Shown piece after piece: positions 1 to 64,000 of a stretch of 64,000 nucleotides of DNA (positions within the stretch are counted from its first letter, which is position 1; each line of letters starts with the position of its first letter). This stretch comes from Thiomicrorhabdus xiamenensis. Lineage in GTDB: Bacteria; Pseudomonadota; Gammaproteobacteria; Thiomicrospirales; Thiomicrospiraceae. Position numbers and translations under genes: made by a program. A model generated the notes under the pieces. The model had not been told where the DNA came from and did no database searches. It worked only from the letters and a program-made list of their open reading frames with translations. The DNA is taken from assembly GCF_013282625.1 (NCBI RefSeq), contig NZ_CP054020.1:992001-1056000 (forward strand), in the 5' to 3' direction.

Positions 1-649
1 CATAGATCAAAACATTATGGAACTGTCTGGCTAATCGTAACCACGCCGGTTTAGGTGGTGCCATCGGCAGCCTGTTGTAACCGAAATCCGATTGTCGTTG
101 TTTGACATCCTTTTCACAAAGCCCTTGTTCTGAAGTTTCATAGGCATGAAATAGTTCGGAAATCTGCTGTGTATATTGAGTGTTAGGGACGTCTTTCACC
201 TGAGGCTCCGTTTTGTATCGAGAAGGCCTTTACTGTTGTATGCCTGTGAGAAGAGTTTCATTTTATGCGTAGTTCGCTATTGTAAAGTTGATGTAGATGA
301 CTTTTAGGTATACATAGTTTTACCGATCGGTATGAATTAATCGCTTAAGAAAATGAATAAAAAATCCGCTCATACTCGGAAACCCGCACGGATCGATAAA
401 AATGGATTTACAATTGTAGAACGCTTGCTTTTCAGGTACTCATTACCCCTGTTAAAAGAGGGTATTTAAATCTTTTATCTTGAATGATTAGTTAGGCTAT
501 TAGAATACCCCTCAATCGATAAACGGAATTCCATGCCAAAAAAGTTTTCCGGATCCTTCTGCAAGCGAATGCCCTTGCATAAAGTTGTAATAAAGAGCGC
601 CGCGTTGGAACCGAAATGAACCCGCGCCATAAAAATTAACCAAAGCCCT
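1..649. other. Intergenic start of window; no supported gene
   Basis: No reading frame here carries a recognisable domain or a convincing ribosome site. A short plus-strand frame ending near 80 could be the tail of something upstream, but it has an in-frame stop at positions 3-5, so it is not supported. The only structured site is a perfect 12-bp palindrome at 321-332, listed separately. The segment is AT-rich between 290 and 480 and probably carries the promoter of the GGDEF-EAL gene that follows. Confidence 0.5.
321..332. promoter_or_regulatory. Perfect palindrome TACCGATCGGTA, possible TetR-type operator
   Basis: TACCGATCGGTA is a perfect 12-bp inverted repeat in an AT-rich intergenic stretch. 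Its inner ACCGATCGGT differs by one base from the centre of the 16-bp palindrome at 61041-61056, which lies beside a tetR gene. Seen: the palindrome and the similarity. Inferred: both could be bound by the same or a related TetR-family repressor. A 12-bp palindrome can also arise by chance. Confidence 0.3.
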
Positions 650-3187
650 GTGACTAAAGAAATGAGTATGTTGCTCCGAAACACTGCTGGCCTTCCCAGT
701 CTTCGAAAACGCTATATCTCCCTGACGATATTTCTCGGGTTGTTTGTCGCTTCCCTGGTGGCATTCGGTTATTTTCAGACATCAACCATTAAAAATGCGG
801 TTTCAAAAGGGTATGAAGGGGTTTTGCAGGAGCAGGCTAACCTTGAAGATGTCCGAAACCATCTTCTGGTGATCAATAAAGATATCAATCTATTTCTGCT
901 TGATCCGCAAAATGAAAACCTGATTAAAGAGATTGATTCCTATACCGAAAAGTCGCTTAAGAGCTTGAATCAGTTGGTTAATTCCCAGCATGAGTACCAT
1001 GTGGAATTAGAGGATAAAGTCAATCCGATTATTGATTACTTTGAAAAACTTAACCGCGAAGTTAAACGCCTGATCGAATATCGGCTTGATATCAACAAGC
1101 AATACCCCGCTATGGCAATTTCCGCGAATGAGATGGAAGGGCAGCAAGATGAGGTCAATTCGGGGTTCGAGCTGCTGATTATGGAAATCGAATCCGGCAG
1201 TTTGGAATTGAAATCGACTGAACTCTATCCGCTTTTGCTTAAGTCGCAGACACTGTGGAGCAAAACGATCTCTCAGTCACGCATTTATATGGCCAATCGA
1301 TTGGCTTCTTTCACTACCGGGATTCTTGAACAGCAGGGACAGAGTCTGGCAGACATGTTTCTGGTTTTCGAGAGCAATATCCGCCGACTCAAAGCGCTCT
1401 ATAGCAAGGAAAACAGCTTTGAGGGCACTGCGATACTTGACTCGATTCAGAAAGTTTCCGAAGCCTGGTTTGTCAATTTTCTGGAAATGCGGGTCATCTC
1501 CGAAACCGGTCAGTGGCGTGCTGATACGGTGATTATGAGAAACAGCGTGTTCCCTTTGGTCAATGAGATTACTCAGGGATGCAACGATGTCGAAGCGATC
1601 ATCAAGCGTGAAAAGCAGTTTCTGGATGAAGAATTATCTCGCAGTGACGATTCGTTTAAATACCTGATTTACGGCATTATTGCGCTGTATCTGATTGTTA
1701 TCAGTTCCATTCTGATGTCGATGGAATGGAGTATCTTCAAGCCGATTGAGCGGGTCACTCAGGCACTGAGATCGCGTGCTTTCGGTATGGATATGCCGAA
1801 AATCGAGACCACCGAAACCGAAGAGATTGCGCGTCTGATCGAAGCCTTTGTACAGATGGATGAAGAGGTTACGCACCGCCAGAATGCGCTTGAACATCAG
1901 GCGATGCACGATCACTTGACCGGGCTTCCTAACCGTTTTCTATTGAATCAGCGCATCGAGTATCAGCTTCTCTCGGCGGAGCGGCAGCAGGGGAGTTTCG
2001 TGCTGTTTGTGATGGATTTGGATTTCTTTAAAGAGATCAACGATACCCTGGGCCATGCTTCGGGCGATAAACTGTTAATCGAAGCATCCGAGCGAATCCA
2101 CAAACTGATCCGTAAATCCGATACCTTGGCGAGATTGGGGGGCGATGAATTCTCGATTCTGCTGCCGGATATGCATAAACTGCAGGCCGGGGAATTGGCC
2201 GAACAAATCATTGAGCAGATCGGACAGCCTTTTGAACTTAATGGGGAAAAGGTGAATGTCAGTATCAGCATCGGGATTGTCAGTTACCCTGATGACGGAT
2301 TGAATGCCGAAACCTTGTTGCAGTATGCGGATATGGCGATGTATGCGGCCAAACGTAAACGAATCGGCTACTCGCGATATGATTCCAGCGAGAATATCTA
2401 CAGTAAAGAGCGCTTGACACTGGTCGGGGATCTGATCGATGCGTTGGAGAACGATCAATTCGAACTCCATTATCAGCCTCAGGTTGCGGCGGAAAACGGT
2501 CGTATTTGCGGAGCTGAAGCGCTGTTGCGCTGGCAGCATAAAGAGCACGGTTATGTTCCGCCGGACAAAATTATCGAAATGGCCGAAAGGTTGGGAATTA
2601 TCCATAAATTATCGCTTTATGTTTTAAGAAAGGCGATTGCTGAATGCCGTCGCTGGCACCAGCTCGGCAGCGACGTATCGGTTTCGGTGAATCTGTCGGT
2701 TCGTGATCTGGCCAACGAACAACTGTGTGCCAAAATTCGGGAATACCTGAACGAATTTGCACTGGATTACCGCTATCTGACGGTTGAGATTACCGAAAGT
2801 GTGATGATGGAGAATCTTGCGCTTTCACTGGGGCAGCTCAAGAAGTTGAATAAACTCGGAATCAATATTTCGATCGATGATTTCGGAACCGGTTTTTCGT
2901 CTCTGGCCTACCTGAAACGCTTACCGGTTAACGAACTTAAAATCGATAAGTCGTTCATTATGGAAATTGATGAAGACGAAAACGATCAACAGATCGTCAG
3001 TTCAACGATTAATCTTGGGCATAGCCTTGGCCTGAAAGTCGTTGCGGAAGGGGTAGAAACACAGCAGGTGATGGATATGATCAAAGACTTCGGCTGCGAT
3101 CAGATTCAAGGATATTTTATCAGTAAACCCTTGCCGGCCAAGGCCTTCAGACAGTTGCTGAAAAATGCTTCCCGTAATGTTTCCTGA
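650..3187 (+). CDS. Membrane-bound GGDEF-EAL c-di-GMP protein
   Basis: An 845-aa protein that would both make and degrade c-di-GMP. It has an N-terminal transmembrane helix (about residues 22-44), a long helical periplasmic sensor region, a second helix (about 337-359), a HAMP-like linker, a GGDEF domain (motif GGDEF near residue 497) and an EAL domain (EALLR near residue 622). The GGDEF motif is intact and RKSD sits five residues upstream, matching the RxxD inhibitory I-site. The EAL domain keeps the NLSVRDL, EITESV, DDFGTGFSS, LKIDKSF and VVAEGVET segments expected of an active phosphodiesterase. The GTG at 650 gives the longest frame; ATGs at 662 and 668 are equally possible because no clear Shine-Dalgarno site separates them. 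Which activity dominates cannot be read from the sequence. Confidence 0.93.
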   Translation: MTKEMSMLLRNTAGLPSLRKRYISLTIFLGLFVASLVAFGYFQTSTIKNAVSKGYEGVLQEQANLEDVRNHLLVINKDINLFLLDPQNENLIKEIDSYTEKSLKSLNQLVNSQHEYHVELEDKVNPIIDYFEKLNREVKRLIEYRLDINKQYPAMAISANEMEGQQDEVNSGFELLIMEIESGSLELKSTELYPLLLKSQTLWSKTISQSRIYMANRLASFTTGILEQQGQSLADMFLVFESNIRRLKALYSKENSFEGTAILDSIQKVSEAWFVNFLEMRVISETGQWRADTVIMRNSVFPLVNEITQGCNDVEAIIKREKQFLDEELSRSDDSFKYLIYGIIALYLIVISSILMSMEWSIFKPIERVTQALRSRAFGMDMPKIETTETEEIARLIEAFVQMDEEVTHRQNALEHQAMHDHLTGLPNRFLLNQRIEYQLLSAERQQGSFVLFVMDLDFFKEINDTLGHASGDKLLIEASERIHKLIRKSDTLARLGGDEFSILLPDMHKLQAGELAEQIIEQIGQPFELNGEKVNVSISIGIVSYPDDGLNAETLLQYADMAMYAAKRKRIGYSRYDSSENIYSKERLTLVGDLIDALENDQFELHYQPQVAAENGRICGAEALLRWQHKEHGYVPPDKIIEMAERLGIIHKLSLYVLRKAIAECRRWHQLGSDVSVSVNLSVRDLANEQLCAKIREYLNEFALDYRYLTVEITESVMMENLALSLGQLKKLNKLGINISIDDFGTGFSSLAYLKRLPVNELKIDKSFIMEIDEDENDQQIVSSTINLGHSLGLKVVAEGVETQQVMDMIKDFGCDQIQGYFISKPLPAKAFRQLLKNASRNVS

Positions 3188-3242
3188 TCATTGAGTTACG
3201 CCACGCTTCTGCATACAGCTCGCCTTGGCGTTATGAAAGCGG

Positions 3243-4235
3243 CTATTTGAATGTGACCCGGTTTTTATTTCTGTTCTTTGAGTCGTAAAGGGCCTTATCC
3301 GCTCTTAACAGTATGCTCTCGGTATCATCTCCCGGTTGGTAGAGTGTGGCCCCGGCGCTGACCGTCAACTTAGCCGAAACCTTAGCAAAGGAATGGTTCT
3401 GAATTCGGCTGCGGATATGGTCTGTATATGCATACAGCGCTTTTTCGTCTGCGTGCGGAACGATAATCAGGAATTCATCGCCGCCCCAGCGGCCGATAAT
3501 ATCGGTTTTTCTGGAGCTCTCATGCATGATGTCGGCAACCGCCTGCAATAGGTGATCTCCGGCGTGGTGACCGAAGGTGTCATTGATCTCTTTGAAATTG
3601 TCCAGGTCGACGATAATCAACCCGAACGGCATCTGGTAACGGCCTGCGAGACTGAGATAGTCGGCCAGCGTTTGATCCAGTTTATGTCTGTTGAAAAGGC
3701 CGGTCAGTTTATCCTTCACCGAGATCGCTTCCATCTCTCTTAGCGCTCTGCTCAGCTCTTCGGTGCGTTTACTGACTTCGTGTTCAAGGTGCTTATTATG
3801 CTGTTTGAGGATCTGTTCGGCTTTTTTGAGGGAGGTAATTTCGCGAGAAACGCCTAAGATGCGTGTGCAATGGTTTTCGCGATCATAAACCGGCAGAATC
3901 GTTGTGCTCCATACTCTCGAACCGCTGTCATCAATAACATGCTCTTCTTCGTAGGTGATAGGGGTATTCTGGGCGATGCATCGGTCATACCGCTGGGCAA
4001 TTTTTTCATAGACGGGGCCTTGCAGAATGGCTTTTAACAGAACGCCGTCAAGTTGTCCGGGATGCAAACCAAAAGTGGCTTCCAGTGAGCGGTTGGATTT
4101 CTCGCTGACGTAATCGCCATCGTCGTTAATCCTGACGATAAACATATTGTCGTTACTTGTCTGCCACAGAGTGCGGAACAGTAAAAGCTCGCCTTGTACG
4201 AGAGGTTCATGATTGAATTCGTGTTCGGTTACCAT
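3243..4235 (-). CDS. PAS-GGDEF diguanylate cyclase
   Basis: A 330-aa soluble protein with an N-terminal PAS domain plus PAC segment (about residues 15-140), a short coiled coil (about 140-165) and a GGDEF domain. GRWGGDEFLIIVP is intact, and RKTD five residues upstream matches the RxxD product-inhibition site, so it should be an active, feedback-inhibited diguanylate cyclase. There is no transmembrane segment, so the PAS domain probably senses a cytoplasmic signal or cofactor. It faces the GGDEF-EAL gene tail to tail with only 55 bp between stops. The two may share a c-di-GMP circuit, but this is only inferred from proximity. Confidence 0.93.
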   Translation of the reverse strand: MVTEHEFNHEPLVQGELLLFRTLWQTSNDNMFIVRINDDGDYVSEKSNRSLEATFGLHPGQLDGVLLKAILQGPVYEKIAQRYDRCIAQNTPITYEEEHVIDDSGSRVWSTTILPVYDRENHCTRILGVSREITSLKKAEQILKQHNKHLEHEVSKRTEELSRALREMEAISVKDKLTGLFNRHKLDQTLADYLSLAGRYQMPFGLIIVDLDNFKEINDTFGHHAGDHLLQAVADIMHESSRKTDIIGRWGGDEFLIIVPHADEKALYAYTDHIRSRIQNHSFAKVSAKLTVSAGATLYQPGDDTESILLRADKALYDSKNRNKNRVTFK

Positions 4236-4528
4236 TCAGTCGGTTCAGATATTTTCGGCGTCCAAGCCAATGTGAAAAAAATACATTTAAGCATTATAAA
4301 TCAAGTTTTTAGGGTATGAGAGTGATTATCTCTCAAACGGCATAAAATTGATTTTGTTTGTTGCCGACAGGCAAGGGCCATATCAAGGGAAAGTATTGCG
4401 TAATGGAGGGGGGGAGTATGACTCCGCTGATAGAGGCGTTTTTTTGCAACCCTATCAACAGGGGCTTAAGGTAAAACCGTCGAACGCCTTTTCAGCAGAG
4501 GTGTTTGTGAATAAAGCTTATTACCTTC

Positions 4529-4786
4529 TTAGTCGGTATTTTTATTTTCGGACTTGATCTCGAGCCACATATTAAAGAAGTACAAGACCAATCCTAAGCC
4601 CAGAATCCACCATCCTACGGACATCATCGGGCCCGACATGCTTTCGAGTATCTCTTTTTCAAGAATCGAATCGATCCAGTAGGGAGAGTAAGCGATAGCG
4701 ATTCCAAACAAAATCAAAATACGAGCAACCCATTTTCTGATTTCCGGATCGATTTGTTTGAGTGATTGAATCATTCCTTGTACCAA
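4529..4786 (-). CDS. Small two-helix membrane protein, unknown function
   Basis: An 85-aa protein with two hydrophobic helices (about residues 20-40 and 53-75) and a charged C-terminus. The start is TTG at 4786, supported by GAGG about 8 bases upstream. An in-frame ATG four codons later has no usable ribosome site because the AAGG before it is too close. No domain is recognised. The gene stands alone between a plus-strand spacer and the C39-like gene. Function unknown. Confidence 0.6.
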   Translation of the reverse strand: MVQGMIQSLKQIDPEIRKWVARILILFGIAIAYSPYWIDSILEKEILESMSGPMMSVGWWILGLGLVLYFFNMWLEIKSENKNTD

Positions 4787-5087
4787 CTTGCTAACCTCAA
4801 ATTTTGAATTTTTTAAATGATGGATCCATTTTAGCTATATTTTTGCGGGTAAGGTTAACTGGATTGCCTGTCCTCGTAAAATTGTATATTAGAGTAATTT
4901 GCAAACTTTATCTGTAGAGCGGCAGAAATGAATTTACCGTTAACATAATATGCTTTCCTTGAAGCCCAAATCTCTTAAAAGAAAAATTCTGTATTTCAAC
5001 AAAATTCCATTTTTTGTAACTTTTTCGACGGTTTTGTTCTAAGTTGTGCTGAGGAGCTCAGGCAGAAAAGTCGATGGTGAACAGAAT

Positions 5088-5516
5088 ATGCAACCAGTGA
5101 TACAAGAAGAGTTAACAGGATGCGGTATTGCCAGTGCCGCGGCCATCGCCGGTATCTCCTATGTGCAGGCGAAAAAAGCGGCCAATAAAATGGGGATCTT
5201 TGCGGGCGATGATTCGCTATGGTCAAGCCCGCGGTATGTGCGTGATCTTTTGGACTCTCTTGGTATAGAAACCGATCAACAAGAGAAGCCGTTTAACGCT
5301 TGGGAAGAGCTTCCCGATTGTGCACTTCTGGCGACAAAGTGGCATCTTGAAGCGGGAAAACCATTCTGGCATTGGGTCGTTTTTGTTCGCGAAGGGGCGC
5401 AAGAATATGTGCTCGACTCTAAAAAATCCCTGAAAACCAATATCCGTAAAGATTTTGCAAGGATGAAACCGAAGTGGTTCATCGAAGTGCATCGCTCGTA
5501 TCAGGCCGTCGAATAG
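5088..5516 (+). CDS. C39-like cysteine peptidase domain protein
   Basis: A 142-aa protein (from ATG 5088) resembling the papain-like C39 peptidase fold. It has an N-terminal ELTGCGIASAA segment with a candidate nucleophile Cys12, a FWHWVVFV segment with candidate His95, and VLDSKK with candidate Asp110, in the order Cys-His-Asp used by C39 peptidases. C39 domains usually process bacteriocin leader peptides and are fused to an ABC exporter. Here the domain stands alone, with no transporter, precursor peptide or signal sequence nearby. An alternative GTG start at 5046 would add 14 residues, but they look non-coding. Activity is inferred from the three residues only. Confidence 0.65.
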   Translation: MQPVIQEELTGCGIASAAAIAGISYVQAKKAANKMGIFAGDDSLWSSPRYVRDLLDSLGIETDQQEKPFNAWEELPDCALLATKWHLEAGKPFWHWVVFVREGAQEYVLDSKKSLKTNIRKDFARMKPKWFIEVHRSYQAVE

Positions 5517-5686
5517 CTGGATGCACTTAGCATCATTCATTTTGAAAATACACTAGGCATCTAGAGAACGGGTCTCCAGAATGGATTAAAATTGATTGTC
5601 TTTTAAATAAGGAGTTGCCAATAAATTCTTTAAAAACAAATACATATTATCAATGCGTTCTCTCTTCCTATACAATTAAGATTCTG

Positions 5687-5713
5687 TTGCCAAGAGTCTT
5701 GCCACTCTGGCAA
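5687..5713. repeat. Inverted repeat upstream of the truncated haemoglobin gene
   Basis: TTGCCAAGAGT and ACTCTGGCAA form a hairpin with one bulged base and a short loop, about 105 bp before the haemoglobin start. No U-tract follows, so it is not an obvious terminator. It may be a regulatory site or RNA structure, which is inference only. The rest of 5517-5818 shows nothing else. Confidence 0.35.
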
Positions 5714-5818
5714 TAAGGAAAAGGGTGCATTTTAGACTCCAGTGAACGTTGGGTGGGGTGATGGCACTCAAACGTTACGTACTCGGAATAGAATCAGTGG
5801 ATTCGAAAGGAGCTGGAA

Positions 5819-6181
5819 ATGTCTGAAACATTATATGATCGATTAGGGGGGCTGGACGGAATTACCCGTCTTGTCGACGATATAGCTGATGCACATTTGA
5901 ATAACCCGATTGTCAAAACACGATTTGAAGTTATTGAAGATCTGGATCAAACCAAGCAATGGTTGGTTGAATTTGTTTGTGCCGGAACTGGCGGGCCGCA
6001 AGCCTATACAGGCCGAGATATGATCTCGACCCACAAGGGGATGAACATTTCGGAGCAGGAATACCTGGCTGTAGTTGACGATATTATGTCGGCAATGGAT
6101 AAAAACCAGTTGTCGGAACCGGTTAAAAGCGAAATCCTGTCAATTGTTTATTCTATTAAGGAAGAAATTATTCGTGTATGA
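5819..6181 (+). CDS. Group I truncated haemoglobin
   Basis: A 120-aa globin of the 2-on-2 (truncated) family. The N-terminal LYDRLGGLDGI segment, the FVCAGTGGP segment and the proximal haem ligand in STHKGMNI (His72) are the family signatures, and the length is typical of group I. Such proteins bind O2 or NO and are usually linked to NO detoxification or oxygen handling in the cytoplasm. The start is well supported by AAAGGAG seven bases before the ATG. The gene is monocistronic in this window and preceded by a 300-bp spacer with an inverted repeat. The exact physiological ligand cannot be read from the sequence. Confidence 0.92.
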   Translation: MSETLYDRLGGLDGITRLVDDIADAHLNNPIVKTRFEVIEDLDQTKQWLVEFVCAGTGGPQAYTGRDMISTHKGMNISEQEYLAVVDDIMSAMDKNQLSEPVKSEILSIVYSIKEEIIRV

Positions 6182-6351
6182 ACGTGTATGAAGATAATCT
6201 CTAATTCCGTGAAATGCTTCAGGAGCATTATGCACGATCCTTGCCGGTCCTGCCGAGCAGCTGTTCGGTAAGGATCGTATCTGATTCATCATGACTGACC
6301 GCCTGCACTTTGCCAGAACACTGCCGCCGAATTTCACATAAGAATCTTTAT

Positions 6352-7470
6352 TTATAGCGTGATACGAAGACTGAACCAGGTTTGATGGTCGCTGTCAGTA
6401 TTGGTAAATTCGTATATTTCCCCGGTGCGATAAACATGATCAAGTTGAGCGGTGAGCCTTGTCGAAAAACGATAGGTTAATCCCAGTCCTACGCCGGCCA
6501 TGCTTGTTGTATTCGGGTCGAGTGACCAGGCGTAATCGGTATGGTCAAATTGAACTTCCCCATATTGAGCGAGAAGCGCTGCTTCCAATTGCCCGTCTAT
6601 ATCAAAGGGAATGTCGTGACCCAGACGCATCGTCAACAGTAAACCTTCATCTCCGCCGGCTTCACCGGCAGGATAACTCATGACACCAAAAGGGCCTCCC
6701 AGGTACATTTTTTCGCTGGCACTTAAATTTCGCGACGCTTTTTGCGCCTGTGCGGAGAGTTGCAATTTAAAGGCATTCAGCAGCCGTCGTGCGTGATTGA
6801 TTTTCAGTTTGTAGACCCAAAAAAAGCCTTCAGCGTCCCGTCCGGCATTTTCGGCTAAACGGGCATCGTCACTATCAAGGATAAAATTGCCGTGATTCAC
6901 GCTGAAATTGAATGTTGTTACGTTGTATTCGGAATCCATAAAAAAATCGGTCAGCTTCAGTCGCAGCAGATTGATATGCGAGAGTTCATTGAAATCGATC
7001 GAACTGTCTTCTGAACGAAGATCCTTTCTGAACAATTCCAGGTGGGTCGCAAGCTTATGGCTCTCTTCTGAAATAAGCGGAAAGGTTAAACCGGCCCCTA
7101 ACTGGTCTTCGCGACCCAGAGGCCGGAAGTTGGATGCACTGCCGTCGATGGTGTATTCGTTGCGGGAAGCGAACAGATTGAATTGAATACCTCGATCATC
7201 CGTCGGCATTCGTAAATTGAAGCGTGCAGCCTTTGCCGGACCGCTGATACCTTTAAGTGCCTGCAAGTGCAGTTTTCCGTCCGGACCGAGAGGATTGTTA
7301 ATGTCAAAATCAATCAAAATACGGTTGGTCTCATTGTCATAATTATCAATGACCAAGGCGGTGTTGGTTTTTCTGGTTTCATCCGCTGCGCAATGAAGTG
7401 GAAGCACTGCCAGAGTGATAAAAGAGAGGATCGCAATTTGGGTTTGATTTCTTAATACCATTGTCTGCAC
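6352..7470 (-). CDS. ShlB/FhaC/HecB-type outer-membrane barrel without POTRA domains
   Basis: A 372-aa exported protein. A signal peptide (about residues 1-29) ends in an AxA-like site, and the remainder is amphipathic beta-strand pattern. Residues around 255-285 (SEKMYLGGPFGVMSYP followed by GDEGL) match the signature of the TpsB/ShlB translocator barrel. Known TpsB proteins are about 550 aa with two POTRA domains before the barrel; here only the barrel remains. The conserved VRGY/F tip motif of the L6 loop reads VMSYP, so the key Arg is missing. The gene lies downstream of a glycosyltransferase, MBOAT and SGNH-like set on the same strand, 116 bp away, which suggests a role in envelope polysaccharide rather than two-partner secretion. 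The function is not established. Confidence 0.7.
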   Translation of the reverse strand: MQTMVLRNQTQIAILSFITLAVLPLHCAADETRKTNTALVIDNYDNETNRILIDFDINNPLGPDGKLHLQALKGISGPAKAARFNLRMPTDDRGIQFNLFASRNEYTIDGSASNFRPLGREDQLGAGLTFPLISEESHKLATHLELFRKDLRSEDSSIDFNELSHINLLRLKLTDFFMDSEYNVTTFNFSVNHGNFILDSDDARLAENAGRDAEGFFWVYKLKINHARRLLNAFKLQLSAQAQKASRNLSASEKMYLGGPFGVMSYPAGEAGGDEGLLLTMRLGHDIPFDIDGQLEAALLAQYGEVQFDHTDYAWSLDPNTTSMAGVGLGLTYRFSTRLTAQLDHVYRTGEIYEFTNTDSDHQTWFSLRITL

Positions 7471-7586
7471 TCTTAATCCATTAACCCATTACACCTTTAA
7501 AATGAAACCCGTTTTTCAGTTCTCTCATTATTTTCCTTTCTGTGTAAGGTGTAAAAGTCGAATGGTTCGATAAGCTTAAATGTCTG

Positions 7587-8930
7587 TCAGAGACTGTCTT
7601 TGGAGACGTTTGTAGCGGATTCTGCAAGTCCAATAGCCGTGTCGCCGTTTAAAGCCTCATGTACCAGTTTATGCAGTTGGGCGACTTCTTCCGATGAACG
7701 TTGACGGTAGATCTTCTGCCGTTTTAGCTGGTCCGCTAAATAGGTGTCCATTGATTCTTTTTTCAGGAGAGTGCCAAAGTCAGCTGGAGTCTTATGCTTT
7801 GGATCTGAAACCCCGAAGACTCTGTCGAGCACATAATTTCCGACGACTTTTTTGAAGTGGGAGGAATCCCAGTAGTATTTGAATTCCTTGTCACTGCCTA
7901 GTTCCGGCATGGGTTCTTCGGTGATTTCAGAATAGCCGTTGAAGTCGAATATAGGCGTATCCGGGAGATTCGGAAAACGGGCGTTCGCTTCATCGACCAG
8001 TTCGACAAGGGTGCGCTTTTTGTATTCGATACTTGACCAGCCACTGCCGGCAATTGAAATTTCCAGCTGGTGAATGTGTGCGGGATTAATAACGATACGC
8101 AAGTCGATCTGGTGGGCTCGGCAGAATTTGACGATCTGTTTGACATAGCCGAAGGATGTTTCATTCGGGTCAAGCGGCGTTTGCGCGCGCAGAACCGGTT
8201 TTTTATTTTTGGCCTCTATCTGCCAGCCGGTTTCATATCCGACCGCTTCCTTATCGGTCATTTGGAAATAGCCGCGCGGGGTCAATTGTTTATAACGACC
8301 GTCAACCTGACGAAAGAAGACCTCTCCCATACGCTGGCCGTCCGGAGTGAACCACAAAGGTTCTTCCCACTCTTTGGCTTTGATGGCTGTCTGGCTTGCC
8401 TCGAGCGTGTCCAGGCTGGTGAGAATGCGCAGGTCGCCGCTTAGCCAGCGTGGAATCAGGTTGCCGTCGGGATTGCGCAGAACCAGTGGATCGAAGTCCG
8501 GCTTGGTTGAACTGGGACCCGGGTTAAGGTGAAAGAGCTCCAGACCAAGTAGTACATGTTTGATGGGCTTGATGGCATAAGCGTGGCGCAGATACAGGTA
8601 CATCTCACGAGAGGTTGCGCCGTCAAATGCGAGGTTGTAACAGGGACCGTCCAGTTTTGCCAAGCCCGGATGGCTGCAGCTGTAACCAATATGGCTGCGA
8701 GAGGTACCTAGAATAATTGTTTGCGGCTTAACCCGTTCAACCTCGTAAGCTTTGAATAATCGAACGCGTGTGTAAACAGGATGACTGATCGACTCGAAAT
8801 GACCGTTGTCGATTTTGATATACATTCCGAACGGGTCGACCGACTTATTGAAAAGGGCGACAGCCGTCAGCAGCGAGAGCATGACTGTCGCTACACCGAC
8901 AATATAGAAATATCCGTTGTACTTTTTCAT
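7587..8930 (-). CDS. SGNH-like periplasmic protein of a polysaccharide acetylation system
   Basis: A 447-aa protein with one N-terminal membrane anchor (about residues 8-28) and a large periplasmic part. ILGTSRSHIGYS resembles block I of SGNH/GDSL hydrolases, with its nucleophile-type Ser, and YYWDSSHF supplies the D-x-x-H of block V. This is the AlgJ/AlgX/PatB style of protein that partners an MBOAT membrane acyltransferase to O-acylate a polymer in the periplasm. Its gene starts 16 bp after the MBOAT stop, so the two are almost certainly cotranscribed. The identity of the polymer and acyl group is unknown. Confidence 0.72.
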   Translation of the reverse strand: MKKYNGYFYIVGVATVMLSLLTAVALFNKSVDPFGMYIKIDNGHFESISHPVYTRVRLFKAYEVERVKPQTIILGTSRSHIGYSCSHPGLAKLDGPCYNLAFDGATSREMYLYLRHAYAIKPIKHVLLGLELFHLNPGPSSTKPDFDPLVLRNPDGNLIPRWLSGDLRILTSLDTLEASQTAIKAKEWEEPLWFTPDGQRMGEVFFRQVDGRYKQLTPRGYFQMTDKEAVGYETGWQIEAKNKKPVLRAQTPLDPNETSFGYVKQIVKFCRAHQIDLRIVINPAHIHQLEISIAGSGWSSIEYKKRTLVELVDEANARFPNLPDTPIFDFNGYSEITEEPMPELGSDKEFKYYWDSSHFKKVVGNYVLDRVFGVSDPKHKTPADFGTLLKKESMDTYLADQLKRQKIYRQRSSEEVAQLHKLVHEALNGDTAIGLAESATNVSKDSL

Positions 8931-8946
8931 TTATCGCTCCTCCCTG

Positions 8947-10440
8947 TCAGAACTGGAAATATAAAAACTCTGAGACTTTGGACAGAGACATAACCGATAA
9001 CCCGGCCAGAGCACCAACGGCAAGCACCCATTGCGGTGCCGGTTTCCAAGCAATAACCTGTTTAGGCGGTTCTGGTTCAAACTCTCCTGCATCCAGTTTG
9101 TCCGGGCCGGTATAGCCAACAATTTGTTGGGTGTTCGGTGCAAACCACGCCAGAAACAGTAGCCCGAAGATGACGGGGATAGCCATATCTAGCGGTACCA
9201 AGTAGGATTCGGCTGTGATCTCGTTCATACCGGCCATTGAGTGCAAAATAGACAGCGCCGTTCCGATGTCTGCGGCACGGAAAAAGACCCAGGCCACGAC
9301 AACGGCCAAAAAGGTAATCAAATGACCGAGTCGAATCTCGAGGAAGCCGACGGATTTGGGCATAAATGGCAATTTGGAGCGGATTTGATGCCAGCTGTGG
9401 TTTATGACCAGGTAGATGCCGTGTAATGCCCCCCAGACAACAAAGGTCCAGCCTGCACCATGCCATAATCCTCCGAGAAGCATGGTGACCATCAGATTCA
9501 AAAGGCGTCTCGCCTTGCCGTTGCGGTTTCCGCCTAAGGGGATGTACAGATAGTCTCTTAAAAAACGCGACAGTGTCATGTGCCATCTGCGCCAGAAATC
9601 AACAATACTGGTTGCCTTATAGGGGGAGGCAAAATTCATTGGCAGGTGTATACCGAACATCAAGGCTATTCCGATGGCCATGTCGGAATAAGCGGAAAAG
9701 TCAAAATAGAGTTGAACGGTATAAGCCAGAGCAGCAGTCCACGCGGACAGCATGTCCAATGTTGTGCCATTGGCTGCGCTGTCAAACAAGGGGGATGCAT
9801 ATAAGGCCGCGGTATCCGCCAGCAAAACCTTTTTGGCCAGGCCTATTGCGAAGATTGTCACGCCCATCGCCAGGGTTGTATCCAGAATTTTTCCCTTGCT
9901 ATAAAACTGCGGCATCATCTCTGAGTGATGAACGATCGGGCCAGCGATCAACTGCGGAAAGAAAGTGACGAATAACGAAAAATCCAGAAGGTTGATCTGT
10001 TGCAGTTTTCCCTGATAAGTATCCACCAGGAAAGCGATTTTTTGAAAAGTAATAAAGGATATGCCCAGCGGAAGGACGATGGTGGCAATGATAATGTCGA
10101 CACCGGTCAGTTCGTTGAGATTGTCGACAAAGAAGTTCGCATATTTGAAGTAACCGAGCAGGCTAAGGTTAACGGTGATACCGACAATCAATAAAATTTT
10201 TGCCAGGCTCGGCTGTGCGATACGTCTCTCGAATATGGCGGTGGCAACGGCAAAGTTAAATAACATCTGAGGAATCAGAAGTGTCAGATACACCGGGTTC
10301 CAATAGCCATAGAACACCAGTGAGAGAATGACCAGAGATAGAAATGAAACTCTGGACATTCCCTGACTTCGCAGAAAGTGGAAGATCACCAATGCAATGG
10401 GGAGAAAGACAAACAAGAAGCTATACGAGTTGAATAACAT
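8947..10440 (-). CDS. MBOAT-family O-acyltransferase (AlgI-like)
   Basis: A 497-aa polytopic membrane protein opening with LFNSYSFLFVFLPIA, the usual start of AlgI-type MBOAT proteins. The two family signatures are present: DFWRRWHMTLSRFLRDYLYIP and LGGLWHGAGWTFVVWG, the latter holding the invariant catalytic His. Family members pass an acyl group, normally acetyl, across the inner membrane for transfer to an exported polysaccharide. The gene sits between the glycosyltransferase (15-bp gap) and the SGNH-like gene (16-bp gap), forming a coherent synthesis and acetylation set. There is no dlt or alg gene nearby, so the polymer is neither clearly teichoic acid-like nor alginate. Confidence 0.9.
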   Translation of the reverse strand: MLFNSYSFLFVFLPIALVIFHFLRSQGMSRVSFLSLVILSLVFYGYWNPVYLTLLIPQMLFNFAVATAIFERRIAQPSLAKILLIVGITVNLSLLGYFKYANFFVDNLNELTGVDIIIATIVLPLGISFITFQKIAFLVDTYQGKLQQINLLDFSLFVTFFPQLIAGPIVHHSEMMPQFYSKGKILDTTLAMGVTIFAIGLAKKVLLADTAALYASPLFDSAANGTTLDMLSAWTAALAYTVQLYFDFSAYSDMAIGIALMFGIHLPMNFASPYKATSIVDFWRRWHMTLSRFLRDYLYIPLGGNRNGKARRLLNLMVTMLLGGLWHGAGWTFVVWGALHGIYLVINHSWHQIRSKLPFMPKSVGFLEIRLGHLITFLAVVVAWVFFRAADIGTALSILHSMAGMNEITAESYLVPLDMAIPVIFGLLFLAWFAPNTQQIVGYTGPDKLDAGEFEPEPPKQVIAWKPAPQWVLAVGALAGLSVMSLSKVSEFLYFQF

Positions 10441-10454
10441 AATAACTCCATTGA

Positions 10455-12359
10455 CTAATCAGTCTTCATGATCGGGTTATGGGGTTCTGAAACCAGTGCC
10501 AACTGTTCTTCAGCTTCTTCAGCCAAAGATCGTCTTTTAATCCCTTTTTCGGCTAAAAGGGTAAGGAGCGGGGCACTGAAGAAAAGCAGACTTTGCAGAA
10601 TCCAGCCAACGGCTACCAGATGAACCAGACTCGAGTCGCTGGCAAACACTAACATCAAGCTGGCTACAGTCAGCATACTGGTGCCGAGTATCAGCTCCGG
10701 AAGGGCTGCGCTCAGTGTTCCGATCCCCAGAGGCAGGACTTTGAATTTATTCGTTCTGCGCCAGGGTGAGTTCTCTGTAAACAATCCTCTCAGGCTTGCG
10801 ACCCTGATGATGTAGTCTAAAGAGGTTGTTGCCATCAGCGCACCGATGGTTTCTTTGATGCTGCATCCCATAGATGCCCGGAAAAGATGCCATTTCAATA
10901 CCAGCGCCGAAACACCTGAGACCGCCAACGCAATCCATATATGAGATGGGATATGAATAGACTCCTCATGAATCAACATTGAGGCGACAGCCAAGGCCCC
11001 GAGCGGAAGTAAGAGAAATTCCAGCCCGGATTTTATCGCTCCCAATCCATGAATGGCATGATGCACTTTTTGCATTGCGGTTAAAGCGGACGCTTTAGCA
11101 AATGGTTTGGGTAAAAGTAAACGGTAGTGCCGTCGGAGTTCTTGAATAGGGCCGAATGTCCAGCGAAATCGCTGCTTTTTATAACCTTCAAAGTTTTCCG
11201 GAATCAGTCCTTGCCCGTACACTTTATTCAGGTAATGAGAGCGATAGCCTAGAGCATGTATGCGTACACACAGTTCCGAGTCTTCAGTTAAACACCACTC
11301 TGCCCAGCCGCCTACTTCATCCAGTACACGGCGTCGTATGATTCCCATGGTGCCGACGGTCAATGCCGCCATCCGTTCATTACGGCTTATCAGTGTTGTC
11401 GAAAAAACTAACCGGTATTCCCAGTTGCACATTTTCAAATACGAATCCGAGTTCCAGTCGCGATAGGATTGCGGGGTTTGAATAAAGCCCATTTTAGGAT
11501 CGTCAAAATAGCCAACCAGTTCGGAGAGAAAGTTTGCATTCACCCGGTAGTCACTGTCTACGACACTGATCAGTTCTGCATCTTCAGCCGTGTTTTGAAG
11601 CGCAAAATTTAAGGCTCCGGCTTTGGCTCCCGGTAAATTTTCGAGATGAAAAAACCGAAAACGTTCCCCCAGTTTCTTGCAGTGCTGCTCAACCGGTCGC
11701 CACAGGCTGGGGTCCGTTGTATTGTTGTCAATCATCAAGACTTCAAAGTTCGGGTAATCCAGTTTTGCCAGAGTATTTAAGGTATCGATAACCAGTTCAG
11801 GCGGTTCGGAATAAGCCGGTACATGCAAAGAGACTTTCGGATAATGCGTTCGTGGAGGGCGTATTTCCGGGTCTTGCTTACGATGCCAGGCTTTTCTGCA
11901 GATCACTTCCCATTGTTCATAGCTCTGCACTAACCCGATGCTTAGGCTAACCACTGTGATAACAAATGCGGTGGAAATGATCAGGAATGTTAACCAGCCC
12001 ACCTCTGCATTGGCTAGTATTGCAACCCCCCAGGCTAAACCGGCCAGACTGAGGTTCAGGTGTGCGGCCATCAACAGATTACCGGCCACTGAAAAACCTC
12101 TAAGGTAGTGGTGCGCCAGAGTGGTAATACTCAGAGCGATGGCAATCGGTATCACCAAGGCTTCCAATTCGGATTGCAGAAATTTCAGGGATACCATCGT
12201 TGTAACGGTATACAGCGAGGCAATTATGAGTGTTTTGTATAGCGTTAGGGTGATGCTGCTCAGTTTATTGATCAAAAGAAGCAAGACACTAAAAGCAAAC
12301 AAGAAAGAAGCAAAAGCTAGATTAGTAGCAATTTGTTCCGAAAAATGTACAGAAAACAT
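10455..12359 (-). CDS. Processive family-2 glycosyltransferase (cellulose-synthase-like)
   Basis: A 634-aa inner-membrane GT2 enzyme. It has four or so N-terminal helices (residues 1-150), a cytoplasmic catalytic domain and further helices from about residue 430. The catalytic landmarks are in order: IDNNTTD, VVDSDY (the DxD metal and nucleotide site), CLTEDSEL (TED, catalytic base) and KKQRFRW (QxxRW, product binding). This is the arrangement of processive synthases such as BcsA and PgaC. No PilZ domain follows, so direct c-di-GMP control through the same polypeptide is unlikely. It is the first gene of the minus-strand operon, and GGAGG precedes the ATG by about 9 bases. The polymer made is unknown. 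Confidence 0.9.
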   Translation of the reverse strand: MFSVHFSEQIATNLAFASFLFAFSVLLLLINKLSSITLTLYKTLIIASLYTVTTMVSLKFLQSELEALVIPIAIALSITTLAHHYLRGFSVAGNLLMAAHLNLSLAGLAWGVAILANAEVGWLTFLIISTAFVITVVSLSIGLVQSYEQWEVICRKAWHRKQDPEIRPPRTHYPKVSLHVPAYSEPPELVIDTLNTLAKLDYPNFEVLMIDNNTTDPSLWRPVEQHCKKLGERFRFFHLENLPGAKAGALNFALQNTAEDAELISVVDSDYRVNANFLSELVGYFDDPKMGFIQTPQSYRDWNSDSYLKMCNWEYRLVFSTTLISRNERMAALTVGTMGIIRRRVLDEVGGWAEWCLTEDSELCVRIHALGYRSHYLNKVYGQGLIPENFEGYKKQRFRWTFGPIQELRRHYRLLLPKPFAKASALTAMQKVHHAIHGLGAIKSGLEFLLLPLGALAVASMLIHEESIHIPSHIWIALAVSGVSALVLKWHLFRASMGCSIKETIGALMATTSLDYIIRVASLRGLFTENSPWRRTNKFKVLPLGIGTLSAALPELILGTSMLTVASLMLVFASDSSLVHLVAVGWILQSLLFFSAPLLTLLAEKGIKRRSLAEEAEEQLALVSEPHNPIMKTD

Positions 12360-12916
12360 ATGGGTGATCCTCCATTAGCAGATGAGCTGTAGTGGATAAC
12401 AGGTACAAGTCGCAAACAGTTGCGCGACTTAATATTTAAAAAATATTGCTACGTTTAGAGTTGTTAATTAAATGGATAAAGCACTGAAGGCTTCGGAACT
12501 TAGTTGGAAAATTGTTGGGTTAGAATTTTTGATTGCTAGTAAGAAACTATTAAGATCATGCTTTTTCCAGCAGTATTGATGCCAAATACATTAGAAAAGT
12601 ATATATTGAGCGTTAAGTATATTTATATGTGTTTAAAAATACTGTTATTTCGGATGTTGTTCTAAAAACAGCCAAAACAAAAAAGGCTTTATCACATCGA
12701 GTTGTCATTAAATGGATCATTTTTTATCAGAATTGCACAAAAAAGGTGCTAAAAAGCTTTATTTTCAATGAGTAAAATTTCTAGGGGGGGAGGGCAAATG
12801 GTATAAGCAAATACGAGTTGTTAAAAATGCTTGTAAGAGAATTGAGGGCTGTTCAAACTTTAAAGTGGTGTAGCGTTATGAGCACTTAAGCCATAAGCAC
12901 CTAAAACAGTTTGTAA
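12360..12916. other. AT-rich spacer before the integrated elements; no gene
   Basis: A 560-bp stretch rich in A and T with no supported coding frame. The right part probably derives from a decayed integrative element, because a relic of an integrase end and an att copy follow immediately. The left part should hold the promoter of the minus-strand polysaccharide operon. No specific promoter is called. Confidence 0.5.
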
Positions 12917-12964
12917 TTCCAGAGCGGGCTAGCTACAAAACCGGCTACATTGGCTTTTCGCTAG
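12917..12964 (+). pseudogene. Relic of an integrase 3' end (third element)
   Basis: A 15-codon frame ends in TKPATLAFR and a stop, and aligns at DNA level with the end of the integrase at 24439-25461 (TNFPTLAKFG): CTACAAA, CTACATTGGC and the following AATAAAAAAGCCCTGA are shared in the same order and spacing. A stop lies immediately upstream, so nothing more of the gene survives in frame. Together with the following hairpin and the att copy at 13025, this marks the right end of a formerly integrated, now mostly deleted element. Confidence 0.55.
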
Positions 12965-12967
12965 GCA

Positions 12968-13018
12968 ATAAAAAAGCCCTGAATCATTTCGCTTAAAAAC
13001 TAATGAAGTCAAGGCTTT
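12968..13018 (-). terminator. Degenerate copy of the element-end terminator
   Basis: AAAAAAGCCCTGA and GTCAAGGCTTT flank a poorly conserved middle. The same two arms occur beside the intact tRNA at 25463-25510, where read on the minus strand they form a hairpin ending in a T-run. This copy is probably the remnant of the same end structure. Confidence 0.45.
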
Positions 13019-13024
13019 GGAATT

Positions 13025-13069
13025 TGGTAGCGGGGGCTGGATTTGAACCAACGACCTTCGGGTTATGAG
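13025..13069. repeat. att copy A: 45-bp 3' part of tRNA-fMet
   Basis: Identical over 45 bp to positions 25516-25560, the segment of the initiator tRNA gene from the anticodon to the CCA end. The identity stops abruptly after ...TTATGAG, so it is a partial tRNA copy and not a gene. It is the left boundary of element 1 and was the right boundary of the decayed element to its left. Confidence 0.92.
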
Positions 13070-13302
13070 TAAACTCTGGAATAACCACTATCTTATTGAT
13101 TTATAAAATAAACTAGCAATCACGCCACTTCACACTATGTCATAATTAGCAACGATTTTATAAGCCTCCAAATCGCTTCCATAAACATTATTGTCATAGT
13201 CCTTTACATAATTTCAATGCTACGTCCGACGGAAAAATACAAAGTATCTTATTATAGGTATAATTCTATATTGACAACAACATGACATTGAAGAGATTTC
13301 TA

Positions 13303-14769
13303 ATGAAAGAAGACGTCTATAATTTATTTCTCTACACAGATGATGCCATTTTTGTAAAAGAGTATGGGGTCTCAGTTCACACATTTTATGGAACAGATGA
13401 AGAAAAATCTGAATACTTAAAATCACACGTAATAACAGACTTTGAATCAGCCCAGAAATTTAAAATACCGAATAGGTTTAAAATGATTCAAGTGAATGGT
13501 GATGAAATTTCAGGATGTATGAGGATTGATTCGGCTTTTCAATCATTAAATATTGCAGGAGCAGCTTTTTTCTCAGAAGCAATGATTAAACTTAATGCTC
13601 CCGCTGAACCTTTGTATGTATGTACAGTAATTGAAAATGGTAAACCAGTAGGAATTATGAATACAAAAAAAAGCAAATTTAATGGCAATACAATGAATGC
13701 TTTTTTACGAAGAGGTATCGATACAAAATTATCTAAGGAATTGATAGATAAGGGTTACAACTTAAGTAAACTCAAGCAACTTAAAAATTCTGAACTTTCT
13801 AATCTTGGTTTAAATGACGACCAAATTTTATCTATTAATGAAGGAGGCCGCCCGCCTATTCCCTCTGAAACATATATCAAATTGCTATATGAATCTAAAC
13901 GAACATGTTGTGTCTGTAGGGATGCTACAAAACCAATTATTATCCATCATATTGAAGAGTGGAGCCAAAGTAAAAGTCATGACGAGTCAAATTTAGTTGT
14001 TTTGTGTTTAGAACACCATGACTTAGCACATACAAAAAAAGAATTAAGCATCGATCTCAGCAAAAAACAATTACGGGAATTCAAGACTAAATGGATAGAA
14101 GACGCGAAGACTTCTGATGCTGAGGCTATTCTAGGCCTAGTCTCTCACGATTATTCAAGATGGGATTATTTTAATCATAGACGAATTTATGAATTGTTTT
14201 TAGATCTTAATATTAATGCTGAGAACTTCAAAACATTTTCAAAACTAAAAGATGCTGGATATGTTGATGATTTAGGAATTCTCGAAATTTCGACTGTTCA
14301 GAAAATGAATGAAAATAGACGTTACATGTACGATGATGGAAATGGCTTTATTCTCGTTTATTATATGAAAGAAGTTTTTGAATCTGTTTTGGCAAATCTT
14401 CCAATCATTAACATAACGGACAAATTTGATCGAGCTCAAATTAATTCGTTATTAAGGCCTGGTAGTTTTATTGCTTTTCAAGCAGGATTTTATTACAAAA
14501 ACATAAACACATCATTATCAGGTACAGACCAACTACGTAGAGCTCATTACAAGAAAAAGGGGATAAAGATAGAATTTACGTTTCCTCCTTTTGAAGCAAC
14601 CAGCTCTTCATCACATTCTGATAGTTTAACGGGGCACTCTGTTTCAACGGTTATCTGTATAGTAAAATCGATTTACGATAAAGACGATTACTTAAATATT
14701 GATGTAAGTTGTTTGGCTATAGGAAGTTACTTTGAAAATTGCAGGTTCAAGCAAGATAAACGTTTTTAA
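13303..14769 (+). CDS. HNH endonuclease domain protein, cargo of element 1
   Basis: A 488-aa protein with an HNH nuclease domain in the middle (about residues 202-246): CCVCRD, then IIIHHIEEW, NLVVLCLEHH and DLAHTK. This gives the two Cys pairs and the His-His/Asn/His pattern of a zinc-supported HNH site. The N-terminal 200 residues and the C-terminal 240 residues match nothing I recognise; the last part is beta-rich with a conserved-looking RPGSFIAFQAGFYY stretch. The start at 13303 is preferred over an in-frame ATG at 13282 because AAGAGA precedes it. It sits in the cargo slot beside the att site, so a role in phage or plasmid defence is plausible but unproven. Confidence 0.75.
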   Translation: MKEDVYNLFLYTDDAIFVKEYGVSVHTFYGTDEEKSEYLKSHVITDFESAQKFKIPNRFKMIQVNGDEISGCMRIDSAFQSLNIAGAAFFSEAMIKLNAPAEPLYVCTVIENGKPVGIMNTKKSKFNGNTMNAFLRRGIDTKLSKELIDKGYNLSKLKQLKNSELSNLGLNDDQILSINEGGRPPIPSETYIKLLYESKRTCCVCRDATKPIIIHHIEEWSQSKSHDESNLVVLCLEHHDLAHTKKELSIDLSKKQLREFKTKWIEDAKTSDAEAILGLVSHDYSRWDYFNHRRIYELFLDLNINAENFKTFSKLKDAGYVDDLGILEISTVQKMNENRRYMYDDGNGFILVYYMKEVFESVLANLPIINITDKFDRAQINSLLRPGSFIAFQAGFYYKNINTSLSGTDQLRRAHYKKKGIKIEFTFPPFEATSSSSHSDSLTGHSVSTVICIVKSIYDKDDYLNIDVSCLAIGSYFENCRFKQDKRF

Positions 14770-14823
14770 AGCCAGATGCTAGACTGATTTAGTCACTTTT
14801 AAACATTTTAGGTATTGTAAATA

Positions 14824-15312
14824 ATGCTAAAAAATCTACTTAATTTTATATCCCAGCATGTACTAAAGCTAGCGTGGTTCACCATGCTGTTCATCCCCTC
14901 TATAGGTGGAATTCTTACCTATTTTGGATACGGTACCGCTTTTGCTAGATCTGGAGCCATTCTTGTCTGCTTTGCAATAGTAATCATTTTCTTTAACCAT
15001 GGAATAAATCGAAACATTGATTATTCCAAAACAGTTCTTGGGCGTCTTTCAAAGTATTCATTTAACCACAAGAAGATTAAAGAGGAGCTGGATGCAGAGC
15101 ATCAATATCGAACCCCCGTGTTAAATGATATTCAAACAAAATATAACGAACAATTAGCGGTGTTCATACAAGATTTAAGAAGCACTCACTCAAAAGCAGT
15201 TGATAGACTTGATGCAAAAAAAGCAAGATTGGTTTTAGTCGAATTCATGAGTGGACTTTTGGGGACTTTGATATGGGGATTTGGAGATTTGCTTGTCAGC
15301 CAACCTTGTTGA
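14824..15312 (+). CDS. Small membrane protein, cargo of element 1
   Basis: A 162-aa protein with two N-terminal hydrophobic helices (about residues 14-34 and 42-60), a charged helical middle (about 62-135) and a third hydrophobic segment near the C-terminus (about 138-158). No family is recognised. It follows the HNH gene by 54 bp on the same strand, so the two may form a unit in which one senses or cuts DNA and the other acts on the membrane. That pairing is inference from proximity. It resembles Pycsar TM effectors only in size and topology, and there is no cyclase beside it. Confidence 0.6.
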   Translation: MLKNLLNFISQHVLKLAWFTMLFIPSIGGILTYFGYGTAFARSGAILVCFAIVIIFFNHGINRNIDYSKTVLGRLSKYSFNHKKIKEELDAEHQYRTPVLNDIQTKYNEQLAVFIQDLRSTHSKAVDRLDAKKARLVLVEFMSGLLGTLIWGFGDLLVSQPC

Positions 15313-15354
15313 TGCTTTAAGCGTTTCTACTAAATTCTGGTTTCGTTGACATTT

Positions 15355-16203
15355 ATGAAATCCGCCGAATTCAAAGCAAGAATTTTAGAGCTCATTTTCC
15401 CTCCCGTTCTTGAAACCTACGAACGGGAGTTCCTGCCACTTTTTTTGAATATCTCAAAGCCAGCATTCCAGTCAATGATTGGGAAAGATGAATCAAATCC
15501 CTTCCAAAATCTTGATTGGGCTTTTTTGTACTTAGATGAAGAACAGCTTTACCAGCAAACAAGAGCCGAAGTTACCTCCAATATTTTTGCCGCTTGTGGT
15601 TTAAATGCCAACACTCAAGAAGAACCAAAAGAAATGAATGAAAGATTGGTACGATATATCTTGCTCCGCATTCAACGTTATATGAGGAACTTCTCTTTTG
15701 ATGATGAGCATAATCAAGAACTCGAATTACTCTCTAATCAACTTGGATTTGAACAAGAGTTTTTTGTCAAAGTGTCCATTGCGCAGTTCTACAATTCTTT
15801 GAGTGTTGTCCAAAACGGTAAACGCCTGAACTATTTCGTTAATCGTTTTATTGAAAGAGGGAAAAAATTAGACCTAATCAAAGCAGTCAAAGTAGACCCA
15901 TCAGTACTAGAGTTAGATGCGGTCAAAAATAGACTTAACGAGCTGAGTCCAGTTAAACGCCACAATTTTGATACCTCGATTTTATCAGCAGTTGAAAAAC
16001 CGTCTTTAACTCCTGACAAGCGCAAGAAATATCTAATGCTTGCCATCTTCCTTAATTTTGCATCTGCACTCGGTTTCTTGTCCAAACCCAACCCAATCAC
16101 CAATCCTAAGTTGCAACAATTAGCCATCAAGTTTGGCTTAATCACAGACTCTTATATCGATGATGAATTTAGAAAACTCGCTATCTACTACAGAAATCGA
16201 TAA
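15355..16203 (+). CDS. Conserved backbone protein of unknown function, element 1
   Basis: A 282-aa helical protein, counterpart of the gene at 22010-22846 in element 2. The shared core is IAQFYNSLSVVQN...KL...VKVDPSVLEL..V...L..LS in this copy, and the C-terminal KKYLML segment aligns too, while the N-terminal halves have diverged strongly. No domain is recognised. It always lies between the cargo and rep, so it may act in replication control, immunity or cargo regulation. An in-frame TTG at 15346 is the only earlier start, and neither start has a clear ribosome site. Conservation in both elements shows it is a real backbone gene. Confidence 0.65.
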   Translation: MKSAEFKARILELIFPPVLETYEREFLPLFLNISKPAFQSMIGKDESNPFQNLDWAFLYLDEEQLYQQTRAEVTSNIFAACGLNANTQEEPKEMNERLVRYILLRIQRYMRNFSFDDEHNQELELLSNQLGFEQEFFVKVSIAQFYNSLSVVQNGKRLNYFVNRFIERGKKLDLIKAVKVDPSVLELDAVKNRLNELSPVKRHNFDTSILSAVEKPSLTPDKRKKYLMLAIFLNFASALGFLSKPNPITNPKLQQLAIKFGLITDSYIDDEFRKLAIYYRNR

Positions 16204-16206
16204 ATT

Positions 16207-16242
16207 TCTGGGGGGTAACTTTACGAAAACTTAGCCCCCAGA
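16207..16242 (+). terminator. Hairpin after the backbone gene, element 1
   Basis: TCTGGGGGGTAA and TTAGCCCCCAGA pair over 12 positions with one mismatch around a 12-base loop, four bases after the stop codon. The bases after it (TTCTTTAT) form only a weak U-tract. It may terminate or attenuate transcription into rep. Confidence 0.5.
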
Positions 16243-16320
16243 TTCTTTATACCCTGCCATTTCATAATTTTCTCCAAGAACAAATGTTCTATTTTTCGAA
16301 TAATTGAATTGGAGATTGTT

Positions 16321-16860
16321 ATGAAATCTAACAAGACTACGGAACAACATGAAGCGCGTAAGAGTGGGGGCTTGCAGGAGCGCGCAGGCTCTGCGCGCCC
16401 TCAAGCCACCTCGCGAACGTGCAACAAGGGTACCTCACCTTGTAAGACAGTACCCCATACATACCAAAACGAACAAATCATCACTCCGTTACGAACGGCA
16501 ATAGACAGCTTATACCTAACGTATCGCGGAACGATTTACTCAAAAATTAATGACCAGCTTGAACACTTAAAACAGATTGCTGGCAATAAAACACCTTATC
16601 CAACCTCGGATGCAGTCTTCAAGGTTCACGGTCATTGTTTTGAGGTTAGGCCGTCTGGTGCCAAAAACTTTGCTTATGTTCTGCAAGATAATTGGTTCTA
16701 TATAAAAATTTCTTCGTCTAATGCGACCACTCTCCCTTTGGCATCAGTCCAGATCAGTAGTGAATTGCTAACACACCAGCCTTTAAAAAGGATTCTGAAC
16801 GACCTCAAGAAGATCATTTCTACCATTGGTCATATCGAAGGGGAGGATGAATCATGCTAA
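16321..16860 (+). CDS. Replication initiation factor, N-terminal part (split rep), element 1
   Basis: A 179-aa protein equal to the N-terminal part of the single 415-aa rep protein of element 2 (22964-24211). The start at ATG 16321 has GGAG six bases upstream. The first 30 codons contain the 75-bp hairpin block; after it the sequences match in PLRTAIDSLYLTYRG, FAYVLQDNWFYIKISS and VQISSELLT. The frame ends at TAA 16858-16860 inside an overlap with the next gene (ATGCTAA), exactly where the element 2 protein continues into its SRLDLCMDF motif. This half lacks the RFD and YDK catalytic-type motifs. Confidence 0.75.
   Translation: MKSNKTTEQHEARKSGGLQERAGSARPQATSRTCNKGTSPCKTVPHTYQNEQIITPLRTAIDSLYLTYRGTIYSKINDQLEHLKQIAGNKTPYPTSDAVFKVHGHCFEVRPSGAKNFAYVLQDNWFYIKISSSNATTLPLASVQISSELLTHQPLKRILNDLKKIISTIGHIEGEDESC
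16351..16425 (+). repeat. 75-bp conserved block with 16-bp bulged hairpin, element 1
   Basis: This block is identical to 22994-23068 at 73 of 75 positions, while the coding sequence on both sides has diverged widely. Its centre (16369-16407) folds as GGCTTG/CAAGCC, AGG/CCT and GCGCGCA/TGCGCGC around a GGCTC loop, 16 base pairs with two single-base bulges. Strong DNA conservation plus an inverted repeat inside a rep gene is what a rolling-circle origin or oriT nick region would look like. That assignment is inference. Confidence 0.8.
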
Positions 16861-17597
16861 ATCCTCTAATCAGTCGTTTCGATATCTGCTTCGATTTTTT
16901 CTCTAATACCTTCTCGTTTGATGAAGTATCAGACCGGGATTGGGTTACTCAAGCTCAGCAGATAAATAGCTTTTTAATCAATGGTCAGCGTTCTGGATTT
17001 AAGTTTGGCAAACAGGGCGTTGTTTGTCGTATTTACGATAAAACCCGTGAGATCAAAGAACAATCTAAAAAGTTCTATCTCTATGACCTCTGGAAATCTC
17101 AAGGATGGGATGGAGAATCCATTGTCTGGCGTATTGAATTCGAGTTTCATACCGAAGTTTTAAAACAGATCGGATTGCGGGAAATCGAAAAAGCGATAAG
17201 CAATCAAGCAGAACTCTGGGCGGCAGTCACCAAACACTGGCTAAAACTGGTTATTCCAAATCCAAACGATAGTAACCGTTCACGTTGGCAAGTTCATCCT
17301 GTCTGGGAAGAGGTTCAGCAAGCGACTTCACTTGGAGCAGAGCCAATTGTCAAAGAAGTGGCAAAAGTCCGTTTGCCATCCAGCGAAACGCTGTTTGTTA
17401 ATGGGCTTGGCTATTTAATCTCGTTTATGGCATCCAGACGAATTACGAATTTTGAAGAAGGGTTAAAAGCCTATTCAGAAGAAGCCGAAAATTATTACGA
17501 CTTCCTTGGTAAGAATTTAAAAACCGTACTCAAGCAAAAGCTCAATGAGCGTGCTAAACGGTTCAATATCCCTTTAGAGGAGTTGGATTATGACTGA
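16854..17597 (+). CDS. Replication initiation factor, catalytic part (split rep), element 1
   Basis: A 247-aa protein matching the C-terminal part of the element 2 rep. It starts in the ATGCTAA overlap, with a strong GGGGAGGA ribosome site seven or so bases upstream. It holds ISRFDICFDF, VCRIYDKTREI and VWRIEFEF, which fit the replication-initiation-factor family (Rep_trans, which includes rolling-circle Rep proteins and MobT/NicK-type relaxases). The C-terminal FVNGLGYLISFMA region is conserved with element 2. The ribosome site suggests the split is functional and the halves are translationally coupled. A recent frameshifted pseudogene is the alternative. Confidence 0.75.
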   Translation: MLNPLISRFDICFDFFSNTFSFDEVSDRDWVTQAQQINSFLINGQRSGFKFGKQGVVCRIYDKTREIKEQSKKFYLYDLWKSQGWDGESIVWRIEFEFHTEVLKQIGLREIEKAISNQAELWAAVTKHWLKLVIPNPNDSNRSRWQVHPVWEEVQQATSLGAEPIVKEVAKVRLPSSETLFVNGLGYLISFMASRRITNFEEGLKAYSEEAENYYDFLGKNLKTVLKQKLNERAKRFNIPLEELDYD

Positions 17598-17904
17598 TGC
17601 ACTGCTATCCCTAAAAGAAGTTGCTCAACTGCTTGGCTTTCATCCCGAGACTCTGCGAAGGAATGTTAAACGCTACAGTTATCCGCATTACAAGATCGGA
17701 GGGGAGCTACGCTTTAAGTTGGAGGAATTGCTAAACGCAACCCGAGTGGGTAATAATGATAGTCGGCGTGATTGCGTTGACGAAAAAGGAGAAGACTTAT
17801 GTCACTCTACAAACAACGCAACTCAAAGTATTGGTGGTGTAAATTCACAGCACCAGACGGAACGGTTATACGACAATCTACTCGGACTGAAAACAAAGCC
17901 CTAG
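17590..17904 (+). CDS. HTH (excisionase/AlpA-type) protein overlapping integrase, element 1
   Basis: A 104-aa protein. Residues 5-50 (LSLKEVAQLLGFHPETLRR... through YKIGGELRF) are a MerR/HTH_17-type DNA-binding domain, as in excisionases. It overlaps rep by 8 bp at its start and the integrase by 106 bp at its end. Its C-terminal tail, which is read from the same DNA as the integrase N-terminus, still resembles the element 2 homologue (...ER.Y..LLGLKT). It probably directs excision or represses the operon. This role is inferred from family and position. Confidence 0.75.
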   Translation: MTDALLSLKEVAQLLGFHPETLRRNVKRYSYPHYKIGGELRFKLEELLNATRVGNNDSRRDCVDEKGEDLCHSTNNATQSIGGVNSQHQTERLYDNLLGLKTKP

Positions 17905-18833
17905 CGGCTGAGTTTGAAGCGACCCTGAACTACAACCTGTATCGACAGGCTCTGTTCGGGGAAAGGGCGGAAATGTCGTGGCGCGAAGCGGTTGTCAAAT
18001 TCATCACAGAATCAGAAACCAAAAGCCCGAAAGATAATATTTCACTCTTTCGACTTTTAGACCCTTACTTCGGGCATCTGAAACTACATGAGATTAACGG
18101 CAAACACATCGAGCAATTAATCGACACCCGTCAAAAACAAGGAGTGAAAAATTCCACGATTAACAAGTCACTCGAAAAAATTAGAGCCTTGTTTAATCTG
18201 GCAAACAAGAAATGGCGTGTAAAGTGTGATCCGCCTTACATAAAACTTCTTAGCACTCCTAGAATGCGTGTCCGATGGATTACGCATAATGAAGCGTCAA
18301 ACCTTTTAAAACACCTTCAGGAGCATACGAGAGTCATGGCGCACTTTACTCTGGAAACAGGGTTGAGAGAATTCAATGTCACTCACTTGCGTTGGGATCA
18401 GGTTGATCTGGCAAAAGGTGTTGTCTATATAGAAGGTGATGATGTTCTCAAAGACGGTAAACCGTATTTGGTTGTGCTGACTGATTCGGCAAAGGAAATT
18501 ATCCGAAGCCAGATTGGAAAGCATCATACTTTTGTATTTACCTACAGAGGTAAGCCCGTTAAAAAAGCGGGAACTGATTCATGGCGAAACGGACTTGAGA
18601 AAGCAGGCATAACAAACTTCCGCTGGCATGATCTTCGTCATACTTGGGCGAGTTGGCATGTTCAAAATGGAACACCCTTAGAAGTGTTACAGGAACTTGG
18701 CGGCTGGAAGGATATTAAGTCTGTTCAGAAATATGCTCATTTCAATGTCGATACATTGAGAGGCTATGCAAAAGGATTGGGCATAGTATCGGGCATAGAA
18801 ACGAAAAAAGCCACTATGGTAAGTGGCTTTTAG
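17799..18833 (+). CDS. Tyrosine recombinase (integrase), element 1
   Basis: A 344-aa phage-type integrase. The N-terminal arm (SLYKQRNSKYWWCKF..PDG), a core-binding domain and the catalytic domain are all present. Catalytic residues are visible: Arg in LETGLREFNVTHLRW, HDLRHTWASWH (His-x-x-Arg and His/Trp), and the Tyr nucleophile in [18 protein letters not shown] precedes the ATG. The stop lies 33 bp before att copy B, the usual place for a tRNA-targeting integrase. It should insert the circular element into the 3' part of tRNA-fMet. Confidence 0.92.
   Translation: MSLYKQRNSKYWWCKFTAPDGTVIRQSTRTENKALAAEFEATLNYNLYRQALFGERAEMSWREAVVKFITESETKSPKDNISLFRLLDPYFGHLKLHEINGKHIEQLIDTRQKQGVKNSTINKSLEKIRALFNLANKKWRVKCDPPYIKLLSTPRMRVRWITHNEASNLLKHLQEHTRVMAHFTLETGLREFNVTHLRWDQVDLAKGVVYIEGDDVLKDGKPYLVVLTDSAKEIIRSQIGKHHTFVFTYRGKPVKKAGTDSWRNGLEKAGITNFRWHDLRHTWASWHVQNGTPLEVLQELGGWKDIKSVQKYAHFNVDTLRGYAKGLGIVSGIETKKATMVSGF
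18804..18831. terminator. Bidirectional hairpin at the integrase end, element 1
   Basis: AAAAAAGCCACT and AGTGGCTTTT form a 10-bp stem with an ATGGTA loop that overlaps the last integrase codons. On the minus strand it ends in a T6 run and lies just past where the tRNA 3' end would be, so it could have terminated the tRNA transcript when this element was tRNA-proximal. Confidence 0.7.
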
Positions 18834-18866
18834 ATTAGCTAAATACATGATTTAACTAAAGAAATT

Positions 18867-18911
18867 TGGTAGCGGGGGCTGGATTTGAACCAACGACCTT
18901 CGGGTTATGAG
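18867..18911. repeat. att copy B: 45-bp 3' part of tRNA-fMet
   Basis: Second partial tRNA copy, identical to 25516-25560 over the same 45 bp (two further bases also match the tRNA). It forms the junction of elements 1 and 2. The 5' half of the tRNA is absent, so it is not a functional tRNA gene. Confidence 0.92.
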
Positions 18912-19089
18912 CCACTATTTTTAACAAATTCAACAGCTTAACAACGCTCTTTAATGCTTTATCCTATTTATAACTACTCAAACCCATTCCTTTTTTTAGT
19001 GTGCTTTCAAACATAAAAATATCTTTTTTTCTACCAAAAGTTATACTTACCCATTCTAGAAAAGACATATTTTAACTTAAAGGAAATTC

Positions 19090-19911
19090 ATGTACGAAGA
19101 CAGAGTCATCGCTTTTATAGACATACTCGGTTTTGGATCACTTGTAGAAAGTAGTGCAGATGATTTCGTAATAGTCCAATCTCTTGTTGACGCACTTAAT
19201 CAGCTCCAACCAGATAAGATACAAAAACAAGCTTTTGGCAGCATCAACTATGAACTAATTCCCAAAGAAAATATTGTAGAAGTCGAAGAAGTTTTTGATC
19301 GGATAGCTGAACTTATGCTCAAACAACATCCTATTGAAGTGAGCTATTTTTCTGATTCCATAGTTTTATCAGCATTGTCCAGTGATATTCTAGCAACTCA
19401 AAATATGCTTGAGCTAATTGCAAAAATTAATATTATTTTATGGGAAAAACATTCACTCCTTCTTAGAGGAGGAATTACTTTCGGCAAACTACTTCATTTA
19501 AAAAATGGTCCAATGTTTGGACCAGCTATGAACAGAGCCTATTACTTAGAGTCACAAGAAGCTATATACCCAAGAATTCTAATCGATTCGGAATTTTTAG
19601 ATGCTTACCGAAAAAACGAGAGTTTCAATATCCTAGAACCATTATTTGGCCATGATGACGATACCGGATATAAATATATTTCTTTAGGAAGCTCTTACAA
19701 ATACATTTTAAATCATTCATTTATAGCTGGTTCTATGCCTCCAATCACATATGAATATAGTGAGAATTTTTCCAACACTTCCCAAAAGTTAAAAGCAATT
19801 CTGGAAAACATTAAAGGACAACCGTTTGAAGAAAAATATATATGGCTAATTAGTGATGTATGCAAACAACTGGAAATGACTGATTTGAGCCGTTACAAAT
19901 CGGAGAAATAG
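19090..19911 (+). CDS. Class III nucleotidyl cyclase, Pycsar-like
   Basis: A 273-aa soluble protein with the class III cyclase pattern: AFIDILGF carries the first metal-binding Asp (Asp11), SYFSDSIVLS the second (Asp89), LLRGGITFG the following strand, and FGPAMNRAYYLES the N-x-A helix. In adenylate cyclases that helix reads NxAxR; here the +4 position is Tyr and an Arg sits at +1, so the catalytic Arg is displaced or absent. Bacterial uridylate/cytidylate cyclases of the Pycsar anti-phage systems have this compact, regulator-free form. Their effector is normally the next gene, and here the next genes are a methyltransferase and a nuclease. Nucleotide specificity cannot be called. AAAGGAAATTC precedes the ATG. 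Confidence 0.68.
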   Translation: MYEDRVIAFIDILGFGSLVESSADDFVIVQSLVDALNQLQPDKIQKQAFGSINYELIPKENIVEVEEVFDRIAELMLKQHPIEVSYFSDSIVLSALSSDILATQNMLELIAKINIILWEKHSLLLRGGITFGKLLHLKNGPMFGPAMNRAYYLESQEAIYPRILIDSEFLDAYRKNESFNILEPLFGHDDDTGYKYISLGSSYKYILNHSFIAGSMPPITYEYSENFSNTSQKLKAILENIKGQPFEEKYIWLISDVCKQLEMTDLSRYKSEK

Positions 19912-20027
19912 TAGTTTAAAAAGTGCACTTTATTGGCGATTACCTCTTCGTAGAAGACGTATCCCAATATTTCTGCTTTAATACATATAATTTCAGACTA
20001 ACAGCAACTAAGACCAAACTAATCAAG

Positions 20028-21104
20028 ATGACCTCCCAAAGTAAAACAATAAGATTAGAGCTAGACTCTTACAAGAAAAGCACAAGTTACGCGCCATTAT
20101 TTATGCAAGGCGACTGCCTTAAGGTACTTAAATCAATGCCCGACCAATCAATAGATATGTGCATTACTAGTCCTCCATATTGGGGGCAAAGACAATATGA
20201 GAACGGTGGAATTGGACTAGAAAAGAATCATAAGGAATATATTAAGGATCTGTGTGATATTTTTCTGGAGTTGAAGCGAGTGCTTAAAGATGAAGGTTCA
20301 TTCTGGCTAAATGTTGGTGACACATACAAAAACAAGGCTCTTTTAGGTATTCCGTGGAGAATAGCTTTTGAATTAATCGACGAACAGGGTTGGATACTAA
20401 GAAACTCTGTAATTTGGAACAAGGTGAAAGGAGCACCGGACAACTCTAAAGACAAATTAAGAAATATCCATGAAAATGTTTTTCACTTTGTAAAAAAATC
20501 AAAAGGATATTATTACAATGCTGATGCAGTAAGAAAAAAGCCTCGAGAAGCCAAAGTAGAAAATGGTGCAGTTGTTTCAGCAACAGGTGTTAGTGGTGTA
20601 AGGTATAAACGCCAAATTGAGCTTTCTACCGATTTAAATATGGAAGAAAAGAAGAATGCTTTGAATGCTTTAGATGAAACACTTGAAAAAATCAGTAGAG
20701 GAGAGCTGTCCGATTTTAGAATGATCATTCGTGGCCAACAAAGAGCCACACACTCAGATTCGGAAAAAGTCTCTGGTCGAGCAAAAGAATTAAGAGATAA
20801 AGGTTTCTGTATTCTTAGATATCATCCTAAAGGGAGTAAACCTAGCGATGTTTGGGACATCTTACCTGAAGACACCCAAAAACGTAAAAAGCATTACGCA
20901 GCATATCCTGAAGATCTTTGTAAAATCCCTATTCTTGCAACTTGTCCTCCTGATGGAATTGTATTTGACCCTTTTTGTGGAACGGGAACAACAATGTTAG
21001 TTGCAAAATCCTTTAATAGGAAATCGATTGGTGTTGACTTATCTAAAGAATATATAGAATTAGCAGAGGAAAGATGTAGCGAATGGCATCAGCAAACAAT
21101 ATAG
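20028..21104 (+). CDS. DNA methyltransferase (beta class, TSPPYW motif)
   Basis: A 358-aa amino-methyltransferase. The catalytic motif IV TSPPYW (residues 47-52) comes before the AdoMet-binding motif DPFCGTGTT (from about 313), the order of the beta class. TSPPY is most common in N4-cytosine enzymes. The target-recognition region lies between (about 130-290). ATG 20028 is preferred, because the open frame extends upstream to GTG 19923 but those 35 residues do not look like a methyltransferase N-terminus. It overlaps the next gene by 22 bp, which marks it as the protective partner of that nuclease. Confidence 0.88.
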   Translation: MTSQSKTIRLELDSYKKSTSYAPLFMQGDCLKVLKSMPDQSIDMCITSPPYWGQRQYENGGIGLEKNHKEYIKDLCDIFLELKRVLKDEGSFWLNVGDTYKNKALLGIPWRIAFELIDEQGWILRNSVIWNKVKGAPDNSKDKLRNIHENVFHFVKKSKGYYYNADAVRKKPREAKVENGAVVSATGVSGVRYKRQIELSTDLNMEEKKNALNALDETLEKISRGELSDFRMIIRGQQRATHSDSEKVSGRAKELRDKGFCILRYHPKGSKPSDVWDILPEDTQKRKKHYAAYPEDLCKIPILATCPPDGIVFDPFCGTGTTMLVAKSFNRKSIGVDLSKEYIELAEERCSEWHQQTI

Positions 21105-21937
21105 CAGAAATATATGGCATTTCAATTTATAACAATACAGCAGATTGGAATAATCTTATTGAACAACAACAGTGTCCATACCTAGGTCGTAAATGCCTAA
21201 AAAATCGAAAAAGTGAAGCAGAACTAACAATTGGAACATGTTCTGTAACATACGGAAAAGATAAAAAAGATGTGATTATCTGCCCTCACCGCCTACTCGA
21301 AAGAAGGCAAATTTTTACTGACTGCCTCCATCTACTGAACTCTCATGAGCCTGGAAATGAATTGCATATCGTAGCAGAAGTACCAATCCCTGGGGGTAAC
21401 GTGGATTATTTCCTTGTTTCTACGCGTGACCGAAAAGTAAAAGATTTCGTTGCGATAGAATTGCAAACTTTAGATACCACCGGCACCGTTTGGCCTTTTA
21501 GGCAAAGATTTGTTAATTCAAAAGGAATTTTGGTTAAGCCAGAAGACCTCAACTCAAAAAAATCTTTTGGAATGAATTGGAAGATGACGGCTAAAACAAT
21601 TCTAGTTCAGATGCATCACAAAATTGAAACATTTGAGCACATAAATAAACACCTTGTTTTAGTGGTACAAAATCATTTATTGGATTACATGGCAAGTGAG
21701 TTTTCTTTCGCACATATAAGTGATAATGCAAGAATTGGTGATTCAATGCACTTTCATGCCTATCAACTAAATGAAGCTTCTGGAAAGCTCCGCTTAAACT
21801 TAGTTGATCGCAAAAGCACGGATGCTGAGGGTATTTCTAAATGCTTGGGATTGGAAAGTGAAGCCCGCATCGAGTTGACCGAGATTATTGAAAAACTCGA
21901 AGCCAAAATTTCAGACTCAACATTAATGACTATATAA
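21083..21937 (+). CDS. NotI-like type II restriction endonuclease
   Basis: A 284-aa protein. Four cysteines (31, 38, 53 and 67, in CPYLGRKC, GTCSV and ICPHR) match the Cys4 metal-binding module found at the N-terminus of NotI. A PD-(D/E)xK-like core follows, with GNVDYFL (Asp near 106) and FVAIELQT (Glu near 125), where Gln replaces the usual Lys. NotI cuts GCGGCCGC; this enzyme's site is not known, but a GC-rich palindrome is plausible. It begins inside the methyltransferase gene, so the pair is cotranscribed. It may also stabilise the element by post-segregational killing. Confidence 0.78.
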   Translation: MASANNIAEIYGISIYNNTADWNNLIEQQQCPYLGRKCLKNRKSEAELTIGTCSVTYGKDKKDVIICPHRLLERRQIFTDCLHLLNSHEPGNELHIVAEVPIPGGNVDYFLVSTRDRKVKDFVAIELQTLDTTGTVWPFRQRFVNSKGILVKPEDLNSKKSFGMNWKMTAKTILVQMHHKIETFEHINKHLVLVVQNHLLDYMASEFSFAHISDNARIGDSMHFHAYQLNEASGKLRLNLVDRKSTDAEGISKCLGLESEARIELTEIIEKLEAKISDSTLMTI

Positions 21938-22009
21938 GTAGATAACAACACACTGAATCGCCACTAATTTATTAGACATTTTTTTGATTGCTTTACGAGA
22001 GATGTGAAA

Positions 22010-22846
22010 ATGAATGCTCATGAAGAAGGTATTGTAAATATGCTATGCAATTTTCTTCCTGAGTTTCTCCAGCAAGCAGAAGAAACTATTAACTGGCTTC
22101 ACAACCCTTCAAAGCTGCTTCTTGAAAGCAGAGATCAAACTGGTGTATTTACAGCTAAGAACTTGAATTTTTACAAGTTATATCTAAATCCAAAATCATA
22201 TTACGAAGAATTTAATGATTTGCTGGTTCAGCAAGTACTCGAAGACATTAAAACAGAACCTCCAAGCCCACCATTACCTCTAAAAAAGGCAAAAGCTAAC
22301 TTTTATCAAGCGATTGATGAATTAGAACAAGAACTTTATGTAAAGGTAACCAATAATGAACCATTAGCGCCATTCGATAAATTATTCCTCGAACGGGCAA
22401 TTGCTCGTTTTTATGAATCTCTATCTCTAATCCAAAACAAGAAAGCACTGTCTTCACTTCTTCATGAAGCCATTAACCAAAAAAATCAAAAACTTCTTCC
22501 CCTCGCAGTTGGTATTGACCCCAATATTCTGAAATTGGCTGAAGTCCAAAGTTTTTTAGACTCATTACCTAAAGAACAAAGACTTGGACTGGAAGAAAAG
22601 ATAATCAAAGCACAAAGAACACCAATTCTCAGCCATTCTAAGACTTGTAAATCAAAAAAATTTCTTTTGTACTTAAGTATTGTTGATTTCATTGGGGTTA
22701 TCAAAGGCCCCTATGCACTGAAATTTAACTCACATAAAAGAATTGCTGCTGATTTAGGAGTGATACCCGATATTCGGGATGTTGATGATGTTAATTACTT
22801 CAACAAGTTATACAACTTAGTAAAAAAATCTCATCAATTACAATAA
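22010..22846 (+). CDS. Conserved backbone protein of unknown function, element 2
   Basis: A 278-aa helical protein homologous to 15355-16203. The aligned core is IARFYESLSLIQN..K.L......KLLPLAVGIDPNILKL..V...L, with matching FY.SLS.(V/I)QN and DP..L.L positions in element 1. The first 100 residues differ between the copies. No known domain. It occupies the same place in both elements, just before rep. ATG 22010 is preceded by GAGAG; a GTG two codons earlier is possible. Confidence 0.65.
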   Translation: MNAHEEGIVNMLCNFLPEFLQQAEETINWLHNPSKLLLESRDQTGVFTAKNLNFYKLYLNPKSYYEEFNDLLVQQVLEDIKTEPPSPPLPLKKAKANFYQAIDELEQELYVKVTNNEPLAPFDKLFLERAIARFYESLSLIQNKKALSSLLHEAINQKNQKLLPLAVGIDPNILKLAEVQSFLDSLPKEQRLGLEEKIIKAQRTPILSHSKTCKSKKFLLYLSIVDFIGVIKGPYALKFNSHKRIAADLGVIPDIRDVDDVNYFNKLYNLVKKSHQLQ

Positions 22847-22863
22847 ATCTATAATCATTTCAA

Positions 22864-22889
22864 GGAATAGAATCTATTAATTCCATTCC
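22864..22889. repeat. Hairpin between backbone gene and rep, element 2
   Basis: GGAAT-a-GAAT and ATTC-c-ATTCC pair around a six-base loop, 18 bases after the stop codon. It occupies the same place as the G-rich hairpin of element 1 but has an unrelated sequence, so a structural role such as attenuating rep transcription is possible. There is no U-tract. Confidence 0.4.
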
Positions 22890-22963
22890 GTGTTTCAAAT
22901 CGAATAATTCTAGAAACTCAATTCCAGCGACGTCGTTCTCGTTAACTACAGAAGGAATTGAAT

Positions 22964-24211
22964 ATGTCTAATTCAAACACAAATCCAGAAATTGAAGCGC
23001 GTGAGAGTGTGGGCTTGCAGGAGCGCGCAGGCTCTGCGCGCCCTCAAGCCACCTCGCGAACGTGCAACCATTCAGGTGCGGCACTTAGTAACACAGCACC
23101 TGCAAAATACATAAATAACCAAAACATTAAACCACTACGCTGTGCTGTCGATAGTTTGTACTTATCGTATAGGGGCAACATAACACCCCAGATAGAAGAA
23201 CTATTAACCTTCCTGAAGAACATGGCTCAACATACCGATCCTGAGATTGCTTCAGAAGCCTATTTGCATTTCTTTGAGCATAAATTTCAGGTCATGCCGA
23301 AAGGGGCAGGTAAGTTCTCATTTGTTCTAAAAGACAATTGGTTCAATATCCAAGTATCCAGTGGTAAGTCTTCATCCGTTCCACTTGCCTATGTTCAGAT
23401 CAGTAGTGAACTGCTGACCTTTATGGAACTGGATGAAATCCTCATGCACCTTGATCAAATTATTGATCGAATTGGAACGGTAAAAGGGCATGCGGCTGTC
23501 AGTCGTCTCGATCTTTGTATGGACTTTGAGTGTTACTCAAAATTCAATGTTGAAGCGATTGAGATTAACCAGTGGAAAACCCGAGCAAAGCAGATCGACC
23601 GTTTCCATCAAAACAAACGACCGTCTGGTTGGCGAATTGGTAAGGGCTTGATTATGGGAAGGCTTTATAACAAGTCTCTCGAAGTCCAGAAATCCAAAAA
23701 AGATTACCTTCTTCCATTATGGGAAGCTTCCGGTTGGTCTGGGGTAACGGATGTTTGGCGTGTGGAATTTCAGATCCGTCGAGAGTTCTTAGCTAATGTC
23801 GGCTTAAAACATCCTGATCAGATAATTAAGTTGAGTCCTGCTATTTGGAAATACGCTTCAACGAATTGGCTTCAACTGGTCACACCAACGGAAGACTCTA
23901 ATGAATCTCGTTGGCCTGTTACTGAAGCCTGGCAAGAGATTGCTCAAGCTTGCACGAATGTGGAGTGCCAGGCGGTTAAACCCGTAGTCAAAAAGCGACT
24001 GCCAAATGATCAATATTTATTTGTGAATGGTCTGGCGGCGATCAGTTCCTTTATGGCGAGAGAAGGGATTTCTGACTTTGGTGAAGCATTAGGCGAGTTC
24101 TTACATGAAGCTGAGCACTATCATCTGTCCAGAGATCAGACCATGGAAGAGTATCTAAAGCTTAAAGCGAAAGAAAAGACGCTTCGCTATAACACTGAAT
24201 TAGAGGAGTAA
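22964..24211 (+). CDS. Replication initiation factor / relaxase-like Rep, element 2
   Basis: A 415-aa protein of the replication-initiation-factor (Rep_trans) type. After a hairpin-encoding leader (residues about 10-36) come AVDSLYLSYRG, KDNWFNIQVSS, AAVSRLDLCMDF, MGRLYNKSLEV and VWRVEFQIR, the motifs shared with the two-gene version in element 1. Family members nick one strand through a tyrosine to start rolling-circle replication or, as MobT/NicK relaxases, transfer. It is therefore the likely enzyme acting at the embedded hairpin. ATG 22964 has AAGGA at 22953-22957. The HTH gene follows after 6 bp. Confidence 0.8.
   Translation: MSNSNTNPEIEARESVGLQERAGSARPQATSRTCNHSGAALSNTAPAKYINNQNIKPLRCAVDSLYLSYRGNITPQIEELLTFLKNMAQHTDPEIASEAYLHFFEHKFQVMPKGAGKFSFVLKDNWFNIQVSSGKSSSVPLAYVQISSELLTFMELDEILMHLDQIIDRIGTVKGHAAVSRLDLCMDFECYSKFNVEAIEINQWKTRAKQIDRFHQNKRPSGWRIGKGLIMGRLYNKSLEVQKSKKDYLLPLWEASGWSGVTDVWRVEFQIRREFLANVGLKHPDQIIKLSPAIWKYASTNWLQLVTPTEDSNESRWPVTEAWQEIAQACTNVECQAVKPVVKKRLPNDQYLFVNGLAAISSFMAREGISDFGEALGEFLHEAEHYHLSRDQTMEEYLKLKAKEKTLRYNTELEE
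22994..23068 (+). repeat. 75-bp conserved block with 16-bp bulged hairpin, element 2
   Basis: The second copy of the block at 16351-16425, differing only at its 10th and 17th bases. The hairpin (23012-23050) is unchanged in stem and loop. Synonymous positions are also conserved, which protein selection alone would not do. Confidence 0.8.
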
Positions 24212-24217
24212 TACCCC

Positions 24218-24562
24218 ATGAGTGAGCAAACCAAATTGCTCACTCTCTCCCAAGCGGCTAACTATTTAGGCTGTAATCCTGAAACGGTTAGAAGACATGC
24301 TCAAGCAGGCAAAATCCCTGCGGCAAAGCTTGGCAGAAAGTGGGTATTTATCGAACAAGACCTTGCACAATATCTCAGAAATCAATATTCTACGCCTGAG
24401 AGTGTTGTGCAAGTTGTTGACAACAATGAGGAATCATTATGTCAATCTACAAACGAAACACTATCTGGTGGGTTGAATTCATTGCACCAGATGGAACGAG
24501 AATACAGCGCTCTACTGGGACTGAAGACCGAAAGCAAGCGCAAGAATTCGAAGCAAAGCTGA
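24218..24562 (+). CDS. HTH (excisionase/AlpA-type) protein overlapping integrase, element 2
   Basis: A 114-aa protein whose first 55 residues (LTLSQAANYLGCNPETVRRHAQ...AKLGRKWVF) form an excisionase-type HTH domain. It overlaps the integrase gene by 124 bp. The overlapping tail shares STN......G..NS.HQ.ER.Y..LLGLKT with the element 1 homologue, although it is read from integrase-coding DNA. It is probably an excision factor or operon regulator. Confidence 0.78.
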   Translation: MSEQTKLLTLSQAANYLGCNPETVRRHAQAGKIPAAKLGRKWVFIEQDLAQYLRNQYSTPESVVQVVDNNEESLCQSTNETLSGGLNSLHQMEREYSALLGLKTESKRKNSKQS

Positions 24563-25461
24563 AACATGATTTATGGCGAGTTTATCACTTAGGTGAAAAG
24601 CCTCGTATGTTATGGAAAGAAGCGGTGATTCGTTTCATGCGTGAAAAGCAGAATAAGGATCAGACTAACGAGATCAGCATCTTCAAATACCTTGATCCTT
24701 ATTTTGGTCATATGTATGTCGATGAAATTAGGCGCATGCACATTGATGACATCATTCAGCAACGACTGAAAGAGGGCGTCAGTAACGCAACGATTAATCG
24801 ACTACTTCAGAAACTTAGAGCGGTATTAAACAAAGCACACAAAGAATGGGAGGTGAAATGTGATCCTCCTTTCGTCAAACTCTTGAAGGAACCAAAGAAG
24901 CGGGTTCGATGGCTGACTGAAAATGAAGCCTATCGACTCATTCAAGCTTTACCTGCTCACACGGCAGATATGGTTGTCTTCTCTTTAGAAACGGGCTTGC
25001 GAGAATCCAATGTCACTTTGTTGCGTTGGGATCAGATTAATTTAAGCGAGCGAGTTGTCTTTATCGAAGGTGACGATATTTTAAAGAGTGAACAGGCCTT
25101 TGTTGTTCCATTGTCAGAAAAGGCGGTGGACGTGCTGAAAAGACAAATTGGAAAGCATACTGAAAGGGTTTTCACTTATAAGGGGAATCCAGTTCGTAGA
25201 GCGAACACCAAAATGTTTAAAAGTATATGCAAAGAAATTGGTTTGGAGGATTTTCGCTGGCATGATCTTCGTCACACATGGGCGACTTGGCATGTCAATA
25301 GGGGAACGCCTTTGGAAGTTCTGCAAGAGTTAGGCGGCTGGTCTGACTATAAGATGGTGAAGCGATACGCTCACTTTAGTCATCAGCATTTACATAAGTA
25401 CGTAAATAGCACCCAAAATCAAATCTCTACAAATTTCCCTACATTGGCGAAATTTGGGTAA
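24439..25461 (+). CDS. Tyrosine recombinase (integrase), element 2
   Basis: A 340-aa integrase closely related to the one at 17799-18833. Catalytic landmarks: LETGLRESNVTLLRW (Arg), WHDLRHTWATWH (His-x-x-Arg, His), MVKRYAHFS (Tyr). The start MSIYKRNTIWWVEF matches the usual integrase N-terminus, so the long overlap with the HTH gene is real. GAGGAATC lies upstream of the ATG. The stop lies 54 bp from the intact tRNA-fMet gene. It is the presumed enzyme for integration and excision at the 45-bp att core. Confidence 0.93.
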   Translation: MSIYKRNTIWWVEFIAPDGTRIQRSTGTEDRKQAQEFEAKLKHDLWRVYHLGEKPRMLWKEAVIRFMREKQNKDQTNEISIFKYLDPYFGHMYVDEIRRMHIDDIIQQRLKEGVSNATINRLLQKLRAVLNKAHKEWEVKCDPPFVKLLKEPKKRVRWLTENEAYRLIQALPAHTADMVVFSLETGLRESNVTLLRWDQINLSERVVFIEGDDILKSEQAFVVPLSEKAVDVLKRQIGKHTERVFTYKGNPVRRANTKMFKSICKEIGLEDFRWHDLRHTWATWHVNRGTPLEVLQELGGWSDYKMVKRYAHFSHQHLHKYVNSTQNQISTNFPTLAKFG

Positions 25462-25465
25462 TAAA

Positions 25466-25510
25466 AAAGCCCTGACTGATTTGGCTCTAGGCCGCGCCAG
25501 TCAAGGCTTT
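25466..25510 (-). terminator. tRNA-fMet terminator carried by the element end
   Basis: Read on the minus strand, AAAGCCTTGACT ... AGTCAGGGCTTTTTT is a stem with a T6 run a few bases after the tRNA CCA. On the plus strand it closes the integrase gene, with a weaker T-tract. The same arms recur at the relic att copy A. Confidence 0.72.
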
Positions 25511-25515
25511 AAATG

Positions 25516-25592
<77 letters not shown>

Positions 25593-25652
25593 TCAATTTG
25601 TAGTGTCGAACTGGTTGCTCTTGGTAAGCACCGTTGCTGTTCGATGGGGCGT

Positions 25653-25680
25653 ATTATAGGGGTTTAACGGCTCATTGCAA
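25653..25680 (-). promoter_or_regulatory. Promoter of tRNA-fMet
   Basis: On the minus strand, TTGCAA (25680-25675) and TATAAT (25658-25653) are separated by 16 bp. The GC-rich ACGCCCC right after the -10 element is the discriminator type seen at growth-rate and stringently controlled stable-RNA promoters. The tRNA begins about 60 bases downstream of the -10 element. Confidence 0.7.
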
Positions 25681-25753
25681 CCCCTTGATTAAAGATTTCT
25701 TATATTTTTTTAAAAAGAGTCTTATATCACTCTTTTTTAACTTTAAGGGCATT

Positions 25754-25786
25754 AAAAAAAGCCGCTTGAGTGTCAGCGGCTTTTTT
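25754..25786. terminator. Bidirectional terminator
   Basis: AAAAAAAGCCGCT and AGCGGCTTTTTT flank an eight-base loop. It ends the minus-strand gene at 25811 and separates it from the tRNA promoter. Confidence 0.85.
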
Positions 25787-25810
25787 ATAGATTAGACAGA
25801 TTGTTTTGGC

Positions 25811-26962
25811 TTATTTGGCTTTGTAACTGTAAGGCTGGTTTGCATTCACCTTGCTCGTCAACTCTTTGACATTTTCTTGCAGCTTTTGCAGTTCGGTTTG
25901 AATAGTCTTCTGTTGCAGTTGTAACTGTTCAAGCTGTTTTTGCCATTTTATATCGGACTGAGCATCCGGCTGGGTCATAGTTTTCAATTGATCGCTGATT
26001 GTAAGTAGTTTTTTATCGTGTTTTGAAACCAGCCAGCGAATGTCTGCCAGTTGTTGGCTCTGCTTGGCATCCAATCTAGCTGTTCCGCCGGAGGTCATCA
26101 CCGGCTTCGGCTGTTTGGATGCCGCAATCGCCAGTTTTTGCAGTTCTTTGGACAGCGTTGCCTGCTGTTCACTCAGCTGGCTGATCTGTTGAGTCATTTT
26201 ATCCTGCATTGGTTGTAGCTGAGCTTGGAGCAGCTGCTCAATTTCGGCCGAGTTATTCACTGTTGCCGGTATCTTGCTTTGCTCTTGCGGCTGTTCCGCG
26301 GTCTGAATCGTTTTCGGGTTATTATTGACTTCAGGTGTTGTAGTTTCTTCTTGGGAAGTGCTTTCTTCTGTTGTTATATCTACCGGAGGTTGTGGCGATC
26401 GGGCCAGTTTTTCGACATAAAAACGGCTCGCCTCGATCTGCGATGCAAGATCGTCGATCTTAATAGTCATTTTTTTGGTGAAAAGGGCGTTTTCAGTTTG
26501 CACAACATCAAGGATTTCGCCTTTAAGCTGCTCTTGCTGACTGCCAATATTGTAGTAAACGGCGATCATTACCCCGATAGCTGTCAAGCTCAAGAGCAGG
26601 CTGATGACGAGCATGGAAACGAATAGCTTTTTGCTCTCGGCCATTTCCTGAGATGCATGACGGATGGCTTGACGCCAGTTAAAAGTGGCATTGGTCAATT
26701 CTTCAGTGTGGCCGCGCAATGCTTCCGAGACCTGTAAGCTGGCTTTTGCCGCTTCCTGACTTTGGGTTGCGGCTTCCTGGGCAGTTTTTGCCGCTTCGAG
26801 TGTCATAATTGAACTGTCGACTTTGGCTTCCTCGGAAAGAGAGTGTAGCTCTTTATGTGTTTTCTGAGACTGATCGACTTTCTGTTCAAGGTTTTCCCCA
26901 GCCAGATCAAGTTCTTCTACGGCTTCCAGTAGATCATCTACCTGATTATTCTGATCACTCAT
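25811..26962 (-). CDS. Coiled-coil protein with one membrane helix, unknown function
   Basis: A 383-aa protein: an acidic, heptad-rich N-terminus (residues 1-110, with an Ala/Gln-rich TAQEAATQSQEAAKAS stretch), one hydrophobic helix (about 113-137), and a long periplasmic coiled coil with Pro/Thr-rich linkers. No catalytic domain is seen. AGGA precedes the ATG by eight bases. The gene starts 9 bp after the stop of the acidic protein gene, so the two form an operon. The Ala/Gln-rich helices of both proteins look alike (TAQ.A..SA..A), so they may interact. Function unknown. Confidence 0.65.
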   Translation of the reverse strand: MSDQNNQVDDLLEAVEELDLAGENLEQKVDQSQKTHKELHSLSEEAKVDSSIMTLEAAKTAQEAATQSQEAAKASLQVSEALRGHTEELTNATFNWRQAIRHASQEMAESKKLFVSMLVISLLLSLTAIGVMIAVYYNIGSQQEQLKGEILDVVQTENALFTKKMTIKIDDLASQIEASRFYVEKLARSPQPPVDITTEESTSQEETTTPEVNNNPKTIQTAEQPQEQSKIPATVNNSAEIEQLLQAQLQPMQDKMTQQISQLSEQQATLSKELQKLAIAASKQPKPVMTSGGTARLDAKQSQQLADIRWLVSKHDKKLLTISDQLKTMTQPDAQSDIKWQKQLEQLQLQQKTIQTELQKLQENVKELTSKVNANQPYSYKAK

Positions 26963-26971
26963 ATTGCATTC

Positions 26972-28201
26972 CTAAGACTGGTGAAACTCGGCAATTTGAC
27001 TCGCTAGTTCACTATTAACCTGTTTCAGTTCGTCATTTTTGGCTTTGATTTCTTGCAGAATGTCCGTAAGTTCTTCCGCAGTCAGGTTTTTCATTGCTTG
27101 CATATCGACCTGATAGTCGGCGCTCTGCGTAATTTGTTGCGCTCGTTGAATAGCAGCAAATGTTTTTTCAATCGCGTCCTGTGCACTCAGAGCCGATTCC
27201 TGTGCTTTCTGAGCGGTGGCAAGAGCGATTTTAGTTGTCATTTGCGCGGAGCTGCTCAACTGTTCGATGATTTCACGAGTCTGTTTATCCATCTCTACGG
27301 CTTCACTCATTGCCTGAACGGATTCATTGGTTTGCTCAGCCAGAGATTGAAGATCGTTTCGAGACGTTTGTTCATTGTCTTCGGCAAGAATTTCCGGCGT
27401 GGCAGGTGTTTCAAACTCAATGTCGGCAACGGGTTCCTGCGGTTCTTCTTCGATTAACTGGTCGAGATCGGTTTCGAACGTGCTTTCGCTTGGGTTTTCA
27501 TCCACCAGCAAATCGTCCAGGCTTTCGAGATCTGAATTGTCTTCGTTTTGATCGATATCCAAGTCGGTGGTGGATGCTTCCGCAGTCTGAAGCATCTGCT
27601 CAAGATCGTCACTGTCCTCGGCGGGATTGACTTCTTCAATCAAGTCGTTTGAGTGTTCCTCAAGGTCAACGCTTTCTAAATCTGTTATGAGATCGGTCTC
27701 TTGATGAGCATCGTCCACTGATGAATCCAGCGCCGGTTCCGGGAGATCTTCTAAGGTCATGTCGTCTTCGTTTGACAGAGCGTCTTCTTCACCGATCAAT
27801 GCATCCCATTCATCCGGCTGAGCGTCTTCAGAGTCTGCGGAAAGGTCATCCGATAAGTTCGATTGATCTTCGACGTCTGCGTTTTCAGCTGAATTATCCG
27901 CGGCGGTAAAATCTTCGGAAGCAGAAGGTGTATCTTCGTTATCAAGAGCGGCATCCATATCGAGTAGCGCCTGTTCGAGTTCGTCATCAGAGGTCTGAAT
28001 CTGTTCCAGAAGATCGCTGTCGATCTCTTCCTCCGAGGTGTTCACGTCCTCGATTTCCTCGGATTCAGATTGTTTTTCAACTTCATCGATCGAGTTTAAC
28101 AGGGCGTCAACGTCGAGCTCACCTTCCGTGGTTTTGCCTTCCATCATTTCAACCATCTGTTGGGTGGCTAAATCGTCTTTCTGTGGATCTATATTTGACA
28201 T
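26972..28201 (-). CDS. Highly acidic protein with C-terminal coiled coil, unknown function
   Basis: About 409 aa. Residues 10-270 are extremely rich in Asp, Glu and Ser with repeated DLE/SLDDLL-like patches, suggesting disorder. The last 130 residues form amphipathic helices (SVQAMSEAVEMDKQTREIIEQ and IALATAQKAQESALSAQDAIE) reminiscent of the signalling helices of chemoreceptors but without the conserved hairpin tip. The start at 28201 is supported by AGGAAAG; an upstream in-frame ATG at 28228 is not. It is cotranscribed with the membrane coiled-coil gene. The function is unknown; a scaffold is a guess. Confidence 0.6.
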   Translation of the reverse strand: MSNIDPQKDDLATQQMVEMMEGKTTEGELDVDALLNSIDEVEKQSESEEIEDVNTSEEEIDSDLLEQIQTSDDELEQALLDMDAALDNEDTPSASEDFTAADNSAENADVEDQSNLSDDLSADSEDAQPDEWDALIGEEDALSNEDDMTLEDLPEPALDSSVDDAHQETDLITDLESVDLEEHSNDLIEEVNPAEDSDDLEQMLQTAEASTTDLDIDQNEDNSDLESLDDLLVDENPSESTFETDLDQLIEEEPQEPVADIEFETPATPEILAEDNEQTSRNDLQSLAEQTNESVQAMSEAVEMDKQTREIIEQLSSSAQMTTKIALATAQKAQESALSAQDAIEKTFAAIQRAQQITQSADYQVDMQAMKNLTAEELTDILQEIKAKNDELKQVNSELASQIAEFHQS

Positions 28202-28394
28202 GGCACTCTTTCCTACTTCTACTGCCATAATGCTTTAAGCCATATTATTGAGTTTGTTTTAGAGTGGCTAGAGCAATAGGGCGCTTTACTGTTCTGCATC
28301 AAGAAAAGCAAGACAGGTTTCAGCTTATAAAATTGTCAGTAAATTATCAGTTTTTTTGCTTAGTGCACGACTAGCAGTATTTGTGCCATCATCT

Positions 28395-29075
28395 TTAGAT
28401 CGGAAAGTTGGCATCTTGTGTGAATGACAGCCACTCACCGCTTTCAGGATGGGTGAACGCAAGATAGTGTGCGTGCAAAAGCAGGCGTGGCGCCATTTTC
28501 AGAGAATGCGGATCGGCATACAGGTTGTCGCCTAAAATAGGGTGTCCAAGCATTTTCATATGCAGTCTAAGCTGATGGGATCGGCCGGTGATCGGGGTTA
28601 ATTCCACGCTGAACCGGTCGGAAAATTGACGCATTACTCGCCATTGAGTCTGAGCCGATTTGCCGTGAATAAAATCGACCATCTGCAGTGGACGGCGTTC
28701 CCAGTCGCAGCGCATGGGTAAGTGGACTTCTCCGTAATCCTGGCTGATTATTCCGCTACAGACTGCATGGTAGCGCTTACGAGTTTGTCTTTCTTGGAAC
28801 TGTCGGCTCAGGTGACGGTGAGCCTCCTTGGATCGCGCCAGAACCATTAATCCAGAGGTGTCCATATCGAGACGGTGAACGATCAAGGCGTCGGAAAAAC
28901 GGGTTTGCAGATGAGAAAGCAGGCATTCCTGTTTGTCGGCTCCGCGTCCGGGAACCGAAAGCATTCCGCTCGGTTTATTGGCAATAATGATTTCCGAGTC
29001 GCTGTATAGCACCCAGTTGGCATCGTACTCGAAGCTTTTTAATGTGACCGCCGGAGGGCGCAGGTTTGCATGCAT
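28395..29075 (-). CDS. rluA: RluA-type pseudouridine synthase
   Basis: A 226-aa enzyme matching E. coli RluA along its length: NKPSGMLSVPGR, the catalytic VHRLDMDTSGLMVLA (Asp in HRLDxxTSG), PITGRSHQLRLHM and ILGDNLYA. RluA modifies U746 of 23S rRNA and U32 of some tRNAs. There is no S4 domain, as expected for RluA and unlike the RluC homologue at 33426. It is divergent from the phosphatase gene at 29142, with about 65 bp between starts. Confidence 0.9.
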   Translation of the reverse strand: MHANLRPPAVTLKSFEYDANWVLYSDSEIIIANKPSGMLSVPGRGADKQECLLSHLQTRFSDALIVHRLDMDTSGLMVLARSKEAHRHLSRQFQERQTRKRYHAVCSGIISQDYGEVHLPMRCDWERRPLQMVDFIHGKSAQTQWRVMRQFSDRFSVELTPITGRSHQLRLHMKMLGHPILGDNLYADPHSLKMAPRLLLHAHYLAFTHPESGEWLSFTQDANFPI

Positions 29076-29141
29076 TTTTCAGTTGAGCCTTGTAAACTAA
29101 GGCGTTTATTTTATAGCAAGGGAATCTAGAGGAATCTGCAA

Positions 29142-29627
29142 ATGGCAAAAAAAGTCTCTGTCTTGTTTGTCTGTTTAGGCAATATTTGCCGCTCGCCGAC
29201 GGCACATGCGGTTTTTCGCAAGCTCGTTATCGATGAAGGGTTGGCAAAGCAAATTGAAATCGATTCCGCCGGTACGGCTGCCTACCATGTCGGGAATCCG
29301 CCGGACAGCCGTTCCACCCAGGTCGCTCAAGGGCGTGGTATCCAGATGAATGACTTGCGTGCCCGTGCAGTGGATTTCGGCGACTTCTATCAGTTTGACT
29401 ATATTCTGGCAATGGATCATTCCAATTACAGCAATCTGTATGAAATGGCGTTACCGGAACACCGCGAAAAATTGCATATGTTCCTGCAATTTACCGAGGA
29501 GTTCGAGGAAACGGAAGTGCCGGATCCTTATTACGGGGGACCTCAAGGATTCGACCATGTTTTTGATCTGGTTGAATCGGCCTCCCGCGGTTTGCTCGAA
29601 CATATCAAGCAAAACCATCTCGACTGA
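29142..29627 (+). CDS. Low-molecular-weight protein tyrosine phosphatase
   Basis: A 161-aa phosphatase. The P-loop VCLGNICRSP carries Cys11 and Arg17 (C-x5-R), and VPDPYYGG supplies the general acid Asp near residue 126. The length is standard. Such enzymes dephosphorylate tyrosine kinases of capsule synthesis or low-molecular substrates. No BY-kinase is nearby, so the substrate is unknown. It ends at a strong shared terminator facing rne. Confidence 0.93.
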   Translation: MAKKVSVLFVCLGNICRSPTAHAVFRKLVIDEGLAKQIEIDSAGTAAYHVGNPPDSRSTQVAQGRGIQMNDLRARAVDFGDFYQFDYILAMDHSNYSNLYEMALPEHREKLHMFLQFTEEFEETEVPDPYYGGPQGFDHVFDLVESASRGLLEHIKQNHLD

Positions 29628-29680
29628 CGGAAGGGAATCACTTTCTGATTGTTTGATGGTTTTGACTTAAACGCAGACAT

Positions 29681-29719
29681 AAAAAAACGCCCAAGAGCGA
29701 ATGCTCTTGGGCGTTTTTC
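29681..29719. terminator. Bidirectional terminator between phosphatase and rne
   Basis: AAAAAACGCCCAAGAGC and GCTCTTGGGCGTTTTTC form a long stem with a four-base loop and T-runs on both strands. It serves the two convergent genes. Confidence 0.92.
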
Positions 29720-29742
29720 ATTGAAGGAAAAGAAATACAGGC

Positions 29743-32637
29743 TTACGCTTTGGTTTTCTCTTCTTCTTGCTTCGCCTCTTGCTCGGTCGCTTCCGCTTCA
29801 GAGGAGACTTCCGGCTTGGCTGACGGTTCGCTTAGCGTTTCGTCTTTTGGACTATTATCCGTAACGTCATCCGCTTGGATTTCGGTCTCTGTTTTTTCCG
29901 CTACGCTGTTGTTTGCAGAGGCAACATTATCGGTTTCAGACGGTGCTTCTTCCGAGTTTGCTCCCGAATCCGCTTCTGAATTATCAGATGCGCTCTGCGT
30001 CTCAACTGGGGACTCTTTCTGCGTTTCAACTTGCCCGTCGGTTTCTGCTTCCGATTTTTCTTCGCTCTCGCTAACGGAAGTTTCCGGTTCGGTTGTGACC
30101 GTCTCGGTAACGTTTTCAGCGGTGCTATTAAAGTTCAGCTCGGCTTGAGGTTCAGCCGCTTCAGAGTCAACGGTTTTCTCTGCGTCCTGTTGCTCAGTGG
30201 CAGGGGCTTTGTCCGCGTTGTCCATCTGGATCTCATTGCTGTTGTCAGTGGTTTCAGAGACCGAGCCCTGGTTTAGGATTGTCTCTTCTTGCATTGATTC
30301 AACAGGCGCCTGCGCAACTGTCAGATTCTCAGAAGTTGCAGCGGTCATCTCTTGAGATGTCTCGCTTTGCTGCTTCTGTTCTTCTTTGGCAGGTTCCTTA
30401 TGAATCACTTCACCGTCTTTGGTTACCGTTACCAGATGCGGTGCCGGAGAATGGATCGAACGGCTTTCCGCATCTTTAGGTGCACGACGGCGCGAGTTGA
30501 AACCACTGCGACTGTTATAGCGGCTACGGCGTCTTGAGCGAGGCTTACTTTCTTTAGTTTCCTCTTTCGGCTTATTGCTGGCCTGGACAGGAGCCTTTTC
30601 TTCCTGAGTTGCGTTTAGTTGCTGATCGGTTTTTTCAACATCCTGCTCCTGAATCGGTTGGGTGTTTTGGTTTTCCGGTTTGGCATTTTCGTCCTGGCGA
30701 GGACGACGGCGACGGTTATTACGGCGGCGATTGCTCTTGGCCGAAGTATTTTCCTGCTTGTCGTTCTCTTCATTAATCGTTTTCGCCGTTGTTTCAGCCG
30801 CGGTCTCTTTGGACTCTGGGCGGTCATTTCGGTTGCCGCGACGGCGGTCATTGCGGCGACGGTCGTTACGGTTGTTACGATTGCGGTTATTGCGATTACG
30901 GTTGCCTTGGGATTTCTCTTTCGGCTTCACTTCTTCCGGCTCTTCCGCTTTGCCGAACAGTGCTGACCAGACTCGTTTGAACAGTCCGGCTTTCACTTCG
31001 CCATTTGGTTTTTCTTCAACGGATGCAGGAGGCGGAGGTGCCATAGGGGTAACGTTTTGCACCGCAGGCTCTTCTTTTGGCTTCGGTGTTTCGTTAACGC
31101 TGTGGATTTCTTCTTCGCTCTTGATTTCGTCTTTCGCTTCATAGCTGATGACATGTACTTCATCATCGCTAAGACGGGTGCGTTCCATCATATATTGCGG
31201 TGTCTGCAGGTGTTCGTTCGGAACGATCAGGACATGCATATTATGGCGGTCTTCGATTTTAGTAATCTGCGCGCGTTTTTCATTCAACAGGAAGGTTGCT
31301 ACGTCAACCGGCAGTTGCACGGTTACTCGACGAGTGTTTTCTTTCATGCTTTCTTCTTCAAGCAGTCGAAGAATGGACAGACCCAATGAAGAGACGCCAC
31401 GGATTACGCCGACACCTTTACAGCGAGGGCAGACAATCTGAGTGGATTCTTCAATCGATGGACGCAGGCGCTGACGCGACATTTCCAGTAGTCCGAAGCG
31501 GGAGATTTTGCTGATCTGGACGCGGGCACGATCTGATTTGACCGCTTCGCGAAGTTTGTTTTCCACTTCGCGCTGGTGTTTGCTGGAGTGCATATCGATA
31601 AAGTCGATAACCACCAGTCCACCAAGGTCGCGAAGACGCAGTTGGCGAGCGATTTCGCAGGCGGCTTCCATATTGGTATTGAAGGCGGTTTCTTCGATAT
31701 CTCCACCTTTGGTTGCACGGCTGGAGTTGATATCAATGGCCGTTAAGGCTTCGGTGATATCAATAACGATCGCACCGCCGGAAGGCAGGGTAACTTCGCG
31801 CTGATAAGCGGATTCGATTTGCGATTCAATCTGGAAGCGGGTGAACAGCGGAATTGTGTCCTGATAAGGTTTGACCTTATAAACCTGCTGCGGCATAACG
31901 TGCTGGATGAAGTCGCGCGCTTTATGGAAGGTGTCCATGTCGTCGATAATGATTTCACCGATATCCTGACGCAGGTAGTCGCGAATCGCCAGAATAACAA
32001 TGTCAGATTCCTGGTGAATCAGGAAAGGCGCGGATTTTTCATTCGCGGCACTTTTAATGGCATCCCACAGTTGGATCAGGTAGTTGACACCCCACTGGAG
32101 TTCTTCAGTGCTTTTGCCGACACCAGCGGTACGGATAATCAAGCCCATACCTTCCGGGGTATTCAAGTCGCGCAGTGTGTCGCGGATATCGGAGCGTTCG
32201 TCGCCTTCGATACGACGTGAGATACCGCCGGCCTTCGGATTGTTTGGCATCATGACCACATAAGGACCCGCAAGGGTGATTTGAGTGGTCAGTGCCGCAC
32301 CTTTATTACCGCGCTCTTCTTTCTGGACTTGAACGATGACTTCCTGACCTTCGCTCAGTACATCTTTGATGCTCAGGCGACCGGAATCGGGTTTTTCATT
32401 TGGAAAGTATTCGCTGGCGACTTCTTTAAAAGGGAGGAAACCATGGCGCTCGGCACCGTAATCAACGAAAGCGGCTTCCAGAGAAGGTTCGATTCGGGTG
32501 ATTTTCCCTTTATAGATATTGGCTTTTTTCTTTTGATGAAGTGGGGTTTCGACGTCCAAATCATATAATGTCTGGCCATCGACAAGAGCAATGCGAACCT
32601 CTTCCTTCTGGGTCGCATTTATTAGCATTCTTTTCAT
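29743..32637 (-). CDS. rne: Ribonuclease E
   Basis: A 964-aa endoribonuclease, the core of the RNA degradosome. The N-terminal half holds the S1 domain (about residues 35-125), the RNase H and DNase I-like parts with [11 protein letters not shown], and the zinc-link CPRCKG near residue 400 that joins the dimers. The C-terminal half is long, disordered and rich in Arg ([12 protein letters not shown]-like patches near 610-680, an RNA-binding region), then very acidic and Glu/Ser/Thr-rich to the end. It reads away from rluC across a 790-bp spacer, as in other gammaproteobacteria. RNase E normally autoregulates through its long 5' leader. Confidence 0.97.
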
Positions 32638-33425
32638 TTATGTCTCTTTTGACTCAAGAGAACACAGTGTGCACGGATGGCGTCATCCTGCGTTTAAGAT
32701 GCAACGAGGTTATCGGCAGCAAAAGGGTGTCTAGGCAAGTTGTTACCATTTCAGGGAGTTTGCAGAACTTTTATTCCGTTGCCGACTATTCGGCATCCCG
32801 GAATTGCCCGGTCAAAGGGCTAAGCACTGGTTTTTGGTAAACGCCGTGATGCGTTTAAAAGTATCAAGTTCATCAGTTTGGTAACATTTGTATCGAGCAG
32901 CGATCATCTTTCTGGTTTTTATTATTGTGCCGGTGCTCTAGCCGTCAAAGCCTTGGCTTTGATTTTTAACGGTCTTTCCGCTTGCTCTCGTATGGTCTTT
33001 CCGGCGTCTTAGGGGATTTAACGGTTTGACTTAGAGTCAAATGATTCATAAGGCGTATTAAATCGCTGCGCCGGTCAACTTTGCATACTTTTGCATTGGT
33101 TGTTGTCCGTTTAACTGTGTTCAAGGTTATATAAAAGCTGTCCGGAAACCCCGAAAAGCGGTTTAAAAATTCGTCTTAAACACCGGTCGTTGTTTACTCT
33201 AAAGTGCAGTAAAACATCGACCTATTTCGCTTATAATTTTGCAAGCTTCGCAAATATATCATTGTGTCGCTACCTTGGCAATCGGTGATTGATGAATCGG
33301 TGGAAAAACCTGTGAATAAGTTGTCACTAAGTGCGGTTTTGTTTTGCTCGAGCCTAAAACGGCAGGCGAATAGAGTAGAATAGGCTTTTTTTGAAATTTT
33401 CAGAGTATCTGGCGACGGAGTGGAG
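32638..33425. other. Long spacer between divergent rne and rluC
   Basis: No gene is supported in this 790-bp stretch. The size and place match the long 5' untranslated region of rne, which in E. coli folds into hairpins that RNase E cuts to control its own mRNA. No specific hairpin homologue could be recognised. The rluC promoter must also lie here, near 33340-33410 (TAGAAT near 33378 is a candidate -10). Confidence 0.5.
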
Positions 33426-34382
33426 ATGACCGAGCAACATGCGGCTTCCAAAGTACAGTTTCTGACCGTTGGCGAAGAAGACCACGGTCAGCGGTTGGAT
33501 AATTTTTTAATGCGTCATTTCAGAAAAGCGCCTAAGGCCTTGATTTATCGGATTATTCGTAAAGGAGAGGTTCGCGTTAATAAAGGTCGCTCCAAAGTCA
33601 GTAATCGAATTGAAAGCGGGGATGTGGTACGGGTTCCGCCTATGCGACTGCCGCAAACGGATAAGGTTGAAGATAGCGAGATTCCGGCTGATGAATTGCG
33701 TCAGATAGAGCAGGCGATTCTATATGAAGATGCTGATCTGATGGTGGTCAATAAGCCTTCTGGCGTGGCGGTGCATGGCGGCGGCGGTATCCGCTACGGA
33801 CTGATTGAAGTTTTACGTGCCTTGCGTCCACGAGCTAAAAGACTGGAATTGGTACACCGTATCGACCGTGATACCTCGGGTTGTATTCTGGTCGCGAAAA
33901 AAGCATCGGTTCTGAAAGCGTTGCATCAACAGATGCGCGACGATCAGTTTGAGAAGCGTTATCTGGCCATTGTCAGCGGTGTCTGGCCAAAGAATGTCAG
34001 CAAGGTGGATTTGCCGCTGCGTAAAGACCATCTTCCGAATGGCGGTTGGCATGTAAAGGTCGCGCAGGACGGAAAAAGCGCCTTGAGTTATTTCGAAGTC
34101 AAGCAGCACCTTAATGGGTGTGATCTGATGGCGGTGCGTCTTAAGACCGGACGTACGCATCAGATCAGGGTCCATGCATTGGCGCAGGGCTGTGCTCTGG
34201 TCGGCGATGACCGTTATGGTGACCGGGAGTTGAATAAGCGCTTCCGCAAGAAAGGAATGAAACGTCTGGCGTTGCACGCGCATATTCTTGGTTTTACCCA
34301 TCCCAATACCGAGCAGAAAATGCGTATCGAAGCGCCGTTGTGGGCCGATTTCAAACGTTTAATCGAAGAGCAGTCGCTGTAA
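33426..34382 (+). CDS. rluC: 23S rRNA pseudouridine 955/2504/2580 synthase
   Basis: A 318-aa RluC-type enzyme. An S4 RNA-binding domain (about residues 18-80, QRLDNFLMRHFRKAPKALIYRIIRKGEVRVN) is followed by the RluA catalytic domain with VVNKPSGVAVHGG, VHRIDRDTSGC and TGRTHQIRVHA. The ATG at 33426 is chosen because GGAG lies five bases upstream; a GTG two codons earlier is less likely. Divergence from rne is the conserved gammaproteobacterial arrangement. Confidence 0.94.
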   Translation: MTEQHAASKVQFLTVGEEDHGQRLDNFLMRHFRKAPKALIYRIIRKGEVRVNKGRSKVSNRIESGDVVRVPPMRLPQTDKVEDSEIPADELRQIEQAILYEDADLMVVNKPSGVAVHGGGGIRYGLIEVLRALRPRAKRLELVHRIDRDTSGCILVAKKASVLKALHQQMRDDQFEKRYLAIVSGVWPKNVSKVDLPLRKDHLPNGGWHVKVAQDGKSALSYFEVKQHLNGCDLMAVRLKTGRTHQIRVHALAQGCALVGDDRYGDRELNKRFRKKGMKRLALHAHILGFTHPNTEQKMRIEAPLWADFKRLIEEQSL

Positions 34383-34409
34383 AGGGTTTGCGAAATTATG
34401 GAGGATTCA

Positions 34410-35072
34410 ATGAAAAAATATAAGTTGGTCATTTTTGACTGGGACGGAACCCTGATGAACTCCGAAGGGCGTATTGTTGATGCTTTGCAACTTGCGGCCA
34501 GAGAGTGCGGATTGGAAGTGTTGCCGAGCCATGAGTGCAAGCAGATTATCGGTCTGGCATTGGATAAAGCGGTTTTAACGCTTTACCCTCATTTGGAGCA
34601 GGATCAGGAAAAACTGGTCAGTATGTGCGAAGCCTATACGATGAATTTTCTCGAGCAGTCTGATGTGCAGATGATTCCTTTTGACGGCGCCGAAGCGATG
34701 CTGCTGAATCTTCGCCAGCAAGGAGTCAAGCTGGCGATTGCAACCGGTAAAAGCCGCAAGGGGCTGAATCAGGTTCTTGCAGAATGTGGCTTCGAACCGT
34801 ACTTCGATATTACCCGGACGCCTGTCGAGTCGGCTTCCAAGCCAGATCCTCTGATGTTGACGCAGATTTTGGAAGCATTGAATATTGCAATAGAAGATGC
34901 GGTGATGGTCGGTGATACGACTTTCGATATGGAGATGGCGCGTAACTGTGGCATGGATCGTATTGCCCTGAGCCATGGTGTTCACCAGATGGAGGTTTTG
35001 GCTGAATATGATCCGGTTGCCTGTCTGGACTCTTTGCAGGAACTGAATATGTGGTTAATGCAGAATATTTAA
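34410..35072 (+). CDS. HAD-superfamily hydrolase (phosphoglycolate phosphatase-like)
   Basis: A 220-aa HAD-IA phosphatase. Motif I FDWDGTLMNS, motif II IATGKSRKG, Lys in SASKPDP and motif IV VMVGDTTFDMEMA are intact. The start follows GGAGG by five bases. It lies 27 bp after rluC and is cotranscribed with it, as the homologue is in several gammaproteobacteria. The substrate is uncertain; similarity is to Gph/YieH-like enzymes. Confidence 0.9.
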   Translation: MKKYKLVIFDWDGTLMNSEGRIVDALQLAARECGLEVLPSHECKQIIGLALDKAVLTLYPHLEQDQEKLVSMCEAYTMNFLEQSDVQMIPFDGAEAMLLNLRQQGVKLAIATGKSRKGLNQVLAECGFEPYFDITRTPVESASKPDPLMLTQILEALNIAIEDAVMVGDTTFDMEMARNCGMDRIALSHGVHQMEVLAEYDPVACLDSLQELNMWLMQNI

Positions 35073-35107
35073 AGCCGCCAGTCTGCTATCCGACTGTGCA
35101 GGTACAT

Positions 35108-35137
35108 CAAAAGCCCGGAATTAATGCCGGGCTTTTG
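35108..35137. terminator. Bidirectional terminator
   Basis: CAAAAGCCCGG and CCGGGCTTTTG form an 11-bp stem with an eight-base loop between the convergent HAD and yceF genes. Confidence 0.85.
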
Positions 35138-35164
35138 ATTTTGGCAGCCATGAATCTTGAGATG

Positions 35165-35812
35165 CTAAGGCTTGAGCGGCAATGGATAACCCATTTGATA
35201 AAAAATATCGGTTAAATCCATTAGCGGCAGACCGATCAGTGCGTTCGGGTCGCGACTGTCAATACGCTGGAAGAGTGTGACGCCGAGACCTTCGGACTTA
35301 AAACTGCCGGCGCAGTTTAACGGCTGTTCGATGGTCAGGTAATTATCGATGACGTTATCGCTTAACTCTCGGAAATGAACTACTGTGGTGTCCATTTTTT
35401 GATAGGTTTTGCCCGTTTGGCCATTTATTACCACCAGTCCGGTATAAAAGGTGATCGATTGGCCGCTGAACTGACGCAGTTGTTGCTGTGCCACGGCAAA
35501 GGTGTGTGGTTTACCGATAGGGTGGTTGTCGAATACCGCACATTGATCTGAGCCGATGATTAGTGCGTCGGGGTGTTTCCCGGCAACCGCCTGGGCTTTG
35601 GCCAAAGAGAGGCGCGCGACCATCGCTTCAGGTCGTTCACCCTGCAGTGGGGTTTCATCCACTTCCGGTTTATCGGTGTCGAACGGAAGGTGGAGTTTTT
35701 CCAGCATCTGCTTACGAAAAATCGACGTTGATCCTAAGATAATCGGTGGAAGCCCGTTCGAGTCTGGATTAGTTTGTGAATTAATTGTGGATAACCCGTG
35801 GGTATCTTGCAT
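35165..35812 (-). CDS. yceF: Maf-family nucleotide pyrophosphatase (YceF type)
   Basis: A 215-aa house-cleaning pyrophosphatase. The Maf motif ILGSTSIFRKQMLEKL, the DETPLQGERPEAMVARLSLAKA segment and IIGSDQ (catalytic Asp) are present. YceF homologues hydrolyse 7-methyl-GTP. An extra 22 or so residues precede the usual start of the family. The gene is in the expected place between rluC and yceD but on the opposite strand to yceD, with a 290-bp spacer that must carry two divergent promoters. Confidence 0.92.
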   Translation of the reverse strand: MQDTHGLSTINSQTNPDSNGLPPIILGSTSIFRKQMLEKLHLPFDTDKPEVDETPLQGERPEAMVARLSLAKAQAVAGKHPDALIIGSDQCAVFDNHPIGKPHTFAVAQQQLRQFSGQSITFYTGLVVINGQTGKTYQKMDTTVVHFRELSDNVIDNYLTIEQPLNCAGSFKSEGLGVTLFQRIDSRDPNALIGLPLMDLTDIFYQMGYPLPLKP

Positions 35813-36106
35813 TGGATTCTCTCGGTTTTAATGGTGTCGTTCTGTGTCGTTTAGCGTGTTTTACTACGAAGAATTGCATTCTGTATCGCTTTTTACGTAA
35901 AACGTTCGAAACAGTTTATGAAAAAATAAAGGTTTTGTAATCTCTTGTTTTTTAAGGTAAAACGCCTGTATTTCAGGTTTTGAATGCATCTGCTTTTGAC
36001 GGCTTGAATGCTTAAAATCCAATGAGACGAAGTTTTTGTGTAAATAACGACTTTTTTGTGCGTTATTTTTTGACTTAGCAAGAGGTTGCGGGTATGATGC
36101 GCGCCT

Positions 36107-36643
36107 ATGTTAAATAAGCTACCTGATTATATCGATCCCATCTATGCGGTCAAACATGATAAACATTATGTTGGACGAGTCAATATGTCGCAATTTACGC
36201 GGCTGGCAGAGCAGGTGGAATCGGCGAGTCAGGATGCAACGGTCGATATTCGGTTTTATTACGATAAAGCTCTGGGCTTTCCCGCTTTTGAACTGAATGT
36301 CGAAGCCGTACTCAATTTACAGTGCCAGCGTTCTTTGAATACGTTTGACTTTCCTGTGAAAGCTCACATGAAAGGGGTGTTTACCGAATCGATGGCGCTT
36401 GTTGAAGATTTGCCGAAAGAGGTTGAGGCGTTTGAGCTCGAGGGCGATAAAATTTCGCTGCTCGGACTGGTAGAAGAGGAACTGCTTCTATGTGTACCAA
36501 TGGTGCCGATTGATGAAAGCAGTGAAATGGCTTACCAGAATGCCGACGATGACGGTCAAATAGAAGATTCAACCAACGGCTCTGAAGAGCCGAAGTCCGA
36601 GAAGCAGAACCCGTTTGCGGTTTTGCAAGGACTGAAAAAGTAA
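36107..36643 (+). CDS. yceD: YceD/DUF177 protein
   Basis: A 178-aa protein of the DUF177 family, linked to 23S rRNA accumulation. It has the LNVEAVLNLQCQRSLNTFDFPV segment with the conserved Cys, and an acidic LGLVEEELLLCVPMVP C-terminal block. It directly precedes rpmF (21 bp), the universal context of this family, so the two are cotranscribed. Confidence 0.93.
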   Translation: MLNKLPDYIDPIYAVKHDKHYVGRVNMSQFTRLAEQVESASQDATVDIRFYYDKALGFPAFELNVEAVLNLQCQRSLNTFDFPVKAHMKGVFTESMALVEDLPKEVEAFELEGDKISLLGLVEEELLLCVPMVPIDESSEMAYQNADDDGQIEDSTNGSEEPKSEKQNPFAVLQGLKK

Positions 36644-36664
36644 TTATTTATTTAGGAGATTGAC

Positions 36665-36841
36665 ATGGCTGTTCAACAAAACCGTAAAACCCCTTCTAAG
36701 CGCGGCATGCGTCGTGCTCACGATTCTCTGACTGCAACTGCGCTGACTCAGGATCCTACCACTGGTGAAGTACACCGTCGTCACCACGTTACTGCTGACG
36801 GTTACTACAAAGGTAAAAAAGTCGTTCAAGATAAGGCGTAA
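36665..36841 (+). CDS. rpmF: 50S ribosomal protein L32
   Basis: A 58-aa protein reading [20 protein letters not shown] at its start, the universal L32 opening. AGGAG precedes the ATG. It lies between yceD and plsX. Unlike zinc-binding L32 forms, it has no Cys pairs, as in other gammaproteobacteria. Confidence 0.98.
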
Positions 36842-36847
36842 TCCATC

Positions 36848-37864
36848 TTGGCTATCAATATAGCAATTGACGCTATGGGCGGTGATCACGGTTTGTCGGT
36901 CACCGTTCCCGCTTCTATCGATGCACTCGATAAATTCTCCGATATCCATATCGTTCTTGTTGGTAAACAGGATGAAATAGAGCAGCAGCTCTCCGCTTAT
37001 CAATACGATTCTTCCCGTTTAACTGTTGTTCATGCCGAGCAGGTCGTGGAAATGGACGATTTGCCGTCCAAAGCTTTGCGTAATAAACGCAAGTCTTCGA
37101 TGCGTATCGCTTTGAACCTGGTTAAAGAGGATGAGGCTCAGGCGTGTGTCAGTGCCGGGAATACCGGGGCTTTAATGGCGGTCGCCAAGTTCGTTCTGAA
37201 AACACTGCCGGATATCGACCGTCCTGCGATCTGTACCTCCATGCCGACTATGAAAGGGCATGTACATGTGCTTGATTTGGGGGCGAACGTCGGTTGTACC
37301 GGGGAGAATTTGACGCAGTTTGCCGTTATGGGGTCGGTTTTGTCTCGTGCTGTCGACAGTAATGCTGCGCCGCGAGTCGGGCTGCTAAATATCGGTGAAG
37401 AAGAGATCAAGGGCCATCAGCGGATTAAAGATGCGCATCAGCTGATTCAAAATACATCGATTAACTACATCGGTTACGTTGAAGGTGATGACATCTATAA
37501 AGGTGATACCGATGTTGTGGTCTGTGATGGTTTTGATGGCAATATTGCACTCAAATCCAGTGAGGGTGTTGCCAAAATGATCGCTTACTATCTTAAAGAA
37601 GCGTTTGGCCGCAATATCTTTACCAAGCTTGCCGGGCTGATTGCCTACCCGGTGTTGAAGTCTTTTAAAGACAAGGTTGATCCTCGCCGCTATAATGGTG
37701 CATCGCTTTTAGGATTACAAAAGATTGTGATTAAGAGCCATGGTGGTGCCGATCAATATGCTTTCTTACAAGCAATTGCCGAAGCGCGTCTGGAAGTCAG
37801 TAAAAATGTTCCGCAGCTGATTTCTGCCGAAGTTTCGCAGTTGATCCAGCAAAAAAGTTCTTAA
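36848..37864 (+). CDS. plsX: Phosphate acyltransferase PlsX
   Basis: A 338-aa enzyme that turns acyl-ACP into acyl-phosphate for phospholipid synthesis. INIAIDAMGGDHG, CVSAGNTGALMA, NVGCTGENL and DGFDGNIALKSSEG are family signatures. The start is TTG at 36848, six bases after the rpmF stop; no ATG or GTG is available before the conserved AIDAMGGD. This weak start may lower PlsX output relative to L32. Confidence 0.96.
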   Translation: MAINIAIDAMGGDHGLSVTVPASIDALDKFSDIHIVLVGKQDEIEQQLSAYQYDSSRLTVVHAEQVVEMDDLPSKALRNKRKSSMRIALNLVKEDEAQACVSAGNTGALMAVAKFVLKTLPDIDRPAICTSMPTMKGHVHVLDLGANVGCTGENLTQFAVMGSVLSRAVDSNAAPRVGLLNIGEEEIKGHQRIKDAHQLIQNTSINYIGYVEGDDIYKGDTDVVVCDGFDGNIALKSSEGVAKMIAYYLKEAFGRNIFTKLAGLIAYPVLKSFKDKVDPRRYNGASLLGLQKIVIKSHGGADQYAFLQAIAEARLEVSKNVPQLISAEVSQLIQQKSS

Positions 37865-37956
37865 TCTTCTCATGAGCAGGGCGCTTCGCTCTGCTTGTCA
37901 ATGCAAAATGGGTGACCGAAGCGCACCGCTTCGATCAATGCAAAGATGTTGAATTT

Positions 37957-38934
37957 ATGACTCAAAAAATCTATAGCCGCATCAGCGGTACAGGTGGCTA
38001 CTTACCGGAAAAAATTCTAACCAACTTCGATCTGGAAAAGATGGTCGAAACCAGTGATGAATGGATCCGTGAACGTACAGGAATTGAAGAACGCCATATT
38101 GCAGCGGATGGTCAGACAACTGCCGATTTAGGCGTTGAGGCGGCAAAATTGGCTATGGAAATGGCCGGTATCGATAAAAATTCAATCGATCTTATTATTG
38201 TTGCAACGACCACTCCGGATAAAACTTTTCCAAGTACGGCCTGTTTGATTCAACAGCGTCTTGATATTCATGGTTGCCCGGCTTTCGATCTGCAAGCGGT
38301 TTGTACCGGTTTTGTTTATGCGTTGAGTGTTGCCGACCAGTTTATTAAGACCGGTATGGCGAAGTGCGCTCTGGTTATCGGTTCGGAAACCCTGTCTCGT
38401 ATCACCAATTGGCAGGACCGTAATACTTGTGTCTTGTTCGGCGATGGCGCCGGAGCCGTTGTGCTTGAAGCTTCCGAAGAGGCAGGGATTCTTTCGACGC
38501 ATATCCATGCGGATGGTCAGTATGAAGAGTTGTTGCACGTTCCTTCCGGTCCGTCCAAGCTTCCGCAAACCGATGAAATCGCGGAAAGAACCATGTCGAT
38601 GCGCGGTAACGAGGTATTCAAGGTTGCGGTCAATACTCTGAGCAAGGTCGCTCTGGATACGCTTAAAGCGAATGACATCGAACGAGAAGATCTGGATTGG
38701 TTGGTTCCGCATCAGGCGAATATGCGTATTATCAGTGCAACGGCCAGAAAATTGAAGTTGCGGCCTGAACAAACCGTGGTTACGGTGAATAAGCATGCGA
38801 ATACATCCAGCGCGTCTATCCCGTTGGCGCTGAACGAGGCTGTTCGTGACGGTCGTATTCAGCGTGGCGAGACGCTATTGCTGGAAGCGTTCGGCGGCGG
38901 ATTTACGTGGGGATCCGCGCTGATCAAGTTTTAA
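37957..38934 (+). CDS. fabH: 3-oxoacyl-ACP synthase III
   Basis: A 325-aa condensing enzyme that starts fatty-acid synthesis from acetyl-CoA and malonyl-ACP. Catalytic Cys in LQAVCTGF (near residue 114), His in VPHQANMRI and Asn in [10 protein letters not shown] are all present. ATG 37957 gives the usual N-terminus ([19 protein letters not shown]); an ATG-free upstream extension to 37912 looks non-coding. A terminator follows, so fabD may have its own promoter. Confidence 0.96.
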
Positions 38935-38942
38935 AATTATCG

Positions 38943-38970
38943 AAAACGCCTTTCAATCAGGCGTTTTTTT
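38943..38970 (+). terminator. Terminator between fabH and fabD
   Basis: AAAACGCCT and AGGCGTTTTTTT form a nine-pair hairpin with a T7 run, nine bases after the fabH stop. Confidence 0.82.
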
Positions 38971-39048
38971 ATGGCTAGGCGACGCTCTTGATTTCGTGAG
39001 GAAGATCGCTAACCATCGCTTCAAATCATATAAAGGAAACATCAGATT

Positions 39049-39972
39049 ATGAGTTACGCTTTTGTTTTTCCAGGTCAGGGTTCGCAGTCTCAAGGGATGT
39101 TGGCGGAGCTGGCGGAATCACATGCTCAGGTGAAAGAGGTCTTTGCCAGAGCATCGGAAGTTCTGGGATACGATCTTTGGGAGTTGGTGCAGAACGACGA
39201 TTCGGGCAAGTTGAACCAGACTGACGTTACTCAGCCGGCTATGCTGGCTTCCGGTATTGCTGTTCTGGAAACCCTTAAGGCGCAAAAAGACGTGGCACCG
39301 GCTTTTATGGCCGGTCACTCGCTTGGCGAATATACGGCACTGGTTGCAGCAGGTGCCATGACACTGGAGCAAGGAATTGAGCTGGTTGCCGAACGCGGTC
39401 GCTTAATGCAAAGCGCAGTTCCGGCCGGAGCAGGCGCTATGGCGGCGGTACTGGGTCTGGATGACGATGCGGTGGTCAAGGTGTGCGAATCGGTTGACGG
39501 CGTGGTTGAAGCGGTTAACTTCAATTCCCCGGGTCAGGTCGTTATCGCCGGTGAAAAGGCGGCGGTTGAAGCCGCTCAGGAAGCGGCAACCGACGCTGGA
39601 GCTTCACGCGTTGTTCCGCTTCCGGTCAGCGTGCCTTCTCATTGTTCGTTGATGAAACCGGCTGCGGAAAAACTGGCGGAAAAACTGGCGGCGATGGATT
39701 TGCAGATGCCGCAGGTGCCGGTTTTGCACAACGTTCATTTCAGCGAAGCGCAAAGCACGGATGATATCAAGGCGCTTTTGGTCAAGCAGTTGTATCAGCC
39801 GGTGCAGTGGGTGAAAACCGTTGAATCGATGAAAGCGCAAGGTGTTGAGGCTCTATACGAGTTAGGTCCGGGTAAAGTTTTGATGGGATTAAACCGTCGT
39901 ATTGACCGTCGCATGGGTATGCAGGCGGTATTTGACCAGGCAACACTGGAAAAAGCGTTGGCGACTCTATAA
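39049..39972 (+). CDS. fabD: Malonyl-CoA:ACP transacylase
   Basis: A 307-aa transacylase. VFPGQGSQSQGM, the nucleophile GHSLGEYTAL (Ser in GHSLG), an Arg in AERGRLMQ, and His in PSHCSLMKPA are present. AAAGGAAAC precedes the ATG. It supplies malonyl-ACP to FabH and FabF, whose genes flank it. Confidence 0.97.
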   Translation: MSYAFVFPGQGSQSQGMLAELAESHAQVKEVFARASEVLGYDLWELVQNDDSGKLNQTDVTQPAMLASGIAVLETLKAQKDVAPAFMAGHSLGEYTALVAAGAMTLEQGIELVAERGRLMQSAVPAGAGAMAAVLGLDDDAVVKVCESVDGVVEAVNFNSPGQVVIAGEKAAVEAAQEAATDAGASRVVPLPVSVPSHCSLMKPAAEKLAEKLAAMDLQMPQVPVLHNVHFSEAQSTDDIKALLVKQLYQPVQWVKTVESMKAQGVEALYELGPGKVLMGLNRRIDRRMGMQAVFDQATLEKALATL

Positions 39973-40017
39973 AATTGGACGCTTACAATAATCAGAGAAA
40001 AAACTCATAAAGGGTAT

Positions 40018-40764
40018 ATGAAAATGTTAACGAATAAAGTTGCATTTGTGACTGGCGCCAGCCGAGGTATCGGGAAAGCGATCGCGTTGGATTTGGCGGC
40101 TCAGGGCGCAACGGTTATCGGTACGGCAACCTCCGAATCCGGTGCTCAGGCGATTACGGACTATCTGAAAGAAGCGGGTGCGCAAGGGCGTGGTGCTTGT
40201 CTGAATGTAACGGAAGCAGAGATGATTACCGAAGTGTTGGCTCAAGTGACCAAGGAATTCGGTACTCCGACGATTCTGGTGAATAATGCCGGGATTACCC
40301 GTGATAACCTGCTGATGCGCATGAAAGACGACGAGTGGGACGATATTATCCAGACTAACTTGAACTCGGTTTACCGTATGTCCAAAGCGTGTCTGCGCGG
40401 GATGATGAAAGCCAAAGAAGGGCGTATTATCAATATCGCGTCCGTCGTCGGTGTTATGGGGAATGCCGGACAGACTAACTATGCTGCAGCTAAAGCCGGT
40501 ATTATCGGTTTCAGTAAGTCTCTAGCGCGTGAAGTCGGTGCCCGAAATATTACGGTTAATACCGTTGCTCCAGGCTTTATCGATACCGATATGACGCGTG
40601 CACTTCCTGAAGAACAGCGCGACTCCCTGACTAGCCAGATCCCTCTGAACCGTCTGGGGCAGCCGGAGGACATTGCACAAACTGTTACCTTCCTGGCTGG
40701 AAACGGTGGGGCCTATATTACCGGTCAGACATTGAACGTTAATGGCGGGATGTACATGATCTAA
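40018..40764 (+). CDS. fabG: 3-oxoacyl-ACP reductase
   Basis: A 248-aa short-chain dehydrogenase. TGASRGIGKAIA binds NADPH, NNAGITRDNLLMRM is characteristic of FabG, and the catalytic Ser (NIASVVG) and YAAAKAG (Tyr-x3-Lys) are intact. ATG 40018 and ATG 40024 are both possible starts; an AAAGGG lies upstream. It is the reduction step of the elongation cycle. Confidence 0.96.
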   Translation: MKMLTNKVAFVTGASRGIGKAIALDLAAQGATVIGTATSESGAQAITDYLKEAGAQGRGACLNVTEAEMITEVLAQVTKEFGTPTILVNNAGITRDNLLMRMKDDEWDDIIQTNLNSVYRMSKACLRGMMKAKEGRIINIASVVGVMGNAGQTNYAAAKAGIIGFSKSLAREVGARNITVNTVAPGFIDTDMTRALPEEQRDSLTSQIPLNRLGQPEDIAQTVTFLAGNGGAYITGQTLNVNGGMYMI

Positions 40765-40915
40765 GCCTTTTATAAATCAGAAGGCCAAATAATAACTAAT
40801 CGCTTATAAATGTTTTTAGAGGAGAAAAAAGGCGAAAGTGCTTGAAAATCCGCAAACATAAAGCGAAAATACCCCAACTAAATTTTTTATATAACCATAA
40901 TTGGAGAATTTCCAA

Positions 40916-41149
40916 ATGAGCGATATTGCAGAACGCGTTAAGAAAATTGTTGTTGAGCAGCTAGGTGTTGAAGAAGATCAGGTTACTGCTGATGCTTCTT
41001 TCGTTGATGATCTAGGAGCTGACTCTCTAGATACAGTTGAACTAGTAATGGCTCTTGAAGAAGAATTTGACTGCGAAATCCCAGACGAAGAAGCAGAAAA
41101 AATCTCTACACTAGCTCAAGCAGTTGCTTACGTAGAAGCAAACCTATAA
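40916..41149 (+). CDS. acpP: Acyl carrier protein
   Basis: A 77-aa acidic protein. [18 protein letters not shown] contains the Ser that receives phosphopantetheine (DSL). ATG 40916 gives the standard MSDIAERV start, with GGAGAA about 10 bases upstream. A 150-bp spacer from fabG may carry an extra promoter, because ACP is needed in large amounts, and a strong terminator follows. Confidence 0.98.
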
Positions 41150-41171
41150 TCGCTTGGTTACAAACGATTGC

Positions 41172-41201
41172 AAAAAAAGCCGTTTTTATGCGGCTTTTTT
41201 T
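41172..41201 (+). terminator. Terminator after acpP
   Basis: AAAAAAAGCCG and CGGCTTTTTTT form an 11-pair stem with an eight-base loop and a T7 run, about 20 bases after acpP. Confidence 0.9.
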
Positions 41202-41273
41202 GTATCTGGACTTTAGTGCCAACAGCCAATAAAATCACATCATTTTCGTGGACTCAGTAAAGAGGATCTCATT

Positions 41274-42512
41274 TTGACAAAGCGTCGTGTAGTCATAACC
41301 GGTCTAGGCGTACTATCCGCTGTAGGGCTGGATGTGGAAGAGAACTGGACTAATCTTTTAGCGGGTAAGAGCGGAATCGAACCGATTACCAAGTTTGATA
41401 CCTCTCCGTTTTCGGTGACCTTTGGTGGGGAGCTGAAAGGTTTTGATGTCAAAGAGTACATCGCGCCGAAAGAAGCCAAAAAGATGGATCCTTTTATCCA
41501 TTACGGTATTGCAGCCGGTGCACAGGCTATCAAGGACTCCGGTCTGGAAGTGACCGAAGAGAATGCGCCGCGTATCGGCGTTTCGATCGGTTCGGGGATC
41601 GGCGGTATCGGTTCAATCGAAACGCAGCACGGTACTTATCAGAAATCCGGCCCGCGTCGCGTATCTCCTTTCTTTGTACCAAGCTCCATTGTCAACATGG
41701 TTTCCGGTAACTTGTCGATTATGTTCGGCTTGCAAGGTCCGAATATGGCGATTGCCACGGCTTGTGCGACCGGTACGCACAGCATCGGTGATGCCGCGCG
41801 TATGATTCAGTACGGCGATGCCGATGTGATGGTTGCCGGTGGTGCCGAATATGCAACAACCGAGCTTGGGTTGGCTGGATTTGCTGCGGCGAGAGCCTTG
41901 TCCACGCGTAATGACGATCCGCAGGCGGCTTCGCGTCCATGGGATAAGGATCGTGACGGCTTTGTATTGAGTGACGGTGCGGCGGCAGTGGTACTTGAAG
42001 AGTATGAACATGCCAAAGCGCGTGGAGCCAAAATCTATGCTGAAGTGCTCGGTTTCGGTATGAGTGGAGACGCTTACCATATGACTTTGCCAGCAGCAGG
42101 TGGTGCCGGTGCGGCTCGCTGCATGCATACTGCTTTGCATAATGCAGGAGTCAATCCAGAGCAGATCAACTACATTAATGCACATGGTACTTCGACGCCG
42201 GCAGGTGATCTGTGTGAAACCAGTGCCGTCAAATCGGTTTTCGGTGATCATGCGTACAATCTCTGCATGAGTTCTACCAAATCGATGACCGGACACGCTT
42301 TGGGGGCTGCCGGTGCGATGGAAGCGGTCTTTACCGCTTTGGCGATCAAAGAGCAGAAGCTTCCGCCGACGATCAATCTGGATAACCCGCAGGAAGGTTG
42401 TGACCTGGATTACGTAGCCAATGAAGCGCGTGACGCCAAAATTGATGTTGCGCTGTCAAACTCTTTCGGTTTCGGTGGTACCAATGCAACCATCGTGCTA
42501 GGAAAAGTCTAA
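41274..42512 (+). CDS. fabF: 3-oxoacyl-ACP synthase II
   Basis: A 412-aa condensing enzyme for elongation. Catalytic Cys in [10 protein letters not shown] (near residue 163), His in [11 protein letters not shown] and His in TGHALGAAG are intact, and [10 protein letters not shown] closes the fold. The start is TTG at 41274 with AGAGGA about 9 bases upstream; the next ATG is far inside the domain, so this weak start is real. Confidence 0.97.
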
Positions 42513-42542
42513 GCGTTTTGCTTTTTTAAGACACTTAAGTTT

Positions 42543-43991
42543 ATGACGAAACTTTATACTCAGGCTGTGGTTGCACGGCCTGTTTTTTTCTCTGAAGTCC
42601 AAAAACTCGATCTGGCGGCGTTGCACAGGGTGAATCCGCAACGCTATCCGTTTTTGCTGGAAAGTGTTGCCAAAGGCTCTCTGGGGCGTTACTCGGTGTT
42701 GATGGCTTTGCCGGGCGATTCGCTGCAGCTTGACTCGCCGCACAATGCGCAGGAGTTTACCACTCAGGCGCAACAGGTACTGGTGACAACCGCACAGAAC
42801 GAAATCCAGTTGGAACTGATGCTCGCGGAGGATGAGACACTTGACCGGGCACGACTACAAAGTGAAGCCGAAGCTTTGCCGTTCAAGGGCGGGTGGTTTG
42901 CCTATTTCAGTTATGACTATGCTCAGGTTGTCGAGCCGGTATTAAAGCTTCCGGCATCGGAATTCCCGCTGGCGAATCTGACCCGTTGCCATGGAGCGCT
43001 GATTCTCGATCATGAGAAAGAAAGCGTCTGGCTTATCGTCGAAAAAACGCATCAATCAGAAATGTCTTCGATGCTTGAGGACATTCAAGCCGTACTTCGA
43101 GCGGCAAATGCGATTTCCAGCGAAGTGTCCTTAAGCCATCTTCAGGAAGAAGCGGAAAAGAAATATCTGGATGGCGTTGCACAGGTTAAAGAATATATTC
43201 TTGCCGGTGATGTTTTTCAGGTCAATCTGTCCCGTCAGTGGCAGGCGTCGTTGGCGGAAAATCAGGATTATCTTCAGGTCTATCAGGCATTGCGGGTCAA
43301 TAACCCGGCGCCTTTTGCTGCCTTGGCCTGTCTGAAAGATCAGGACGGTCAGCCGTGGCAGATCATCAGTTCATCGCCGGAGCGTTTGGTTAAATATGAC
43401 GGCGAATGGGTGGATACGCGACCGATTGCCGGAACCCGCCGCCGCAGCGATGATGATGCCGCGGATCGAGCTCTAATGGACGAGCTGATTGCCCATCCGA
43501 AAGAACGTGCCGAACATATTATGCTGATCGATCTGGAACGCAACGATCTGGGACGAATCTGTCAACCGGGTAGCGTTGAAGTCAATGAGCTGATGGTGAT
43601 CGAATCCTACGAACATGTTCACCATATCGTTTCCAATGTCCGTGGCCGGCTGCGTGACGGTTTCTCTCCTTTGGATATCGTACATGCGCTGTTTCCGGGC
43701 GGAACCATTACCGGGTGCCCGAAGGTGCGCTGCATGGAAATTATCGCCGAATTGGAGCAGATGCCGCGCGAGGCTTATACCGGTTCGCTGGGGTACATCA
43801 ATCTGGACGGGACACTGGACCTGAATATTTTGATTCGTACTCTGATTCAAAGCGAGCGTGAAGGGCTTCAGCAGATCCAGTTCCGCGCCGGAGCCGGTAT
43901 CGTCGCTGATTCGCAACCGGATCTGGAGCTTACCGAAACGCGGCATAAGGCGCGCGGACTTCTGCGCGCTTTTGGTCAGAGCGATGCTTAG
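42543..43991 (+). CDS. pabB: Aminodeoxychorismate synthase component I (PabB-type)
   Basis: A 482-aa chorismate-utilising enzyme. The C-terminal half carries LAGDVFQVNLSR, SSSPERLVKYDG, DTRPIAGTRRR (near residue 293), IDLERNDLGR, FPGGTITGCPKVR and YTGSLGYINLDG. E. coli PabB has Lys in the PIKGT motif while anthranilate synthase TrpE has Ala; here it is PIAGT. The neighbour pabC favours PabB, but the motif leaves TrpE-like activity open. No glutaminase (pabA) gene is nearby. Confidence 0.83.
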   Translation: MTKLYTQAVVARPVFFSEVQKLDLAALHRVNPQRYPFLLESVAKGSLGRYSVLMALPGDSLQLDSPHNAQEFTTQAQQVLVTTAQNEIQLELMLAEDETLDRARLQSEAEALPFKGGWFAYFSYDYAQVVEPVLKLPASEFPLANLTRCHGALILDHEKESVWLIVEKTHQSEMSSMLEDIQAVLRAANAISSEVSLSHLQEEAEKKYLDGVAQVKEYILAGDVFQVNLSRQWQASLAENQDYLQVYQALRVNNPAPFAALACLKDQDGQPWQIISSSPERLVKYDGEWVDTRPIAGTRRRSDDDAADRALMDELIAHPKERAEHIMLIDLERNDLGRICQPGSVEVNELMVIESYEHVHHIVSNVRGRLRDGFSPLDIVHALFPGGTITGCPKVRCMEIIAELEQMPREAYTGSLGYINLDGTLDLNILIRTLIQSEREGLQQIQFRAGAGIVADSQPDLELTETRHKARGLLRAFGQSDA

Positions 43992-44000
43992 GGCGGGTGG

Positions 44001-44867
44001 ATGAGTTTGCCAAGATGCTGGATTAACGGCGAAGAGAACGATCGAATCAGCGCATATGATCGCGGTCTGAGTTACGGTGACGGTTTTTTTTCCACTATGC
44101 TGGTGCAATCCGGGCAGCTCATGAACTGGTCGAGCCATTACCAGCGTATTGAAGAGAGTTGTCGACGATTGGGTTTTGCAGCGCTTTCCGAGGCGAGGTG
44201 TCTGGAGGAATTATCGGCTACCTTTGCTTGTTTGAGTCAGGAGCAGAAACAGCAGGCACTGGTGGCTAAAATCATTTTTACCCGCGGTGAAGGCGGTCGA
44301 GGCTATCAACCTCCGCCAACGATGCATGGCAGTTTGATTATTCAGTGGTCGCCAGCGCCGACAGCCGATACGGCGGCATTGCAATTACATCTTTGTCAGA
44401 CGTCGGCCGGCAGTAATCGTTCTCTGGCGGGAATGAAACATCTTAACCGTCTGGAAAATGTTCTGGCCCGTCATGAGCTGATGCGTAACGACTGGCAGGA
44501 AGGGGTGATGTGTACCGATAGTGGAGAGGTTGTCAGTGCAACTCAGGCAAATTTGTATCTGATAAGCGCCCAAAAGGTGACTACGCCAAGACTCGATCTT
44601 AGTGGTGTGGCCGGAACGGTGCGTAACGCCTTGCCGGAAATGCTGGCGAGTCACGGCTGGCAGTGGGAAGAAAGAAATATGCAGTTGAGAGATCTGCTCA
44701 GTGCCGAAGAGGTGTTTTTAAGCAATGCCGTGCGCGGCATTATGCCTGTGTCGGCTTTTGTTGCTTCTCGCGATGAAGTCAAATCCTACGCTTGCGAAAA
44801 GGGCGCCTGGCTGGCGGCAGCTTGGCAGCAGTATCAGACGGATTTGTCTGTAAATTTGAATCGATAA
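44001..44867 (+). CDS. pabC: Aminodeoxychorismate lyase
   Basis: A 288-aa fold-type IV PLP enzyme that releases p-aminobenzoate for folate. SAYDRGLSYGDGFF, the PLP-binding Lys in AGMKHLNRLENVLA, and LFLSNAVRGIMPV match PabC. It lies 9 bp after pabB and 4 bp before mltG, all in one operon. The pabC-mltG-tmk order is the gammaproteobacterial standard. Confidence 0.93.
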   Translation: MSLPRCWINGEENDRISAYDRGLSYGDGFFSTMLVQSGQLMNWSSHYQRIEESCRRLGFAALSEARCLEELSATFACLSQEQKQQALVAKIIFTRGEGGRGYQPPPTMHGSLIIQWSPAPTADTAALQLHLCQTSAGSNRSLAGMKHLNRLENVLARHELMRNDWQEGVMCTDSGEVVSATQANLYLISAQKVTTPRLDLSGVAGTVRNALPEMLASHGWQWEERNMQLRDLLSAEEVFLSNAVRGIMPVSAFVASRDEVKSYACEKGAWLAAAWQQYQTDLSVNLNR

Positions 44868-44871
44868 ATGG

Positions 44872-45912
44872 ATGTTGAGAGTAAATTCTGTGCGTAAATT
44901 TCTAGTCTGGGGGATTTTGATATTATTGTTTATCGTGAGTAGCGTTGCCTGGATTAATTGGCAGGACTTTAAACAGCGTCCGATCTCCGCACAGAACGAA
45001 ACCCTGATTTTACAGGTCAAAAAAGGCTCGAACGCGACGCAGATTGCGCACCAGCTGCATCGACATGGTTTTATGAGCCATCCGCAATGGTTTGTCTGGT
45101 ATCTGCGTTTTCTGGATAAACATCACCGTTTGAAGGCGGGAGAATTTGCCATTCAGCCGTCTTTTACCGTAGATGAACTGATTGACGTTTTGATTAAGGG
45201 CGAGAGCGTCAGTTATCCGGCGACCATCATTGCCGGTCAGACATTTAAACAGACTTTAGAGCAGTTGCAGGCGCTGGATAAATTAAAAAAAGAGCTCGAT
45301 TTGACGGATGTTGCAGCCCTGCAAACGACCTTGGGTATCGAAGGCAAGATCGATCCGAAGTATCCTTATGCCAATCTGGAAGGGCATTTCCTTCCGGAAA
45401 CCTATTATTATCAATCCGGCGACAGCGATAAAACGATTTTGCTTCGAGCCAAGCAGGCGATGGATCAGGTGCTGCAGGAGGCATGGCAGTCAAGACAGAA
45501 AAATCTGCCGCTTAAGAGCCCTGAAGAGGCCTTGATTCTGGCTTCGATTGTTGAAAAAGAGACCGGTTATGCTCCGGAACGCTCGGAAATCGCCGGGGTA
45601 TTCGTGAATCGGCTGCGCAAAAATATGCGTCTACAAACCGATCCGACGGTGATATACGGTATCGGTGCAGGGTATGATGGCAATATTCGTAAACGGGATC
45701 TGAATCGTAAAACCGTTTATAACACTTATCAAATCGACGGGTTGCCGCCGACGCCGATTGCCATGCCTTCGAGCGAAGCGATTCAGGCGGTGATGCAGCC
45801 GAAAGAGACCCGAGCGTTGTATTTTGTTGCCAAGGGCGGTGGTCAGCATGAATTCTCCAATACGCTGCTGGAACATAACCGCGCGGTCCGTAAATATATT
45901 TTGAACAAGTAG
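44872..45912 (+). CDS. mltG: Endolytic murein transglycosylase
   Basis: A 346-aa inner-membrane protein (YceG). One N-terminal helix (about residues 10-28) is followed by a LysM-like region and the catalytic domain with ASIVEKETGYAPER (catalytic Glu near residue 228), NRLRKNMRLQTDPTVIYG and YNTYQIDGLPPTPIAMP. It cuts nascent glycan strands to set their length. ATG 44872 sits four bases after the pabC stop. Confidence 0.95.
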   Translation: MLRVNSVRKFLVWGILILLFIVSSVAWINWQDFKQRPISAQNETLILQVKKGSNATQIAHQLHRHGFMSHPQWFVWYLRFLDKHHRLKAGEFAIQPSFTVDELIDVLIKGESVSYPATIIAGQTFKQTLEQLQALDKLKKELDLTDVAALQTTLGIEGKIDPKYPYANLEGHFLPETYYYQSGDSDKTILLRAKQAMDQVLQEAWQSRQKNLPLKSPEEALILASIVEKETGYAPERSEIAGVFVNRLRKNMRLQTDPTVIYGIGAGYDGNIRKRDLNRKTVYNTYQIDGLPPTPIAMPSSEAIQAVMQPKETRALYFVAKGGGQHEFSNTLLEHNRAVRKYILNK

Positions 45913-45919
45913 AGTTTAG

Positions 45920-46567
45920 ATGACACAACAAACAGGTAGATTCATTACTTTAGAAGGCTCTGAAGGTGCCGGAAAGTCGACTAATTTGGCTTTTATCGCG
46001 GAGCAGCTGCGACAGGCCGGAAAAGAAGTGATTACCACGCGTGAACCGGGCGGGACAGAGATCGGCGAGAAGATTCGCGAGTTGCTTCTGGATCCGGAAA
46101 ATAAAGCGATGCATCAGGATACCGAACTTTTGCTGATGTTTGCCGCCCGTGCTCAGCATATTCAGGAAAAAATCAAACCGGCTCTCGCTCAAGGAACCTG
46201 GGTGATTTCTGACCGTTTTACCGATGCTTCATTCGCTTATCAGGGCGCGGCGCGAGCGATGGGCTTTGAGCGGGTAGCGGAAATCGAGCGCTGGGTTCAA
46301 CAGGGCTTTCAGCCGAATCTGACGTTTGTATTCGATTTGCCGATTGATATCGGTATGCAGCGTGTTGCCAGCCGCGGCGGCCAGATCGACCGATTCGAGC
46401 AGGAGCGCAAAGACTTTTTCGAGAGCGTCCGCCAGGCGTACCTGCGCCGTGCCGAAATGGCGCCTCAGCGCTATCAGGTTATCGATGCCAGTCAGAGTTT
46501 GCAGCAAGTTCAGCAACAGATTTCCGAGCAGCTGGTGCAAAGATTGCACATCGCTTTAAATGTTTAA
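45920..46567 (+). CDS. tmk: Thymidylate kinase
   Basis: A 215-aa kinase converting dTMP to dTDP. P-loop LEGSEGAGKST, the TREPGGTEIGEKIRELLL segment and SDRFTDASFAYQGAAR are present. It lies 7 bp after mltG and before holB, the usual order. Confidence 0.96.
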   Translation: MTQQTGRFITLEGSEGAGKSTNLAFIAEQLRQAGKEVITTREPGGTEIGEKIRELLLDPENKAMHQDTELLLMFAARAQHIQEKIKPALAQGTWVISDRFTDASFAYQGAARAMGFERVAEIERWVQQGFQPNLTFVFDLPIDIGMQRVASRGGQIDRFEQERKDFFESVRQAYLRRAEMAPQRYQVIDASQSLQQVQQQISEQLVQRLHIALNV

Positions 46568-46582
46568 GAGAGTCGCATCAAA

Positions 46583-47602
46583 TTGAGTTCACAAAACAGC
46601 GTTTACGACTTGGCATCATTACCGTGGATGTTACCGGTTTGGCAGCAATGGCAACAGTTACAGGGACGCCTCGGCCATGCTTACCTGTTGAGTATGCCGA
46701 ATGGAATCGGTGGTGAACAGCTGGTTTCTGCGATGGCGCAACAGGCCCTTTGTCAACATCCGACTGTGCAGGGTGCTTGTGGGCAGTGCGCGACGTGTCA
46801 GCTGTTTGCCTCCGGTCAGCACCCGGATTACTATCATTTACAGCGCCTTGAGGATAAAAAAGAAATTTCGGTTGATCAGGTTCGCCAGCTACTTGAAAAG
46901 CAGAGCGAAACCTCGCACCAGGGCGGTTATAAACTGATTTGGGTCGAAGGAGTCGAGGACCTGAATATTTCCGCTTTCAATGCTTTGCTGAAAACATTGG
47001 AAGAGCCTTCCGAGCAAACACTTTTTCTGTTGAGCTGTGCACAGGCATCGAAATTACCGGCTACGATTAAAAGCCGTTGCCAGAAACTCACCGTTAATCT
47101 GCCTGAACTGTCTGTTGCTATGGAATGGTTACAGCAACAGCGTCCACAACTGGATCAGGCTTTGTTGAAACGTGCTTTGCGTCTTAACTGGGGCGCGCCG
47201 CTGGATGCTTTACGCTGGATCGATGAAGGCCGAATTCAGGAATACAGTGAGTGGCAAGAAGGGCTTCGGCAGCTTAAGGAATTTAAAAAAACACCTTCCA
47301 AGGTGGCGACTCCATGGTTGAAATGGCCTGAACCGGAAAGGGTATTTGATTATTTTTATCATTGGGCGCTGATGCAGGTTCGCAGTCAAGCCTATAGTAC
47401 GGAGCATCCGGATACTGCTAAGATCAGTGCGCTTTTACAGTTTCAACAGCAGGTTATGCAGGCGAAAGCTTTCTGGATCGGAAACGCCAATAAGGAACTG
47501 ATTCTGGAAAATCTTTTGTCCGTTTGGCTGAAGTTGCAAACTCCCGCTGCCGAAGCTTGTGACCCCATGTTTAAACCGACGTTAAATAGAGGACTTCTGT
47601 AA
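46583..47602 (+). CDS. holB: DNA polymerase III subunit delta'
   Basis: A 339-aa clamp-loader subunit. GHAYLLSMPNGIGGEQLV replaces the P-loop, CGQCATCQLF forms part of the zinc site, and LNISAFNALLKTLEEPSEQTLFLL with LPATIKSRCQ are family signatures. The start is TTG 46583, because the preceding in-frame codons do not fit and no ATG lies near. It runs directly into tatD. Confidence 0.93.
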   Translation: MSSQNSVYDLASLPWMLPVWQQWQQLQGRLGHAYLLSMPNGIGGEQLVSAMAQQALCQHPTVQGACGQCATCQLFASGQHPDYYHLQRLEDKKEISVDQVRQLLEKQSETSHQGGYKLIWVEGVEDLNISAFNALLKTLEEPSEQTLFLLSCAQASKLPATIKSRCQKLTVNLPELSVAMEWLQQQRPQLDQALLKRALRLNWGAPLDALRWIDEGRIQEYSEWQEGLRQLKEFKKTPSKVATPWLKWPEPERVFDYFYHWALMQVRSQAYSTEHPDTAKISALLQFQQQVMQAKAFWIGNANKELILENLLSVWLKLQTPAAEACDPMFKPTLNRGLL

Positions 47603-48382
47603 ATGATCGTAGATTCGCATTGTCATTTAAATATTCTTCCAGATTCGGTTGGCACAACCGATGAGGTGATTCGTCAAGCCGAAGAATTAGAGGTTGGCAA
47701 GATGATGTGCATCGCGATTAATCCGGCTAAATGGCATGAAGTGCTTGAACTGGCGGATAAGTATGAGCAGGTGTATGCCGCGATCGGCATTCATCCGTGC
47801 GAAGATGAGGATGTTCAGGTAACGGATCAGATGCTGCTTGAGGCGGCTTCGCACCCGAAGGTACTGGCGATCGGTGAAATTGGTCTGGATTATTATCACT
47901 TTGATGCCGAACAACGCGATATGAGTTGGCAGCAGGAACGTTTTCGCCAGCAGATCCGTATTGCCAAGCAGCTGCAAAAACCGATAGTGATCCATACTCG
48001 CAATTCAACCGATGACTGTTTACGGATTCTGGAGGAAGAAGACGCTCAGGAAGTTGGCGGCATTATGCACTGTTTTGTTGAGGATATGGAAATTGCCCGC
48101 AGAGCGATGGCGATCGGCTTTTACATCTCTTTTTCCGGCATAGTGACTTTTAAAAATGCCAAAGAGTTGAAAGAGGTGGCCAAAGAAGTGCCTTTGGAAC
48201 GCATTCTGGTTGAAACCGATGCGCCTTATCTGGCTCCGGTTCCTTACCGGGGGAAAGTTAACCAGCCCGGTTATACGAAATACGTTGTGCAGGAAATTGC
48301 CGATTTAAGGGAGATGTCGTTTGAAGAGGTCGCCAAGGCAACGACGGCAAACTTCAATCGTCTCTTCAAAACAGATTTTTAA
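47603..48382 (+). CDS. TatD-family metal-dependent hydrolase
   Basis: A 259-aa TIM-barrel hydrolase (YcfH type). VDSHCHLN, GEIGLDYYH, VIHTRNS, MHCFVED and VETDAPYLAPVPYRGK provide the metal ligands. The ATG starts on the base after the holB stop codon ends, so translation is coupled. Homologues act as 3'-5' DNA nucleases or deoxyribonucleases. It ends the rpmF-to-tatD housekeeping run. Confidence 0.93.
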   Translation: MIVDSHCHLNILPDSVGTTDEVIRQAEELEVGKMMCIAINPAKWHEVLELADKYEQVYAAIGIHPCEDEDVQVTDQMLLEAASHPKVLAIGEIGLDYYHFDAEQRDMSWQQERFRQQIRIAKQLQKPIVIHTRNSTDDCLRILEEEDAQEVGGIMHCFVEDMEIARRAMAIGFYISFSGIVTFKNAKELKEVAKEVPLERILVETDAPYLAPVPYRGKVNQPGYTKYVVQEIADLREMSFEEVAKATTANFNRLFKTDF

Positions 48383-48454
48383 TCTGTTCTAGAGAATCTG
48401 CGCTTAATCGAATTGTCTAGAAGGCCCATTTGTAAAATGGGTAGCAATCGATTT

Positions 48455-48733
48455 TTATTCCTGCGCCATTTTGTTGGCGTAGGCTTGTTTCTGCGTTTCC
48501 AGTGAATCTATACGCAATGCTTCCATCGCTATATGCGGGTTGACGTCAAAACAGAAGGCGATCAGTTCAGGCCACTCTTCGTTGATTTTTTGCAGGTGCG
48601 AGGACTTCATGGTGCTGCTACCGTTCAGGAAACGATAGAGTGCGCTTTGAGTGACTCCGGCCACTTCGGCAACGCGTTTTTTTGTGATTCCTTTCCATTC
48701 AATATAGAATTTCACTCTCTCATGAAGTTTCAT
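48455..48733 (-). CDS. Small HTH protein 1 (XRE-like), paralogue cluster
   Basis: A 92-aa protein whose first 65 residues (LHERVKFYIEWKGITKKRVAEVAGVTQSALYRFLNGSSTMKSSHLQKI) are a lambda-repressor-like HTH. It is clearly paralogous to the genes at 49694-49939 and, more distantly, 49059-49301. The C-terminal region (WPELIAFCFDVNP) is shared with both. AAGGAG precedes the ATG. Likely a DNA-binding regulator; target unknown. Confidence 0.8.
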   Translation of the reverse strand: MKLHERVKFYIEWKGITKKRVAEVAGVTQSALYRFLNGSSTMKSSHLQKINEEWPELIAFCFDVNPHIAMEALRIDSLETQKQAYANKMAQE

Positions 48734-49058
48734 TCAATACTCCTTACACCTTAAAAGCTTTTTATTGTGAGTCGATTGTAATCCTTAAGTAATGTAGTGT
48801 TTTCTGTATCGTATATCTTGTTTTTTTGGATAGTTAACTACACACTAAGTTTCACAAAATTAATCTAATTCGTTTATCCGGTTGCATTATAGCGGAAAAG
48901 ACGCTGTATCTCAGTGTTTCAAAGAGAATTTTTATAAGAAATTCAACGATCTATATTTTATTTGCGGGTTTGATTTCAATAATGCGAAAAAAATCCGTGT
49001 AATCTGGCGCTAAATTATCCGTTTGTTATAAGTGATTGCTAGTAAAAGAGAAATCCGC
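48734..49058. other. Spacer between small HTH genes
   Basis: AT-rich, with no coding frame and no recognisable repeat. It probably carries the promoter of the 48455-48733 gene. Confidence 0.4.
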
Positions 49059-49301
49059 TCACGAGGCGTGGAGCGGGATTCGCTGGTTTTCCGTACATAG
49101 GCTGATATCGATATCGAATCCGTAAGCGATCATTTCCGGCCAGAAGCGGTTCAACTGTTCCATCTGGCTTGAATCGATCGCATCCAAGCCTTGCAAAAAC
49201 TTTTCAAAGTCAACCAGTGAAATGGATGCTTCAGACGCAACCTGTTGTGCAGAAATTTGTTTGATTTGTAAGTATTTACGCATTCTTTTATAAAGTACCA
49301 T
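49059..49301 (-). CDS. Small HTH protein 2 (XRE-like), paralogue cluster
   Basis: An 80-aa protein, the most divergent of the three. YKRMRKYLQIKQISAQQVASEASISLVDFEKFLQ aligns with the HTH of the other two, and FWPEMIAYGFDID with their C-terminal block. ATG 49301 is preferred because AAGGG lies upstream; an ATG at 49340 has no ribosome site. Likely a regulator; target unknown. Confidence 0.7.
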   Translation of the reverse strand: MVLYKRMRKYLQIKQISAQQVASEASISLVDFEKFLQGLDAIDSSQMEQLNRFWPEMIAYGFDIDISLCTENQRIPLHAS

Positions 49302-49340
49302 TGTATTTCTTTCCCTTAATGTGTTTCCAATCAGTTGCAT

Positions 49341-49693
49341 AAAATACAGTAAGTAGTTCTGCTTAATAAGTCAAAGAAAATTGTAATGTACTGAATGAAT
49401 AAGTATAGAGATAAGTATGGGGAAAGTCGTAAGATTTTTGTCTCTGTTTGTCGGATTTACGACCGCATCTTATAACGATTTCAGACAGAGAATTATCTTG
49501 GCTTTAATCATGTAGTTAATGCTTGTAATGAGCTTTAAATAATCTAAAGTGACGCTATAGGTAAAAACAATGAGTGAATTTTTTTCACTCTTTTTTTGTA
49601 TAGGGCTCTGCGATATCTTGAAATTGTAAAAAAGTGTACAGAGTGGAACCGCAAGAGTTCTGCCGTCTTTTGGGAATAAATAGGAGAGCAGAT
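49341..49693. other. Spacer between divergent small HTH genes
   Basis: About 350 bp without a gene, AT-rich, containing the promoters for the two divergent HTH genes. No operator palindrome stands out. Confidence 0.4.
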
Positions 49694-49939
49694 ATGAGCT
49701 TTAATCAAAGAGTTAAAAGTTATATTGAAGCCAAAGGGATCATTAAGCATCGCGTAGCAGAGGTTGCGGAAATTACGCCAAGCGCTTTTTTCCGTTTTCT
49801 TAACGGAACGAGCACAATGAAGTCTTCCAATATCGAAAAGCTGCAGGAAGTGTGGCCGGAAATGATTGCTTACGGATTTAATATCGATCCGGCTGTAGCG
49901 CAAAGTGCGAGCAGCTTAAATAAAGAACCAGCTTCTTAA
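49694..49939 (+). CDS. Small HTH protein 3 (XRE-like), paralogue cluster
   Basis: An 81-aa protein closely related to the 48455-48733 product: QRVKSYIEAKGIIKHRVAEVAEITPSAFFRFLNGTSTMKSS in an identical layout, then VWPEMIAYGFNIDP. TAGGAGAG precedes ATG 49694. It is on the opposite strand to its paralogues and followed by a terminator. Confidence 0.8.
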   Translation: MSFNQRVKSYIEAKGIIKHRVAEVAEITPSAFFRFLNGTSTMKSSNIEKLQEVWPEMIAYGFNIDPAVAQSASSLNKEPAS

Positions 49940-49960
49940 AAACTGATACTGTGTTTTCGT

Positions 49961-50017
49961 CAGCAGCCACTTCGCCCCTTGATGACGGACTATCGAGGTT
50001 AGGCTGCTGGCTTTTTT
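49961..50017 (+). terminator. Terminator after the third HTH gene
   Basis: CAGCAGCC and GGCTGCTG pair across a long loop and are followed by GCTTTTTTG. Confidence 0.6.
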
Positions 50018-50226
50018 GTTACTCAATTCTTCTTGTCCTTTCGGCGCAAAAACATGCCCATTTCAGCCTGCTTTAGCTGGGCTTAATTCCCGTTTTTAAT
50101 TGCTGAATTAAAAAATTCTATCTCGTTTTCTCTAGGATTTTTTACTCCTAAGTTGTCTAATTATGACGAGTTCATCATTTGCTAATAGTCTAATTAACTT
50201 TTTGGCAGGCAATTAAAGGAGTCTTT

Positions 50227-50958
50227 ATGCTTTCTGTATTGAAGAATCTATGGTTCCGCGACCCCAAAGAATCCCCTGTATATATCAATGATATTGCGAT
50301 CCGGATTCGTGCCGGTATTCTTCTATTCGTTCCGATCTATATGAGTTTTACTCTGTATGACGCTGTTTTCGTTTCGCATTGGGTTGTCGATGGCAATACC
50401 GCAGTAGATAGCGGAGATATGGATTGGGATTACAACATTATCTATTCCGTCGAGGCGATTAAGAAAAGCTACGACTACACCGTACAGACCTGGGTTCTTT
50501 TCTACGCCTTATTTGAAATGCTTGCAGGGATGTTTGTCTGGAGCGCGCGGTTATCACCGGCGATTCTATTGGCGACACTCTTAGCTAAAAATACCAAGCC
50601 GGTCTGGAAGCCGATTGTTCCGAAACGTTTTGCCTGGGGCATCGGCGCGACGTTTATTTCCATCTGTCTGGTCTTTTTTAACCCGGACGTATTTGCCAAT
50701 TGGGTCAATACTCTTGCCGGATCTACACTGTTGCCGACCACAGTCAATTACATGTCTCCATGGATCCCTTTGACTTTGGTTTGGATCTGTCTGGGCTTTA
50801 TGTGGATGGAAACGGTTCTCGGTTTTTGTGTCGGCTGTAAGGTGTATTCCTTATTGGTTAAACTCGGTGTCTTTAAAGAAGAATGTGAAGCGTGTAACAA
50901 TATCGATTGGGATGAGATCGCACGCAAGAATCAGGAGCGTTTAGCGGCGCAGAAATGA
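50227..50958 (+). CDS. DUF4395-like membrane protein
   Basis: A 243-aa inner-membrane protein with about four hydrophobic segments (near residues 27-45, 85-115, 138-160 and 185-205). WMETVLGFCVGCKVYSLL near the end resembles the Cys-x2-Cys segment of DUF4395 proteins, and another Cys pair (ECEACN) follows. AAAGGAG precedes the ATG. The Cys pairs could bind metal or act in thiol chemistry, but no function is established. Confidence 0.6.
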   Translation: MLSVLKNLWFRDPKESPVYINDIAIRIRAGILLFVPIYMSFTLYDAVFVSHWVVDGNTAVDSGDMDWDYNIIYSVEAIKKSYDYTVQTWVLFYALFEMLAGMFVWSARLSPAILLATLLAKNTKPVWKPIVPKRFAWGIGATFISICLVFFNPDVFANWVNTLAGSTLLPTTVNYMSPWIPLTLVWICLGFMWMETVLGFCVGCKVYSLLVKLGVFKEECEACNNIDWDEIARKNQERLAAQK

Positions 50959-50993
50959 GTTCGTACTTGAGTCGGAATCCGACACTTTGACAC

Positions 50994-51024
50994 AAAAAAG
51001 CCGGTTGTAAAACCGGCTTTTTTT
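50994..51024. terminator. Bidirectional terminator
   Basis: AAAAAAGCCGGTT and AACCGGCTTTTTTT with a four-base loop, between the DUF4395-like gene and the convergent diguanylate cyclase gene. Confidence 0.9.
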
Positions 51025-51040
51025 ATGCTTCCGATTTGCT

Positions 51041-52441
51041 TCAGTGGCTACTGAAGCTGACTTTGTTTCGACCGCTTTCTTTCGCATCGTAGAGCGCACG
51101 GTCGGCGCGGGCAAACCAATCTTCGGCCTTTTCGTCGATTCGGATTTCTGCCACACCGAGACTGATTGTTAGAGGGTATTGCCCGGCGAATTCGGTGGTA
51201 TTTATATGCTGGCGTACCTTTTCGGCAACTCTTACGCCCAAGTCCAATCCGGTTTTAGGCAGTAGGATCGCGAATTCTTCTCCACCCCAGCGACAGATAC
51301 TGTCTGAGCCGCGTAATATTTTACTTAGCTCGCTGTACAGTTGTTTTAGAATTTCATCTCCGAAATTATGTCCGAAGCTGTCGTTGATTTTCTTGAAGAA
51401 GTCGATATCGCAGATGATCAGACTGAATGGTTCGCGATAGCGCTGGAATTCATGAACCGACTTCTGAATGAACTGATCGAATACTCGACGATTGAGAGCG
51501 CCGGTAAGCTGGTCGTGATTGGCATGCAGTTTAAGCAACTGCTGCGAAGTGATATCTTCGCAAAGCGCCATATAACCGATTTTTTCGAACTTTGAGTTAA
51601 ACTCTTCGCGAATGGTGACATTCATCCAGAATTGCGCTCCGCTACGGCGTCGGCCGTGCAGTTCGCCGCTCCAGGATTTGTTTTTAAGAATATTATTTAA
51701 ACTGAAGTGATCCAGTTCTTCATTCAGAATATCAAGCTGGTCCAGTGTTTTACCAATCAGAGCCATTTGCCGGTAACCGGTAATTTCCATGAATGCACTA
51801 TTGGCTTTAATGATTTTACCGTTAACGTCCAGAGATAAAATCGGCACTTTTTCGTCAATAAGTTGTTTGTTGAACTCCAGCTGGCGATTTTTATATTTCA
51901 GTTTTAATTGGTCGCTGAAAATTGTGTGTTTGATATAAAACAGAAATACGCCCTCGATCAATAAGCCGATTGCGCTGTTGATCGCCTGGGTATAGTGCAG
52001 ATTGGTTTGAGTGAGTTGCAGATAATTGATCAGCGCGATAAGTATTAATGGGGCGAACAGGGCGACTGACCAGAAGGAGAGCTCTTTGGGCGAGTTTAGA
52101 AATACCAGTACGATCGGGATCAGCATGATCCACAGAAATCCCAGATGATGTGCATCCAGATAAAACAGTGTTGTCAGGTAGGGGATATAGATCGCTGCCA
52201 AGGCGACGTCTTTGGAGATATTTTTCGTTTCGGTATTGCTGGACAGCGAAAACGCGAAACCGACGATCCCTAGGCTGATTAAATTGATTACGGTGAAAAC
52301 ATAGTTCTGATTGACGAACGAGATCACCGCCAGAAGCAGGAGAGAAGGGGCTGCAACCAGTAAAATAAAACGCAGTAGAATCCGGTTGATCTGTTCCTGA
52401 TAAAGACTATGCTCTTTCGTCCAGCTGAGTATTTTTGGCAT
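51041..52441 (-). CDS. Membrane PAS-GGDEF diguanylate cyclase
   Basis: A 466-aa protein. About five to six N-terminal transmembrane helices (residues 15-180) make a 7TM-like sensor, followed by PAS/PAC (about 190-310) and GGDEF (about 310-465). CRWGGEEFAILLP is an active GGEEF site, with RGSD as the RxxD inhibitory site five residues upstream. ATG 52441 gives the N-terminus MPKILSW; an in-frame ATG at 52486 adds 15 residues without a ribosome site. Confidence 0.9.
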   Translation of the reverse strand: MPKILSWTKEHSLYQEQINRILLRFILLVAAPSLLLLAVISFVNQNYVFTVINLISLGIVGFAFSLSSNTETKNISKDVALAAIYIPYLTTLFYLDAHHLGFLWIMLIPIVLVFLNSPKELSFWSVALFAPLILIALINYLQLTQTNLHYTQAINSAIGLLIEGVFLFYIKHTIFSDQLKLKYKNRQLEFNKQLIDEKVPILSLDVNGKIIKANSAFMEITGYRQMALIGKTLDQLDILNEELDHFSLNNILKNKSWSGELHGRRRSGAQFWMNVTIREEFNSKFEKIGYMALCEDITSQQLLKLHANHDQLTGALNRRVFDQFIQKSVHEFQRYREPFSLIICDIDFFKKINDSFGHNFGDEILKQLYSELSKILRGSDSICRWGGEEFAILLPKTGLDLGVRVAEKVRQHINTTEFAGQYPLTISLGVAEIRIDEKAEDWFARADRALYDAKESGRNKVSFSSH

Positions 52442-52594
52442 ATAGTTTTTTCTTAAACACTGATTAAAAATGTACCCGTTTACCATTGTAACGGCTACCC
52501 GGCTTTTTGTCGGTAAAATTAAAACCTGCCGTTAACGCTGTAAATACCGAAAGGTCTTACCGTTGACAGTATCTGCGTGAGTGTCTCAATTCCA

Positions 52595-55594
52595 TCAACC
52601 TTGCTGATCGATCAGTTGGTTCAGAATTTCAACCACATTATCGCTTAACAGATCCATCTGCTCGATCGACTTGTCCATCGTCTCATAGTCGTCAATCGAG
52701 AAGGCGTCCATAATTCGTTTGATCATCTGGTGCATTTGCATATGCTCATCGGTCAGTTTGGCGATCAGCGGATCCTGCTGCAGCTGACGACCATTGCCCT
52801 GATAGAGCCATTGCCCAAGAGCGCAGGCGGTGTGGTCGATTGCTTTGTCGTAGCTTACGCCGATATCGGAGCCATCGATATAACTGCGAATCTGTTTTTT
52901 CCACTTTTTATGAGCATCAATCATGGCTTTAAACTGTTGCGCCTGAGCCGACTGTTCGATAATTCGCGCGCGTTTTTCCTGAGCAAATTCAGACATCTGT
53001 GGATTAGGGTGGCAGTTGAAGGCTTGCAGTTTTGCATTCAGTTCTTCAGGCTTCAGCGGTTTATGCAGCAGATCATTCATACCTGCCTGATTAACCTGAT
53101 CAATAAAGTCGTCGCCGTGACCGGTGTAGGCGATAATCGGTTTGTCATATCCGCTGTTGCGCAACTGTCTGCTTGCTTCCAAACCATCCATCAGCGGCAT
53201 TTCGATATCCATCAGAATGATATCCGGGTTATAGCGCTTACATTGTGTCTGTGCTTCTCGGCCATTGGTCGCTGTTTTAGTAAGGTAGCCGGTTTTTTTC
53301 AAAATCATGGTGGCGACTTTAAGGTTTGAGATGTTGTCATCAACTACTAGAATCAATGGCGCATTATTTTTCTCTTTCTCGGTCTGTTTGAAGTCTGATT
53401 CGCAATCGCCTAGCTCGAAGCTTCCGACCAAATCATCCATGTTTCTGGCGACTTCTCCCAGGTAATCCGCCAACGACGAATTTTCCATTACCAGAGTGGC
53501 GTTGTTTTTCGCCGATTTGTCCAACTCGATAACCGACTGATTGACCAGATTGATCTGTTGCGATTGATCTTGGGTGTTCTGCGAGATCTGGGCGATGTTT
53601 TCGCTCATTTCCTGAACCTGTCCGATAATTTCGTTCAGCGAGTCTCCAGTCACTTGTACTTTCTGAGTTCCCTGTTCGATTTTTTCCGAAGTGCGGTCAA
53701 TCAGTCCTTTGATATCGCGTGCGGCATCGGCGGATTTTTGTGCCAGTGATCGGACTTCACCGGCTACGACGGCAAAACCGCGACCGTGTTCGCCGGCACG
53801 TGCCGCTTCTACGGCTGCGTTCAGAGCCAACAGGTTAGTCTGGAACGCGATGCTGTCGATCAAGGCGACGATGCTGGTTATCTCATGGCTGACCTGGCTG
53901 ATTTCATGCATCGCTTCAATCGCTTCCTGCATGCTTTGATTACCGGATTTAACGCCATTTTGGGTTTGTTGCGCCAGTTGGTTGGAGCTTTGCGCCTGTT
54001 TTGCGGTCTGGTTGACCTTGTCGGTCAGTTGACGCATCGCAGAAGCGGTTTTCTGTAATTCCATTGCCTGAGATTTGATTGAGCCAGACAGCTCTTCGTT
54101 ACTGATGGCCACATGATGGGCTGAATCATTGACTTCTTCGGCCTGAGTATTGACGCTGCAGAAGGATTCGCGTAGCGAATTAATACCATTTACCAGGTTT
54201 TTGATTGTCCAGCCGTATTGCCCATGATGTTCGCTCTGTGGCTGCATAGTCAGGTCTTTATGCGAAAGACCTCCGATCAGTGCGGAGATATCGCGCAGAG
54301 TATGCTGCAGATCTTCCATCAGTTCGTTGATTTCATCGCTAAGTTCTTTGTAAAAACCGCTCAAACGGTTTGTGTCGACACGAGAGTGAAGGCGGCCCTG
54401 CTTGGCGTCGGTAACCAGCTTTTTGATACTGTTTTGGACATAAATTTCCTGAAAAATATCCTGCCATTCGATTACGACGCCCAAAGGTGATTGTGATTTC
54501 TTATCCACAATAGGCGTAATTTGCAGTTGCAGCTGAGCACCGAAAAATTCGAATTTAAACTGTTCGGCCTGTTTTAACGAGTAGATGGCTTCAAGAATGT
54601 GCGGGTTTTTATCGAACAGACAGCCGATCGGTTTTCCGTGCAGTTTACTGAGATTGAAGTCCTGAACCTCTTTGCGGATTTCCGGTTCCAGAGTGCTCAG
54701 ATACTCCTTGAGCGAGTCATTGAAATAGATAATGGTGCCGGTCTGATCGGCCAGCATAATATTGGCGTTCAGGTTATCCAATCCGGCCTCAAGGCGGGAT
54801 GAGCGGCGCGCCGTCGTCAGTACCTCATTTTCCTGCGCGCCGAGACGGGTTTGCAGCGTTTTGATGCGGCGGTTGATGGTACCGGCACTGTTCTCACCGT
54901 GTGTATTAACGTACCCGGTAAGATGACCAGACGCGATGCGGTCGATGGCTTTGATGCCGTCTTCGATGCGCGACAGGAAATAAACGACATGGATGGTTGA
55001 CAGTATGGTTAGGAAAATGACCAGTGAGTTCAGCCAGCCTGGTCGGTATCCGTAAAGCGAGGCGTAGACTTCGATCACAATCGCCAGAAGGGTAGCCGGA
55101 ATAAGGGTGATCAGAGGTGGCCAGTGGGCGAAAATATTCAGACGCTTCCAGATTCCGTCCACTTCACCGTGATAAAGTTTGATTTTGCCGTCGGCAATGG
55201 CCTGATAGGCCGCTTCCGCCTGTTGGATCTGTTCGCGACTGGCGGGAGTTCTGAAGCTTAGGTAACCGGTGATTTCCCCATCGTTAATAATCGGAGTTGC
55301 ATTGGCTTCAACCCAGTAATGGTCGCCGTTCTTGCGGCGGTTTTTAACGATCTGGCGCCAGGGACGACGTTTTTGCAGAGTTTTCCAGAAATCAGCAAAC
55401 ACCTGCGGCGGTACGTCCGGGTGACGGACGATATTATGCGGTTGCCCCATCAGCTCTTCATAGTTATAACCGCTGGCTTCGATAAAGGTCTCGTTTGCAT
55501 AGACAATGTTACCTTGCAGATCAGTCTCGGAAACCAGTATGTCTCCTTCTTTAATGACATATTCTTTTTGAGTGACTGGCTGATTGTTACGCAT
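52595..55594 (-). CDS. Aer-like chemoreceptor with internal receiver and CZB domain
   Basis: A 999-aa signalling protein with an unusual domain order. An Aer-type PAS (residues 1-115: [17 protein letters not shown] and [11 protein letters not shown]) is followed by two membrane helices (about 160-210), HAMP, a second PAS (about 275-400), the MCP helical hairpin with tip [20 protein letters not shown] (near 590), a full receiver domain (about 750-865; LILVVDD, phospho-acceptor Asp in LMDIEMP, Lys in HKPL) and a C-terminal CZB-type zinc-binding domain ([11 protein letters not shown] then EHMQMH). ATG 55594 matches the Aer start; ATG 55645 adds 17 residues with no ribosome site. It probably couples redox or zinc-thiol sensing to chemotaxis, with phosphorylation input. 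Confidence 0.9.
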
Positions 55595-56086
55595 GTCCAA
55601 AAACCTTTTAATTAATAATTGTTTGCCGCCTGCGGCATTACTCATGTTGTTTAACGTCTCTACAGACGATTTCTAAAGGGGGCTTTGCAGATTACAGCCC
55701 ATTAAACCGCATAATCCCTTTTTGAATAAAAGGTTTTTAGGCAAATTTTTAAGCAAACTTAATGCAGGTTAATCTTTTTAGATATCTGCCGTCTGTCAAA
55801 CGCTGCCGGGATTGCTCAAAGCCTCTTAATACCGGCGTCGGCTAAGGGGGGGCTGGATCCGTAGAAGCGCTTAGGTTTAATCTTCGGAATCGGGAGGTCA
55901 TCCGACGATCTTGAAGAGATGGCGGTGAATGAGGGGGCTTTGCGTCTACAAATCTTGCGAATTTTGTACGCTTTTTCTTTAACCTTTCAACCGGTAAGGT
56001 TATAGTTGTAACTTATTGTATTGTCAAAACTTCCCGTGCAAGCGTTGTATTACTTTTGATGAATAAAGTCTGGGATCGGAAAAAGT
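55595..56086. other. Spacer between chemoreceptor and lipoprotein genes
   Basis: About 490 bp with no supported gene. It must hold the divergent promoters of the chemoreceptor gene and the substrate-binding lipoprotein gene. No riboswitch or operator is recognised. Confidence 0.4.
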
Positions 56087-57004
56087 ATGAGAGTTCTGCT
56101 TATCTTATTGGCGTTGATTTCCTTTCTGGGGTGTTCCAGAGAAACGGAGTTGCATGTCGGTGTCCATCCTTGGATCGGCTACCAACCGATCAATCTTGCA
56201 CAGCAAAACGGGCTTCTGCCACAGAACATTCACCTGGTTAAAAACAAAACCGCTTTACAAACCAAGCAGCAGCTGCTCTCAGGTGAGATTAATGCAGGCT
56301 ATCTGACTTTGGATGAAGTACTTTCGCTGCGAGAACAGGGGAAGCCGCTGAGTGTGGTTTTAATTACCGATATCTCTTCAGGAGCCGATAAGGTGCTTGC
56401 TAAAACTCCGGTCACCGGAAAACAGGATATCATCGGGAAAACCATTGCTTATGAGCGCGGCGCCGTCGGCGATCTGCTTTTGTATCAATTCCTTAAATTT
56501 TATGGAGTGGCTAAATCTGAAGTCGTTCTAAAGCATATCCCGTTTGATAAGCAATCCAGTTTCTGGAAAAGCGGTGCGGCGGATATGATCATTACCTATG
56601 ATCCAGTTTCAACTCAAATTATGCGTTCGGGTGCGCAGGAAGTTTTCAACAGTTCGCAAATACCAGAGATGATTATCGATGTCCTGGCTGTCGATTCGAA
56701 TGTACTCGAAGATGCCTGTTCAACTATTAAGCAATTGGTCGATGCGCATTTTGCCGGGGTGAGCCTGATCAAAGATAATTTCCAGGAAAGCAGTTATCAG
56801 ATTGCCGATAACCTGGGTTTTTCGCATGAAGAAGTGCTGACTTCTCTCGGGGGAATTACGTTGCCGTCCAGAGAAATTAATCTGCAAATGTTTGGTGATA
56901 ACCGTTTTTTTGAAAAAACGCGTGAGATCGCCTTGATTCTCAAAGCGTCCGGAATGTTGAAAAGCGTTCCGGATAAGGCGGTGCATACGGATCAATGTTT
57001 GTGA
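56087..57004 (+). CDS. ABC-type substrate-binding lipoprotein (NMT1/ThiY-like)
   Basis: A 305-aa lipoprotein: the signal peptide ends in a LGCS lipobox (Cys16). The mature part has the two-lobe pattern of NMT1/SsuA/NrtA-type binding proteins, with VGVHPWIGYQPINLAQQNGL, AGYLTLDEVLSLREQG and IGKTIAYERGAVGD. No permease or ATPase is nearby. It overlaps the next gene by 10 bp, a sensor-type GGDEF gene, so this protein probably delivers a ligand signal to that receptor rather than to a transporter. Confidence 0.82.
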   Translation: MRVLLILLALISFLGCSRETELHVGVHPWIGYQPINLAQQNGLLPQNIHLVKNKTALQTKQQLLSGEINAGYLTLDEVLSLREQGKPLSVVLITDISSGADKVLAKTPVTGKQDIIGKTIAYERGAVGDLLLYQFLKFYGVAKSEVVLKHIPFDKQSSFWKSGAADMIITYDPVSTQIMRSGAQEVFNSSQIPEMIIDVLAVDSNVLEDACSTIKQLVDAHFAGVSLIKDNFQESSYQIADNLGFSHEEVLTSLGGITLPSREINLQMFGDNRFFEKTREIALILKASGMLKSVPDKAVHTDQCL

Positions 57005-58912
57005 AGCGACCTGTTTTTATTATCTTATTTGTCCTCGGAATTCTGACTGCTCAATCAGTCGGTGCGCAGTCGAAAACGCTGACGTTAGGGGTTTACGCAT
57101 ATCAGTCCAAGGAGCAAACCTTTCAGGAGTTTTCGCCAATCGCGGAGTTTTTAAGTCGTGATATTGACGGAATTGATGTCAAACTGGTTGTAATGCGCAA
57201 TCAGGAAATCCGTAAAGCGGTGCGCTCCGGGCAGGTGGATATGCTGCTGATCAGTCCGTCTTTATACGAGATTATCCGTCATGAAAGTTTTATCAGTGGC
57301 ATTACGGCTACACTGGAACGGTATCGTGACGGAGTGGGAACCTCCAGTCTGGGGGGGCGTGATTATTTCTCGAAAAGGCAGTGGTTTTAAAGAGTTGAAA
57401 GACCTGACCAGAGCGAAAATCGCAATTCCTTCCGAAAGCAACTCCGGTGCTTTTCGAATCCCCTTGTATGAACTTGTTAGTTCCGGTATCCGCTACAAAC
57501 AGTTGGATTTTATGAAGGTTGGCTCCAATGATCATGTAATGGAGGCGGTACTTTCCGGCAAAGCCGATGTCGGTTTTGTGCGTACCGGAATCCTTGAAAA
57601 CTGGCTCGGGCGCGGAGACCTGAGTTCATTGGATGAAGTGCAGATTATCAATCGGCGGGATTTGAAAAGTTTCCCGTTTATTCTGTCGACGCATCTGTAT
57701 CCGGAATGGGCTTTCATTATCATGCCGAATGTCGGTTCCGAAGATTCCAGAAAAATCGCTTCCTCGCTTTTTAAAATCAACCGCTCTCTGTTTCCAGAAA
57801 ATGAACTGGATGGGATTGAGGGATTTGTTTCGCCCCTGAATTATCTGCCTTTCGAAATGATGCTCAGGGAGTTGCGTCTTGAACCCTATGACGTCGTGCA
57901 AAAACCGTCATTCAGCGAGATATGGAATTCCTACTGGCGCGTCATCTCTTTCGTACTTCTTGGGCTTTTCGCCATTGTTTTCGCACTGTGGAAATCGGAA
58001 AAGTATCGCAGCATCGCGATGATGAATCACAAGCGTCTGGAGAATATTATCACCGCTACCCGGGTTGGAACCTGGGAGTGGGATCTGTCAAAAGACCTTA
58101 TGGAAATCAACGAGCATTATGTCTCTCAGATTGGGTATACAAGAGACGAGTTGCAACCGTTCAATTTTGCTAAATTTACCTCATTGGTGCACCCGGATGA
58201 CTTTCAGGAAATGATGCGAAAAATTCAGGATAACCTGGCCGTTAAGCAGAATGAGTATGAAATGGATCTGCGTTTAAGGCATAAAAAAGGCCGTTGGATA
58301 TGGATACACTCGCGTGGCAAAGTTATTACCCGGGCAAAAGACGGTAATGCACTTTTAATGGGGGGGACCCATGTCGAAGTAACCGAGAAGAAAGCGTTCG
58401 AAGAAAAACTCAAGAGGGCGGCAATGTTTGACTCCCTGACCGAACTGCCGGGACGTAATTACTTCGAAGAGCAGTTGGAAACCGCCTTGTTGAACGCCAA
58501 TCAAAAAACAAAGCTGGCACTGTTATTTATTGATCTGGACGGTTTCAAGGAGGTTAATGACAGTTTCGGGCACCACGCCGGAGATGAATTGCTGAAAATC
58601 ATTGCTCGTCGTTTGACCGATTCGACGAAATCCACCGATTTTGTCGCCCGTATGGGGGGCGACGAGTTTCTGGTGCTGTTAAGCGGTTTTCAGGATTCAC
58701 AGCAGTTGTATGTCATTAGTGAAAGGATTTTGCACAAAGTCAACGAGGCCGTCAGTATCGATGGTAATACCATGCATGTTTCATGCAGTATCGGTATTAG
58801 GGAAATTCAGCCTGATTCGAAACTTTCCGTCGAATTGATCATTAATCAAGCCGACAGGGCGATGTACAAAGCGAAAAATTCCGGTAAAAACCGCATTAAT
58901 TTCTATCTCTGA
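56995..58912 (+). pseudogene. PhnD-like sensor / PAS / GGDEF gene broken by one-base frameshift
   Basis: Two overlapping frames (56995-57390 and 57281-58912) read as one protein of about 638 aa if one G is removed from the G7 run at 57351-57357, giving SSLGG joined to VIISRKGSGFKELKD. The product would have a signal peptide, a PhnD/TAXI-like periplasmic binding domain, one membrane helix (SFVLLGLFAIVFALW), a PAS domain and a GGDEF domain (VARMGGDEFLVLL). The I-site is KSTD, so RxxD is altered. As sequenced the gene is split, and the second frame lacks the signal peptide. Phase variation or a sequencing error are both possible. Confidence 0.8.
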
Positions 58913-59188
58913 ACCATTCCGCCGAGCCCGTCATATTGTCTTCAATTGAGCGTAATCTGCGCTCCCGCAGTTATCCATTGAAAACTTATATTCGTAATGA
59001 AAAAAACTTTTAATTAAGTTTGCGTCGCATTTTTTTATCAATTGATCTAAGTCATTGATAACGTAACTTTTTGAAGAGTTTTACTCTGTACGAATTGCAC
59101 GGCTGGCGTTACTTTTAAATCAGAAATAAACAGTCAGCATAGTGTGATTGCTACTGCTTGGCGCGGGGTTAGCTTGAGGGGAGATGGT

Positions 59189-59503
59189 ATGAAATTATAT
59201 AAAGATATGCACAATGAGGTTTTTGTTATCCCGGAAGGACAAGAGCATCTGGTCAGCCATGACTGGATCGAAATTACACAAACCGAAAGAGAAGCGCTGA
59301 TCAACAAACAGGGCTCGAAAACGGTTAGTCCGGAGCGGATCGAGCAGATCAAAGCGCGTTTGGATTTAATCGACTTCGAATCGATTCGCCCGTTGCGGGC
59401 AATTATTACCAATACGGCCAACCTGTTTGATCATAAAAAACTCCACGCCCTGAACAACGAACGAAATGAATTGATGTTCGAATTGTCGGTTCAGCGATAT
59501 TGA
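59189..59503 (+). CDS. Small protein resembling phage tail-fibre assembly proteins
   Basis: A 104-aa protein. The N-terminal part (LYKDMHNEVFVIPEGQEHLVSHDW and ITQTEREALI) and the C-terminal helices (RLDLIDFESIRPLRAIITNTANLFDHKKLHALNNERNELMFEL) recall the small proteins that follow tail-fibre genes in phages. The match is a pattern impression only. GGGGAGA precedes ATG 59189. There is no other phage gene nearby. The spacer 59504-59837 contains only a terminator. Confidence 0.6.
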   Translation: MKLYKDMHNEVFVIPEGQEHLVSHDWIEITQTEREALINKQGSKTVSPERIEQIKARLDLIDFESIRPLRAIITNTANLFDHKKLHALNNERNELMFELSVQRY

Positions 59504-59705
59504 ATACCGACAGCCTTGAAGGGGGCAAGGCATCCTGATTGGTTCCGGCTGGTGACTGGCTAAGCAAGCTTGTTTAATGCTCTTGCTGCATTTTTAACCT
59601 GCCATTTTTTATCTTGCAATCGACGCTAACTTTTGTGAAAGATTATTGATGCATAATGGCCGATCAGTCTTTCTTTTGGTATGAAAAATAACACCGCTGT
59701 ACAGC

Positions 59706-59736
59706 AAAAAAAAACCGGCCAAGGGCCGGTTTTTTA
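59706..59736. terminator. Bidirectional terminator
   Basis: AAAAAAAACCGGCC and GGGCCGGTTTTTTATT around a short loop, between the small protein gene and the convergent tetR gene. Confidence 0.88.
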
Positions 59737-59837
59737 TTGGGCGAAAGTCAGGCATAAGATTCGCTGTGCGAATTTTGTCTTATTCTTTCTTTTCGCTTAA
59801 ATTGGCGGGGATCTCTTTTTCTGCGGACCGTCTGTGA

Positions 59838-60443
59838 TTACTTCTGTTCAATCGCCGTCTCTACCAGTATCTGGGCGGCCATTTTGGCATGGGTCGCAGG
59901 TTCCGAAGTCTGTAGCGTCACTGCGCTGACAATCGCACCGTCGACAAGTATCCCGAGTTGTTCGGTGAGCAAACGGGGGGCGTTCGCTCCGGCAGCGATA
60001 GCCAACTCCTGAATAAAGCTGTTGGTGTTTTCCCGATGTTGCAGAGCGAGCTCCCGTATGGACTCATCCTGCTTGTGATTTTCCATCACCGCATTAATAA
60101 AGGCGCATCCAAAAAAGGATTCATCTTCGAACCAGACTTTAAGGGCATCGAAAATGCACAGTAATCGTTCGCGAGGGGTGTCGGCGGAGGAGTTGATGAA
60201 ATCACGGAACCAGTCGAGCCATAATGCGCTCTCTCGTTCCAGAACGGCCCGTACAAGATTTTCTTTGGAATTAAAGTGTTTATAGAGTGTTCGCCGTGCG
60301 ACGCCGGACTCATCCAGCACTTTCTTAATGCCGGTAGCGTGGATGCCGTCACGACAGAATAGTTCATTGGCTACGGATAACAGACGTTCCGAAGAGCCGA
60401 TATCCGTTTTGTTGGCATTGCGTTGGTAGCATGCGTGTTTCAA
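59838..60443 (-). CDS. TetR-family regulator
   Basis: A 201-aa repressor. The N-terminal HTH is clear (SVANELFCRDGIHATGIKKVLDESGVARRTLYKHFNSKENLV), followed by a helical ligand-binding domain with a conserved FFGCAFINAV segment typical of YcdC/AcrR-like members. The start is TTG at 60443 with CAGGAGAA seven bases upstream. It is divergent from the ABC/FAD operon at 61137 and probably controls it through the palindrome at 61041-61056. Confidence 0.9.
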   Translation of the reverse strand: MKHACYQRNANKTDIGSSERLLSVANELFCRDGIHATGIKKVLDESGVARRTLYKHFNSKENLVRAVLERESALWLDWFRDFINSSADTPRERLLCIFDALKVWFEDESFFGCAFINAVMENHKQDESIRELALQHRENTNSFIQELAIAAGANAPRLLTEQLGILVDGAIVSAVTLQTSEPATHAKMAAQILVETAIEQK

Positions 60444-60485
60444 GCCGATTCTCCTGACTTTTGTAAACCTTTCATTCTGAATTTT

Positions 60486-60502
60486 ACTCTAAAACTTAGA
60501 GT
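60486..60502. promoter_or_regulatory. Palindrome ACTCTAA-AAC-TTAGAGT near tetR start
   Basis: A perfect 7-bp inverted repeat with a 3-bp centre, about 45 bp upstream of the tetR start. It differs from the 61041 palindrome, so it may bind another regulator or be a -10 region hairpin. Confidence 0.4.
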
Positions 60503-60668
60503 GCTCCGGCAAGATGTATTTGGTTTGAAGCTCTGAAGTCTTGTTTTTCGAGAGCAGTAAAGGCTCTACCGCTTTTTCAATAATGTGACCGGCCAAGGTT
60601 CTATTCGCCGGCACAGTCCTAAGACGAAGATTTCCATCTTCAGGCATTTGCATCACAAATCCGCTCAT
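60489..60668 (-). pseudogene. Possible remnant of a small gene
   Basis: A 59-codon frame on the minus strand (start ATG 60668). It overlaps by ATGA a preceding 30-codon frame (ending IKDIEAE) that has no start of its own. A GGAG-ATG start just upstream reads only eight codons (MRTALRRT) before a stop, in the neighbouring frame, so a one-base frameshift may have broken a small gene here. No family is recognised. Confidence 0.25.
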
Positions 60669-61136
60669 TCCGCTTCGATGTCTTTGATACGTTTGGCAAG
60701 CTGTGATTCGCCTAAGTACGGCGAAGTGCGGTTCTCATTATTGTTCTCCGTTTGGCTTTAATACCTCGTCCCAGGCAACTCAGTCCTTTAATTTCGCTAT
60801 CTTAAGGAGGGCGCTTCTGTTAGTCAATCGTCCCTGTCGTTTGGAGAACAGTCGTGTTTAAAAATTGAATGCTGAATCAGTGTCGCATAATGGTGCGCAA
60901 TTTTACTAGGCGCTCATTATTCGTGCGTTCTGAGTTATCAGAATAGAGTTTGTTTTTTTGGGTAAATGGAAATAAGTTTATTTAAATCAATTACTTATAT
61001 TTTATTTGTTTTATTGGCACACCTCTTGTTTACTACTGGATAGACCGATTGGTCTACTTGTTTTCCATCGTCCAACGAGGCAGCCAGGTAATGACTGTCT
61101 GATCAATTACTTGTATTTTTTTAGGAGTCTCACCCC
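60669..61136. other. Spacer with operator and promoter of the ABC/FAD operon
   Basis: About 470 bp without a supported gene. The last 150 bp are AT-rich and hold the 16-bp palindrome listed below. No promoter elements are confidently called. Confidence 0.4.
61041..61056. promoter_or_regulatory. TetR-type operator TAGACCGATTGGTCTA
   Basis: An inverted repeat TAGACC-N4-GGTCTA, about 80 bp before the ABC substrate-binding gene and 600 bp from tetR. This form (TAGACC arms) is the kind of box reported for TetR-family repressors such as NemR; that recollection was not checked against a database. It probably represses the operon until its ligand appears. Confidence 0.65.
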
Positions 61137-62201
61137 ATGAAAAGCGATCTATTTAAGTGGTTTCAATCTACCGATGTTGTTAGCAAAACTGATGAAACAG
61201 GTCACGGCCGTCGTGACTTTTTACGTACCGGTTGTTCCTGTTGTGCGGCGCTTGCGCTGACACCGGCTGCCGGACTTATGCTTGCGACAGCCGGTCGAGC
61301 GGAAGCAGCAGTTTCCAGCACGACTCTTAAAGTCGGTCATTTGCCTGCCGGATGTGTCTCACATGTATTGCTGGCGAAGAAGCGCGGCATGTTTGCCAAG
61401 GCCGGTCTCAAGGTTGATCTGGTTCAGTTCAATGGTCCGGCGGATAACATTCGCGCATTGGTTGCCGGGGAGTTGCACATGATGCACAACCCTTGGACGA
61501 CAACCATGGCCGCTTACGCCGAAGGCAGCAAGGATCTGCGCATTATCGGCGGTTCAGGTCTGGCCGGTATTGAACTGGTCGCTCGCAAGGGCAGTGTGGC
61601 CAACGTAAACGAATTCATCGAAAAAGCCGGTAAGAAACTGCGTGTCGGGACTTTGCGTCTGGATACACTTGAATTGGTCGCTCACGGTGTGATGTCTCAG
61701 AACGGCGTCTCTTACGACGATTACGAAATGACCTTTTTCCCGAGTATGGTCGGTATGGGGGAAGCGCTTATTAACGGTTCCGTGGATGTGTGTACTCTGG
61801 CTCAGCCGTATGCAGAAATGGTCGTGAAAGAAGCGGGTGGAATCTATCTGGCTGACAGTAACGATGTTTGGGGGCCGGAAGCTCCGGATTGCGTCATCAC
61901 CGCAACCGAAGGCTTCCTGAAAAAAGACAGTGCTATGGCCACCGATTACATGGCGGTATTGCGCGAGTCGGCCGAGTCTTTCTATAACGATTTCGATGCG
62001 GCATTGGACGACCTGCAACCTTTGTACGGAGTGCCGCGTGAAATACTTGCCATTGCATTGAAGCGCCAGTCGCCGGATCCGTTAATAAATGCCGCCGGTG
62101 TATCCGGTATTCGCAAAGGTGTGAAGTACCTGATCGAACTTGGTTACTTCGATAGCAACATTGCTGACGAAGTACTGAACCTCAGTCATCAGCCTGTGTG
62201 A
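61137..62201 (+). CDS. Tat-exported ABC substrate-binding protein (NrtA/SsuA-like)
   Basis: A 354-aa periplasmic binding protein with a twin-arginine signal (GRRDFLRTGCSCCAALALTPA, then cleavage after AEA). The mature part has GHLPAGCVSHVLLAKKRGMF, LVAGELHMMHNPWT and SMVGMGEALINGSVDVCTLAQPY, the pattern of nitrate/sulfonate/taurine/NMT1 binding proteins. Tat export suggests it folds, possibly with a cofactor, before export. TTAGGAG precedes the ATG. It is the first gene of the operon after the operator; a permease and ATPase may lie beyond the window. Substrate unknown. Confidence 0.85.
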   Translation: MKSDLFKWFQSTDVVSKTDETGHGRRDFLRTGCSCCAALALTPAAGLMLATAGRAEAAVSSTTLKVGHLPAGCVSHVLLAKKRGMFAKAGLKVDLVQFNGPADNIRALVAGELHMMHNPWTTTMAAYAEGSKDLRIIGGSGLAGIELVARKGSVANVNEFIEKAGKKLRVGTLRLDTLELVAHGVMSQNGVSYDDYEMTFFPSMVGMGEALINGSVDVCTLAQPYAEMVVKEAGGIYLADSNDVWGPEAPDCVITATEGFLKKDSAMATDYMAVLRESAESFYNDFDAALDDLQPLYGVPREILAIALKRQSPDPLINAAGVSGIRKGVKYLIELGYFDSNIADEVLNLSHQPV

Positions 62202-62232
62202 TGTTCATGGCAGACGAACAGGGAGCGAGTAA

Positions 62233-63486
62233 ATGAGTGAAATCAAACGATACGATACGGTGATCGTCGGCGCGCGTGCTGCCGGCGCGTCGCTGGCGAT
62301 TGAGCTGCAAAGATTAGGGCAGAAGGTTGCAGTGGTTGACCGCGCAACTTTCCCCTCTGACATTATGTCCACCCATGTGGTGTATCCCAATACTCTGAAG
62401 CGCTTCGAGCGCCTCGGGGTTTTACAGGAAATTCTTGATAACGGTCCGCCGCCGTTGTACACCTCATGGATTCATGAAAACCGCATGTTTGTTGCCCCGC
62501 ATACGCCGGTGGACGGCCGCGATTGGGCCATCTGCGTGCGTCGTATTACGCTGGATGACATTATGGTTAACAAGGCGCGTGAAGAGGGGGCGGATATTTA
62601 CGAAGGCTGGACTGTGACTGAACTGCTCGGTTCTGGTAGCGAAGAGGATCCGGTAAGCGGTTTCATTGCCAAAAATGGTGATGAGGTTATTCAGTTTGAA
62701 GCGGACACGGTTGCCGGTGCCGACGGGGTCAATTCAACCGTCGCCAGACTGGTCGGAGCGCAAAAGCGCAAGGTAATGCCTACCGATACCATGTTGTATT
62801 TTGCCTATTGGAAAGGCGTTGATACACGTAATACCCAGGACTTCTTCTTTGAACCTCCTTGGGTACATGCCCATTTTCCTGCTGACAACGGTTATCACGT
62901 CGTCACTATGAACGGGCCGCTGAGTGAACGTCCGAAAATCAAGAACATGGACGACTTCTATATGGAGCGTCTGAAATCCATGCCTGCACTCTGGTCGCGC
63001 CTGAAAAATGCGGAGAAAGTTACCCGTGTCAAAGGTACGCCGAAGTTGGAAGGTTATTACCGTGATTCCGTCGGTCCTGGTTGGCTGTTGGTCGGCGACG
63101 CGTCGCATTTCAAACATCCCGCTGGTGCGCAGGGGATAGGCGATGCTTTACATGCCAGTGAAGCGGTCGCGCCTATGATCTTGGCGGGCAACTATCGCAG
63201 CGAATATCCAAAATGGCGCGAAAGTGTCTCACGCGAACTGTATGCGTTTTGTAAACACTTGGCCGAAGTCCCTTCGGACGAAGGAATGCGAAAAGTGATG
63301 GATGCGGCGATTGCCGATCCGATTCTGGCACGCAAGCTGGGCGATGTATGGTGTAGAACCTCGAGTCCATGGAAGGATGTTATTCCACGCGCGCCATTCC
63401 TTGCCGAAATTATGGGGGAAAGTGTCGATTCAGTGCTGGAGCCTTTTGAAGAAGAGAGTTCTGTTCCTTTAGCAGTGACGGCTTGA
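62233..63486 (+). CDS. FAD-dependent oxidoreductase/monooxygenase
   Basis: A 417-aa flavoprotein of the p-hydroxybenzoate hydroxylase/geranylgeranyl reductase fold. TVIVGARAAGASLAIELQRLG is the variant Rossmann motif common in this group, CVRRITLDDIMVNKA holds the second substrate/NADPH region, and WLLVGDASHFKHPAGAQGIGDA is the FAD-ribityl GD motif. It lies 31 bp after the binding-protein gene, so it probably oxidises the imported compound. No close named relative is recognised. Confidence 0.85.
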   Translation: MSEIKRYDTVIVGARAAGASLAIELQRLGQKVAVVDRATFPSDIMSTHVVYPNTLKRFERLGVLQEILDNGPPPLYTSWIHENRMFVAPHTPVDGRDWAICVRRITLDDIMVNKAREEGADIYEGWTVTELLGSGSEEDPVSGFIAKNGDEVIQFEADTVAGADGVNSTVARLVGAQKRKVMPTDTMLYFAYWKGVDTRNTQDFFFEPPWVHAHFPADNGYHVVTMNGPLSERPKIKNMDDFYMERLKSMPALWSRLKNAEKVTRVKGTPKLEGYYRDSVGPGWLLVGDASHFKHPAGAQGIGDALHASEAVAPMILAGNYRSEYPKWRESVSRELYAFCKHLAEVPSDEGMRKVMDAAIADPILARKLGDVWCRTSSPWKDVIPRAPFLAEIMGESVDSVLEPFEEESSVPLAVTA

Positions 63487-63497
63487 GGACTGGCGTC

Positions 63498-64000
63498 ATG
63501 GTACAGCAGATAAACAATCTCAGTGCGGCTAACCGCCTTGCCTTAGATCGCATTGCCGCCTGCGATCCGGTACTCGTCGGCATCGAGCCGGCACATGCCG
63601 CACTCGGTTTGCAAGAGAGGGAACTGGGGCATGCCGGTCCGCCTTTCGCCGATGATGAAATTCTGCCGGCAACGGTGCTGAATGCGCTGGCCGGTGCGGC
63701 CGTGATCGAGGGGTGGGCGAAAACCGTTCATGAGGCGCGATCAATGATCGAAAATCGCGAGATCAGATTGCGCAGTAACCATGAATTAGGCACCGTTTCG
63801 CCGATGGCCGGAGTGGTTCGGCCGTCACAACCTTTGATGCGGGTGGAAAACCGCATTGGCGAAGGCGTCTGTTATGCGACCTTTGCCGAAGGTGGACGTC
63901 GTGCACTGCGCTTCGGTGTCTACGACGATCAGGTCGCCGAACAATTGGCATTCGTAGAAAGCCGGGTCGCTCCTGCGATAGCCGCCTGTTTGCCGGAAGA
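63498..64000 (+). CDS. DUF1116 protein (YahG/YlbE-like), partial
   Basis: The first 167 residues of a gene that continues past the window. CDPVLVGIEPA, HAGPPF, GAAVIEGWAKTVHEA, SPMAGVVRPSQPLMRVEN and RRALRFGVYDDQV match the DUF1116 family along the whole stretch. YlbE of E. coli is reported to work with FdrA and YlbF in a carbamoyltransferase acting on oxamate in allantoin breakdown (from memory). GAGGA precedes the ATG, 12 bp after the oxidoreductase gene. It suggests the operon handles an amide or ureide, but that is inference. Confidence 0.8.
   Translation, partial: MVQQINNLSAANRLALDRIAACDPVLVGIEPAHAALGLQERELGHAGPPFADDEILPATVLNALAGAAVIEGWAKTVHEARSMIENREIRLRSNHELGTVSPMAGVVRPSQPLMRVENRIGEGVCYATFAEGGRRALRFGVYDDQVAEQLAFVESRVAPAIAACLPE

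Follow-up and report, generated by a model that had tools for sequence, protein, structure and literature searches.

A bulged hairpin kept inside the rep genes of two tandem Thiomicrorhabdus xiamenensis elements is probably part of the replication origin of a mobile-element family

Two tandem elements, E1 and E2, occupy the 3′ end of a tRNA-Met gene in the window analysed here, a stretch of 64,000 nt from the genome of the gammaproteobacterium Thiomicrorhabdus xiamenensis, and their replication initiator genes (rep) share a 75-base block. Why should these bases be nearly identical in two genes that have diverged on both sides of them, and what could the block do? The gene set is the same in both elements and consists of cargo, gene X, rep, a gene for an excisionase-like HTH protein and a gene for a tyrosine integrase (Table 1). 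Within the 52-nt direct repeats (att) at their borders, the copies starting at 13020 and 25511 are 94% and 98% alike, respectively, as compared with the copy at 18862. The integrase, the excisionase-like gene and the repeats at tRNA-Met are those of elements that integrate site-specifically with an integrase of their own, and relatives of E1 and E2 are integrated, with repeats, at tRNA-Asn and tRNA-Phe. The cargo of E1 includes an HNH protein and that of E2 a type II methyltransferase together with a NotI-like restriction gene (19923-21937). Fourteen ORFs of the two elements were scanned against Pfam and PHROGs, with no convincing match to a phage structural, packaging, coat or assembly family and no match to a coupling protein, a T4SS or another conjugation family; the excisionase-like protein of E2 gave a weak match (E 3e-4), through its HTH, to a terminase small-subunit family. 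E1 and E2 may be satellites without packaging or morphogenesis genes of their own.

Table 1. Positions of the two elements and of their features in the 64,000-nt window.
Feature	Position	Strand	Remarks
E1	13020..18913		between tRNA-Met 3′-end copies att 13020-13071 and 18862-18913
Core gene X, E1	15346..16203	+	conserved; upstream of rep; pairwise homology to 11 other copies
repN of E1	16321..16860	+	N-terminal half of two-ORF Rep; carries motif N′ Asp
Long bulged hairpin, E1	16351..16425	+	proposed recognition or single-strand-origin module
HP2 of E1	16428..16455	+	GGGTAC, 16-nt loop ending GTAAGACA, GTACCC; proposed Rep nick hairpin
repC of E1	16854..17597	+	C-terminal half (RxD, YxKxxE, RxE); overlapping start; ribosome-binding-like GGGGAGGA upstream
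Excisionase-like HTH protein, E1	17590..17904	+	
Tyrosine integrase, E1	17799..18833	+	PF00589, E 7e-30
E2	18862..25562		tandem with E1; att 18862-18913 and 25511-25562; ends in intact tRNA-Met
Core gene X, E2	22004..22846	+	conserved; pairwise homology to other copies
rep of E2	22964..24211	+	Rep_trans-type initiator; residues 1-54 of model predicted disordered
Long bulged hairpin, E2	22994..23068	+	73/75 identical to E1 copy
HP2 of E2	23073..23102	+	CAGGTGC, 16-nt loop ending GTAACACA, GCACCTG; proposed Rep nick hairpin
Excisionase-like HTH protein, E2	24218..24562	+	
Tyrosine integrase, E2	24439..25461	+	PF00589, E 4e-34
tRNA-Met	25516-25592		intact copy at end of E2

The two copies of the block align without gaps (probability of at least 73 matches in 75, 3e-14 at 60% identity), as compared with 241 matches in 456 aligned bases (53%) in the N half of rep and 350 in 708 (49%) in the C half. 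The block corresponds to codons 11-35 of a Rep_trans-type rolling-circle initiator; both differences are non-synonymous, with no change at about 19.7 synonymous sites, and its GC content is 68% as compared with 38% in the elements. Folded as DNA, the copies gave −27.0 and −25.8 kcal/mol (z −4.2 and −3.9), with none of 200 shuffles as good, and the complementary strand gave z −3.0, with one of 200 shuffles as good. The structure put forward in a preliminary description of this DNA, 16 bp with a GGCTC loop and two bulges, can be drawn, the bulges being of one base each and both on the 5′ arm; the predicted fold has one extra pair in the loop and weaker outer pairs, 27-29 pairs in all. That description was right in its claim that selection acts on the structure of the nucleic acid, and no homologue was seen in which the peptide was conserved and the DNA was not, the block peptide being unconserved in the wider Rep alignment as well. 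Its proposal of a nick site or similar signal embedded in the gene of its own initiator stands in part: the block looks like a replication-origin element so placed, and is itself probably not the nick site, for which an adjacent hairpin (HP2) outside the 75 bases considered there fits better.

The core of HP2 starts three (E1) or six (E2) bases past the block and is far more widely conserved, with the pattern GGTRC, 16 nt ending GTAACACA, GYACC. In 16 sequences, counted with the rep-less element L004 and without L007 (HP2 identical to that of E2) and L014 (other stem), four of the five core pairs are invariant and the fifth varies between G-C (11 sequences) and A-T (five), none being broken; the next outer pair is A-T in six, G-C in six, G-T in one and unpaired in three. 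HP2 lies in frame, and in 16 proteins, counted with L007 and without L004, the swap of the fifth pair is read as Ala..Ala in 11 and as Thr..Val in five, with no mixed case (Fisher p 2e-4, uncorrected for kinship), base pairing thereby forcing coupled amino-acid changes on the protein. Exactly this G-C/A-T double change separates the HP2 core of E1 from that of its sister L003. The loop resembles, as we assume, the nick sequences of ICEBs1 and pT181.

When 369 gammaproteobacterial genomes were searched, the exact HP2 pattern matched 10, the same 10 as the Rep profile, and the reversed pattern matched none; HP2 is in this respect a DNA signature, which in this one sample marked exactly the genomes with this Rep. 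Among the 13 matches of the Rep profile, HP2 is in place in 11, that of E2 having one loop base outside the pattern, and no HP2 is present in L028 and L030, both of G362 and without the N-terminal part of Rep. A clear Rep relative, L033 of G496 (E 7e-105), has an 8-bp stem with a 16-nt loop in the same place, without GTAA[CT]A and without a strong long hairpin. In a large collection the pattern alone is unspecific: six contigs of the viral collection matched, one of them a true member (L065), and the other five, lying in or opposite unrelated, mostly phage-like genes, were rejected as chance.

Relatives were also sought with Rep itself. A single scan of the genome contig collection gave three loci, all from Thiomicrorhabdus; Rep searches of viral contigs (P0001, A4) gave no relative, and neither P0001 nor the Rep of L065 gave one by tblastn against phages. 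From the 53 genomes in the order of G362 came one more HP2 member, L085, together with the distant Rep loci L087 and L088, and the orders of G143, G228, G074 and G210 (two to four genomes each) held no further genome with Rep. The Mesotoga plasmid pTHEBA.01 (1,724 bp), the Rep of which found only itself by tblastn against plasmids, carries in the 5′ part of its rep a long hairpin together with GCACCC..TAGTAATAC..GGGTGC, a little upstream of the codons for GIDSLYL. Both hairpins lie early in rep, as in E1 and E2, from which it differs as a free plasmid of the Thermotogota without integrase.

The long hairpin was followed among these relatives by a fold test that set the strongest 60-nt DNA fold upstream of HP2 against every window of the same gene that starts at HP2 or later; windows straddling HP2 were in neither set. 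The test covered 17 reps, each with HP2 or the Mesotoga hairpin: 15 from proteobacterial genomes, one from a viral-collection contig and one from the 1.7-kb Mesotoga plasmid, with L033, L028, L030, L053, L058, L060, L086, L089 and the other distant loci outside the set. The strongest fold preceded HP2 in 17/17, none of the 29 to 198 later windows per gene being as strong; in L031, which ends at a contig end (323 nt), the long hairpin barely beats its own shuffles (z −1.1). The gap between the long hairpin and HP2 is 1 to 32 nt, except in L022 with 113 nt, and counts six bases in E1 and nine in E2 from the last pair of the long hairpin.

The sequence of the block is recognisably common only to five Thiomicrorhabdus reps. 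When the 75-nt stretches before HP2 were compared in 136 pairs, 14 scored above all of 40 shuffles, and 10 of these are all the pairs among the five; four came from the remaining 126 (L023-L026, L008-L020, L024-L026 and L065-L085), where about three are expected by chance. Between E2 and L008, the reps of which are 69% identical, six of eight terminal-stem pairs have changed on both sides and still pair, a score of double changes reached by none of 500 shuffles. Between E2 and L007, from another species (protein 95% identical, rep-wide pS 0.41), the block shows one synonymous change where about eight are predicted. To judge from these comparisons, it is the structure of the long hairpin and not its sequence that is conserved among the relatives; and since the block is nearly unchanged from E2 to L007, pairs have changed from E2 to L008 and the likeness is largely confined to the genus, the hairpin is kept constant inside one type and gives way to another from type to type.

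The sister of E1 by rep is L003, from Thiomicrorhabdus sp. zzn3, the hairpin of which is different, and E1 has a hairpin of the E2 type, which suggests that the hairpin module has been exchanged between elements; recombination between neighbouring elements would be the simplest route. A recent and functionless gene conversion between the neighbours would account for the different hairpin of L003 and for the sharp drop of identity at the block edges in sliding windows, but it leaves unexplained both the scarcity of synonymous change in the block of another species and the persistence of a strong fold in other sequences, and we consider it scarcely credible as the whole cause. Exchange may explain the source of the E1 hairpin, not why hairpins are kept.

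The protein encoded around the two hairpins was compared with the Rep_trans motif list, namely N′ Asp, RxD, YxKxxE and RxE (PMC5714925; catalytic motifs also PMC6499999; these and all papers below are cited from extracts). The RxD, YxKxxE and RxE columns and the motif N′ Asp are invariant in 11 of 11 aligned reps (D64, R182/D184, Y236/K238/E241 and R267/E269 in P0001 numbering). At the start of motif IV, listed as W/L, these rows have V, and for the listed motif II, T/SxY/ExG, the alignment has an SGWxIG-like stretch and no clear copy of the exact motif. None of the 11 reached the PF02486 cut-off or matched any Pfam Rep family, repC of E1 staying below threshold with 22.8 bits as compared with 29.6, and NCBIfam gave no Rep family for seven Rep sequences scanned. 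Weak PHROGs matches were to "endonuclease" for the Rep of E2 (6e-8) and to "replication initiation protein" for repC (2e-6). With an AlphaFold model of Rep (mean pLDDT 71.9, pTM 0.61), the top four Foldseek matches were all chains of 4CIJ (RepSTK1), with E 1e-7 to 5e-7, probability 1.00 and rmsd 7-8. Motifs and modelled fold make a divergent Rep_trans endonuclease the best reading of this protein. The parts of Rep that the two hairpins encode both fall within residues 1-54, where pLDDT is less than 50 and disorder is predicted; since this peptide would be disordered, the hairpin DNA may be free to follow the needs of an origin.

In 32 distant Rep loci, near-duplicates (L044-L046; four Thermus phages) included, GTAA[CT]A was sought at the 3′ side of a hairpin loop. 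On the rep strand, in rep or at most 900 nt before it (a limit set for this count only), such a hairpin was found in 16, the Mesotoga plasmid and the four Thermus phages among them, the other 16 having no counted site, and on the other strand one was found anywhere in 2/32; two sites were seen and left uncounted, in L055 (ORF mis-placed) and in L087 (1349 nt before rep). With a slightly different motif, 37 distinct strings were observed on the two strands of all loci (492 kb), some of them overlapping and several clearly chance, as compared with four such hairpins in a single mononucleotide-shuffled copy. Across the distant loci only strand and motif are constant, and because the strand is constant the rep-coding strand is probably the nicked one. 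The filamentous Thermus phages OH3, OH16, Zuza8 and Zuza27, counted as four since a fifth record is a second one of OH3, have a gene II that is distantly homologous to Rep, at 29-34% over 24-30% of the query. All four share an identical 27-base GTAACAC hairpin about 600 nt inside gene II (L093 1483-1509; L094, L095, L096), a candidate phage origin; they differ from E1 and E2 as infectious phages and in the mid-gene place of the site. The extract of the phiOH3 paper names gene II as replication endonuclease and mentions no origin site. Among the matches listed for rolling-circle literature with the letters GTAACAC nothing was relevant, and the titles and abstract openings of the literature matches listed describe no element of the present type, which is no proof of absence.

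One relative has kept the hairpins and lost the gene. The 3.1-kb element at tRNA-Asn in G003 (L079 10849-14026, also L004) carries an integrase and one cargo gene (523 aa) and neither the rep body nor xis; its rep is reduced to the block, a complete HP2 and some 12 additional bases, a region with a predicted fold of −28.5 kcal/mol. In the rep frame a TAA stands directly before the block and no ATG occurs from this stop to the block end, GTG and TTG codons being present. It is a single case of natural rep deletion and could be recent.

These loci bear on the idea that the hairpins act in mRNA, regulating the translation or stability of rep. Such a role would suit sense-strand structures close to the start codon, and by eye the 5′ leader also appears to contain an inverted repeat that flanks the ribosome-binding site. 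This role is hard to reconcile with hairpins that persist without a rep gene in L004, with a site that precedes the first start codon of the rep ORF by 54-648 nt in nine of the 16 distant loci (L034-L036, L038, L039, L044-L046 and L050) or some 600 nt inside the phage gene, and with the finding of no known Rfam family at either hairpin and no terminator-like site at the E2 copy; an RNA-level element is therefore very improbable.

A bipartite rolling-circle origin near the 5′ end of the initiator coding sequence, similar to that of pT181 and with the block as one of its two modules, is the explanation that we consider likely, from sequence and by analogy. For it speak the fold test, the stem covariation, the set of genomes matched, the sites at half of the distant loci, the motifs and fold of Rep, the rep-less element and the pT181 precedent; the results that count against it are L033, L028 and L030, the other half of the distant loci, the spacing in L022, the z of L031, the different order in pT181, the low specificity of the HP2 pattern alone in the viral collection and the failed PF02486 cut-off. 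The structures, their covariation, position and strand and their link to this Rep family are direct observations.

The analogy with pT181-family origins suggests HP2 as the nick hairpin and, as its variable partner, the long hairpin. Origins of that family have a conserved nick stem-loop and a plasmid-specific repeat, the double-strand origin lying inside rep (PMC4797284, PMC5703833; also PMC5775427). In pT181/pC221-family origins, as in E1 and E2, a nick-type stem-loop and a second, element-specific repeat thus lie in the rep coding region, and the counterpart of the conserved stem-loop is HP2 in 16 reps and the like hairpin of the Mesotoga plasmid. The YxKxxE tyrosine, the acidic residues and the fold (4CIJ being the best match) are likewise common to Rep and the initiators RepC, RepD and RepSTK1. 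In pT181, in contrast, the specific repeat of about 19 bp is 3′ of the nick, whereas here the long imperfect hairpin is 5′ of HP2 in 17/17; E1 and E2 further differ in an origin coded in a disordered N-terminal extension, in being chromosomal elements with an integrase, in the loop GTAACACA and in a Rep that falls short of PF02486. The Rep-Arvir origins of betapleolipoviruses, which also integrate, are alike in a conserved hairpin with an upstream inverted repeat, unconserved in sequence and spacing, and differ in belonging to archaeal viruses, in lying downstream of rep and in a Rep with a wHTH domain (PMC13107129).

Nicking, Rep binding, replication and circle formation, which we infer from sequence and analogy, could proceed as follows. 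The integrase and excisionase would cut the element out as a circle, Rep would open HP2, which is probably the hairpin that it cuts, and the conserved tyrosine of YxKxxE would cut the rep-coding strand in the GTAACACA loop, leading-strand synthesis then being primed from the 3′ end at the nick. The role of element-specific module would fall to the long hairpin immediately 5′ of the nick. Most likely Rep would use this structure to recognise its own origin; or else the second strand would start there, since no other part of the displaced strand would be exposed as single-stranded DNA so late.

The latter role belongs to an explanation in which Rep recognises HP2 alone and the long hairpin is a single-strand origin or a signal for ssDNA packaging. 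We regard it as doubtful, although the position of the long hairpin 5′ of the candidate nick in 17/17 reps would make it late to be displaced, it stays as a long imperfect hairpin while its sequence varies, the known ssoA is a large, host-restricted structure (PMC5703833) and the relatives of Rep include the filamentous-phage gene II. Packaging finds no coat or assembly family to serve it in the 14 scanned ORFs, and the near-identical hairpin sequence of E1, E2 and L007 fits sequence-specific recognition equally well.

The hairpin pair might instead be an oriT, with Rep as relaxase and the elements mobilised by a helper conjugation system, which would be compatible with a replication origin. 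The MOBT relaxases of Tn916, ICEBs1 and ICESt3 are related to Rep_trans proteins (PMC6499999), their nick site is likely in a stem-loop (PMC7563843), and MobT/Rep_trans proteins occur in 45 of 144 streptococcal IMEs (PMC5704250); catalytic motifs and residence in integrated elements are further points of likeness (PMC6499999, PMC7563843). MOBT systems differ in being conjugative elements of Firmicutes with a T4SS and a relaxase with an N-terminal HTH, the oriT of ICESt3 lying between genes (PMC6499999, PMC7563843). Here the Rep N-terminus is predicted to be disordered and gave no HTH family match in Pfam, the 14 ORFs hold no coupling protein or T4SS family, and three plasmid relatives are typed as non-mobilizable; we judge an oriT unlikely.

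Within the bipartite origin, the long hairpin could be an exchangeable specificity cassette, one nick hairpin being kept while recognition hairpins are swapped. This is a tentative proposal, under which the swaps would take place inside the disordered Rep N-terminus, E1, with the cassette of E2 next to a split Rep, might be replicated by the Rep of E2, rep-less elements like that of G003 might depend entirely on the Rep of another element, and the GTAACAC hairpin would mark the nick throughout one Rep family, from proteobacterial islands to a Thermotogota plasmid and filamentous Thermus phages. In the sequences scanned, neither Pfam nor NCBIfam recognised the Rep of these integrative elements, and for elements of this class the hairpin pair would be a compact origin open to experiment. 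HP2 would provide a route to rep-less relatives and to the question of how origins change specificity.

Three further features of these loci were observed. Gene X, directly before rep, encodes about 250-285 aa and evolves fast; its 12 copies in 12 elements are joined by pairwise homology, and both window copies gave no convincing Pfam, PHROG or PADLOC match. The leaders at 16260-16323 and 22905-22963 and those of L003, L007 and L008 show, by eye, an apparent inverted repeat around the ribosome-binding site, TCTCC..GGAGA or AATTCC..GGAATT, with changes on both sides, which a computed alignment of the leaders does not line up. In E1 (16321-17597) and in L003 (1471-2756) two overlapping ORFs encode Rep, with the break at the same place in both, overlaps ATGCTAA and ATGTTAA and GGGGAGGA upstream. 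Because both halves look to be under purifying selection (pN 0.18-0.20, pS 0.66-0.76), a two-chain initiator is likely in these two elements.
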